From IMG/VR virus record IMGVR_UViG_3300030382_003101, positions 1 to 37,100 of that record: a stretch of DNA of 37,100 bases, one strand, 5' to 3'. Below, in pieces: positions 1-37,100 of the stretch. Every line of letters begins with the position of its first letter. Position 1 is the first letter of the stretch. Source of the stretch: a virus. The position numbers and the translations under genes were made by a program. The notes below the pieces were generated by a model. It was not told the origin of the DNA. It saw only the letters and a program-made list of their open reading frames with translations, and did not search any database.

Positions 1-436
1 CGTCAATTTCATTTTTAAATACCCCAATATAAATTCGTTCATACTGATGTTTAATTCCTGCCAACCATTTTAATTTTTCCCTATCCCAAGATACACCCTT
101 ATACTCACTCGTACCTCCGCGACCAGGACTATTAGCTTCATTCTGTGATCGAGTGCAAATACGTAGATTTGATTTTAAATTATTCAATGGATTACGATCT
201 GCATGATCTATAATCTTTCCTTTGGGTGGATTTATTAAATATCGATGTAAAGAAATAGTTTTCTTTTTTCTATTTTTACCACTACCACTTATATGCTGCG
301 AACGATGAACATAATTATTTTTATCCATGTACCATCTAAATTGATTCAATTTTTCAAAATCCTCTATATCAACAATGGCAAACTTACCTTCGCCCGTCTT
401 ACCATGAAGTTTTAATTTTCTTATTTGGTAAACCAT
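1..436 (-). CDS. HNH/AP2 homing endonuclease, N-terminal part (continues at 36974-36907)
   Basis: This is a probable free-standing homing endonuclease that cuts DNA and spreads its own gene. Reading leftward from ATG at 436, the frame is open to base 1. If the map is closed onto 36974, it ends at the stop at 36907, giving 167 aa. The N-terminal part holds an HNH-type core with the string IIDHADRNPLNNLKSNLRIC (D-H, N and N ligands). It is followed by the start of an AP2 DNA-binding domain (EYKGVSWDREKLKW). It is a paralogue of the protein at 26459-26935, which has the same core and AP2 order. It lies in the lysis cassette, upstream of the M23 peptidase gene, and its start overlaps the end of the 421-546 ORF. 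A second copy at the right end lacks the HNH core. The family call is secure; the target site is unknown. Confidence 0.85.
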   Translation of the reverse strand, partial: MVYQIRKLKLHGKTGEGKFAIVDIEDFEKLNQFRWYMDKNNYVHRSQHISGSGKNRKKKTISLHRYLINPPKGKIIDHADRNPLNNLKSNLRICTRSQNEANSPGRGGTSEYKGVSWDREKLKWLAGIKHQYERIYIGVFKNEID

Positions 437-546
437 AATGGGAATGCACGCAAAAGCAGAGCATGTAGCAATTCATCCTGTGACAGGGAAATTTGTAAAG
501 ATGGATCTTTTAAAATAACTCTATCTCCTATTATTTGAGCCTTCAT
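421..546 (-). CDS. small hypothetical protein (41 aa) upstream of HNH gene
   Basis: A short frame starts MKAQIIGDRVILKD and ends LLLRAFPLWFTK. Its start overlaps the stop of the upstream gene at 543 by four bases (ATGA-type junction), which suggests translational coupling. Its 3' end overlaps the start of the HNH gene in another frame. The HNH gene may have been inserted here and replaced the original 3' end, so this could be the truncated front of an older lysis-region gene. I do not recognise a family; it does not contain the H-x-x-x-D motif missing from the front of the M23 protein. Confidence 0.45.
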   Translation of the reverse strand: MKAQIIGDRVILKDPSLQISLSQDELLHALLLRAFPLWFTK

Positions 547-776
547 AGGAATTCATTAATAATTAATCCAACTGCAGAAGATATAACAAATGCTCCTATC
601 GCAATATAGATTTTCCCTTCCCAACGCCACTTGGTATTCTTTTCTACCTTACCATTCAACTTTTCCAAATGTGTATTTATTTGTTTAAGTTCAACCTCAA
701 CAACTTTTTTGAATCCTTTGAGCCTTGCCAGAATAACTGCGTTCGTTGGCTGAATTGTAGGTTCCTTTCTTGACAT
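543..776 (-). CDS. coiled-coil plus C-terminal membrane segment, XhlA/holin-like protein
   Basis: This 77-aa protein has a charged helical middle (LKGFKKVVEVELKQINTHLE) and one C-terminal membrane segment (about residues 56-73, IYIAIGAFVISSAVGLII). That layout is typical of XhlA-like phage lysis accessory proteins. It is followed by the HNH, M23 peptidase and holin-like genes once the map is circularised, so a lysis role fits. I chose the ATG at 776 because it has the TATATG context common in this genome. An in-frame ATG at 839 would add 21 hydrophilic residues and lies in a predicted hairpin (834-877). The family assignment rests on architecture only. Confidence 0.55.
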   Translation of the reverse strand: MSRKEPTIQPTNAVILARLKGFKKVVEVELKQINTHLEKLNGKVEKNTKWRWEGKIYIAIGAFVISSAVGLIINEFL

Positions 777-817
777 ATAGGGTTGTTTAGAAGTATTATT
801 GACTTGAGGATTAACCT

Positions 818-908
818 CGGGAGATGACGACCTTATCATATATGTTACCCGCTCTAGTGGAAGGTGCAGGTATGATATGCGTGCATCTCCCGTTACAGCG
901 GGTTTTTT
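818..908 (+). promoter_or_regulatory. nested inverted repeats with overlapping rho-independent terminator
   Basis: CGGGAGATG (818-826) pairs with CATCTCCCG (884-892), and inside it TATCATA (834-840) pairs with TATGATA (871-877). A terminator-like hairpin, CCCGT (889-893) with GCGGG (898-902) followed by six T, shares bases 889-892 with the large helix. The two structures exclude each other, as in attenuators. Read on the plus strand it would be a terminator with an antiterminator. Read on the minus strand the helix sits at the alternative start (839) of the gene at 543-776. No plus-strand gene is visible upstream, so the role is unclear. Confidence 0.45.
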
Positions 909-1480
909 CTTTACAAATCAGATATAACCCATCTGTTCCACGAAGATTCCCAGAGATGCACTTATAGTAGTGTGACCGTCCTGGTTCTCCCCATTGAGGG
1001 AGAGGGTAGTGTGGAGCATGCAATACTGAAGGGAAGCTAGGCTACGGCTCGTCTTTTCCTGAAGTCCGTTGGTAATTTCAGACCTGGGCAACGTTTGAGC
1101 ATGCGTCCGAAACTGAGGTTCTCTCTTGTTCTCGCCGATATGGTTCGCCCTTTAACGGGAGATTTATAACAAGAGCTTCATAAGTTTCAACATGGCATTT
1201 AGCCTCCGTGAATTCAATTGTCAGTTCATATCTGTGTCATAGACTCTTTTTTAAGACATTCTCTACCTTGGGTTTGTTCTGGTGTCTTTATGTCTTATAG
1301 GAGATAAGCTCAAGAGTTACCTATGAGTCGCCCCAAAGGCGAAACGAATTGGTAATCTCTTGAAATGATTATTAAAACTTTTCTGCTCGGAAACCGTCTT
1401 CATATGATTAACACTATAGTTACAATTATTGTAGTAATAATGATCTTCAGGGTGTACGACAATATGACTGAAGATAAGAG
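841..1480. other. 640-base gene-free region with several long inverted repeats (candidate structured RNA)
   Basis: No convincing ORF is present; a 70-codon frame on the minus strand at 811-1023 has no recognisable features. The region contains separate helices: 1123-1130 with 1168-1175 (8 bp), 1252-1259 with 1290-1297 (8 bp), 1311-1321 with 1351-1362 (11 bp, one bulge) around an inner 5-bp hairpin 1328-1332/1338-1342, and 1443-1450 with 1468-1475 (8 bp). The octamer GAGCATGC occurs at 1014-1021 and 1097-1104. It separates the last virion gene from the lysis genes. A large non-coding RNA or a packaging/replication site is possible; strand and function cannot be fixed from one sequence. Confidence 0.4.
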
Positions 1481-3013
1481 CTAGAGGTCTTCTTCTAATA
1501 CATCTTTTATAGACTCCGGTAAGCCCTTAGGGATCCTTCCTTCTGTTAGATCTTTTGCAACTTTTGCTTTTCTAGCATCTGACAGTTTATCAATCCAACG
1601 AGCAAAGCGTAACTTAATTGCTGGACTATCCAGTATTTTTTTACCCAACACTGCAGCAGCACCGACTAGGAAGTTTCCACCGCTAACTCCTGTGCCGACA
1701 CCAAAAACTGCTAAATCTCCAAGCTGAAGATTAGATCTTGTTAGTCCACGAGTTGAACGTGCCTCAGCTGCCTTAACGATGCCTTTAGCTGTAGCTACAT
1801 TATTATTGAGATCAAATATATCAACACCAAGATTCTCCTCGACTTCGTTCTCGATAAACTCACGTAAGTCAGCACGCATGTTTCGTACTCCTTGTTTAGC
1901 ACGACCACTTGCTGGATCACCGGTTATACGGAAAAGACTAAAGTGTTCATCAACAAGTTCTTTAACTCTTTGAACATCCACAAGACTTACTTCTTTTTTC
2001 TTTAGAAGTGCATCAACTAACACATTATCTTCTTCAAGACCTGGTACATCAGTTATCTCCTTTTTTATATTTTGTAATGCTTGTTTAAAACGTGGAACAT
2101 CACCTGTGCTATATGTCCCTTCTACTTTCGTAATGGTTTCACGAACTTCATTAAAGTTTTGTTTGAAGAAGTCATCTACCGCAGCTAGGGTCTCAGCCTT
2201 TGATTCTTTGATAAGATTATTTCGTGCAACAAATTCTCCCACCTCATTTCCAGTAGAGTTTAATATGTTTCGTGCATCTCCCTGTGTAAGATCAAGAGCT
2301 CTTGTAACCTGATGGCTAATGATATTTTGTGTGCTTGGTATTACGTCTTCTGCTATTCCTGCTGCTGTCTTAGCAGTAGTTTTTGCTGCCGCACCTACCT
2401 TTTCTGCTGCTACACCTGCCTTTGCTGCCGTAGCAGCACCCTTACGTATTCCAGCCTTAGCAGATTTTAACCCAACTTGACCAGCTTTCCCCACTGGTAC
2501 AATGCTTGCTATATCAATTATACCGCCAAGGTTCGCAGCGGCACGTGGATGCTCTTGCGCCCAGTCATCTATCTTTGAAGCAACTTCTGGAATTCTAGTT
2601 CCTGTTATAGCCTCTGTAATTGCTTGTGAGATATTAGTTGTTGCTCTTGGTGCTATAGTTTCAGCAGCTCCAACTGCAGACTGGAATGCAAGATCGCCAG
2701 CAAGGCCAATACCACCGCCAACAACCTGTATGCCAGTTTCCAGCGGAGTCTGTTCCATCTGTGCAGTTCTTTTAAATGTTGCTTTAAACTTTGAACCCCT
2801 TTCATTAAGTGTTTCCTGTATACGAGAAAATATGCCCTTGGTTATGGGCTTAGTTTCTGCAGAAGGATTAAGTCCAACATTTGCACCTATAGACATGCTG
2901 CTTTTTCTTGCTTCTGATCCATCGGAAACAAAACCTTGAGCGGTTATTATACCGGTCTGACCGGTTTTATTATCTTGGACTCTGGTTCCAATTTTTACGT
3001 TAGTTATAGCCAT
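1481..3013 (-). CDS. probable internal virion / DNA ejection protein (510 aa)
   Basis: This is the last gene of the leftward virion block. The N-terminus is a small polar segment. The middle (about residues 100-215) is rich in Ala and Gly with amphipathic or weakly hydrophobic stretches (GIQVVGGGIGLAGDLAF, GKAGQVGLKSAKAGIRKGAA). The rest is helical and charged, with another Gly/Ala hydrophobic stretch near residues 425-455 (GDLAVFGVGTGVSGGNFLVG). Alanine-rich proteins with membrane-active segments, encoded after the tail genes and beside a peptidoglycan hydrolase, are often ejection proteins of podovirus-like phages. The start is fixed by the junction TAA-T-ATG with the upstream gene. I recognise no named domain; the function is inferred from composition and place. 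Confidence 0.6.
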   Translation of the reverse strand: MAITNVKIGTRVQDNKTGQTGIITAQGFVSDGSEARKSSMSIGANVGLNPSAETKPITKGIFSRIQETLNERGSKFKATFKRTAQMEQTPLETGIQVVGGGIGLAGDLAFQSAVGAAETIAPRATTNISQAITEAITGTRIPEVASKIDDWAQEHPRAAANLGGIIDIASIVPVGKAGQVGLKSAKAGIRKGAATAAKAGVAAEKVGAAAKTTAKTAAGIAEDVIPSTQNIISHQVTRALDLTQGDARNILNSTGNEVGEFVARNNLIKESKAETLAAVDDFFKQNFNEVRETITKVEGTYSTGDVPRFKQALQNIKKEITDVPGLEEDNVLVDALLKKKEVSLVDVQRVKELVDEHFSLFRITGDPASGRAKQGVRNMRADLREFIENEVEENLGVDIFDLNNNVATAKGIVKAAEARSTRGLTRSNLQLGDLAVFGVGTGVSGGNFLVGAAAVLGKKILDSPAIKLRFARWIDKLSDARKAKVAKDLTEGRIPKGLPESIKDVLEEDL

Positions 3014-3014
3014 A

Positions 3015-5441
3015 TTATTTCAATATTGAAAATTCATTAGTATCTATTTGAACTGTTGTTGGTAATTCAATACCAAGATTTTCTGATAACTGACGTGCAT
3101 AATCTGTAGTATTGAGACCAGGATTAATACTGAGCAACTGATTGAAGTTACTACTTGCCTTGCTTTCAATTGTTTTAAGTTCTTCTTTTAAGACTTTAAC
3201 TGCTCTACCTGCTGCAAATGGTTTAGGTAACAGACCTTTAAATCCTTTTCTAGTTAGGTCTGGTAGTTTACCTTCAATAACTTCAATGTCAGGAGCTTGC
3301 AATGCACCAAGTTGTTCCGCATCTTTAATTGCGAGCAATACATCCGTTCGTGCTGAATCAAGTCGAGATCGTTGTCCGGGTGAGAATGATCCAGCAGACC
3401 CAACTTCGTTTATAAGGGTAATATATCTGTTAATAGACTCTTTGTACCCAATTAATCCAGATAATGTTTTACCTTGAGGTGTTGTTGCTACCTTTGAAAT
3501 ATCTCCAGTAAAGATTTGTGTTGATTCCGGTGTACTTATGGTTGTTGTAGATTTAGCTACCACATCTGCTGGAGATAGACCAAGTGTTTTTGTTTGCGAA
3601 AGCACTGCATTCTTTTCCGCTGGTGTTTTAGCATTTTTATATTGAGAAGCTAGGTCAAGTAATACAGCTTGACCGGCAGATGTTAGGTTACTTCCGATTC
3701 CATCTCCGACTGCACCGCCATCACCACCAGTACCAAATTCCATTCCTGGTTTAATAGGAGCTCTACCAAATCCTGCAATTTGATCTTCTGTTAGCCACTT
3801 ACCATGAGTTACTTTCTTGTCTAACCCTCTATTACTTTCAGACACTCTAAATTCCCATTTACTCGTACTCTCGTTAAACCGTTTGTCATTAACAAAACCA
3901 ATGTGTCCATATGAACCAATATTTTGCACAAATAAATCCATCACCTGTACATCTTCGGGCTCAATAAATCCTGGTAGTCCCATATTAGCAGTGGACTGTT
4001 CAATCGCTTTCATTTTACTATTGAAGCTATCCCCAACTGGTCCAATATCAACACCCTCGTGAACCCATTCTCCACATTCACCCCCGAAAGACCCATCTGG
4101 AAATACTTCATAAAGTCCGTTTGTATACATTAGTTGACCACTATCTCCTATGAGTGGGTTGCCATTTTCATTTAAACCCGAAGATGCACCAATCTGTCCC
4201 AACCCTATCGAGAATTTTTCACCTGTGATCGGATTAACGGCGAAAGCTGTTACATTACCCAAATTATCTTTCTCTGTACCCTGGATCATGCCATCTGTGC
4301 TGAAGCCTGTATAAGTATTGCCACCTATCTCAATAGGCGTACCTAGAGGAACATCTTTCAAAATTCCAACTACCTTATCAGCAACATCTAAAGATGCTAT
4401 ATACGCTTCCTGAGCATTTCTAGCAGTTTGAGCATCAAACATTGATTGGTGTACACCAGCCGGTAATCCTTGAGCCTCATCTAATTGAGCGAAGAATGCA
4501 GAGTCACCAACGCCCGCTTCCAGCATTTTGTTGAATGATCTATCTTGTTGTTCCTCTAAGAGTGCTGCTTCCTCTCTTCTAAATGCAATCTGTTCTTGTA
4601 GTAAAGATCTGCTCATTAGAAGATCCTTTAAGGCTTGCGCTATTGGCTCTCTCTCTGTTGCAACTAGACGATTTAATTGAGCTTGCGTAACACCAATCTT
4701 TTCTGTTCGTTCCTGGATAGTAGATGGCAATTCACGTAGTGCTCTGTCTTGTTCCATTATCCCCTCTCCTATAGTTTGAAGTAATTGTCCTTCTTGCTCT
4801 GCAATTGAAGGATCACCCATCACCTCACCAAATATAGTATTACGCTCTGCTGCTGTTTGCTGCGTAGCTATATCGGTAGCTGTCGTTCCTGCAGTATCAA
4901 ATGGAACAAAGTCTCCTGTTCCTGCAGTTACCTGATCTGCACCAGCTTGAGTACCACGAGCACTTAATACATCTCTAGTAATTCCTGGTTTTAAAAAGAT
5001 TGCTTGTCCTTGTCGTATAATATCATCCTCTGTTAGCCCTGCTTCGGCCAAGCTTGCTAAACTATTAGGATCATTTAAATCATCCCTACTTCTTATTTGT
5101 ATTGGTTGATCTGCTGTTTCTGCTTCAATGAATTCACTGGTGACAGGAACCTCTCCTGATAACTCTTCTTGCGTTGCAACTCGTGGATCTATTTCTTCTC
5201 CAGTAGATGTAATAAGTGGTACTACTTCTTGAGCTGCCGTTGGTTCAACTGCAAATACATCAGGAGCACCTTTAAGTGAAGGAGCTGATCCTGATTGAAG
5301 TTGTGTTTGAAGAGCTAATGCTTCTGTTAAGGATGAACCTTGAGCGAGAATCTTTCCACTATCAACACCGATGACTTCAAAAGTATCCTTATCGATACGA
5401 AGTTTTTCACCGGATTGACCTACATTCGTTGTTGTTGCCAT
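3015..5441 (-). CDS. large virion protein with internal CHAP-type peptidoglycan hydrolase domain
   Basis: This 808-aa protein probably travels in the particle and opens the cell wall locally during DNA entry. A CHAP-like domain lies near residues 440-550. The putative catalytic Cys is in GGECGEWV (about residue 455), the His is in YGHIGFV (about 512), and a following FRVSESNRG strand matches the usual acidic/Asn end of CHAP domains. The N-terminal third is acidic and low complexity. Residues about 220-330 are helical (coiled-coil-like, rich in Glu/Gln/Arg). The C-terminal part is again helical. It sits between a LamG protein and the internal protein at 1481-3013, with a one-base gap (TAA-T-ATG) to the latter. 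The CHAP call is from motif order, not a database search. Confidence 0.7.
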   Translation of the reverse strand: MATTTNVGQSGEKLRIDKDTFEVIGVDSGKILAQGSSLTEALALQTQLQSGSAPSLKGAPDVFAVEPTAAQEVVPLITSTGEEIDPRVATQEELSGEVPVTSEFIEAETADQPIQIRSRDDLNDPNSLASLAEAGLTEDDIIRQGQAIFLKPGITRDVLSARGTQAGADQVTAGTGDFVPFDTAGTTATDIATQQTAAERNTIFGEVMGDPSIAEQEGQLLQTIGEGIMEQDRALRELPSTIQERTEKIGVTQAQLNRLVATEREPIAQALKDLLMSRSLLQEQIAFRREEAALLEEQQDRSFNKMLEAGVGDSAFFAQLDEAQGLPAGVHQSMFDAQTARNAQEAYIASLDVADKVVGILKDVPLGTPIEIGGNTYTGFSTDGMIQGTEKDNLGNVTAFAVNPITGEKFSIGLGQIGASSGLNENGNPLIGDSGQLMYTNGLYEVFPDGSFGGECGEWVHEGVDIGPVGDSFNSKMKAIEQSTANMGLPGFIEPEDVQVMDLFVQNIGSYGHIGFVNDKRFNESTSKWEFRVSESNRGLDKKVTHGKWLTEDQIAGFGRAPIKPGMEFGTGGDGGAVGDGIGSNLTSAGQAVLLDLASQYKNAKTPAEKNAVLSQTKTLGLSPADVVAKSTTTISTPESTQIFTGDISKVATTPQGKTLSGLIGYKESINRYITLINEVGSAGSFSPGQRSRLDSARTDVLLAIKDAEQLGALQAPDIEVIEGKLPDLTRKGFKGLLPKPFAAGRAVKVLKEELKTIESKASSNFNQLLSINPGLNTTDYARQLSENLGIELPTTVQIDTNEFSILK

Positions 5442-5447
5442 ATAATT

Positions 5448-6182
5448 TTAAATACCTGGATTAAGTCCCGAAAAAGGAATATAGAGCGTATGCCATCTGA
5501 CATAAAGTGTGTTTGCAGTTCCAGAGTTTGCTCTTATAGATTTTTGTTCTGCCCATACTGTTGTATCTGTCGGCGCACCTGAGGGTAGTTTAGAAACATC
5601 ATTCTGAATTCCAACCTTCTTTCCATTTATATAGAAGCTGCAACTCTGTTTAGGTATGAATACTGCTGTATAAAGATTGTCATCTGCCTGAGTCACATCC
5701 GATGTATCAAGAATCATCTTGGTACTCGTACTTCCATTACTTGTTGATCCTTTTATTTTTTGTCCACCTGCTGCATTAGACTGAAATACAAAACCAAAAT
5801 GTTTTTCTTCAAAAGAAGTCGATCCCGCTCCAGCTGCTCCAAATACTACAAATGCATAATGCGTTCCATCTGATTCAGTGTTCCAATTAATACATGCGGT
5901 CATTGACAATGGATGATCGAATATATTGAGCGATGCAAGATCACCATTTAATTCATTGAATGAATAACTACTAGATGCTGTACCACTGGTGATCGTAAGA
6001 CCATTAGTGTCATATGTTCTAGCTGCTCCAGCTCCACTTGCAGATCCTGCATATCTGGTATCTGTTTCGAAATTCATGTGAATAATATGACGTTGATCAA
6101 TTGGTACAGGCAAAGCTTCCAAATCCGAATAACGCACCTTTTGTGCATCTGCTCCGGTATGTCCGTGCCTTTCTACTGCCAT
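5448..6182 (-). CDS. LamG/concanavalin A-like lectin-fold virion protein
   Basis: This 244-aa protein looks like a single-domain jelly-roll (LamG/ConA-like) protein. It starts with a short linker ending VPIDQRHIIHMNFE, then alternating beta strands with the family hallmark of describing a sample surface: MTACINWNTES, YTAVFIPKQSCSFYINGKKVG and TLYVRWHTLYIPF. Such proteins bind glycans and serve as tail fibre tips or capsid decoration. Two further proteins of the same fold occur at 18093-18761 and 18766-19503, on the other side of the sugar block. Six bases separate its stop from the next gene. The fold is fairly sure; ligand and place in the virion are inferred. Confidence 0.7.
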   Translation of the reverse strand: MAVERHGHTGADAQKVRYSDLEALPVPIDQRHIIHMNFETDTRYAGSASGAGAARTYDTNGLTITSGTASSSYSFNELNGDLASLNIFDHPLSMTACINWNTESDGTHYAFVVFGAAGAGSTSFEEKHFGFVFQSNAAGGQKIKGSTSNGSTSTKMILDTSDVTQADDNLYTAVFIPKQSCSFYINGKKVGIQNDVSKLPSGAPTDTTVWAEQKSIRANSGTANTLYVRWHTLYIPFSGLNPGI

Positions 6183-6191
6183 ATTAATTAT

Positions 6192-7859
6192 CTACTTATT
6201 AGGACGTTGAATATAATCTAATGTTATATCTGATACACCAAGTTCTTCTCTGTCGGTTCCAGCTTCACCGTGACGAATTTCTACATAAAACCACGCCTTA
6301 TATGCTGGAAGATTGATATTTAGTTTTCCTGTCGTAACATCGTCATCACCTGTAATCTCTCCTATTTTCTGATAGTTATAAACAATCGCTACCGTTTGAC
6401 TTGCAATAGTTCCAGTAGTAAACGTATCAGTAACGGTGATAATATTAGGAGTTCCTGTAGCAATTGATGCAACCCAACGAACATCTCCTGCTGCTGGTCC
6501 TTCTATTATCTCGATCATGTCACCAACAGCTACATTAGCTACACTGTTAGTGGTTTTAAGATCGAAATTAGTATCACCACTGGTTGTTGAATTAAGAGTA
6601 GTCTTAAGTTCAAGTACATCCTCTCGGCGCATTCCTATAACTACTTTACGTACAGATGATGCATCAAGTTTTGTAATATTGGCATAAATACGTCTCAGGA
6701 ATGTTTCTGCAAATTTAGCTGGAAGAGCCTGCTTTGTTACAAAATAATTACCCTCACCTGCACTAGCAGATGAACTATCTATAATATCTATATATACGCC
6801 ATCTGATCCAGCATTTGCATCCTTATAGGCGATATAAAGTTCTTCTGCACCCTCATCTGAATATAATGCACCGATAACTAAATTAGAACTCATTTGACCT
6901 GAAGATGGTCTAAATTCATAATTTAATCTATTTTCACGAGGGGTATAGCTCCAGACACCGCTTCTTGTTCTAAGTGTTTTACGACCAGATATTTTCGTTA
7001 AAAATACAATCTTATCTTGCCATGTTATAACAGCTCCAGACCAAATAGTTGCTGGTGCTAAATCAAATGCATTGTCACGAAGATCTGGTAATTGAGCTAC
7101 TTTTTCAAATAATGATCCATTAAATATATGAATTGATGCATCACGTCCACCTATTGCAAATAGAGTGTTCTCAAATACTTGAAGAGCATCTGCTGGTCTA
7201 TTACCTGGTATTTCTAAAATACTATTATATGTATCACTTGTTCCATCCCAGAAATACACATTCCCTGATCCACATCCCATAACTAAAAAGTCATTCCATA
7301 CAGCCATTGTTCTTACAACTTCCTGAACAGGCAATACAAGATCAGCTTGAGTCCATGTCGTACCATCCCATGAGTCTATATCGTTTCCTGATCCTACAAA
7401 AAACTTACCGATATACTTAATTGTAGGTCCATATTTGGTATCTGTGTTTGATCTATTCTGCCATGAGTCTGTCCATACCGCACCATCAAATTTCCCTACT
7501 GTATTATTTTGAACATAATATAAATCATCATCATATTCTACGAGTCCTTGACCATTCCCTGCATTTCCTGAAACATTTTCTTGAGTCCACGAACCACCAG
7601 ACTTTTGAAATACTTCATTAGCGTCTGTTAGAAGATATAATAATCCACCGTTAGCTTTAACAATCCATTTAGGTGTGTCATTAAGTGTAGCAAGACCTGC
7701 TTCTGACTCATCTTTATCTGGCAACATCTGGCTTCTAAGGAATCCTTCTTTAGAATCAAAGTCAATTTCTTTACTAAAATACAAACCACCTTCTTTGTTT
7801 CCAAAAAGATCGATACCTTGTGTTAAGCCAGGAATTTGTTTGATTTGTTTTTCACCCAT
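6192..7859 (-). CDS. beta-propeller-like tail/stopper protein (555 aa)
   Basis: The protein contains repeated blade-like motifs with W-D-G or F-N-G turns: GKFDGAVWTDSW, NDIDSWDGTTW, GNVYFWDGTSDTY and ASIHIFNGSLF. These indicate a propeller-like region over roughly residues 90-300. The rest is beta-rich and ends in a strand-forming region (AWFYVEIRHGEAG). Its position after the adaptor suggests a tail tube, nozzle or fibre-attachment component of a short tail. The start is placed at 7859, where the upstream gene ends TAA-T-ATG, rather than at an upstream ATG at 7931 lying inside the previous gene. No exact family is recognised. Confidence 0.65.
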   Translation of the reverse strand: MGEKQIKQIPGLTQGIDLFGNKEGGLYFSKEIDFDSKEGFLRSQMLPDKDESEAGLATLNDTPKWIVKANGGLLYLLTDANEVFQKSGGSWTQENVSGNAGNGQGLVEYDDDLYYVQNNTVGKFDGAVWTDSWQNRSNTDTKYGPTIKYIGKFFVGSGNDIDSWDGTTWTQADLVLPVQEVVRTMAVWNDFLVMGCGSGNVYFWDGTSDTYNSILEIPGNRPADALQVFENTLFAIGGRDASIHIFNGSLFEKVAQLPDLRDNAFDLAPATIWSGAVITWQDKIVFLTKISGRKTLRTRSGVWSYTPRENRLNYEFRPSSGQMSSNLVIGALYSDEGAEELYIAYKDANAGSDGVYIDIIDSSSASAGEGNYFVTKQALPAKFAETFLRRIYANITKLDASSVRKVVIGMRREDVLELKTTLNSTTSGDTNFDLKTTNSVANVAVGDMIEIIEGPAAGDVRWVASIATGTPNIITVTDTFTTGTIASQTVAIVYNYQKIGEITGDDDVTTGKLNINLPAYKAWFYVEIRHGEAGTDREELGVSDITLDYIQRPNK

Positions 7860-7860
7860 A

Positions 7861-8553
7861 TTAATTGCTAGAAAATGCTCTTGAGATTTCATCGCCATAT
7901 AAACGATTGCCCCCTTGTATTTCACGAACACTAATCATGCGCTTTGCTTCAAGCGACTTCTGTTTTAATGTTTGTTTTATTTTTTGAACTTCAGCTTCGT
8001 ATTTAGCTTCTACAACCTGAGCTTCATTAAAATCTTCACGTGTGTAAAGACCCTGCATCCAACTATAGAATGTAAGAGCCTTTAAGAATCTTCGTGGAAC
8101 ATCTGGAGTTGCAGAAGCAGCCGACACTGAAGTAGCACCAACACTAAAGTTAACCTGTGCACCGTAATTTGAATTAGGTACAGGATAAAATTCAATCTCA
8201 TCGTTATAAATTGTATAAACCGTAGGAGTACCAGAGTCATCTGGTTTGGGATCAAGAGCATCAAAAGTATCTTTATCAAGATATTTTAATTTTACTGTTT
8301 CTGCTGAAATACCTATATCATGAACATGTAAAATACTCGCATTGATTGAGCTTGTTTGATATTTACGACTAGCAGCACCAAGTGTTAGGACAGCAGAAGT
8401 CTCAAGCCATGTAGCTCGTGGAAACCTAGCAGCTAGATCGTCCATTCCTTCATTAATCCAATCGAGATATTTGTCAGCATTGTTAGCGGATACCTCTCCT
8501 AACTTTCTACCTATATCATGCTGTAAACCGCCGACTGTTGAAATTAGAGACAT
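7861..8553 (-). CDS. head-tail adaptor / tail tubular protein
   Basis: This 230-aa protein begins with a helical segment (DIGRKLGEVSANNADKYLDW, INEGMDDLAARFP) followed by a beta domain (VYTIYNDEIEFYPVPNSN) and a long C-terminal helix (EAQVVEAKYEAEVQKIKQ). That order is typical of phage adaptor proteins of the gp11/gp6-like group, which bind the portal and the first tail ring. The ATG at 8553 is preferred; upstream in-frame extension would need a TTG at 8562. It is the first gene after the sugar block and has its own possible promoter and a hairpin in its leader (8561-8579). Confidence 0.65.
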   Translation of the reverse strand: MSLISTVGGLQHDIGRKLGEVSANNADKYLDWINEGMDDLAARFPRATWLETSAVLTLGAASRKYQTSSINASILHVHDIGISAETVKLKYLDKDTFDALDPKPDDSGTPTVYTIYNDEIEFYPVPNSNYGAQVNFSVGATSVSAASATPDVPRRFLKALTFYSWMQGLYTREDFNEAQVVEAKYEAEVQKIKQTLKQKSLEAKRMISVREIQGGNRLYGDEISRAFSSN

Positions 8554-8560
8554 AAAAGAC

Positions 8561-8635
8561 AATAAATCTTGGATTTATTCCAAAACCTACCGTCTGTTAC
8601 AGGATTGTAGATCTCTATTATTTAATGAAATTATA
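8561..8635 (-). promoter_or_regulatory. candidate promoter (extended -10) and 8-bp leader hairpin before the adaptor gene
   Basis: On the minus strand TGGTATAAT (TATAAT at 8635-8630) forms an extended -10 box just after the end of the glycosyltransferase gene. The same TGGTATAAT occurs before the replication genes at 29505-29500. Between it and the ATG at 8553, AATAAATC (8561-8568) and GATTTATT (8572-8579) form a perfect hairpin with a 3-base loop. A clear -35 is not seen. This would allow tail genes to be expressed apart from the sugar genes. Confidence 0.45.
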
Positions 8636-8642
8636 CCATTTT

Positions 8643-9779
8643 TTAGGGTTTTGTATAGAAAAACTTTTTATTACCTTTCTCCTTACGGAATTTATCAACA
8701 ATTTTTTGATATGCTTTAACCCACATCTTTGCATTTTTCTCCATATTATAATTTGTTTTCAAATCATTATATGCATTGTTTCCAAGCTTAACGCGCAAGT
8801 CCTCATCTAGGATAAGTTTCTCCATAGCATCGAACCATTCATGTGGTTCATCAGCGTGAAGTCCTGTTTTGCCATCTTTGATAGAGCTGTAACATTCTGT
8901 AGAGGATGCAACCGTTGCAGTCTTATTTACAGAATATTCAAGATAACGCAAATTGGATTTCGCTCTATTAAACTTATTATCCATAGCTGGAGCTAGTCCT
9001 ATATCAAGACCAATAGATGCAATAAGCTCCGGCCACTTCTTAAGCTTTGCCCAGTCATGACGTATAATTCTTCCCTTAAGTCCTTTCATCTTCTTATCTG
9101 ACCAAACAGACTCACCGTACATTGCCATTGTGTGGAATACTACGTTCTTGTGCTTCTTTAATATTTCTATTACAGGTTCTTCAATTAACTTTAGATTCTC
9201 ATAGTGAGCGGCTGATCCTAACCATGCCATATGAATCTTCCCATCCTTGTGAACCTTCTTCTTAGTCTTCTCGCGCCAAGGCATGTCTAAACTATTGGGT
9301 AATATGTAAACACTGTCAGGTTTATCCTTTTGATGAATATTATAAAGATCCTGAGTAGTTACCGTAATAGCGTCAACCTTTTTTGTGACTAACGTGCCCC
9401 ACAACAAGGCTTCAGATCCTGGGTGATAACCTCTATATCCTGGATTATATGGCCTTACTGCATCAATATTGTCATCGGTCTCAAGAACGATCGGCATATT
9501 AAAATGCTCTCCTATACCACAGAAGGTTGCTATGTGCTGCAACATGTCATGACGTTGGAATACAATAATATCTGCCCAATGTGCGACATCATTAAGTTCT
9601 TCCATTGATGGAAACTCCACCTTATCCTTCTCCTCTGTCCATCTAAAGTCAGATGTCCTTACTTCTGCTAGATCTAATTTCTTAATCCACTTAGCAGGGG
9701 AGTGAATGCGATACCAGCCGACACCGCTATTGTCCCCCCAGAGATAGATTTTAAGCTTTTTTCTTGATAATTTTGACAT
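8643..9779 (-). CDS. glycosyltransferase, GT-B fold (GT1/GT4-like)
   Basis: This 378-aa protein probably transfers a sugar from an activated donor. The N-terminal half begins KIYLWGDNSGVGWYRI, a variant of the GT-B acceptor-side glycine loop. The C-terminal half has the GT4-like donor site order: MAWLGSAAHYENL, then GLAPAMDNKFNRAKSNLRYLE (the region of the EX7E motif), and VASSTECYSSIKDGKTGLHA near the end. It is the last gene of the nine-gene sugar block, 68 bases after the epimerase gene. A gap and a -10 box follow it. The fold is fairly sure; donor and acceptor are unknown. Confidence 0.75.
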   Translation of the reverse strand: MSKLSRKKLKIYLWGDNSGVGWYRIHSPAKWIKKLDLAEVRTSDFRWTEEKDKVEFPSMEELNDVAHWADIIVFQRHDMLQHIATFCGIGEHFNMPIVLETDDNIDAVRPYNPGYRGYHPGSEALLWGTLVTKKVDAITVTTQDLYNIHQKDKPDSVYILPNSLDMPWREKTKKKVHKDGKIHMAWLGSAAHYENLKLIEEPVIEILKKHKNVVFHTMAMYGESVWSDKKMKGLKGRIIRHDWAKLKKWPELIASIGLDIGLAPAMDNKFNRAKSNLRYLEYSVNKTATVASSTECYSSIKDGKTGLHADEPHEWFDAMEKLILDEDLRVKLGNNAYNDLKTNYNMEKNAKMWVKAYQKIVDKFRKEKGNKKFFYTKP

Positions 9780-9847
9780 ATACTCTGTAGTTGGTTATAA
9801 GATTTATGTATTTTAGTATGATGTTTTACACACAACCACATTTTTGT

Positions 9848-10852
9848 TCAACCATAGATTTCATGTAATATATTCTTTATTTTTTTCTTTGCTCCAAACT
9901 TGGGCATATTCGGTCTTGAAACTGTTGATGAAAACTTTCTCTTCATAAACCTCTCAATATCTATAGGGTCATCATCTACAAGCACTGACCAACCATCTTC
10001 AACAAATCCTTTCCATTCAGTCTCACGACGCAATATACCGCATGGCACTCCCATCCAATATGCTTCATTCTGCACACCACCTGAATCTGTTAGAACCTTT
10101 TTAGCATTAGAGATAAGATTAAGATTTCTCTTATATGAAAGCGGCTTAATGGCATGGACATTATCTGGAAGTTTTATATTAAATTCATTCATCATCTTAA
10201 GAACTCTTGGATGAATTGGGAACTTGAACTTCTCATCACAAGATTCTATACCTTCAAATATATTCTCTAATCTTATCTTAGAATCTGCATTCTCTTGTCT
10301 ATGGATAGAGAGGTAGGAATATTCTTTATAATCTTTAGATTTTGTCATCGGGCAAAATGTATTGAATGAATCAAACATTGTATTACCTACAACATATATA
10401 TTCTCTCTAAGTTTCTCACTTTCTAAATTCTTTACAGCGTTATAATCAGTACAGAAAAACACTGTACTTAAATGATCTACTATCGTTCTTATCCTCTCCT
10501 CCGGCATATCACGTCTATAACATCTCATGCCTGCTTCAACATGAATTATATGAATATCAAGTTCATGTGCTGCTATTGCTCCTGCCAGTGTGGATCTGCA
10601 ATCACCATATACAATCACAGCTTTTGGTTTTTCTTTCTTCAATATAGTTCTAATCCTTTGGATCATCCTTACTAGATCTGTTGTATCTAATTCATAATCG
10701 AATCCAGCGATGTCCATGTCATCAAAGAATATTTTCTTCATGAAATGATCATGGTGCTGACCAGTCCAGATAACTTTATGATTAACATTCCAAGTTAAAT
10801 CAACTTTCATTATTTGAGGGCGTGTCCCAATGACGCTAATAAAATCTGTCAT
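9848..10852 (-). CDS. wbpI: UDP-N-acetylglucosamine 2-epimerase family, WbpI-like
   Basis: The enzyme inverts C2 of a UDP-HexNAc-type sugar. At 334 aa it is slightly shorter than WecB and WbpI (about 350-375). Visible family motifs are GTRPQIMKV at the N-terminus, GQHHDHF, VYGDCRSTLAGAIAAHE, HVEAGMRCYRRDMPEERIR, SIHRQENAD and DSGGVQNEAYWMGVPCGILR. The substrate loop reads RETEWKGFVEDGWSVLV. The ETEW form is closer to WbpI, which uses UDP-2,3-diacetamido-glucuronate, than to the T-x-WPE form of WecB. The other four enzymes of that pathway are encoded upstream in the same block. The start follows the previous gene with TAA-T-ATG. The symbol is by analogy; substrate is inferred. Confidence 0.82.
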   Translation of the reverse strand: MTDFISVIGTRPQIMKVDLTWNVNHKVIWTGQHHDHFMKKIFFDDMDIAGFDYELDTTDLVRMIQRIRTILKKEKPKAVIVYGDCRSTLAGAIAAHELDIHIIHVEAGMRCYRRDMPEERIRTIVDHLSTVFFCTDYNAVKNLESEKLRENIYVVGNTMFDSFNTFCPMTKSKDYKEYSYLSIHRQENADSKIRLENIFEGIESCDEKFKFPIHPRVLKMMNEFNIKLPDNVHAIKPLSYKRNLNLISNAKKVLTDSGGVQNEAYWMGVPCGILRRETEWKGFVEDGWSVLVDDDPIDIERFMKRKFSSTVSRPNMPKFGAKKKIKNILHEIYG

Positions 10853-10853
10853 A

Positions 10854-11585
10854 TTATCCTTTAGGAATAAATTTCACTTTGAATTCATCTGCCATAATTT
10901 CCTTTATCACCTCTAAAGCCTTAGCTCTTTTACCTTCACGTTCATTTCTCTCTGACAGACTGTTTTCATGACGAACATACTCATACAATGCTTCATTAGA
11001 AAATACATACTTAAAATCAGAATACATCCAATCAAGATGCTGCATCCAATCATATGCATCCTTAGTCTCCTCTCTTAACGGACACTTTCTAATCACATGT
11101 TTCTTAAATATTGGAACACCGTTAATCTCCTGTTGCTTGAGAAGTCTACCGGGATCTGTTGTCACGGCTTCACGATAACCTCTTATAATACAGTTGTGTC
11201 CTGTATCCCATAGGTTTGTATAGAGTGAATGAACGAATACATCTAAGTCATCGTCCTCGCAGAAGGCCTGTACGGCTCTCTCAAGGCGATTAGGAAGAGA
11301 TAGGTCGTCTGCTGCCTGTACAGTCATTAGAGAGCCTTTTGCAGCTTTATAACCAGCCATCTGTGCTCCAACTACTCCCGAGTGAGGGATCTCAATAAAC
11401 TTAATCCTTTTATCAGTAAATCCCATCACCACTCGCTGTAGTTCATCTTTATCATCACTTCCATCATTAACTATAATCAATTCCCATTTCTTATAGGTCT
11501 GAGTCAAAATACTCATGATCGCATTAGCTATTGTATGCGACGAGTTATATACAGGAATAATTACTGATACGAGAGGTTTTTTCAT
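10854..11585 (-). CDS. family 2 glycosyltransferase (GT-A)
   Basis: This 243-aa single-domain GT2 enzyme has the N-terminal VSVIIPVYNSSHTIANAI strand-helix, the nucleotide-binding WELIIVNDGSDDKDEL and the metal-binding region QAADDLSLPNRLE, with DD in place of DxD. The C-terminal part (YDWMQHLDWMYSDFKYV) holds an acceptor-side WxxHLDW stretch. It lies directly downstream of the trifunctional transferase gene with a TGA-T-ATG junction, and upstream of the 2-epimerase with a one-base gap. It likely adds one sugar of the glycan; specificity cannot be read. Confidence 0.85.
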   Translation of the reverse strand: MKKPLVSVIIPVYNSSHTIANAIMSILTQTYKKWELIIVNDGSDDKDELQRVVMGFTDKRIKFIEIPHSGVVGAQMAGYKAAKGSLMTVQAADDLSLPNRLERAVQAFCEDDDLDVFVHSLYTNLWDTGHNCIIRGYREAVTTDPGRLLKQQEINGVPIFKKHVIRKCPLREETKDAYDWMQHLDWMYSDFKYVFSNEALYEYVRHENSLSERNEREGKRAKALEVIKEIMADEFKVKFIPKG

Positions 11586-11586
11586 A

Positions 11587-13773
11587 TCATTTAGTTAAAT
11601 CAACGAGATACATGGTCTTATCACTCAACTTCTTTTTCTTAATGACATGGAAGTCTTTCTCGTAGTCATGTGTGTGACAATGAGCGATGCTTTCAAATTC
11701 AACTGGTTCAATAATAAGTGCTATCTTCCCATGCCGCTTGATAGCTTCAACAGCCTTTTGCCAAGTTTCTTTAGTGATGTGCTCCAGAGTTGTATATGAG
11801 AATATTAGATCATGATCATTCCCAAGTTCTCCTATGTCTTCAACCTTTTTACAGTAGAATGCTTTGTCGGGATACGTCTTAGAAGCATAACTACATAATT
11901 TCTCTGATATATCTATACCTGTATAATTTTTGCGTTCAAACCATTCAACCATTCTTCCGCTACCACACCCAATATCAAGCACTGAATCAAATTCAATATC
12001 CTTAAGCCATTTCTTAATTATCTTTTCATCCTTCTCTGGCAGTGAATAGTTGGCATCAGATTGTTCAATCCATGTATCTGCACGGTTCTCCCAATATTCC
12101 TTTGGATCATACTTAACAAGTTTCTCAATAGTATTTTTGAATTTCTTATGAGAAAGCTTGCTTCTCCAATACTTAGATCCCTCAAGATTCGGTGGTAATT
12201 CTGAAAGTTTCTTCAAGCCTTTAGCAATTATCTTAGGATCCGCAACCTTAGTTTGCATTACATGCTTGATAGGAAGATTAACAAGAGCATGTCTTCCTGC
12301 TGTTATGAACTCAAGTACACCAAGTGGAAGACCATCATGGATAGTGAGTCTCATAATCGCAGAACACTGTTCTATAAGTTTATCCATGTCATTAACATAT
12401 CCTCTGTATTGGACATTGTTTAATCTTCCTGTATAGCTATCGTCTCCAAAGAAGATGAAATCAATCTCTGGACATAACTTAGCCACTTCTTTACATAAAT
12501 CTGGTAAATAGAATCCCTTATTATTCTGTGGCTGATAAACAGCTACCGTGAACTTCTCAGGCATTGGAAGTGGTTTATAAAGCCAACGTGGTGGGATTGG
12601 TACAACCTTTGCATCAATACCAAGTTCTTTTAATTCTTTCTTAGTGAAGTCTGCCTCACATAGGTGGTAATCAATATTCTTTTCAAAGAAATCTAACAAA
12701 ACCCTTCTATGGAATAGATCCATCTGTTGCATCTGCCAAATATCTGTTCCAATCCAATGGATAATACGTTTACCCTTACAGTTATTGAAAACCTGACCAC
12801 ATTGATCAGCCAGTGTTGGAAAGAACCCTAATAGATAAACAGCCTCATACATGTGAGGTTTAAACGATGGCATCTGTTTATAATCAGCATCCAAGAGTCT
12901 TGATGTGCGCTTACCATGAAATGGAGCGCCAAGAGATGTAACACAAATCTTATTTTCCTTAATCCCATGCTTCTTCTGTATCTGTCTTACACGTTTAATC
13001 CAATGACGAGAGCTGTCATGAGAGAGTCCTCCACGATGTGGGTACTCAGTATCAAAGAATATATCTCTAACAAATACTCCTTTACCACCAGCTTTTACAA
13101 CTTGAAGCCATAGATCCCAATCCTGCAGAGACTTAATCTTTGGATCCCATCCTCCGATCTTTTCAAACATCTCTCTTTTAAGTGGAAATGAACCATCAAT
13201 ATAATTATGTTGATCTAAGAAATACGGATCAAACGGTTCTGACAAATAATCAAATCCTTTAGCGCCATTGTAACTTCCATCAGAACGCTTCACATACCCT
13301 GCATATGCGGTGTATTCATCAAGACTCATGTTGGCTTCTTCGGCAAGTTCTTTAACGTCCTTCTTAGAAAGAATCTGATCTAAGAATCTATATCCTCCAT
13401 ACATAAAGTCATAATCAGGATTATCCTCTAATGTATTAATCCAAATACGTACAACTCCAGGAAATAGCTTAGCGTCTGCTGGTAGGAAGGAAATAAACTT
13501 ACCTTCTGCTAATTTAGCTGCATCATTCCTAGCAATACACGCTCCTTGATTCTCTTTCGCATAAATAGCACTAACAGATACCTTATGATCTCTATACTTT
13601 TTAACAATGCTCTTTACTGCTTTGGCTGATTTATCACATCCATCCACTGAAAGGATGATCTCAATATTAGGATAGTCTTGGTCAACGATTGAATGAACTG
13701 CATCTCCTACAGTATCTTGATCACCATATACTGGCATCACGAATGATATAAGTGGAAGTTCTTTTGCTTTCAT
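11587..13773 (-). CDS. three-domain protein: GT2 glycosyltransferase, GT4-like glycosyltransferase, SAM methyltransferase
   Basis: This 728-aa fusion has three parts. Residues about 1-250 form a GT2 domain with ISFVMPVYGDQDTVGDAV, PNIEIILSVDGCDKSAK and the acceptor motif GGWDPKIKSLQDWDLW. Residues about 285-520 form a GT-B-like donor domain with GKRIIHWIGTDIWQMQQ, FTVAVYQPQNNKGFYLPDL and IMRLTIHDGLPLGVLEFIT, the last being the usual GT4 Glu-containing loop. Residues about 540-728 form a class I methyltransferase with DSVLDIGCGSGRMVEWFE (motif I) and FSYTTLEHIT. Together they could add two sugars and methylate the product, which may cap the chain. A GC-rich hairpin (13788-13805) separates it from the acetyltransferase gene. 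The domain calls are strong; substrates are unknown. Confidence 0.82.
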   Translation of the reverse strand: MKAKELPLISFVMPVYGDQDTVGDAVHSIVDQDYPNIEIILSVDGCDKSAKAVKSIVKKYRDHKVSVSAIYAKENQGACIARNDAAKLAEGKFISFLPADAKLFPGVVRIWINTLEDNPDYDFMYGGYRFLDQILSKKDVKELAEEANMSLDEYTAYAGYVKRSDGSYNGAKGFDYLSEPFDPYFLDQHNYIDGSFPLKREMFEKIGGWDPKIKSLQDWDLWLQVVKAGGKGVFVRDIFFDTEYPHRGGLSHDSSRHWIKRVRQIQKKHGIKENKICVTSLGAPFHGKRTSRLLDADYKQMPSFKPHMYEAVYLLGFFPTLADQCGQVFNNCKGKRIIHWIGTDIWQMQQMDLFHRRVLLDFFEKNIDYHLCEADFTKKELKELGIDAKVVPIPPRWLYKPLPMPEKFTVAVYQPQNNKGFYLPDLCKEVAKLCPEIDFIFFGDDSYTGRLNNVQYRGYVNDMDKLIEQCSAIMRLTIHDGLPLGVLEFITAGRHALVNLPIKHVMQTKVADPKIIAKGLKKLSELPPNLEGSKYWRSKLSHKKFKNTIEKLVKYDPKEYWENRADTWIEQSDANYSLPEKDEKIIKKWLKDIEFDSVLDIGCGSGRMVEWFERKNYTGIDISEKLCSYASKTYPDKAFYCKKVEDIGELGNDHDLIFSYTTLEHITKETWQKAVEAIKRHGKIALIIEPVEFESIAHCHTHDYEKDFHVIKKKKLSDKTMYLVDLTK

Positions 13774-13787
13774 AATTTAAAATTAGA

Positions 13788-13805
13788 GGGGAGAAAGAGC
13801 TCCCC
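13788..13805 (-). terminator. GC-rich hairpin between acetyltransferase and fusion glycosyltransferase genes
   Basis: GGGGAG (13788-13793) pairs with CTCCCC (13800-13805) around a six-base loop. On the minus strand it is followed by TCTAATTTTAAATT, a weak T-rich tail, in the 37-base gap. It may act as a leaky terminator or as an RNA-stabilising hairpin that lowers expression of the transferases relative to the sugar-nucleotide enzymes. Confidence 0.4.
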
Positions 13806-13810
13806 CTGAG

Positions 13811-14335
13811 TTATTCACCCCCTTCGAGGGTTTTAATTACGCGACTTGGGTTTCCGACAACGAGTGTGTATGGAGGAACGTTCTTGTTAACGACCGCCCC
13901 ACAACCAACCATTGCGCCCTCACCAATTGTGACACCACAGAGAATAGTAGCGTTGGCTCCGATTGAAGCACCACGCTTTATAAGCGTTGTCTCGTAATCC
14001 ACTGATTCCACAGGTCGTGTACTCCAGGGCTTACGAACATTTGTGAACACCACTGATGGTCCCACAAACACGCCATCTTCAAGAATAACGCCCTTATAAA
14101 TAGAGACGTTGTTCTGAACACGTACATTATCACCGATCACAACACCTTCGTCGACGTAGCAGTTCTGCCCAAACGAGCAGTTTTCGCCGATCTTAGTATT
14201 CTCTCGAATGTGTACCCAATGCCAAACCACCGTTCCTTTGCCAATACGACAAGGAAGATCGATAATGGCGGTTTCGTGCTTAGTGCAGTTCACCAGTTCG
14301 TCTTTTTGCTTAATCAAGTGTACCTCCAATGTCAT
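13811..14335 (-). CDS. wbpD: UDP-sugar N-acetyltransferase, left-handed beta-helix, WbpD-like
   Basis: The enzyme acetylates the 3-amino group of UDP-2-acetamido-3-amino-glucuronate using acetyl-CoA. This 174-aa protein is built of hexapeptide repeats (for example IGKGTVVWHWVHIRENTKIG and VVIGDNVRVQNNVSIY). It has the WbpD family signature GVFVGPSVVFTNVRKPWS, the block LIKRGASIGANATILCGVTI, and the end MVGCGAVVNKNVPPYTLVVG. Length and motif order match WbpD (about 190 aa) closely. It overlaps the upstream oxidoreductase gene by 26 bases. Of the block, this is one of the safest functional calls. Confidence 0.88.
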   Translation of the reverse strand: MTLEVHLIKQKDELVNCTKHETAIIDLPCRIGKGTVVWHWVHIRENTKIGENCSFGQNCYVDEGVVIGDNVRVQNNVSIYKGVILEDGVFVGPSVVFTNVRKPWSTRPVESVDYETTLIKRGASIGANATILCGVTIGEGAMVGCGAVVNKNVPPYTLVVGNPSRVIKTLEGGE

Positions 14336-15188
14336 ATGTGTTTGTCATAGCTTCGCATAAATCAATTATAGGTGCCACTTCCTTTAAGGTGGTTCCCTTC
14401 CCTTTAAGAAGTTGCTCGTAAACTTTATTGTGCAAATTCTCCAGTATTCTCGTTAAGTTCAACCGCTCACCATTTATTTCAAAGACACGATATTGATTAT
14501 CCTTATCTGCCTTTAAATTAATATGCCATTTAATATCTGCTTTCTTGAGTCTCAATGTTCCAGCACCTTCTTTAACGCTCAAGTAATCAACATTAAAATC
14601 TAAACATTCACCAAATAACCATAGAAGTAGATCGAAATAATGAACACCTATATTGAACAGAAGGCCACCGGATTGAGTTTCTTTACCTTTCCATCCATCC
14701 CAATAAAAGTCTCCTCTTTTCATTGATATATTAATATCAACATTATTATTATCTCCTAATGACTCACGGAGTTCTTTTAACTTATCACTGGTACGTAATT
14801 GCAAGACTGTATAAACCTTAGCTCCCCATCTAGCTTCTAATTCTCTTATTTCTTCTAATTCCTTTACTGATAAGACTAATGGTTTCTCACATAGGACATT
14901 CTTGCCTCTCTTTAGAACCTTTTTAATTAGCTCCCCATGTGTGTAGTTAGGAGTACAAATTACAACCCAATCTACTTCCTTATTAAACTTTTCCAGTGTG
15001 ACCATGTCCCCAACCTTAGTAAAGAATTCAACATCACTATCTAGCTTCATCTTCTTTTCCTCATCTATGTCACATGCCATCAAAAGTTTCCCACCAATGT
15101 GTTCTATTGCAGCAACATGACGATCAAATATAAATCCACAACCGATCACGGAAAATTTGAGAAGCCGCTTTTCTTGATTCTCTGACAT
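14310..15188 (-). CDS. wbpB: Gfo/Idh/MocA oxidoreductase, WbpB-like UDP-sugar 3-dehydrogenase
   Basis: The enzyme oxidises C3 of UDP-GlcNAc uronate to the 3-keto sugar for transamination. This 292-aa protein starts with a Rossmann fold (FSVIGCGFIFDRHVAAIEHI). It then has VDWVVICTPNYTHGELIKK, the family EKP motif (NVLCEKPLVLS), a WbpB-type KVYTVLQLR, and the catalytic region GGLLFNIGVHYFDLLLWLFG. It is slightly shorter than WbpB (about 315 aa). It overlaps the aminotransferase gene upstream by 43 bases and the acetyltransferase downstream by 26, so the three are probably translationally coupled. The order aminotransferase, oxidoreductase, acetyltransferase is a common grouping for this pathway. 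Confidence 0.87.
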   Translation of the reverse strand: MSENQEKRLLKFSVIGCGFIFDRHVAAIEHIGGKLLMACDIDEEKKMKLDSDVEFFTKVGDMVTLEKFNKEVDWVVICTPNYTHGELIKKVLKRGKNVLCEKPLVLSVKELEEIRELEARWGAKVYTVLQLRTSDKLKELRESLGDNNNVDINISMKRGDFYWDGWKGKETQSGGLLFNIGVHYFDLLLWLFGECLDFNVDYLSVKEGAGTLRLKKADIKWHINLKADKDNQYRVFEINGERLNLTRILENLHNKVYEQLLKGKGTTLKEVAPIIDLCEAMTNTYDIGGTLD

Positions 15189-16219
15189 ATATAGTCTATT
15201 TGTTTATTTTTTAATTCTGGGAATAACGGTAATGACACGATGTGTCTTCCTATCCATTCAGTATTTGGCAATTTATGTACAAGTGATACATCACTATACG
15301 CTTTCATTAAATGAAGTGGTTCGAAATGGACACTACACTGAATACCAGAGTCATCCATGAAGTCCATAAATTTTACTCTATCTCTAACAAGCATTGGATA
15401 AAGATGAAGGCCAGTATTCTTCAATCTAAGATTGTAATTATAACGAATAATGCATCTAAGACGTTGTTCATTCATCCAGTTAAGCTTCTTAAGCTGTTCT
15501 ATTCCTATAGCTGCTTGAATATCATTCATGTTCATCTTCCATCCACAGAATGAAACGTCATACCCCCAACGACGTGATCCTGTATCAAGACCTTCATTAG
15601 AGTTCCTTTTAGTACATCCATGTAAACGAGCAAGCTTTAGGTATTTGTAATATTCTTCATTATTAGTAGTAATCATGCCACCAAATCCTGTAGTCATGTT
15701 CTTTGTTGGGTGGAATGAGTACGTTTGGAGATCTCCTTGATGGCAATTCTCTTCTATTAGATGTGCTGAATCAAAAATGACCGGTATCTCTCTTGGTTTC
15801 CAATCAACTGAATTACCAGTTAAATGAACTATTATTGCTGCCTTTGGACGGGTTAATTTGGAGAGTTCAGTAAATTCTCCCTCATCCATACATAGATTTT
15901 TCATATCTACATCACAAAATATCGGAGTAGCTCCACAATGATGAATAACAGATGCACTTGCTGTAAACGTTAAGGATGGAACAATTACATTATCTCCTTC
16001 ACCTATTCCTAAAGCCCGAAGAGAAAGAAATAAAGCAGAAGTACCAGAAGAAACTGCAACTGCATATTTAGATCCAACATATTTGGCAAACATTTCTTCA
16101 AATTCCTCAACCTTCTTACCCTGTCCTAGTTGACCTGATGATAAGACCTTATTAACCGCCCTCTTCTCAGCCCTGGTAATATATGGTTTGGCAAATGGTA
16201 TCTTATATTTCATTTTCAT
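15146..16219 (-). CDS. wbpE: DegT/DnrJ/EryC1 PLP aminotransferase, WbpE-like
   Basis: The enzyme converts the 3-keto UDP-sugar to the 3-amino sugar with a PLP cofactor. This 357-aa protein shows the family start PFAKPYITRAEKRAVNKVL, the cofactor pocket VAVSSGTSALFLSLRALGIG, VIVPSLTFTASASVIHHCGA, the IFDSAHLIEE segment and the PLP lysine in YSFHPTKNMTTGFGGMITT (about residue 170). Length agrees with WbpE (about 359). The start at ATG 16219 has TATATG context; an in-frame ATG at 16231 adds four residues. It overlaps the truncated dehydrogenase gene upstream. Confidence 0.87.
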   Translation of the reverse strand: MKMKYKIPFAKPYITRAEKRAVNKVLSSGQLGQGKKVEEFEEMFAKYVGSKYAVAVSSGTSALFLSLRALGIGEGDNVIVPSLTFTASASVIHHCGATPIFCDVDMKNLCMDEGEFTELSKLTRPKAAIIVHLTGNSVDWKPREIPVIFDSAHLIEENCHQGDLQTYSFHPTKNMTTGFGGMITTNNEEYYKYLKLARLHGCTKRNSNEGLDTGSRRWGYDVSFCGWKMNMNDIQAAIGIEQLKKLNWMNEQRLRCIIRYNYNLRLKNTGLHLYPMLVRDRVKFMDFMDDSGIQCSVHFEPLHLMKAYSDVSLVHKLPNTEWIGRHIVSLPLFPELKNKQIDYICQRIKKSGFSNFP

Positions 16220-16946
16220 ATATTTTATCAAAATCTTTTACTAATTGAGTAAAAACATCTTCTAAAAGATCACAATTTGGAACAACGCAATGGCCACCGA
16301 TTTTTCCTTCCATTGGTCTCAAATAAGGTTTTCTGTAATGACCCATGCCAAGCTCCTCATATCCTTCATTATAAGTTTTGTTTGCAACCGTATACACCTC
16401 CTCAAAGTTTAAATTATATTTATCACAAATTCTTGCCACTTCTTTACAAGCAATAATCTGCCAACCATATAAAGTGGTAGATATAATCTTTAACATTTCA
16501 GTCGTCTGAGATTTATCGAATACTATTGTTTTAATTTTGGCATTAATAAAATATTCAGCAACTTTATTCGCTACTTCTTTTTCACCTCCTATAAATTTAA
16601 CAAAAGTCCTAATACTATTAGCCAAATTAGGATGTTTCCCACGCACAGGAGAATGTACTGTTTTAGGGTGAGAAATCCTTGATGTCGTGCCAATAGGTAC
16701 GGTTGAATGAATGATAACAATGCTAGGATTATAAAAACTGATATATGTATTGACATATTCTTCAAATCTTTGTGAATAAGGAAAAGTAATATGAAGGTAG
16801 TCCACATGCTTTGGTAAGCCAGATTTAGGTTCTACGTCTCTAATAAAAACAGACTCCCCGTGTGCATCATGCAATACTTCGTAGAGTCCTTTTCCTATCT
16901 CTCCTGCACCAACCACTAAAGAAGTGGGATGTTGTTTTTGTACCAT
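16203..16946 (-). CDS. short nucleotide-sugar dehydrogenase-like protein, WbpA/UGD family, lacking the C-terminal domain
   Basis: The 247-aa protein probably oxidises C6 of UDP-GlcNAc to the uronate. It has a Rossmann start (SLVVGAGEIGKGLYEVL), VIIHSTVPIGTTSRI (the Thr motif of UDP-Glc/GDP-Man dehydrogenases), HSPVRGKHPNL and the helix TEMLKIISTTLYGWQIIACKE. It ends soon after GKIGGHCVVPNCDLLEDV, the catalytic Cys loop (GGHC of UDP-GlcNAc 6-dehydrogenases). Normal enzymes are about 420-440 aa with a C-terminal nucleotide-binding domain. That domain is absent, and the next gene starts in the overlap. It is either a minimal enzyme or one that needs a partner. A 32-base segment of this gene (16794-16825) occurs again at 34113-34144. 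Confidence 0.72.
   Translation of the reverse strand: MVQKQHPTSLVVGAGEIGKGLYEVLHDAHGESVFIRDVEPKSGLPKHVDYLHITFPYSQRFEEYVNTYISFYNPSIVIIHSTVPIGTTSRISHPKTVHSPVRGKHPNLANSIRTFVKFIGGEKEVANKVAEYFINAKIKTIVFDKSQTTEMLKIISTTLYGWQIIACKEVARICDKYNLNFEEVYTVANKTYNEGYEELGMGHYRKPYLRPMEGKIGGHCVVPNCDLLEDVFTQLVKDFDKIYENEI
16794..16825. repeat. 32-bp perfect repeat, copy A (inside dehydrogenase gene)
   Basis: The plus strand here reads AAGGTAGTCC...AAGCCAGATT and is identical over 32 bases to 34113-34144, in the same orientation. This copy lies antisense within the leftward dehydrogenase gene (codons for about KSGLPKHVDYL). The other copy is in the rightward transcript, so the two RNAs would be complementary. Confidence 0.9.
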
Positions 16947-17842
16947 ATTACGTACTGAGCTAAATCTTTCTCGAAATCTGTCTTAGACATGAATCCAAGT
17001 GATTTAGCTTTCTCTATGTTAGCACAAAGTCTTTGCACCTCTCCTGGTCGTGACTTTGTATGAATAATTTGTGAATTTGATTTTGTAAGCTTGATAATAA
17101 TTTCTGCAAGCTCTTTAATCTTAATTGTACTTCCTGTACCAACATTTATTGGATCTCCGTATGTTTCAAGTTTAGCACACAAGTCATAGGCTGCAATCGC
17201 GTCATCCACATACATGTAATCTCGCTCTTGTTTACCATCTCCAAATATATACAAAGGATCATCTAATAAAGCAGCTCTTGTAAACTTTGATATTACCGAT
17301 CCGTAACTTGTGTCGTTCTGCCACTCACCAAATATATTAAAGTTCCTCAATATTATAACCTTCGTTCCAAACGTGTCCCTGTAGGCCTTACACAGCCTGT
17401 CTCCTGCGATTTTAGAGGCAGCATAGGGTGACTGTCCATCTAATGGATGTAACTCGCTTATAGTCCCTGTTTGAGAAGTTCCGTATACCTCACTGGTAGA
17501 AGCAAAGATCATCTTCTTGTCGTACTTTCTACAAGCCTCGAGAACATTCATTGTCCCTGTGACATTGATGTCTATGGTCTCTTGCGGAAAGTCTATGGAT
17601 CTATCAACGTGAATTTGAGCAGCTAAATGGAAAACAATATCAGCCCACTCAATATAGGTTTCTAATTCATTGTAATAACGTATGTCTGCATAGGCCACAC
17701 CGTCTCGTGGTGCTTTGCAAGGATGGAAGAAATTATCGACTGAGATGACCTCATGTTCTTGGGATTCGAGATGTTTTCTTAGATGATATCCTAGAAATCC
17801 TGCGCCGCCGAGAACTAAACACTTATTCTTTTTCTGTAACAT
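16916..17842 (-). CDS. NAD-dependent sugar epimerase/dehydratase, LegB-like
   Basis: This 308-aa extended short-chain dehydrogenase acts on a nucleotide sugar. The NAD site is LVLGGAGFLGYHL (GGAGFLG at 12-18), with FHLAAQIHVDRSI at about 71. The catalytic region is FASTSEVYGTSQTGTI with Y140 and K144 in SPYAASKIAGDRL. RNFNIFGEWQND and VGTGSTIKIKELAEII follow. The TSEVYGT and SPYAASKIA strings resemble LegB-type UDP-GlcNAc 4,6-dehydratases and UDP-hexose 4-epimerases. It is the first gene of the sugar block and overlaps the dehydrogenase gene by 31 bases. It would provide a second sugar (6-deoxy-4-keto or C4 epimer). Which reaction it does is not certain. Confidence 0.8.
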   Translation of the reverse strand: MLQKKNKCLVLGGAGFLGYHLRKHLESQEHEVISVDNFFHPCKAPRDGVAYADIRYYNELETYIEWADIVFHLAAQIHVDRSIDFPQETIDINVTGTMNVLEACRKYDKKMIFASTSEVYGTSQTGTISELHPLDGQSPYAASKIAGDRLCKAYRDTFGTKVIILRNFNIFGEWQNDTSYGSVISKFTRAALLDDPLYIFGDGKQERDYMYVDDAIAAYDLCAKLETYGDPINVGTGSTIKIKELAEIIIKLTKSNSQIIHTKSRPGEVQRLCANIEKAKSLGFMSKTDFEKDLAQYVIWYKNNIPLL

Positions 17843-17901
17843 ACAGTATATGCTTTAACCTAAAATCTAACAAGCTCCTGTTATAAGCATCTTCATAGAG
17901 G

Positions 17902-18069
17902 CTAATTAGAGCATCCTAACGAACAAGCACGGGTTCCATCAGGTGCTGTTATAGTAGCTCCCTGAAGAGTCTGTCTACATTTGCGGCAACGGTTATCTAC
18001 AACTGATTCTTTTACAACTACTTTCTTGGCAACTTTCTTTTTTGGGGTTACTTTTTTTACTTTTGGCAT
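17902..18069 (-). CDS. small lysine-rich zinc-ribbon protein (55 aa)
   Basis: The frame starts MPKVKKVTPKKKVAKKV and ends with a compact Cys4 knuckle, CRKCRQTL followed by GTRACSLGC. The basic tail plus zinc site suggests nucleic-acid or capsid-interior binding. It lies between the LamG protein gene and the sugar block, with a TTAATATG start. No family is recognised. It is too small for most gene callers but has clean composition and start context. Confidence 0.65.
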   Translation of the reverse strand: MPKVKKVTPKKKVAKKVVVKESVVDNRCRKCRQTLQGATITAPDGTRACSLGCSN

Positions 18070-18092
18070 ATTAATAAATTACTTTTTGAAAA

Positions 18093-18761
18093 TTAACTTA
18101 CAGCGGTTCTATCAACTCCCGATGATGGAAGATCGTTAGAAGCCCATGTTAGATCAGTTATTGTTGCGTCATCTCCATTTCCTGATGTATCTGCGATGTT
18201 TGTTCCAGATCCTTCTGTATATAGGAGTTCGTTTAGAAGATTGTCACGAGGAACTGCGCTATCAAAATATATAGCTTTTCTTTCAGTCAGATCCAATCGT
18301 TTATCCCAGAAGTGAAAGTGCGTTGATTGTCCTGCTAAAGACACTGCGCCTGATGGGCGCGCTCCTATAACCCAAGCACCATTCGCTGCTTCTGGCGTGA
18401 GAGTGAGGGTTGTTTGCTTAACTGAATCCACATAAAGATCCAATCTATTGGAAGCCTTTACATGAACTAGAATAAAACTATGCCACCTTCGATCGTTAAT
18501 GTATCCAAATGATTGTACCGACCCACCTAATTGAGATTTTAAAGTATCTGAGCTTATAGTTAATATATCCCTTCCTGTACCTGTACCGTCAGCTTGAGAC
18601 ATTAATACTGCATTACCCCTAGATAAAACACGCATCCAGATTGAAGCTGACCAATCACTTGTTGTTGGATCAAAAGTAATACCTGTAGTTATAAAGTCAC
18701 CATTCGTACCTGTATGACGAACACTATTATTACTGCTTCTTACTGATATTCTATTTGCCAT
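18093..18761 (-). CDS. LamG/concanavalin A-like virion protein 2
   Basis: This 222-aa protein is a LamG-type jelly roll over nearly its whole length: SVRHTGTNGDFITTGITFDP, DWSASIWMRVLSRG, LDLYVDSVKQTTLTL, FHFWDKRLDLTERKAIY and the end LLYTEGSGTNIADTSGNGDD. It ends RTAVS, matching RTALS of its neighbour at 18766, so the two are tandem paralogues. Proteins of this type decorate capsids or form fibre tips and bind carbohydrates. It is followed by the zinc-ribbon gene and then the sugar block. Confidence 0.75.
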   Translation of the reverse strand: MANRISVRSSNNSVRHTGTNGDFITTGITFDPTTSDWSASIWMRVLSRGNAVLMSQADGTGTGRDILTISSDTLKSQLGGSVQSFGYINDRRWHSFILVHVKASNRLDLYVDSVKQTTLTLTPEAANGAWVIGARPSGAVSLAGQSTHFHFWDKRLDLTERKAIYFDSAVPRDNLLNELLYTEGSGTNIADTSGNGDDATITDLTWASNDLPSSGVDRTAVS

Positions 18762-18765
18762 ATTT

Positions 18766-19503
18766 TTAACTTAATGCTGTTCTATTTGTTGTTATAGCTG
18801 ATCTACTTCCTCTTGGAACATTAGCACTATCCCACACTACGCCTGACAGCGTTCCTGCATTTGCTGATGATCCCGTGCTTGCTACACTCGCTCCCGATCC
18901 TTCTGTACATAGATATTCATCAAGAGCAGCAGTTCCTGTAACGGCATGGTTAAAATACAAGTCTGCAACTTGCGCTGTTGTTAGTTCGTAGTCAAAAACT
19001 CTCATGTGAGTTATAAGACCGTCTAAAACATTTGTTGCTGCACCGCTCCACGCCCCCCACTTCATCCCTTGAGAAGCTGCATTTATACTTGTCGCAAGTG
19101 CTTCTGCTGAAGCTTCGGCAGTTTGAAGAACATTATTATAATAACACTTAAACCCTGCTACGGTGGATGACCCATCATAGGTAACTGTCACAAGCGTCCA
19201 TCTGTTTAATAACGGTGGTATAAAATCAACATATAATGATGAGCCTGCGCCAGCCGAGCCAATCAGCCAATTACGAAATAGCCCGCCGCTAATTCGCGAG
19301 TGCCAGCCCTGAAATGGACTGCCCTTCCATTCACCTCCTAAAATCCGAGTAGCACTAATAGTACGAAAGGCCACATAAAACGACCAACTAAAAGAGTCTG
19401 TACGCTCAAAGTTATATACGTCCGTTCCAATATCTAATTCTTTTCCACTAACTCCATCGAAATTAAGTGAGTTCGCGAAGTTAGCAACAGATAATCTGGG
19501 CAT
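18766..19503 (-). CDS. LamG/concanavalin A-like virion protein 1
   Basis: This 245-aa protein has the same fold as 18093-18761. The signature strands are SFSWSFYVAFRTISATRIL, RWTLVTVTYDGSSTVAGFK, YYNNVLQTAEASAEAL, LITHMRVFDYELTTAQVAD and the end YLCTEGSGASVASTG. The WTLVTVTYDGS strand and the MRVFDYELT strand are the usual LamG pair. Start context is AATAATATG. It follows two small genes after the capsid genes, so a head fibre or decoration role is as likely as a tail fibre role. Confidence 0.75.
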   Translation of the reverse strand: MPRLSVANFANSLNFDGVSGKELDIGTDVYNFERTDSFSWSFYVAFRTISATRILGGEWKGSPFQGWHSRISGGLFRNWLIGSAGAGSSLYVDFIPPLLNRWTLVTVTYDGSSTVAGFKCYYNNVLQTAEASAEALATSINAASQGMKWGAWSGAATNVLDGLITHMRVFDYELTTAQVADLYFNHAVTGTAALDEYLCTEGSGASVASTGSSANAGTLSGVVWDSANVPRGSRSAITTNRTALS

Positions 19504-19519
19504 ATTATTTTATTACTTC

Positions 19520-19771
19520 TTATACAATTACATCTTCTTCACTGCTATCTACTAATATTTCGCCTGATTTTACTACAGGTGTTTCTATTTGTGTTTTAGG
19601 TTGCGCTGCTACTTCTGCTTCGACTACAAGTCCAGCCGCAAGAGCCTTTATATAATCATCTATCGTTCCCGCATATTCATTAGGTACATTTCTAACAACT
19701 TCAACTCCATCAACATCCATTGTTACTGTTCTTTCTGCATCGTCTATTGATACGAATTTAACTACTGCCAT
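19520..19771 (-). CDS. small acidic protein (83 aa), unknown
   Basis: The protein begins MAVVKFVSIDDAERTVTMDV, a likely beta-hairpin, and has an acidic C-terminus (VDSSEEDVIV). It is encoded between the 196-aa virion protein and the lectin-like proteins. I recognise no family; a minor capsid or linker role is a guess from position. Confidence 0.6.
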   Translation of the reverse strand: MAVVKFVSIDDAERTVTMDVDGVEVVRNVPNEYAGTIDDYIKALAAGLVVEAEVAAQPKTQIETPVVKSGEILVDSSEEDVIV

Positions 19772-19792
19772 ATATTTATTTGTTTATATTAA

Positions 19793-20383
19793 TTAACGAA
19801 AACTACAGCTAAAGTTTACATCTCCAGTAGTTGTCATTCCAACATAAATACCCGTTCCCATTATCATATCAAGAGTAACTGTAAGTGGCGCAAATGGAGT
19901 CGTTGTAAATGTATGATTAAATACTATCGTTCCTGACTCAGCAGTATTATCATAAATTATAAGCGAACCGGCTGTAGGCGCTGCATCATTGCAAGCAATA
20001 GTTACAGTGTGCAGGAACCCTGCACTTGCTTTAACTTGGGTATCTACTACTGCAACTGCGCTATAGCTAAACTGACCCTCAACTTTCATTACGTCATTAG
20101 TAAGGTCTTCACCTGCATCTAATGTTCCTTTAGTTACAATTATCCGCCCAGCAAGATCTCCTTTAATATTACCTACATCTCCTTCAGTCATTGCAGCTAG
20201 ACCTGTTGGATCATCAATTTCTTGACCTGTTAAAGATACATTTGATCCGCTTACAAAAACAGAACCTTCCTCATAAATAGCATCGGCAGAACCTGATGTT
20301 AATGTTGTTTTAAGTGCGCCAGCGGTCTCATCGTAAGATGCGTTTAAGATTTGCTGTTCGCTCCATATTGGATTTTCTGGCAT
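19793..20383 (-). CDS. probable capsid decoration / virion surface protein (196 aa)
   Basis: The C-terminal half carries a beta-rich pattern that I recognise as common in phage virion genes but unnamed: FLHTVTIACNDAAPTAGSLI, IYDNTAESGTIVFNHTFTT and GTGIYVGMTTTGDVNFS. The N-terminal half mentions no domain. It is directly downstream of the major capsid gene, separated by a symmetric hairpin (20400-20441), so a head-decoration protein or head fibre base is the best guess. Confidence 0.6.
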   Translation of the reverse strand: MPENPIWSEQQILNASYDETAGALKTTLTSGSADAIYEEGSVFVSGSNVSLTGQEIDDPTGLAAMTEGDVGNIKGDLAGRIIVTKGTLDAGEDLTNDVMKVEGQFSYSAVAVVDTQVKASAGFLHTVTIACNDAAPTAGSLIIYDNTAESGTIVFNHTFTTTPFAPLTVTLDMIMGTGIYVGMTTTGDVNFSCSFR

Positions 20384-20399
20384 ATAAATTGATTATTTA

Positions 20400-20441
20400 T
20401 TTTACAGCCTAAGGAGCTGTAAAGCTCCAAAGGTCGTAAAA
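20400..20441 (-). terminator. symmetric imperfect hairpin after the major capsid gene
   Basis: TTTTAC (20400-20405), CCT (20408-20410) and GGAGCT (20413-20418) pair in order with GTAAAA (20436-20441), AGG (20431-20433) and AGCTCC (20423-20428). The loop is four bases and the internal loops are 2x2. It begins a few bases after the capsid stop. No strong T-run follows, so it could be a partial terminator or protect the 3' end of the capsid mRNA. Confidence 0.5.
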
Positions 20442-20448
20442 CAACTAA

Positions 20449-21597
20449 TTATACAGATGTAACGATGAGTGATTCCATTCCTGATGCGTCATCCCAAAGT
20501 CCACCACCAACTGTAACTCCGCCAGCCGTCGCTGCGGATGTTGTTGATACTCCTGTGAGAATATCGCTTGAACCTGTCCATAGAGTAAGTCCTGCAGAAG
20601 TATCCAAGATAGCGGCTGTAAAGTTCGCCTTCCATCCGAATGTGTCTGCTTGATTCAATGGGTCTTCCTTTGTAGCCCCAGTAACCGTAAAGGTTTGAAT
20701 ACCTCCGTCGAGTTCTGTAGCTCCATAGAAGCCTTTACCAAAGATGACTGTTCCATAACCAAGTGCTGAAATACCTTCTTGACCTGCTGTTGCTTCAGAC
20801 ACAGCAAGTGCGTTTGAACAACCACGAATGATTGGTGCAAGAGTCGATTCAACGAAACGAACACCTTGTACACGACCAACTTCACCTCTATAGAGGAACT
20901 CTGGAGTTGTGTATAGGTGATAGTTCTGCCAAGTAGAATCTGCCATTAAGTCTTGTGCAACTCGAGGGTGAACGATCCCAACATAGTTTTCCCCATCAAC
21001 CGTTCGAGCGTTGAGAGAACGAAGTTCCCCAACCATTGCACGGATGTCTGATACTGCGATAACAACTGTTCCATCTGGATTACCTCCAGCACTACGCATA
21101 AGTGCCTTAGAAGCAGAGATGTCAATTCTATTAGCTGATACTTTAACAGCATTAAGTGCGGATCCACCTCCTGTTGCAGGAAGATCTCCATGAATAACAA
21201 TCGCTTCAACAATGTAACGGTCAATTGTTTCTGCTGCCTGATGCGCTAGACGCTCAGTAGCCATTTTCATTGTATCTGTAACTGCTGTTAGTTGTACTAG
21301 ATCTGTCTCAACCACATATCCACCCATCTGTTCAATGAGTGCTGATACACGGTTTGTAGAAAGCACGTTCGCTGACGGACGGTTTCCTTGTGTTAATTTT
21401 TGTCCAAGTGAAAGTCGGACTGGGCGATTCCAATACACGCTTGTTCCCTCACCCACTGGAATTGGTTTCTTCTCAGCGAATTGATAAAACTTTGTTGCTG
21501 GATCTAGAACCTCTAAAAGAAGCCGATCGTAGTAGTTTTTGATCAATCGGGTAAGGGTAGTTGTTGTACTGGCGGTCGCCGGTGCTGCTCCTGCCAT
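20449..21597 (-). CDS. major capsid protein, N4-gp56 family
   Basis: This 382-aa protein forms the icosahedral shell with an HK97-type fold. It matches N4-gp56-type capsid proteins in order: a short start (TTTTLTRLIKNYYDRLLLEV), YWNRPVRLSLGQKLTQGNRP, VSALIEQMGGYVVETDLVQL, HQAAETIDRYIVEAI, MVGELRSLNARTVDGENYVG and the conserved GIVHPRVAQDLMAD, with VGRVQGVRFVEST afterwards. It follows the scaffold gene and precedes a hairpin and the decoration-type gene, the usual head gene order. This is one of the surest calls. Confidence 0.9.
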   Translation of the reverse strand: MAGAAPATASTTTTLTRLIKNYYDRLLLEVLDPATKFYQFAEKKPIPVGEGTSVYWNRPVRLSLGQKLTQGNRPSANVLSTNRVSALIEQMGGYVVETDLVQLTAVTDTMKMATERLAHQAAETIDRYIVEAIVIHGDLPATGGGSALNAVKVSANRIDISASKALMRSAGGNPDGTVVIAVSDIRAMVGELRSLNARTVDGENYVGIVHPRVAQDLMADSTWQNYHLYTTPEFLYRGEVGRVQGVRFVESTLAPIIRGCSNALAVSEATAGQEGISALGYGTVIFGKGFYGATELDGGIQTFTVTGATKEDPLNQADTFGWKANFTAAILDTSAGLTLWTGSSDILTGVSTTSAATAGGVTVGGGLWDDASGMESLIVTSV

Positions 21598-21650
21598 ATG
21601 TATAATGTTAATAATTTATTATACAACACATGACGAGTTGTTACTCCGCG

Positions 21651-22292
21651 TTATCCTCGCGGTAGCATCGCTTCTACATCAGCTAGTGAAGCTGTTCTAT
21701 CTAAGAGCATGGCTTCTGCCTTGCTTAGATTATTCGATATTGGTTTATGTACATTAGGTGACTCTCCACTAGCTAATGGTTTTTCGCCAATATTTTGATA
21801 TGCCTCTTCTCTACCTGCTTGTTTAGCCGTTTGGGCTATTTCATCAAATTTCGCGTTCTTATAAGCCGACTCCCAAGATGCTGTTGGATTACCTCGAACA
21901 AACTCCGCCATATCTTTTGCATATTTCTCCATATCTGGATACTTTGCTTTGACTTCATTTATCTCGAACTTTTCTTTTAAAGAGTTAACCTCTCTAAGAG
22001 TTTTCTCATCCAAGCTAATCTTTTCCGTTTCAGCTTTAGATTCGTTGCGAACGTTTAGAAGATCATTAGTATTAACGTCTTCGTACTCCGCTAATTTTGT
22101 CCTAGCATCCTTCAATTGAGTATTGATTTCATCAAACCTCGACTTAGGAATGTTAGGCTCACTATCTGATGCTTCACCTGCAGTTTCGCTTGCAGTTGCG
22201 TCTTGAGAAGTCTCAGATATAGTTTGTTCTACTGATGCCGAGTCAGTTGGTGTTTCTGTCACCGTACTATCGACGATTTGTTCTTCAGACAT
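21651..22292 (-). CDS. capsid scaffolding protein
   Basis: This 213-aa protein is very acidic at the N-terminus (Thr/Ser/Glu rich, residues 1-45). A predicted coiled coil follows from about residue 50 to 125 (RFDEINTQLKDARTKLAEYE, EVNSLKEKFEINEVKAKYP), then a helical C-terminus ending LADVEAMLPRG. Acidic, helical proteins directly upstream of the major capsid gene are scaffolds. It is preceded by a structured leader (22339-22422). No sequence family is claimed. Confidence 0.75.
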   Translation of the reverse strand: MSEEQIVDSTVTETPTDSASVEQTISETSQDATASETAGEASDSEPNIPKSRFDEINTQLKDARTKLAEYEDVNTNDLLNVRNESKAETEKISLDEKTLREVNSLKEKFEINEVKAKYPDMEKYAKDMAEFVRGNPTASWESAYKNAKFDEIAQTAKQAGREEAYQNIGEKPLASGESPNVHKPISNNLSKAEAMLLDRTASLADVEAMLPRG

Positions 22293-22338
22293 AAATTCGT
22301 TTTTGTTATCACAGGTACGCCCTGCGTATTAAGTCTGT

Positions 22339-22422
22339 GGTATCTTCACCGCCCTCCACACAGTGGGTGCGTGAAGGAGAGGTAATGAACGTCTCTACGA
22401 TGTAGAGAGCGGTAAAGACACC
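22339..22422 (-). promoter_or_regulatory. structured leader before the scaffold/capsid genes
   Basis: In the 139-base gap upstream of the scaffold gene, 22339-22352 pairs with 22409-22422 at 12 of 14 positions. Inside it CTCTAC (22393-22398) and GTAGAG (22402-22407) form a perfect hairpin. CTTCAC (22344-22349) can instead pair with GTGAAG (22370-22375 region), which excludes the long helix. Alternating structures before the most highly made virion proteins suggest control of translation or RNA processing. Confidence 0.45.
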
Positions 22423-22431
22423 GGTTTATTA

Positions 22432-22662
22432 TTATAATCTTCCTTCTGTCACTTCAATATGACCAACGTTCTTCTTCACCCATCCTGGTAGTGAATTAGA
22501 TCCAACACTTTCTGATGGAGCTTTTCGTTGAGTCATATCTTTAGCGGTTGCCTTACCAGCCTTTCGCACAGATTTGCCTTCCGTAGACTTTGTATTGTGC
22601 GACTTTGGTGAAAGAACGCTATCTGACAAAACCTTGATGTTTGCTTTTAAAATATCTGACAT
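22432..22662 (-). CDS. small basic protein (76 aa), unknown
   Basis: The protein is polar and basic (SPKSHNTKSTEGKSVRKAGK) and ends LPGWVKKNVGHIEVTEGRL. It is encoded between portal and scaffold together with three other small proteins. It may be a minor head protein. I recognise no family. Confidence 0.55.
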   Translation of the reverse strand: MSDILKANIKVLSDSVLSPKSHNTKSTEGKSVRKAGKATAKDMTQRKAPSESVGSNSLPGWVKKNVGHIEVTEGRL

Positions 22663-22667
22663 ATGTA

Positions 22668-22853
22668 TTATTTAAGATTTCCTGTATCCGTTGGATGGAA
22701 ACGATTATTCTTAGTCATAACTTCATCTGTACTTTTACGACCAGAGCGCACAGTTCCATTTCCAAACTTACCAGGACTTGTCATACCTTTTGGTAGATTG
22801 AGCTTTGGAAAGACTCGAGCCTCCATGTCATTATTGAATGTTGATTTAACCAT
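22668..22853 (-). CDS. small protein (61 aa), unknown
   Basis: The frame starts MVKSTFNNDMEARVFPKL and is rich in Gly, Pro and Lys (LPKGMTSPGKFGNGTVRSGR). It starts with TAA-T-ATG directly after the preceding small gene, which supports it as real. A minor virion or assembly role is inferred only from position next to the portal. Confidence 0.5.
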   Translation of the reverse strand: MVKSTFNNDMEARVFPKLNLPKGMTSPGKFGNGTVRSGRKSTDEVMTKNNRFHPTDTGNLK

Positions 22854-22854
22854 A

Positions 22855-23025
22855 TTATATTTCTTTAATGTTATATATTTTATTTTCTATGTCTGTAGAG
22901 GTCTTATTTCCTAGACGTTCTTTTGAGAGATGTTGCTGCATTGAGTCTGGCAGCGCTCCCAATCTACGAGTTTTTGGAATTTCTTTAGGGTCTCTTTTAA
23001 AGACATGTGATTCATGTGTTACCAT
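22855..23025 (-). CDS. small protein (56 aa), unknown
   Basis: The frame starts MVTHESHVFKRDPKEIPKTR and continues RLGALPDSMQQHLSKERLG. It begins with a TGA-T-ATG junction after the gene at 23027 and ends with a TAA-T-ATG junction into the gene at 22853. The frame is intact between two coupled genes, so it is likely translated. No family is recognised. Confidence 0.55.
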   Translation of the reverse strand: MVTHESHVFKRDPKEIPKTRRLGALPDSMQQHLSKERLGNKTSTDIENKIYNIKEI

Positions 23026-23026
23026 A

Positions 23027-23227
23027 TCATTTCTTTTTAGAAAATTGATTTACTTTATTTAAAATGAATCGCATCCCTTTAATCTTACCACGAACCTCCT
23101 CATCGTTACTATTTATTAAAATATTTACACCGCTTTTTATATGTTCATCCATCCACGTCTCCAATATCTTCCATCCAGGACTTCTTAGCTTCATCTCACG
23201 AATCTTTTGTTTATCATCTTCTGTCAT
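23027..23227 (-). CDS. small helical protein (66 aa) after the portal gene
   Basis: Starting at ATG 23227 (TAA-T-ATG after the portal stop), it reads MTEDDKQKIREMKLRSPGW, KILETWMDEHIKSG and ends in a lysine-rich tail. An upstream ATG at 23257 would lie inside the portal gene. Small helical proteins next to portals are often structural accessory proteins. Function is unknown. Confidence 0.6.
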   Translation of the reverse strand: MTEDDKQKIREMKLRSPGWKILETWMDEHIKSGVNILINSNDEEVRGKIKGMRFILNKVNQFSKKK

Positions 23228-23228
23228 A

Positions 23229-25151
23229 TTATTCTTTTGATCTTGAACCGATTTCACTTTCCTTGATATCTAACTCACGTTCCTTCAAATCAAGCTGACG
23301 ATTAAGACGCTGCTCCTCTGCTACTTTCTCTTGAAGTTCCATCTCCTTTAGTGTCTCCTCGCTTCCCTTACCATCTGAACCAGGTTGCATTAGCTCTCTA
23401 AGTTCTGGTCTCATAAGAGGATCTGCACTATCAGGATTTGCTCCCATGATAACTGCAATGTCATCGCTCTCAAGCGCATTAAGATCTCCTTTAAGTGAAA
23501 CGCTGATTGATTTCTTTGGTTCTTCTGGTTGAGGTGGTTGAGGTGGTGGTACATCAAGTAGTTGTTCAATATCTTTACGGTCAACGCTTTCAAGTAATGT
23601 ACGCAAGTTAAACTCCTGATTCACCATTGGTGTCTGTGCTAGGAGTTGATAGAGCTGGAATGCTTCCTGTCTTCTAACAATCTTATTTGACTGAGTGTCC
23701 ATCTGAACATCAATGTCAAACTTTCCTGCAATAGCTTCTTTATCAATCTCAGCAAAATCAAACTCTCCATCACCTTCTACATCACGACCCTCTAATCTCA
23801 CTATTACTTTCTTATCCATCCATCTCTGGTTATAAGCAAGGATAAGTGAATAGGCGTGACGGATAGCGTCTGCGAATGCTCCAATCTTTACATCGAATCT
23901 AACGTTGGCACTCTCTTGCAAAGCTAGGATTGTAGCCGCTGCTTCACCCTGAAGATTTTGTAGCGACCCAACGGCGACATCAGGTACCCCAAGCGCGCGC
24001 TGAATATCTTCCTTGATAATCTGTTCCTCATTGTATGCAGACTGTGTTACATCATTCACAGGGAGTGGACTAACACCGTTTGCAATAGCGGTATGAACAA
24101 TACCGCCGGGTCGCCTAACTAATTCACCTTCATCAATATCTGCCCCGTCTACCACTTGCCACATGTGATCAATAACATCTGTTACGTTGTCCATTCTTTG
24201 ATTGCGTGTGTCATTAAGTTCCTCTAAGAGTTTCTCAATTGGTTCAATCATTCCCATCCCATGAAACTCGTGAGGAACATCCGTGTCTTTCATTACTACA
24301 AATGGACGTAAATAATTCTCATCAACAATTCCATCTTTGAAGATCTCGGTAAATGGATTCTCTTCTAACCGAAGAACCACTTCATCATTAGCTAGAACAA
24401 TTAAGTACTCTTTCTTTTCCTCGTCATCATCTTCTGAAAACATTCCCCAATACTCAACTAATTGAATTTTGCCTTTCTGTGATGGATTAGATAATCCTTG
24501 GATAGCTCTTCTATAATCTTGTACCTCTTCATCTCCAGCTTGACCTCCTCCACTTTCTTTGTTTCGTTTTAGCTTCTCAATAGCCTCTTCGTCAAAATGA
24601 GGATTGTTCTCAATATCTGTCATCGTTGAATAAGTACGATGAATCTCATATCTACCATTCGCTCTGTTGGTCGCATTTGGATCCCAAAAATAATCAGAAG
24701 GATCAACTGATTCTATAATTGGATGATCTTTACTTCCGCCTTTCCCAAACACCCAAGAGGCCTTGAGTATTCCATGACCATAGATCTTTGCACTCTTGTC
24801 TAAATCTTTAAATGCCTGCTTATAATTAAAAACTCTTGTCTGATACTCAAGCAATCTCTCTGCTGCCTTAGATTTCTCAACATCATCACTTGATTGCGGC
24901 TTTGCTTTAACACCTTGAAATGCACGTATCACTCGAGCATGTATTGCCTCGATGTGACCGAATGCTTCTGGAACAAATAAATCAGCTCTTCCGTGGTAAC
25001 TCTTGTTTTGCTGATACCCACGGTAAAGCCCGTACCATTTCTTGTATTTACTAAAATACGCATCCTGAAAGTTCTCTGACTTTTGGAATGCCTCATGAAC
25101 TACTTTCTTGGCTCGGTCTTGTACAAGTGTATCTGGAAATGTGGTGGCCAT
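23229..25151 (-). CDS. portal protein
   Basis: This 640-aa protein forms the dodecameric ring at the capsid vertex through which DNA enters. The N-terminal half has the portal body pattern: FSKYKKWYGLYRGYQQNKSY, ADLFVPEAFGHIEAIHARVI, KDLDKSAKIYGHGILKASW and ESVDPSDYFWDPNATN. The stem and wing follow: HGMGMIEPIEKLLEELNDTR, NQRMDNVTDVIDHMW, RRPGGIVHTAIANGV and QRALGVPDVAVGSLQN. The C-terminal 80 residues are charged and helical, as in P22-like portals that carry a barrel. It follows terL with a TAA-T-ATG junction. The call is firm by motif order and gene order. Confidence 0.87.
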   Translation of the reverse strand: MATTFPDTLVQDRAKKVVHEAFQKSENFQDAYFSKYKKWYGLYRGYQQNKSYHGRADLFVPEAFGHIEAIHARVIRAFQGVKAKPQSSDDVEKSKAAERLLEYQTRVFNYKQAFKDLDKSAKIYGHGILKASWVFGKGGSKDHPIIESVDPSDYFWDPNATNRANGRYEIHRTYSTMTDIENNPHFDEEAIEKLKRNKESGGGQAGDEEVQDYRRAIQGLSNPSQKGKIQLVEYWGMFSEDDDEEKKEYLIVLANDEVVLRLEENPFTEIFKDGIVDENYLRPFVVMKDTDVPHEFHGMGMIEPIEKLLEELNDTRNQRMDNVTDVIDHMWQVVDGADIDEGELVRRPGGIVHTAIANGVSPLPVNDVTQSAYNEEQIIKEDIQRALGVPDVAVGSLQNLQGEAAATILALQESANVRFDVKIGAFADAIRHAYSLILAYNQRWMDKKVIVRLEGRDVEGDGEFDFAEIDKEAIAGKFDIDVQMDTQSNKIVRRQEAFQLYQLLAQTPMVNQEFNLRTLLESVDRKDIEQLLDVPPPQPPQPEEPKKSISVSLKGDLNALESDDIAVIMGANPDSADPLMRPELRELMQPGSDGKGSEETLKEMELQEKVAEEQRLNRQLDLKERELDIKESEIGSRSKE

Positions 25152-25152
25152 A

Positions 25153-26481
25153 TTAATACCCTGTTATAGAACTACGTTGTCTGACAATCTGTTTACCCCT
25201 TCCTCTGCGTCTTCTGGATGCTTGCGATGGCCTATAGCTAACCACGAACATGCGAAGTGCATCTGCTCCATGATCCTCTACCTTGACTGGCATGTCTCTG
25301 CGTGGAGCGTTGGCATTCTTGGATTGTTCCATCCAACGATAATTCTCTATTTCACGAATAAGGTTCTCACAGTTCTCTGTGATGAAGAGCTTTGGCCTAC
25401 CATTTGAAGGGTTCACCTTGAGCAGTGCCTTTATCTCGTTTATCCCTGAAACAACCCATCCATGTTCACCTGGCTGTGTTTTAACAGCCGGAGTGATATA
25501 GAGACCTCTAGTAGCGTAATCGAGCATCTCTTGTTTACCGGATGGATCACCATAAGTGAGTCTGTAATCAAACTCTGTATGCTTAGATAATATCACACCT
25601 GAATGAAAATCTATAGTTTGTTCCCTCTGATAATACTCATCAAAGACAATTACTTCACCGTCTGCATTCACATGTATCCACAAACACGCTGTCGGATTAG
25701 TGGCTCCAAAGTCCATAGCTCTATACACTTCTGACCCTGGATTAGGTTTCCACTCTGGCATTAAGTGATGTGCTCTGTTCCATTCTTTGTAGACCATTCC
25801 TTCAAAACGAGTGAACTCTGCCATGTATTCTTGAGCAAACAGATCTTCACCCATGTCACTTTTAGCCTTCTCTATCTCAATATTAGGAACATATGGATTG
25901 TCATAACTGGTGTAATGAAAGGACTTGTATTCTTCATGATCCTTTGATCCTAGTTTATAGATGTTCCAGAAATGGTTGTATCCTTTTGGTGTTCCAATAA
26001 ACATTGCCCACCCTTCATGATCTGCTAAGGCTGGTCTGATAATTTCATCGAAGACGTTTGGTTTGATAGTTGCATACTCATCCAGTACCACTCCGTGTAA
26101 TCCCACACCTCGAAGGGAATCTTCTTTATCTGCCCCTTTAAGTTCAATAAGACTACCATTTCCAATTTCGACATATAACTCTGATTCATTCTTCTTCTTA
26201 ATTAACTCAGGTGGTAGTTTCATTAGCTGATCACTTAACATCCTCCATGCAATCATCTTAGCCTGGGAGTAAGTAGGGGCTATATACCAATAACGCCCTT
26301 TGGTAGTGACAAGAGCTTCTTCTAATAAATAGTTTATCGCCATCACTGTCTTACCTGTACGTCTTCCTAAGCAACAAACCTTATACCTGTGGTCATCATC
26401 AAGAATCTCCTTCTGTACTTGGTGTGGTGTCCACAGAACAACAACTTTTTTTTTCTCGTCACCATCTGGCAAATTCTCCAT
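25153..26481 (-). CDS. terL: terminase large subunit (packaging ATPase/nuclease)
   Basis: The motor pumps DNA into the prohead and cuts it. Visible are Walker A GRRTGKT (residues 39-45), an aromatic adenine-site WTPHQVQKEIL upstream, YWYIAPTYSQAKMIAWRML, Walker B with catalytic Glu in LHGVVLDEYA, and coupling motif FIGTPKGYNHFW. The RNase H-like nuclease has Asp in YRAMDFGATNPTACLWI, LTYGDPSGKQEML and DHGADALRMFV. I place the start at ATG 26481 (MENLPDGDEKKK), since the upstream 18 codons from 26535 lie inside the AP2 domain of the overlapping homing endonuclease gene. The overlap with that gene is 23 bases. It ends TAA-T-ATG into the portal gene. Confidence 0.92.
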   Translation of the reverse strand: MENLPDGDEKKKVVVLWTPHQVQKEILDDDHRYKVCCLGRRTGKTVMAINYLLEEALVTTKGRYWYIAPTYSQAKMIAWRMLSDQLMKLPPELIKKKNESELYVEIGNGSLIELKGADKEDSLRGVGLHGVVLDEYATIKPNVFDEIIRPALADHEGWAMFIGTPKGYNHFWNIYKLGSKDHEEYKSFHYTSYDNPYVPNIEIEKAKSDMGEDLFAQEYMAEFTRFEGMVYKEWNRAHHLMPEWKPNPGSEVYRAMDFGATNPTACLWIHVNADGEVIVFDEYYQREQTIDFHSGVILSKHTEFDYRLTYGDPSGKQEMLDYATRGLYITPAVKTQPGEHGWVVSGINEIKALLKVNPSNGRPKLFITENCENLIREIENYRWMEQSKNANAPRRDMPVKVEDHGADALRMFVVSYRPSQASRRRRGRGKQIVRQRSSITGY

Positions 26482-26935
26482 GTAATTCTTTAGCAGCATT
26501 TTTATAAACTCTATATGCATCTTTGGAGGAATCAAAAGAACCTAGGCTGATCCTTTTACCTTCTTTCATAATTCTAGCCCTCCATTTATTTTTTGCTTTA
26601 TCTAGATAAACCCCCTTGTAACCACTTGTATTATCCTTACTTCTTATTCGGTTCATCGCGTTTTGGGAGTATGTACAAACTCGTAAATTCGACTTTTGAT
26701 TATTTAGTGGATTACCATCAATGTGATCAATTACTTTTCCTTTAGGACAATTAATAAGCAAAGAGTGAGCTATCACTTGCTTCTTGCTAATTGTCGCTCT
26801 TGGATAATTGTCATGATATAAGTGCCACCTTCTTTTTTTTCTGTATTTCAATCGTCTATGTTTCGTTCGATAATTCAATAACTCAAAATCTTCATCGTCA
26901 ACATACATCGGAACCGACGCTCTTACTTTATACAT
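26459..26935 (-). CDS. HNH/AP2 homing endonuclease between terS and terL
   Basis: This protein of about 158 aa (starting MYKVRASVPMYVDDEDFE at 26935) has an N-terminal region common to phage HNH proteins (WHLYHDNYPRATISKK). The HNH core is VIAHSLLINCPKGKVIDHID followed by GNPLNNQKSNLRVCTYSQNA. A C-terminal AP2 domain follows (GYKGVYLDKAKNKWRARI, GSFDSSKDAYRVYKNAAKEL). It overlaps the end of terS by 8 bases and the start of terL by 23, so it was fitted into the terS-terL junction. An upstream ATG at 27052 lies inside terS and is less likely. It is a paralogue of the endonuclease spanning the map ends. Confidence 0.87.
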   Translation of the reverse strand: MYKVRASVPMYVDDEDFELLNYRTKHRRLKYRKKRRWHLYHDNYPRATISKKQVIAHSLLINCPKGKVIDHIDGNPLNNQKSNLRVCTYSQNAMNRIRSKDNTSGYKGVYLDKAKNKWRARIMKEGKRISLGSFDSSKDAYRVYKNAAKELHGEFARW

Positions 26936-27224
26936 TGTCACTGGAATGATCTTCTTTTCCATCACCTCGTTTAATAATATATTCCAAAAGCTCCATCTTA
27001 CCATCCATATCAACGGGCTGAGTAGCTTTCCCCATAAGCTGATCAAATACATAGCTGATCATTCTAGCGTCTCCAGCCCTTACTTTACTGATGGTCTTTT
27101 CTAACAACAAATCTAATTTCTCTCCAGTCCAAGCTTCATTAAATGCCTTGCGGAATGGATTAGATACACTTCCTTTTGGTCGTCCACCAAGTTTACCGTT
27201 TTGTCGTGATGCATCTCCTGGCAT
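26928..27224 (-). CDS. terS: terminase small subunit-like protein (DUF5681-like start)
   Basis: This 98-aa protein begins NGKLGGRPKGSVSNPFRKAF, the glycine/arginine-rich start of DUF5681-type phage proteins found at the small-subunit position. A helical part follows (EKLDLLLEKTISKVRAGDAR and MISYVFDQLMGKATQPVD). Its place before terL fits DNA recognition for packaging. The C-terminus (RGDGKEDHSSDNV) meets the homing endonuclease start and may have been altered by its insertion. The role is inferred from context. Confidence 0.65.
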   Translation of the reverse strand: MPGDASRQNGKLGGRPKGSVSNPFRKAFNEAWTGEKLDLLLEKTISKVRAGDARMISYVFDQLMGKATQPVDMDGKMELLEYIIKRGDGKEDHSSDNV

Positions 27225-27231
27225 AGGTTGG

Positions 27232-27408
27232 TTAGGTAGTTTTCCTAAGGCTTATTACTAGCTCACTGCCCCTTAGAGCCGTTAAATCAACAATCTTGGC
27301 TGGATCATCGAAATATAGATCCAACATGATACGAACGCATCCTGAGTCTTCACCATCAATCCTGATAGCACTCTGAAGTGGTGGAATGGCTGCTAAAGCT
27401 TCAAGCAT
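27232..27408 (-). CDS. small protein (58 aa), unknown
   Basis: The frame reads MLEALAAIPPLQSAIRIDGE, with DSGCVRIMLDLYFDDPAKIV and an end ELVISLRKTT. It looks like one small alpha/beta unit. It starts with TAA-T-ATG after the membrane-protein gene at 27410, which supports translation. No family is recognised; it belongs to the packaging end of the operon. Confidence 0.6.
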   Translation of the reverse strand: MLEALAAIPPLQSAIRIDGEDSGCVRIMLDLYFDDPAKIVDLTALRGSELVISLRKTT

Positions 27409-27409
27409 A

Positions 27410-27565
27410 TTATATTTCTAAAGTAATCTTACCATTAAAAAATAAATAAACGCCAATAATAATTACTCCAGGTATGATTATGAATATAAACAAACTCTTA
27501 ATATCCTCCCAAAGATACATGCCAAACAATATTATTCTTACAAATATATTCTCCTTATCCTCCAT
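27410..27565 (-). CDS. small membrane protein (51 aa)
   Basis: The frame has a short charged start (MEDKENIFVRIILFGMYLWE) and one strong membrane segment (SLFIFIIIPGVIIIGVYLFF). Its start ATGGAGGATAAGGAG overlaps the end of the gene at 27555 by 11 bases. Together with that gene it forms a pair of small membrane proteins between the replication and packaging genes. Function is unknown. Confidence 0.6.
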   Translation of the reverse strand: MEDKENIFVRIILFGMYLWEDIKSLFIFIIIPGVIIIGVYLFFNGKITLEI

Positions 27566-27752
27566 AATTAGTACCTGCAACGAATGCTGTTAAAATTAAT
27601 GCTAATACTAATACAATACCAGGAAACCCCAACCACATGATATGCCTTTTACGCTTACTAACTCTAATAGCAGTAAACCCTAATATTACCCAAACAAACC
27701 CTACCATTGTAAAGAACCATCCTACTAGTATTACATTCTTAATTACTTCCAT
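27555..27752 (-). CDS. small membrane protein with two membrane segments (65 aa)
   Basis: Segments are VILVGWFFTMVGFVWVILGF (about residues 7-27) and LGFPGIVLVLALILTAFVAG (about 41-60), joined by a basic loop (RVSKRKRH). Such small two-pass proteins can be superinfection-exclusion or holin-type proteins. The main lysis genes are elsewhere, so exclusion or an unknown membrane role is as likely. It is the first gene after the repeat-rich patch. Confidence 0.65.
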   Translation of the reverse strand: MEVIKNVILVGWFFTMVGFVWVILGFTAIRVSKRKRHIMWLGFPGIVLVLALILTAFVAGTNYGG

Positions 27753-27814
27753 ATAAAAATTTCGCGTTATATATTCTAGGCAACTCCTTGTTCTTTTCCT
27801 TTAGAGGAAAAACA

Positions 27815-27990
27815 GAGTTACCACCCTATATATAGAGAGAGAAGTGGTAACTTCTTCTCTCTTTTTTATACCTGATGAGAGTAACTCACTAGTGGTAACC
27901 GTTGATTCTACGCTAACCTTACATGAGTTTTTTGATTCTCCTGCAAGAGAGTTACCAACCCCGGTAACTCGAATTATGAGTTACCACCCC
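27815..27990. repeat. cluster of GAGTTACCACC-type repeats in both orientations (candidate replication origin or operator array)
   Basis: The motif GAGTTACCA(A/C)CC or its complement occurs at 27815-27825, 27844-27853 (GTGGTAACTT, inside palindrome GAAGTGGTAACTTC), 27879-27887 (GAGTAACTC), 27892-27900, 27949-27960, 27963-27970 and 27978-27990. The 220-base stretch 27753-27973 has no gene. It borders the replication ATPase gene, and the last copy lies in its final codons. Iteron-like origins and repressor arrays look like this. Confidence 0.6.
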
Positions 27991-29200
27991 CCTTTGAGCC
28001 AATTAGCATCCAAAGAGGTGAAATATTGTCCAAAATACCCCTCTTTTTTAGTTGACTCAAGCTCTTCTTTAAAGTTCCATCAGTTACACCTGCAAATTCA
28101 TCTTTTAATTCATCAAGTGTTTTTGCTCCATCACGCAGAGTATACTGAATTCTCTTTTTTAATGGAAATTCCGATCCCCATTCCTCAGACAACGCTCCTC
28201 GCTTGATTTCCACCTTATCCTCTCCAAACCAAACCCTCACTCCTACAGGAGAGCTTAAGTGACCATTATTGTTCTTCCTGTGAAATAATCCTACCTGAAG
28301 TGCGCGTGATTCATGTTCGTTTTCTGCCTTGATATTCCATATAGATCGTGGGGAGTTCCAAAAGAATACACTTCCAAATGGATAATTTCCACCTTCAGCC
28401 TTTGTTTCGTGTGCAATTGTTAGGCTTGTAGTCCCAATAGATGCAAGAGCATTAAAGAACCTAATTGCATTTTCTGCCTCCTCTGGCCTACCACCACAAG
28501 CAAGAGCGGCTGAATCTATAATAAGAAATTCAATATCGTGTTTTTTTACAAGCTTCTTTAATACGGGGACCGAGTCGTGAAGGGGCATGCCTTTAGGTGA
28601 GAAATACCAAATTGCATTTTCAGGAATATCAGGATTTAATTGACGTAATCGCGAGGCGATAGTTCCTCTAGTTGCTTCATAGTCAACAAACATTGTCCTA
28701 TAAGTTCTTGTAGGTACATGTCCTAAAAACTCCTCACCCATAGCCAAGCTGAGTGCCATTTTAAGAGAAAGATACGTCTTACTCGTTCCACCTTTTCCAA
28801 ATAAGATATTAGGGCCACCTGAAACTATCATATTTGGAATTAGCCAATCTGCTTCTTCATCCTTCTCATTAACAGAGAATAAGTCGACACTACGATCCTC
28901 TTCTTCAAGGAAACGTTTCAATCCAGAACAAGCATTATTTAGAATCCTTTCCCACTGGATATCTCCAGAAATAGTACGTTTTAAGGCTCTGGATATTGAT
29001 TCTCTTTGTGATAAAGATGCTATATTAAGACGACTATCAAAGGTGTCGATAAGATCATCGCTAAAATAAAGATCAATTATTATTTCGCACTGAATGTCAT
29101 TACGTACTGATATAGGATTTTTGAATTGAATCAATACTCTTCCGTTTTCAGAATCATCTTCATAATAATAATGCTCATCATGACGAGTTATGTCGAACAT
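27974..29200 (-). CDS. RecA-fold replication ATPase, RepA/AAA_25-like
   Basis: This 408-aa protein is a probable replicative helicase or helicase-like ATPase. A 120-residue N-terminal domain of unknown type precedes the ATPase core. The core has Walker A GKGGTSKT (135-142) in NILFGKGGTSKTYLSLKMAL, FVDYEATRGTIASRLRQL, Walker B FLIIDSAALACGG and TSLTIAHETKAEGGNYPFGS, the order of the RepA/AAA_25 group. A C-terminal winged helix (KTLDELKDEFAGVTDGTLKK) ends in GGGNS. The start at ATG 29200 has a good Shine-Dalgarno (GGAGG, 8 bases upstream); an ATG at 29224 lacks one. It overlaps the repeat cluster at its 3' end, which fits an initiator acting at that site. Confidence 0.8.
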   Translation of the reverse strand: MFDITRHDEHYYYEDDSENGRVLIQFKNPISVRNDIQCEIIIDLYFSDDLIDTFDSRLNIASLSQRESISRALKRTISGDIQWERILNNACSGLKRFLEEEDRSVDLFSVNEKDEEADWLIPNMIVSGGPNILFGKGGTSKTYLSLKMALSLAMGEEFLGHVPTRTYRTMFVDYEATRGTIASRLRQLNPDIPENAIWYFSPKGMPLHDSVPVLKKLVKKHDIEFLIIDSAALACGGRPEEAENAIRFFNALASIGTTSLTIAHETKAEGGNYPFGSVFFWNSPRSIWNIKAENEHESRALQVGLFHRKNNNGHLSSPVGVRVWFGEDKVEIKRGALSEEWGSEFPLKKRIQYTLRDGAKTLDELKDEFAGVTDGTLKKSLSQLKKRGILDNISPLWMLIGSKGGGNS

Positions 29201-29204
29201 TGTC

Positions 29205-29378
29205 TTATCCTCCATATATAGCATTTAATTGATTTCTTATTTCTTGTGTGAACCAGTTTTTATTTCCTAGATGAGCGAACCAAAACTTCTTCGTGTGTTT
29301 GTCGTATGGAAGATCATAGATAAATTTATTAAGTACATTGATTTCAATGCTTCCATTTTTTAGAAAAACTTTTTGCAT
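29205..29378 (-). CDS. small protein (57 aa), first gene of the replication operon
   Basis: The frame starts MQKVFLKNGSIEINVLNKF and continues IYDLPYDKHTKKFWFAHLGN, ending NQLNAIYGG. Its last codons contain the GGAGG ribosome site of the ATPase gene, so the two are coupled. It starts just 3' of the structured element at 29392-29472. I recognise no family. Confidence 0.55.
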   Translation of the reverse strand: MQKVFLKNGSIEINVLNKFIYDLPYDKHTKKFWFAHLGNKNWFTQEIRNQLNAIYGG

Positions 29379-29391
29379 ATAAACAAAATTA

Positions 29392-29472
29392 AAATGCCCA
29401 GTGCAAGAGGTCTGCTACGGTACATCGTGAACCGCTCAGAGGATCTCTGAAGACCCCTTGCGATGAGCATTT
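29392..29472 (-). promoter_or_regulatory. multi-helix leader RNA / cruciform upstream of the replication operon
   Basis: Nested helices are AAATGC (29392-29397) with GCATTT (29467-29472), and GCAAGAGGTCT (29403-29413) with AGACCCCTTGC (29451-29461, one mismatch). The closed region holds two hairpins, CGGT/ACCG (29418-29421 with 29431-29434) and CAGAG/CTCTG (29437-29441 with 29445-29449). This is a closed multi-arm junction ending 14 bases before the first start codon. It looks like a cis-acting RNA, but it matches no riboswitch I know. Confidence 0.5.
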
Positions 29473-29499
29473 AAATTATATGATGTTTTTAGCAATCTA

Positions 29500-29505
29500 A
29501 TTATA
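29500..29505 (-). promoter_or_regulatory. extended -10 box of leftward replication promoter
   Basis: The minus strand reads TATGGTATAAT with TATAAT at 29505-29500 and a TG one base upstream, an extended -10. A transcript from it would include the whole structured leader. No good -35 is visible. It faces away from the rightward promoter at 29560-29565. Confidence 0.5.
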
Positions 29506-29559
29506 CCATAGTTTTATATCTAAATGTGGATAAATAGAATTATTTTGGCGAGATCTTGA

Positions 29560-29565
29560 TATAAT
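29560..29565 (+). promoter_or_regulatory. extended -10 box next to a start codon (near-leaderless transcript)
   Basis: CTTGATATAAT gives TATAAT with TG one base upstream. The ATG of the next gene is only seven bases after the box, at 29573. Transcription would start at or just before the start codon, so the mRNA would be leaderless or nearly so. No Shine-Dalgarno is present. Confidence 0.5.
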
Positions 29566-29572
29566 AGAGTAT

Positions 29573-29734
29573 ATGAAAGACGAACCCTTTATGTGTATCA
29601 ATAGATGTACCGATAGCCCGCACAAGGCTTTTGGTTATTGTATTCGTTGTTATAATGCTATGTACCACCACTATGTGAGAAAGCCTGATAGAGATTCTCA
29701 TAAAGACATCTTTAAAATATCTCTAAATAAATAA
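29573..29734 (+). CDS. small Cys/His zinc-binding protein (53 aa)
   Basis: The frame reads MKDEPFMCINRCTDSPHKAF, GYCIRCYNAMYHHYVRKPDR and ends ISLNK. The pattern C-x3-C ... C-x2-C is a small zinc knuckle that resembles the N-terminal zinc motif of the convergent HNH protein at 29735-30355. The two genes end back to back. It may be a DNA-binding regulator. It sits behind the -10 box at 29560. Confidence 0.55.
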   Translation: MKDEPFMCINRCTDSPHKAFGYCIRCYNAMYHHYVRKPDRDSHKDIFKISLNK

Positions 29735-30355
29735 TTACTTATATGCAATTATTTGTTGAACACGTTGCCTAGATATATTATAAATTTCTCCTATTTGTTT
29801 ATATGTTTTTCCTTCATTACGATAAACTTGCATTTCAGCTTGTCGTGCTAACATTCGTTCCCTGATCTCTAATTTGCGTTGTTTCTTTTCTATAGCTATA
29901 TCTTTTTTATATTGAATCATGCGCTCCTTTGAATCCCGATTCATCTTTTCAAGTTCTAAAATATTTTTTGGTAAAATAATTTCATTGTTTCTATGCCATT
30001 CTGAATGGTGTAATTGACAAAGCCATCTTACATTCAACCAATCCTTTTTAAGGTACGAATCATGGTGTGCTTGAGCTCCTTTTTTAGAACATATTTGGCA
30101 ATATTGACGCTGTAATATTCCAGATTTAATTTTATCTCTTACATAACCATTCGCTTTTTCTTTCCAACGAGTTGTTGGATTAGAATAATAATCATTCATG
30201 CGCCATTTGCGTTTATAAGCATTTAACTTTTTTTTATTTTTCTTTCTATATTCCCTTGCATACTCCCTATAACAATCTAAACAACGAGCATTATTTGGAT
30301 GACATTCTTTTTCCAGACAAGTGGGACAAACTCTCTTACCATTTATTGTTGGCAT
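29735..30355 (-). CDS. HNH endonuclease with N-terminal zinc motif and C-terminal helix-turn-helix
   Basis: This 206-aa protein has an N-terminal Cys cluster (VCPTCLEKEC and RCLDCYREYAREYRKK), then an HNH nuclease core with CQICSKKGAQAHHDSY and WLCQLHHSEWH (zinc-bound HNH type). A coiled segment follows, then a helix-turn-helix (YKQIGEIYNISRQRVQQI). The sequence-specific DNA-binding end plus nuclease suggests a homing endonuclease. It stands alone on the minus strand between the two early promoters, outside the main operons, which is usual for such intruders. Start context is GTTATATG. Confidence 0.83.
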   Translation of the reverse strand: MPTINGKRVCPTCLEKECHPNNARCLDCYREYAREYRKKNKKKLNAYKRKWRMNDYYSNPTTRWKEKANGYVRDKIKSGILQRQYCQICSKKGAQAHHDSYLKKDWLNVRWLCQLHHSEWHRNNEIILPKNILELEKMNRDSKERMIQYKKDIAIEKKQRKLEIRERMLARQAEMQVYRNEGKTYKQIGEIYNISRQRVQQIIAYK

Positions 30356-30401
30356 ATAACTTTCTATCGAATAACGATACTATTATATATATAATGTAAA
30401 G

Positions 30402-30413
30402 TCCTTACAAGGA
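30402..30413. promoter_or_regulatory. candidate operator (inverted repeat) upstream of the early promoter
   Basis: TCCTTACAAGGA is a 5-bp perfect inverted repeat with a 2-base centre. It is flanked by AAG and TAACTT, which extend the symmetry roughly. It lies 25 bases upstream of the -35 box of the strong rightward promoter, a place typical for repressor or activator binding. No phage repressor gene is recognised. Confidence 0.35.
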
Positions 30414-30437
30414 TAACTTAACTGTTAATAACTTCTC

Positions 30438-30465
30438 TTGACACCTTCTTTAGAGGAGGTATAAT
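30438..30465 (+). promoter_or_regulatory. strong sigma70-type early promoter
   Basis: TTGACA (30438-30443) and TATAAT (30460-30465) match both consensus boxes exactly with a 16-base spacer. It is the clearest promoter in the window and drives the rightward unit starting at 30498. This implies that the host polymerase with a housekeeping sigma reads early genes. Confidence 0.85.
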
Positions 30466-30497
30466 ACAAGTATTAAACAAGCTAACTTGATAAGCCT

Positions 30498-30665
30498 ATG
30501 AAGAAATCTAAACCATCTGTAATCAACACCGCCTTTGTGCCGAGTGTTGATTTTTGTGAGGACTGTGGTTACATCGTTGCATTACCTCATCTATTTTGTG
30601 AAGATAAATTTATTATCGAAGCTGATATAGAAATCGACTTCATTAACCCGGAGGATTATGTTTGA
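30498..30665 (+). CDS. small acidic protein (55 aa), first rightward gene
   Basis: The frame starts MKKSKPSVINTAFVPSVDF, has a CEDCGYIV knuckle with a later Cys, and ends in an acidic tail (EADIEIDFINPEDYV). It follows the early promoter by about 30 bases and overlaps the next gene by eight. Immediate-early position and small acidic nature suit a host-takeover or regulatory role, but no family is recognised. Confidence 0.6.
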   Translation: MKKSKPSVINTAFVPSVDFCEDCGYIVALPHLFCEDKFIIEADIEIDFINPEDYV

Positions 30666-30822
30666 ACCAAACTACAGCGAGTGGAGTAGGAGGATGCATC
30701 AAGATAAGCAACTGAGAACTCTAAGACGAATAAATATTGTACTCGCAATGATAATGATCACACTTATAACTATTAAAGCAAAACAATTGTATGACCTCTC
30801 GAACATTTATACAGGCAGCTAA
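30658..30822 (+). CDS. small membrane protein (54 aa)
   Basis: The frame has a basic amphipathic N-terminus (MFEPNYSEWSRRMHQDKQLR) and one membrane segment (INIVLAMIMITLITI). A good GGAGG ribosome site lies inside the end of the preceding gene. Function is unknown; small early membrane proteins are often involved in host take-over or exclusion. Confidence 0.6.
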   Translation: MFEPNYSEWSRRMHQDKQLRTLRRINIVLAMIMITLITIKAKQLYDLSNIYTGS

Positions 30823-30847
30823 TAAGGAGAAGTATAGAGAGGACGAA

Positions 30848-31063
30848 ATGACAGAAGGTCAGAAGAGAAAGATTAGTTATGAACTATCAAGACACGGCAT
30901 CAAAGGAGAAGAGATGAACTGGGAGAAGTTAGACAAGTTCCTATGTATGGGAATCATTGACAAGTTAGTATCAGGATCTCCCTGGAGAGCTATGCAGGAA
31001 ATGCAAGACCACGGATTCATCTTCAGCAAACACGATTGGGATAAAGCATTTAAAATAAAATAA
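30848..31063 (+). CDS. hypothetical early protein (71 aa)
   Basis: Starting at ATG 30848, with AGAGAGGA just upstream, it reads MTEGQKRKISYELSRHGIKG, has a helical middle and ends HGFIFSKHDWDKAFKIK. An upstream in-frame ATG at 30791 would add 19 residues inside the preceding membrane-protein gene. It joins the next gene with TAA-T-ATG. The first helix recalls small phage recombination-associated proteins, but I claim no family. Confidence 0.6.
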   Translation: MTEGQKRKISYELSRHGIKGEEMNWEKLDKFLCMGIIDKLVSGSPWRAMQEMQDHGFIFSKHDWDKAFKIK

Positions 31064-31064
31064 T

Positions 31065-31457
31065 ATGAGTGATTCACCAATTTGCCAACATCATAATCAA
31101 GCGATGACCTGGAAGACAGGAACATCTAAAGCAGGTAAACCATATGCCTTCTGGTCATGTAGTCAGAAAGAAGCAGATGGTAGCTGGTGTAGCTTCAAGC
31201 TCCCCTATGGAACGCCAGGCCCATCAAACACAGTAAAGTTTGCAGCCGAGCTAGACAAGTCTGCTAACCAAATGGACAAACAAGATAGAGATAAAATCAT
31301 CACACGCTTGGCTATCGCTAAGAGCCTTATAGAGGCCGGCCATAAGTTCAGCACTGAGACAAAGTTTCAAGCAGAGCAATGGTTGGCGTGGGCGGAGGAA
31401 AGAAAACTATTAGACAATGCACCGCCTCCTGTAGATTATGAGGATGTCAACTTATGA
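31065..31457 (+). CDS. zinc-ribbon protein, possible single-stranded DNA or replication accessory protein (130 aa)
   Basis: The N-terminal 45 residues form a zinc ribbon of topoisomerase type: CQHHNQAMTWKTGTSK then YAFWSCSQKEADGSWC. The rest is helical (ITRLAIAKSLIEAGHKF, FQAEQWLAWAEERKLL). It is encoded just before RusA, so a DNA replication or recombination role is plausible. The stop overlaps the next start (ATGA). Confidence 0.65.
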   Translation: MSDSPICQHHNQAMTWKTGTSKAGKPYAFWSCSQKEADGSWCSFKLPYGTPGPSNTVKFAAELDKSANQMDKQDRDKIITRLAIAKSLIEAGHKFSTETKFQAEQWLAWAEERKLLDNAPPPVDYEDVNL

Positions 31458-31612
31458 ATGAAATTCCTAAGAAAGAATTAAGAAGACGTAAACACCAAAC
31501 AGAGGGTCAAATTAAAGCTCTCAAGTTTGTAGAAAATGTTGTAGGTAATAAAATCCAAAGAGAGTTTGATGCACTAGATGAGATAACACTTAAATTAATG
31601 AATGATAAATAA
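31454..31612 (+). CDS. small basic helical protein (52 aa)
   Basis: The frame reads MNEIPKKELRRRKHQTEGQI, KALKFVENVVGNKIQREFD and ends KLMNDK. It overlaps the preceding zinc-ribbon gene by four bases (ATGA), a classic coupling. It is probably DNA-binding by charge; no family is recognised. A 95-base gap without gene follows. Confidence 0.55.
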   Translation: MNEIPKKELRRRKHQTEGQIKALKFVENVVGNKIQREFDALDEITLKLMNDK

Positions 31613-31707
31613 CTATACTGCTGGGATAATCGCGCGCTGACTTTTTCTCTTCTCGACAGGGGAGATTTATAGAAAAAAGATGCAAACGACATCCTGGCAA
31701 TATTTAT

Positions 31708-32058
31708 ATGATTCGCGTTTCTATACCAGGAAGATTTCCAACACTTAACCAATATCGTAATTGGAATCATTGGCAGCACTCTAAGCAGAAAAATACCTTC
31801 TCAGAGTCCATAGAATTAGCTCTCATCGCTTTTAAAGTAAAAGATGTGTCTATCCCCATGATTCTCAATGTAACAGCTTATACTACAAGAATGAGAGATG
31901 TTGATAATTGCGTCATTGCTGCTAAATACTTTTTAGATGTTTTAAAGAAACAAGGATTAATTCCTGATGATAATCCGAAATACGTTAAATCACTAATTCT
32001 TCAATGGAAGAAAGCAAAGTCTTTTAAAGACGAGAAAACCGTCTTCATTATTCAATAA
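31708..32058 (+). CDS. rusA: RusA-type Holliday junction resolvase
   Basis: The enzyme cuts four-way DNA junctions formed during phage recombination or replication. This 116-aa protein fits the family length (about 120). Acidic metal ligands are visible in MRDVDNCVIAAKYFLD (D64, D66, with K73) and LIPDDNPKYV (D87/D88), as in RusA. The N-terminal GRFPTLNQYRNWNHW matches the family start. It joins the next gene with TAA-T-ATG. Confidence 0.85.
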   Translation: MIRVSIPGRFPTLNQYRNWNHWQHSKQKNTFSESIELALIAFKVKDVSIPMILNVTAYTTRMRDVDNCVIAAKYFLDVLKKQGLIPDDNPKYVKSLILQWKKAKSFKDEKTVFIIQ

Positions 32059-32059
32059 T

Positions 32060-33025
32060 ATGAAAAAAATAATGGAATACGAACAATCCCCTTCTGGGTA
32101 TGTAACCATGAACAGATATAAAGAACCGTTCATGCCATATGAGGGCGGTCATGGTTACAGGGGGATCCTTTTATATGATGGAAAGACCGACAAAGTTCAA
32201 TGTCATGAGTGCGGGGAATGGTTTGGCTACTTACCAAATCACCTGCGTAAGGAGCATAATATGAGGGCCAGACAATATAAGGAACGTGTTGGACTTAGGC
32301 AAACAACCGCGCTCATATCAGAAACGAATAGAAAAAAATTGATTAAAAACGGTCTGAAGGCAAGGATGAAGAATTTGCGTCCTGGTGGTAAGCAATCAGA
32401 GGAAACTAAACAAAAAATACGGGAAACTCTAAAGAATAAAACAGATGAGAAGGCAAACGAAACGGGAACGTGTCCGCTTCAATTACTCGATAGGCTCATA
32501 AAATTACATGACAAATTGGGAAGAACACCAAGCCAAAAGGAAATAACATTTTATGACGCTCTCGTTAATGAGCACGGTGATATGAAAACGGCTTGTATGC
32601 GAGCAGGGATCCCTTATAGGAAGCCTGGTCAGAACATTAACAATCCACAATGGAAATATAATAAAAAAGAAATAAAGAAGGCTATATACAAATACTGGGA
32701 GAAAAATAAAACCCTTCCGTTGAAAAGTCATTTTAAGAATGGAATGAAAAACCGTTTATATAAAGATTACAGGGGTTATAAGTGGATTGATCTTCTTCAT
32801 AAGTCATTAAATAGCGACGGCATAATGCGATGTAAGGTTCCATATTATAAATATTCTCCAGAAGAGATGCTGACCTTCCTTAGAAAATTCAAAGAAACCC
32901 ATAACCGAGTACCAAGGCCATCTGATGCAAGGCGTGGGCTACTTCCTGGAGTAGATGCCTACTATAGAACATTTGGATCGTTCGTGGAGGCCAGAAAACA
33001 AGCAGGAATAATAGACGATGAATAA
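32060..33025 (+). CDS. zinc-finger protein with homing-endonuclease-associated (HNH_repeat) modules
   Basis: This 321-aa protein has three parts. Residues about 45-80 form a MucR/Ros-type zinc finger (CHECGEWFGYLPNHLRKEH, C-x2-C and H-x4-H), followed by RQYKERVGL. Residues about 85-135 form a basic segment like a NUMOD-type DNA-binding linker (GKQSEETKQKIRETLKNK). The C-terminal half shows three related units of about 50 residues, each with a helix, a Pro-containing loop and Gly/Ala end. The clearest is FLRKFKETHNRVPRPSDAR then YYRTFGSFVEARKQAGI, the HNH_repeat pattern. I see no nuclease core. It may be a sequence-specific DNA-binding protein domesticated from a homing endonuclease. Confidence 0.75.
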   Translation: MKKIMEYEQSPSGYVTMNRYKEPFMPYEGGHGYRGILLYDGKTDKVQCHECGEWFGYLPNHLRKEHNMRARQYKERVGLRQTTALISETNRKKLIKNGLKARMKNLRPGGKQSEETKQKIRETLKNKTDEKANETGTCPLQLLDRLIKLHDKLGRTPSQKEITFYDALVNEHGDMKTACMRAGIPYRKPGQNINNPQWKYNKKEIKKAIYKYWEKNKTLPLKSHFKNGMKNRLYKDYRGYKWIDLLHKSLNSDGIMRCKVPYYKYSPEEMLTFLRKFKETHNRVPRPSDARRGLLPGVDAYYRTFGSFVEARKQAGIIDDE

Positions 33026-33047
33026 TTTAAAACCCACTAAAGAATAG

Positions 33048-33170
33048 ATGTATGACCACATTAACCATAGTTCTTATAATCAGTTTGATATTCTTTGTGC
33101 TGGCTTTCCCTGTCAGCCATTTTCTAACGCAGGACTAAAAAAAGCTCTTGATTCATTTAATAAAAAATAA
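33048..33170 (+). pseudogene. remnant of a DNA (cytosine-5) methyltransferase, catalytic motif IV only
   Basis: The 40-codon frame reads MYDHINHSSYNQ then FDILCAGFPCQPFSNAG and LKKALDSFNKK before a stop. FDILCAGFPCQPFSNAG is motif IV of C5-methyltransferases, including the catalytic PCQ, with the same DILCAGFPCQ string as M.HhaI. The rest of the enzyme (over 250 residues) is absent. The fragment is embedded between intact early genes. A different frame over the same bases (33052-33138) could encode a 28-aa membrane peptide. It is most likely a relic; translation as a free peptide is possible. Confidence 0.7.
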
Positions 33171-33172
33171 TT

Positions 33173-33544
33173 ATGAAAAAAGATAAAACAGTAACAATAG
33201 GAGGCGTGGAATACATTCCTAAAGATTCAATAAGTTTTACTAGAGCAAAAGGACTAGATGATATGCCTTATGTAATCGTTCGCACTTATTCCGCTGGAGT
33301 ATTTGCAGGATATTTAGAAAAGAAAAAAGACCAGAACGCTATTATGCGTAATGCTCGTAGACTCTGGTACTGGGACGGAGCAGCTAGTTTATCTCAACTC
33401 GCAATGGAAGGAGTATCTAAGCCTGAAAAATGTAAATTCCCCTGTGAAGTAGATAAAATTGAACTTGACCAAGTAATTGAAGTGATTGAATGTACACAAA
33501 AAGCTAAAGATTCAATAGCATCTGTAACTATATGGAAGAAATAA
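33173..33544 (+). CDS. DUF6948-like phage protein
   Basis: This 123-aa protein has the pattern YVIVRTYSAGVFAGYLEKK, ARRLWYWDGAASLSQLAMEG and PCEVDKIELDQVIEVIECT. I recognise this as a widespread phage family of unknown function (DUF6948). Its end overlaps the start of a glycine-rich repeat protein, an arrangement I recall from other phages. It starts two bases after the methyltransferase remnant. The family is fairly sure, the role unknown. Confidence 0.72.
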   Translation: MKKDKTVTIGGVEYIPKDSISFTRAKGLDDMPYVIVRTYSAGVFAGYLEKKKDQNAIMRNARRLWYWDGAASLSQLAMEGVSKPEKCKFPCEVDKIELDQVIEVIECTQKAKDSIASVTIWKK

Positions 33545-33699
33545 CTAAACAAGATATGAAGGGTTCTGGTGATGGTTCTGGTGATGGTTCTGGTGATGGT
33601 GATGGTTATGGTTCTGGTTATGGTTATAGTGATGGTTTTGGTGATGGTTCTGGTGATGGTTCTGGTGATGGTTCTGGTGATGGTGATGGTTATGGCTAA
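33532..33699 (+). CDS. glycine-rich GSGDG-repeat protein (55 aa)
   Basis: After MEEITKQDMK the protein consists of GSGDGSGDG, GDGYGSGYGYSDGFG and GSGDG units up to the stop. The DNA is an imperfect tandem array of GGTTCTGGTGAT-like units, readable in other frames as long valine/methionine or threonine/isoleucine ORFs, which are artefacts of the repeat. It overlaps the DUF6948-like gene by 13 bases. Asp/Gly repeats could bind calcium, but this is a guess. Repeat number is likely variable. Confidence 0.6.
   Translation: MEEITKQDMKGSGDGSGDGSGDGDGYGSGYGYSDGFGDGSGDGSGDGSGDGDGYG
33558..33696. repeat. short tandem repeat (GGTTCTGGTGAT-type)
   Basis: About 140 bases are made of imperfect 6- and 12-base units (GGTTCT, GGTGAT, GGTTAT). 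All lie inside the glycine-rich ORF. Such arrays expand and contract by slippage. Confidence 0.8.
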
Positions 33700-33775
33700 A
33701 CTAAAGAACACCCCAGTAATTAAACCAAAGTGCCTTCGCTATCAGCGCCATCTGGATTTAACCAGAATGTTGTGA
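33692..33775 (+). CDS. very short ORF (27 aa)
   Basis: The ATG overlaps the stop of the glycine-rich gene (ATGGCTAA) and gives MAKLKNTPVIKPKCLRYQRH ending DLTRML. The coupling context is the only support. It is basic with one Cys. It could be a real short peptide or the decayed end of a longer gene. Confidence 0.25.
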   Translation: MAKLKNTPVIKPKCLRYQRHLDLTRML

Positions 33776-33824
33776 CAGCTGATATGTGGGAAGAATAATA
33801 ATACAAAATAACTAACATGTCAAT

Positions 33825-34136
33825 ATGAGTGAAGCAAAGAAAAAAATTGTCGACACAATAGAATCACTGATTATCAACCCCAACATGCTTGATGAGTGGA
33901 AGAATAGTGACGGTTGTTTGCCGGGTGTTATTGCGGATAAAATTGATGAAGCCCTAGACGACTACCTCCTCTCCGTGCTTCCGCAGGAGAAGATAACATG
34001 TATCTTCGGTGATCCTGATGTGGAAGATACACATGACGAGGATTGTAATACCTGTAGCTTCAACACCTGTCTCAAAGAAATTAAGAAAAACGCAGGGATA
34101 AAAGAATTATGTAAGGTAGTCCACATGCTTTGGTAA
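33825..34136 (+). CDS. hypothetical early protein with Cys cluster (103 aa)
   Basis: The frame starts MSEAKKKIVDTIESLIINPN and has a Cys-rich part (EDTHDEDCNTCSFNTCLKEI, C-x2-C-x4-C), possibly a metal site. The last eight codons (KVVHMLW and stop) are encoded by the 32-bp repeat shared with 16794-16825, so the original C-terminus may have been replaced. Start context is CAATATG. Confidence 0.6.
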   Translation: MSEAKKKIVDTIESLIINPNMLDEWKNSDGCLPGVIADKIDEALDDYLLSVLPQEKITCIFGDPDVEDTHDEDCNTCSFNTCLKEIKKNAGIKELCKVVHMLW

Positions 34137-34144
34137 GCCAGATT
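34113..34144. repeat. 32-bp perfect repeat, copy B (end of early gene, left edge of the island)
   Basis: It is identical to plus-strand 16794-16825. It covers the end of the gene at 33825-34136 and stops exactly where base composition and ribosome-site type change. Confidence 0.9.
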
Positions 34145-34145
34145 A

Positions 34146-34167
34146 AGGTATAATACCTAGCGGGAGG
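34146..34167 (+). promoter_or_regulatory. palindromic -10 box and ribosome site at the start of the GC-richer island
   Basis: AGGTATAATACCT (34146-34158) is a perfect inverted repeat around a central A and contains TATAAT. GGGAGG follows, six bases before the ATG at 34173. A repressor could cover the -10 box. No clear -35 is seen because the upstream bases belong to the 32-bp repeat. Confidence 0.45.
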
Positions 34168-34172
34168 TACCA

Positions 34173-34373
34173 ATGACATACCACAAAGTCATAATCTATT
34201 TCAGCCCCACGATCCGACTTCATATCATGAGGGACACCGTCAAGCAGTCGTTAGCTGAGGCAAAAGAGCGTAATCTCGACAGAGCGCAGAAGATTCTGCT
34301 GGAACGCTGGCAGGACGACAAACAGATTTACCGACTTGATGTCACTGAAGATCTCAAGAAACTAACCTACTGA
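34173..34373 (+). CDS. small helical protein (66 aa), unknown
   Basis: The frame starts MTYHKVIIYFSPTIRLHIMR and is charged and helical (LAEAKERNLDRAQKILLERW). It has a proper Shine-Dalgarno (GGGAGG), unlike most genes of the phage, and visibly higher G+C. It is the first gene of the island 34146-35641. No family is recognised. Confidence 0.6.
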   Translation: MTYHKVIIYFSPTIRLHIMRDTVKQSLAEAKERNLDRAQKILLERWQDDKQIYRLDVTEDLKKLTY

Positions 34374-34381
34374 AGCCAAAG

Positions 34382-34457
34382 AGGTGAGTTCAAACATTGG
34401 TAGAGCATCGAACTGATACTTCGAAGGCCGATGGTTCGAGTCTATCTACGCCTACCA
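34382..34457 (+). tRNA. tRNA-like element, anticodon GAT (Ile), with encoded CCA and atypical D-stem
   Basis: The 76-base element keeps canonical numbering: T8, G18G19, A21, anticodon stem TCGAA/TTCGA with loop CTGATAC (anticodon GAT), T-arm GATGG-TTCGAGT-CTATC, discriminator A and CCA (34455-34457). The acceptor pairs at 5-6 of 7 positions (AGGTGAG with TACGCCT, one A-A mismatch, G-T pairs). Positions 10-13 (CAAA) do not pair with 22-25 (GAGC); a shifted GTTC/GAGC pairing is possible. It may be a functional but unusual tRNA-Ile, a decayed one, or a tRNA mimic. No other tRNA was found. Confidence 0.55.
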
Positions 34458-34464
34458 TGTCCCT

Positions 34465-34529
34465 TCAAAACTTCACTCAATAGTGGCGAACGGATAGGCG
34501 CTACCATCACCTATTGAGTGAAGTTTTGA
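34465..34529 (+). promoter_or_regulatory. 19-bp perfect hairpin directly upstream of a ribosome site
   Basis: 34465-34483 and 34511-34529 are perfectly complementary over 19 bp. The 27-base loop can form its own short stem (GTGGCG with CGCTAC). It begins eight bases after the tRNA-like CCA. It ends where the GAGGAG ribosome site of the gene at 34540 starts, so it can control access to that site or mark an RNA processing point. Confidence 0.65.
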
Positions 34530-34539
34530 GGAGAGCAAC

Positions 34540-34794
34540 ATGAGAATGATGAGAAGGAGTGACTTCGATGCGCTTGATACCGTACTGTGCAGGGACTGTG
34601 ACCATAGAGTCACACTCGTATTTGTGCTTGCGGTCAAAGACTCACCGAAGTTCGTTTCGGTGGGGAAGTGTGAGACATGCCACAAGAATGGAGATGAACG
34701 ATCTATCCTTGCATTCGCGAGTGTTTCGCAAAAAACGTGGCACGAGGGAGTCTCAGGAGGAATGACAATTATTCAGATAAGGACGAGACCGTGA
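34540..34794 (+). CDS. small zinc-ribbon protein (84 aa)
   Basis: The protein has two Cys pairs, LCRDCDHRVTLVFV and GKCETCHKNGDE, spaced about 25 residues apart, forming a zinc ribbon. Such small proteins often bind RNA polymerase or nucleic acid. It has a clear GAGGAG ribosome site after the long hairpin. Its stop overlaps the GTG start of the next gene. Confidence 0.62.
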   Translation: MRMMRRSDFDALDTVLCRDCDHRVTLVFVLAVKDSPKFVSVGKCETCHKNGDERSILAFASVSQKTWHEGVSGGMTIIQIRTRP

Positions 34795-34913
34795 ACAAAA
34801 GAAGACCCCACGAATTGTTCTACATCATTTTTGAAATGGTGGTTGCTATAACTACTTCGGCATTGATTGCTGGAATGATAGCATTCGCCTGCATGTATAT
34901 TAGTTCTTTATAA
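34791..34913 (+). CDS. small membrane protein (40 aa), GTG start
   Basis: The frame GTG-AAC-AAA starts inside the previous stop (GTGA) and reads NKRRPHELFYIIFEMVVAI with a membrane segment TSALIAGMIAFACMYISSL. The overlap and clean end just before the next Shine-Dalgarno (AAGGAGGAG) support it. Function is unknown. Confidence 0.55.
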   Translation: MNKRRPHELFYIIFEMVVAITTSALIAGMIAFACMYISSL

Positions 34914-34922
34914 GGAGGAGAC

Positions 34923-35174
34923 ATGAGTCCGTGTTTCGATTGTCACATTGCTTGGAGTTGTGGTGACTACTACAAAGACCAAGCTGTATGCTTACACATG
35001 CAGATCTTGTGCTGCGGTGAAATAATGACCAAGCGTCGTAAACGAAACGCTCAAGGTCACCAACTCCATTTCGTGTGTACCGAATGTGACAAAAGGGTCA
35101 CGAAAAATCTCAACAAGCGCAAAGAATTGGAAGATGAAGAAGATCTCTACCGACAACTGTGCTTGTTCGTGTGA
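34923..35174 (+). CDS. Cys-rich zinc-binding protein (83 aa)
   Basis: The protein begins MSPCFDCHIAWSCGDYYKDQ and has a second Cys set, ILCCGEIMTKRRKR, with HFVCTECDKRVTKN. The C-terminal part is charged and helical. At least one zinc ribbon (CCG...CTEC) is likely. It has the best Shine-Dalgarno of the window (AAGGAGGAG). No family is recognised. Confidence 0.62.
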   Translation: MSPCFDCHIAWSCGDYYKDQAVCLHMQILCCGEIMTKRRKRNAQGHQLHFVCTECDKRVTKNLNKRKELEDEEDLYRQLCLFV

Positions 35175-35178
35175 TACT

Positions 35179-35198
35179 GGGGGAGCGAAAGCTTCCCC
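35179..35198 (+). promoter_or_regulatory. GAAA-tetraloop hairpin before the cytidylyltransferase gene
   Basis: GGGGGAGC (35179-35186) pairs with GCTTCCCC (35191-35198) with a GAAA loop, a very stable small hairpin. It lies 14 bases before the ATG at 35213 and just before its AAGGA ribosome site. It could insulate or stabilise the mRNA. Confidence 0.55.
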
Positions 35199-35212
35199 TT
35201 AAGGAAATACGT

Positions 35213-35641
35213 ATGAATAAGAAAGTTATGACGGGAGGTGCGTTCGATCTTCTTCATTGGGGACACCTACTCCTCTTTGAGGAATGCACTAAATATGGAG
35301 ACTATCTTATAGTCTCAGTGCTCTCAGATGCCCGTATAAGGGCTAAGAAAGGCAAAAACCGACCCATCATCCCTGAAGCGGGTAGAATCGCTATGGTGGA
35401 GGCTCTGAGCGTTGTGGACGAAGTAGTCTGTCTTTCAGGTGATCCTGACTATCCTGTGATTAAACTCCTGGATATTCACAAGCCTGACGTACTCGTTCTT
35501 AACCAAGATGAGTTCGCTGACTTCTCAGAAGAGAAGAATGCTTGTAGAGAGCGGAACATCGAGCTGGTATTCGTGCCACGTCTCATCCCTCCTACTGGTC
35601 TTGATACCACCAAGATCGTTGCGAAGATTCGTGGTAACTAA
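35213..35641 (+). CDS. cytidylyltransferase-like nucleotidyltransferase
   Basis: The 142-aa enzyme belongs to the HxGH nucleotidyltransferase superfamily. VMTGGAFDLLHWGHLLLFEE carries the HWGH motif, with YLIVSVLSDARIRAKKGKNR and the IIPEAGRIAMVEALSVVDEV segment that replaces the usual R-x-x-x-l-x-a-l region. VLVLNQDEFADF follows. Relatives are glycerol-3-phosphate cytidylyltransferase and the adenylyltransferase domain of HldE; the ISSTK-like end here is PPTGLDTTKIV. It activates a small phosphorylated alcohol or sugar. The start at 35213 has AAGGA; an ATG at 35159 lies in the previous gene. It could feed the surface glycan made by the block at 8643-17842. Confidence 0.78.
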   Translation: MNKKVMTGGAFDLLHWGHLLLFEECTKYGDYLIVSVLSDARIRAKKGKNRPIIPEAGRIAMVEALSVVDEVVCLSGDPDYPVIKLLDIHKPDVLVLNQDEFADFSEEKNACRERNIELVFVPRLIPPTGLDTTKIVAKIRGN

Positions 35642-35642
35642 A

Positions 35643-35664
35643 AAGGAGCCGACTAAGGCTCCTT
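35643..35664. terminator. bidirectional rho-independent terminator
   Basis: AAGGAGCC (35643-35650) pairs with GGCTCCTT (35657-35664) around a six-base loop. There are T-rich bases on the right and A-rich bases (T on the other strand) on the left. It lies between the convergent ends of the rightward early unit and the leftward late unit, and closes both. Confidence 0.85.
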
Positions 35665-35668
35665 CTCT

Positions 35669-35830
35669 TTATTCTATTCCATGTCTGAGTCCTGCACCTA
35701 CAAGTGCTGTGACAACAAACTGTTGTGCTGCTTCTATCTCTAGTAGTCCAAGTGCGAATCCTACTATTGCCCACACTACAGAAAGACTACAAACTATATA
35801 GGTCTTCTTACCGTTTAGTTTATCTAACAT
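35669..35830 (-). CDS. holin-like small membrane protein (53 aa)
   Basis: The protein starts MLDKLNGKKTYIVCSLSVVW, has a second hydrophobic segment (IEAAQQFVVTALVGAGLRHG) and ends GIE. The LNGKKTYI start and the LRHGIE end are known from a group of phage small membrane proteins placed in lysis cassettes. The start is fixed by TAA-T-ATG after the gene at 35832. It is the last gene of the late unit. Holin activity is inferred from size, topology and place. Confidence 0.65.
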   Translation of the reverse strand: MLDKLNGKKTYIVCSLSVVWAIVGFALGLLEIEAAQQFVVTALVGAGLRHGIE

Positions 35831-35831
35831 A

Positions 35832-35993
35832 TTATTTCTTTTTACGCATATTAGTAAATTTACGAGCAAACTTTCGAAGCTCCTTAATAGATGCTGTGCC
35901 GAAAGATCGACCTTTACTTTTCTTTAATCCTCTTCTTCTACGTCCTAATTCTGCTCCTGCTGCTTTGCGTTGTGCTGGTGATTTTGCTGGCAT
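35832..35993 (-). CDS. small basic protein (53 aa), DUF3008-like
   Basis: The protein reads MPAKSPAQRKAAGAELGRRR, GLKKSKGRSFGTASIKELRK and ends FARKFTNMRKKK. The MPAKS-x-AQ start and S-x-x-x-LR-x-FA end recall a common small basic phage protein group. It is flanked on both sides by TAA-T-ATG junctions. It could bind DNA inside the capsid; the role is unknown. Confidence 0.62.
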   Translation of the reverse strand: MPAKSPAQRKAAGAELGRRRRGLKKSKGRSFGTASIKELRKFARKFTNMRKKK

Positions 35994-35994
35994 A

Positions 35995-36237
35995 TTATTT
36001 TTTAGACTTTAGATTAGTTCTACCTTGAGGGCTTAATTTCTTTTTACCAAAATGCCTCTTCAATCCACTGATTATCTTTCCTGGTGGTTTCCTCTTCTTA
36101 CTCTTTAGTTTCTTCAAGCGTGCTATCTCCTTATTAACAAGTTTTAATTGCTTATCTGTTTTCTTAACTACGCGCTTAGCTTTTCTAATTTGTTTCTTAG
36201 CTCTGCGTTTACCTTTGCGTCTTGGGAGTAATGCCAT
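35995..36237 (-). CDS. highly basic protein (80 aa)
   Basis: About 40% of residues are Lys or Arg (MALLPRRKGKRRAKKQIRKA, LKKLKSKKRKPPGKII). The middle could form a coiled coil (DKQLKLVNKEIARLKKL). It lies between the M23 peptidase and another basic protein. DNA condensation or a virion core role is likely by charge; no family is recognised. Confidence 0.6.
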   Translation of the reverse strand: MALLPRRKGKRRAKKQIRKAKRVVKKTDKQLKLVNKEIARLKKLKSKKRKPPGKIISGLKRHFGKKKLSPQGRTNLKSKK

Positions 36238-36242
36238 ATGTA

Positions 36243-36905
36243 TTATTTAGGGAATTTATTTAGATCACTATTTGTTATACCTGTTGCCCACTTCTTTACA
36301 AATTCTAACATTTCTTCTGGTGTTCCACCTATAAAGTGTTTCTTTCCATCGGGATCAATCCACCATATTTCTCCATGTTCTTGTACTTGCAAAAAGAATT
36401 TACCTGCATGTTTTTTGGCAAATTCCCAATCAACAGTTGGATATGGTTTGCCATCATCTTCATAAATCCATATATGATTTCCCCACCCACCTTCTAATCT
36501 TCCTATATAAACAACCTCTCCATCACATGGACTTTTAATATTATTACCCAAATCATCATCTCCATATCCATCATTAATATCCACACCAGGATGTAAATTA
36601 CCTTCTCTATCTCGAACATCTAGAAAGTCCCAACCACCAAACGTCGTATAAGGTGCAGGAATCTTTTTAGTTTGATCAATCCATTTATAGGGATCTGCAT
36701 AACGAGCTTCTGTCTGTTCTTTGGTCATTCCGTTATTATATTGTGTCCAATGATCAGGCCTGATTTTCATTACCTCGTAATGACAATGAGCATAACGAGT
36801 TCCGGTATTGCCAACATTACCAATATCATCTCCACGAGAAATCTTTGTGCCTTTTTTAATATGACGTTTGAAACTTTTTAGATGAGCGAGATGATGAAAA
36901 GCCAT
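36243..36905 (-). CDS. M23-type peptidase with halves in reversed order, plus C-terminal Trp-rich module (endolysin candidate)
   Basis: This 220-aa protein begins with what is normally the second half of an M23 (LytM) domain: LAHLKSFKRHIKKGTKISRG, DIGNVGNTG and YAHCHYEV (H-x-H at 40-42). After a linker comes what is normally the first half: HPGVDIND (H105, D109), IKSPCDGEVVYIGRLEGG and WGNHIWIY. All zinc ligands are present but in permuted order. Alternatively it is the remains of two tandem domains. Residues 168-220 are a separate module (FFLQVQEHGEIWWIDPDGKK, then GITNSDLNKF). The homing endonuclease gene ends two bases upstream, so a longer N-terminus may have been lost. Holin and terminator downstream support a lysis role. 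Confidence 0.75.
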   Translation of the reverse strand: MAFHHLAHLKSFKRHIKKGTKISRGDDIGNVGNTGTRYAHCHYEVMKIRPDHWTQYNNGMTKEQTEARYADPYKWIDQTKKIPAPYTTFGGWDFLDVRDREGNLHPGVDINDGYGDDDLGNNIKSPCDGEVVYIGRLEGGWGNHIWIYEDDGKPYPTVDWEFAKKHAGKFFLQVQEHGEIWWIDPDGKKHFIGGTPEEMLEFVKKWATGITNSDLNKFPK

Positions 36906-36906
36906 A

Positions 36907-37068
36907 CTATACTTGGTTTAAACAAGCAAATTCACCAAATAGTTCTTTTGCTTTTTTATTATATGCTTTAGCAGCGTCAATTTCATTTTTAAATACCCCA
37001 ATATAAATTCGTTCATACTGATGTTTAATTCCTGCCAACCATTTTAATTTTCTTATTTGGTAAACCAT
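36907..37068 (-). CDS. HNH/AP2 endonuclease copy with in-frame deletion, AP2 part only (53 aa)
   Basis: Read from ATG 37068, the protein is MVYQIRKLK joined directly to WLAGIKHQYERIYIGVFKNE and the rest of the AP2 domain (AAKAYNKKAKELFGEFACLN). Compared with the copy at 1-436, 342 bases (114 codons) are missing between two copies of TTTTAATTTT (68-77 and 410-419), so the frame is kept. The HNH core is lost. The bases 36907-36974 are also the true 3' end of the full-length gene when the map is closed. Confidence 0.75.
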   Translation of the reverse strand: MVYQIRKLKWLAGIKHQYERIYIGVFKNEIDAAKAYNKKAKELFGEFACLNQV

Positions 37069-37099
37069 AATGGGAATGCACGCAAAAGCAGAGCATGTA
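36975..37099. repeat. terminal duplication of the window start, with a 342-base deletion
   Basis: 36975-37051 equals 1-77 and 37052-37099 equals 420-467. This shows that the sequence closes on itself. The deletion lies between 10-bp direct repeats. It either reflects a real variant in the phage population or an assembly path at the ends. Confidence 0.92.
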
Positions 37100-37100
37100 A

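Follow-up and report, generated by a model that had tools for sequence, protein, structure and literature searches.

Genomic setting of the 32-bp repeat

The window analyzed here is the whole of a viral record, a stretch of 37,100 bases. Its virion genes (portal, terminase) are read leftward, as is a sugar block made up of an epimerase, a dehydrogenase-like gene and an aminotransferase, while the main ORFs between about 30.8 and 35.6 kb are read rightward. Within that rightward early region, plus-strand positions 34113-34144 are identical to plus-strand positions 16794-16825 in the dehydrogenase-like gene. The identity extends over 32 of 32 bases with shared orientation and ends at 32 bases on both sides, bearing out the perfect match between two sites claimed by the original prediction. 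The features concerned, with the basis of each in parentheses, are as follows.

16203..16946, minus strand: 247-aa UDP-glucose/GDP-mannose dehydrogenase-like gene (Pfam, PHROG, viral relatives)
16794..16825, minus strand: native copy of the 32-mer in the dehydrogenase-like gene, the minus strand coding for K-S-G-L-P-K-H-V-D-Y-L (exact match; HVDYL aligned in most viral relatives)
33825..34136, plus strand: 103-aa ORF with no function assigned, its C-terminal KVVHMLW-stop coming from the probable insert (ORF list)
34113..34144, plus strand: probable derived copy of the 32-mer, AAGGTAGTCCACATGCTTTGGTAAGCCAGATT (exact match and AAGGTA direct repeat on its flanks)
34145..34150, plus strand: second copy of AAGGTA, a direct repeat with 34113-34118 bracketing the probable insertion (sequence)
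34173..34373, plus strand: 66-aa ORF with a ribosome-binding-like GGGAGG, unaffected by the insertion (ORF list)

The match is the strongest non-tandem self-match within the contig, terminal overlap aside, and at an E value of 1.3e-12 (5e-5 for the next dispersed match) it is not due to chance. In a gapped self-comparison it grows to 50 columns at 92% identity (16782-16830 against 34100-34149), the extension containing three mismatches and one 1-base gap. Beyond the 32-mer, similarity in the left flank is marginally above random (13 of 400 random flanks were equally good) and that in the right flank is no better than random (109 of 400). No other exact direct repeat of at least 16 bp occurs in the contig besides the terminal overlap and a tandem GGTTCTGGTGAT array at about 33.6 kb. 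We found no third copy of the 32-mer in the contig, no match in an exact scan of 2.9 million viral contigs, and no match to its 23-base core in 84,980 bacterial and archaeal species genomes.

Dispersed repeats of this length were also sought in other viruses. Among 10 other viral records, repeats of at least 30 bp lying more than 500 bp apart were limited to contig-end repeats and one cluster in a single record (G007). In six cultured phages, terminal repeats aside, there were two cases: a 59-bp exact direct repeat in Paenibacillus phage API480 (33749-33807 and 42107-42165, 8.4 kb apart), and one 30-bp promoter pair in T7, whose 20-30-bp repeats are promoters located between genes or at gene starts, whereas one copy of the present repeat is interior coding sequence. 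The other four (P22, Pf-WMP3, HTVC106P and ANDSL2) had no repeats of at least 20 bp other than terminal repeats. The 32-mer repeat is therefore uncommon, yet inside the range seen in phage genomes.

Several further features of the genome were recorded. The contig ends overlap (1-77 and 410-467 against 36975-37099), the end copy being without 342 bp, and this gap is in-frame and corresponds to a deletion between two 10-bp TTTTAATTTT repeats; the genome thus seems to be circular, and part of the population seems to carry the deletion. The gene spanning the end junction resembles, by eye, homing endonucleases of the HNH/AP2 type. Part of it (153-226) is 73% identical in DNA to 26673-26746, within an HNH-like ORF at 26459-27052, which suggests that the two are related homing endonucleases. 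In the early region, a 40-aa ORF at 33048-33170 corresponds to the catalytic PCQ motif region alone of a cytosine-5 DNA methyltransferase; over 48 nt it shares 92% identity with a Terrisporobacter phage methyltransferase gene. It may be what is left of a gene, or another small piece of captured sequence. A short ORF at 33556-33699 encodes Gly-Ser-Gly-Asp-Gly tandem repeats. The closest relative seen, the phage contig L005 (capsid 77%, terminase 61%), also has a glycine-rich tandem-repeat protein, but a different one, encoded in its early region (1-429); that region shows no similarity to the early region of the window, and the L005 sequence stops short of the sugar block. To the right of the repeat, 34382-34454 is tRNA-like, scoring above the gathering score of the Rfam tRNA model (35.3 bits), with a weak acceptor stem, a gapped acceptor arm and no call by ARAGORN. 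A perfect 19-bp inverted repeat at 34465-34529, predicted to form a strong hairpin (-35.6 kcal/mol over an 86-nt stretch), immediately precedes the GAGGAG and ATG of the ORF at 34540.

The two copies in their genes

The assignment of the 247-aa ORF draws on a Pfam match (PF00984, E value of 4.5e-5, slightly under the curated cut-off), on PHROG 9148, UDP-glucose dehydrogenase (E value of 4.6e-8), and on relatives encoded at 26 viral loci. Here the 32-mer is in-frame coding sequence, 121-152 nt after the AUG. The HVDYL of its translation adjoins the conserved LHI-FPYS and aligns in the majority of viral relatives examined, and the upstream part, KSGLPK, is variable among them. As removal of the 32 bases would cause a frameshift, and given the reading frame and the alignment of HVDYL, the 16.8-kb copy is native. 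Insertion in the reverse direction, from 34.1 to 16.8 kb, was rejected on the same grounds: the dehydrogenase frame would break, and relatives align across the segment.

The 34.1-kb copy sits differently. Its first six bases, AAGGTA, are repeated directly after it, so that a plausible empty site, TTATGT-AAGGTATAATACC, is restored when one 32-bp unit is taken out. A 6-bp repeat at an offset of 32 occurs at 18 of 37,062 positions of the genome (4.9e-4), and the 6-bp microhomology on the left is accordingly beyond chance. At the right junction, the source runs on with TAGGT and the target with AAGGT, which have four of five bases in common; the microhomology on this side, 1 bp or AGGT past one mismatch, is not beyond chance. 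In the absence of the insert, the 103-aa ORF would be 98 aa long and would end sensibly in ...KELCKV-stop instead of KELCKVVHMLW-stop.

Searches of viral and genome contigs, of six viral records and with Pfam/PHROG-type profiles found no relatives of the 103-aa ORF; its sole phage match (E value of 7) was set aside as chance-level noise. Likewise, none were found for the 66-aa ORF, an 84-aa ORF or the right flank. Two other origins for the 34.1-kb copy were considered and rejected. A CRISPR-type or target-site-duplicating insertion would be an unneeded assumption, AAGGTA being present in the source as well, and promoter capture is not indicated, as the TATAAT-like box at 34.15 kb was not called with a -35 box.

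The original prediction also held that the 32-mer precisely marks the left edge of a compositionally different island, and this did not hold up. The best single G+C change point within 30.7-35.65 kb is at 33878, with 33550-34237 within 2 log units of it, and the ORF immediately left of the repeat (33825-34136) is already island-like in GC3 (0.46, compared with 0.46-0.60 for the ORFs to the right and 0.22 for 33173-33544). The repeat lies within the uncertainty of the change point without defining the edge of the island.

Less likely readings: artefact, antisense control and functional sites

We considered whether a library-preparation chimera or an assembly error could have placed dehydrogenase sequence at 34.1 kb. 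The contig apparently comes from uncultivated virus data (an IMG/VR-style record), and its ends close uncleanly, with the 342-bp in-frame deletion in the terminal overlap. However, a swap through a shared 32-mer presupposes the 32-mer at both sites; with each of the four flanks present and the dehydrogenase reading frame unbroken, misassembly via the shared 32-mer alone would not create a second copy. A chimera would have to dominate coverage to reach the consensus, and both flanks of the 34.1-kb copy are plus-strand coding and similar in GC3. An artefact is therefore unlikely.

The original prediction had further proposed that the rightward early RNA acts as a trans-acting antisense brake on the sugar block, the 32-base pairing lowering dehydrogenase expression or triggering cleavage of the duplex. 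Its structural premise stands: the dehydrogenase-like gene is on the minus strand (16203-16946), so its mRNA could pair without a mismatch, over all 32 bases, with any RNA transcribed rightward through 34.1 kb. The predicted duplex is worth -58.8 kcal/mol, or about -41 net after both sites are opened, and plus-strand ORFs on either side of the 34.1-kb copy make rightward transcription plausible. Antisense RNAs of phages that act via RNase III are known, such as OOP on cII (PMC12197685), and as with P22 sar, lambda OOP and P1 c4, long perfect RNA-RNA complementarity is possible within one phage genome. The regulatory part of the proposal has no backing other than this complementarity. Pairing would take place 121-152 nt into the dehydrogenase ORF, away from the ribosome-binding site. 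Trans-encoded antisense RNAs typically, though not universally, pair where translation starts. For P1 c4, the paired region surrounds the ribosome-binding site (PMC12197685). In P22, both sar and the a23 antisense region overlap their own targets on the other strand, while this copy is 17 kb from its target and, unlike sar, a23 and c4, falls within the 3' end of an ORF, of which it encodes the end. As there are no plus-strand promoter-like sites between 33799 and the copy (searched with the sigma-70 consensus only), a dedicated small RNA is not in view. Conservation of the pairing has no support from relatives, none having been found with the 34.1-kb region. Moreover, a same-orientation copy of a minus-strand gene within a rightward unit is automatically complementary to that gene's mRNA, so that a templated insertion yields perfect complementarity for free. 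Taken together, these points make an antisense brake very unlikely. There is an even smaller chance that the insertion was retained because the early RNA had thereby gained trans antisense activity against the phage's own sugar-modification operon; were the complementarity functional, it would mean that one copying error is enough to give rise to a trans antisense RNA in a single step.

The perfect identity, the shared orientation and the increase in G+C somewhere within 33.55-34.24 kb could also be read as a functional DNA site present in two places (an attachment core, an operator or a resolution site) or as the junction of a foreign island, but we regard this as highly improbable, since at 16.8 kb the 32-mer is ordinary coding sequence to which relatives can be aligned, no third copy exists here or in the viral collection, the 23-base core is unmatched in the bacterial and archaeal genomes, the composition shift and the repeat do not coincide, and the 17 kb between the copies holds the phage's own virion and replication genes, such that excision would destroy the phage.

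A probable templated insertion from the dehydrogenase-like gene

The 34.1-kb copy is most likely a short templated insertion, produced by a microhomology-primed copy-paste slip in replication. During copying of the early region, a growing strand whose end at 34.1 kb was AAGGTA would have switched template by annealing to the AAGGTA in the dehydrogenase-like gene at 16.8 kb; 26 further bases would have been copied from that gene before the strand returned to AAGGTA at 34.1 kb. The outcome would be a 32-bp direct duplicate between AAGGTA repeats and an unchanged source gene, with the target ORF gaining five codons and a new stop. The identified source, the AAGGTA on the left, the imperfect TAGGT/AAGGT on the right and the retention of the donor all fit such a switch and return: the dehydrogenase-like gene is intact, and the insert matches this distant site at 32 of 32 bases. 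At the right junction, a single homologous base would have to suffice, unless a mismatch was corrected. That the switch was replicative, when it took place and that its outcome was neutral or near-neutral are what we infer from these observations.

No empty site turned up in any relative, so the apparent polarity of the insertion is read from two features, namely the direct repeat and the nature of the source gene. The weak similarity in the 12 bases further left, equalled by 13 of 400 random flanks, is also what an older and longer duplicate would leave once its edges had decayed. Two more changes in this genome are linked to repeats: the tandem array at 33.56-33.70 kb, and the terminal-overlap deletion of 342 bp, which is bounded by 10-bp repeats.

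In the microhomology-mediated template switching model, a stretch from elsewhere follows junction microhomology (PMC2621351), and short-range template switching has been documented in great apes (PMC7954356). The 34.1-kb copy resembles templated insertions of the MMBIR/FoSTeS type, in which a short distant segment is copied, the source is kept and the junction carries microhomology (PMC2621351, PMC7954356). Such events have been described mainly in eukaryotic genomes, with 2-5 bp of microhomology; the present case differs in being in a phage, in having 6 bp on one side and 1 (or four of five) on the other, and in that the pre-insertion allele was not observed.

Of the ideas in the original prediction, a scar of a recombination event is thus the one supported by the data: its source is clear, the insertion site carries a direct repeat, and the empty site can be reconstructed. 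Most likely, the 32-mer is a real but ordinary scar of a copy-paste replication error, and so a product of ordinary genome evolution. As such, it would be a clean, small case of a phage switching template within its own genome, one in which a single sequence reveals source, target and microhomology, and would indicate that a copying slip of this sort can rewrite the end of a gene.
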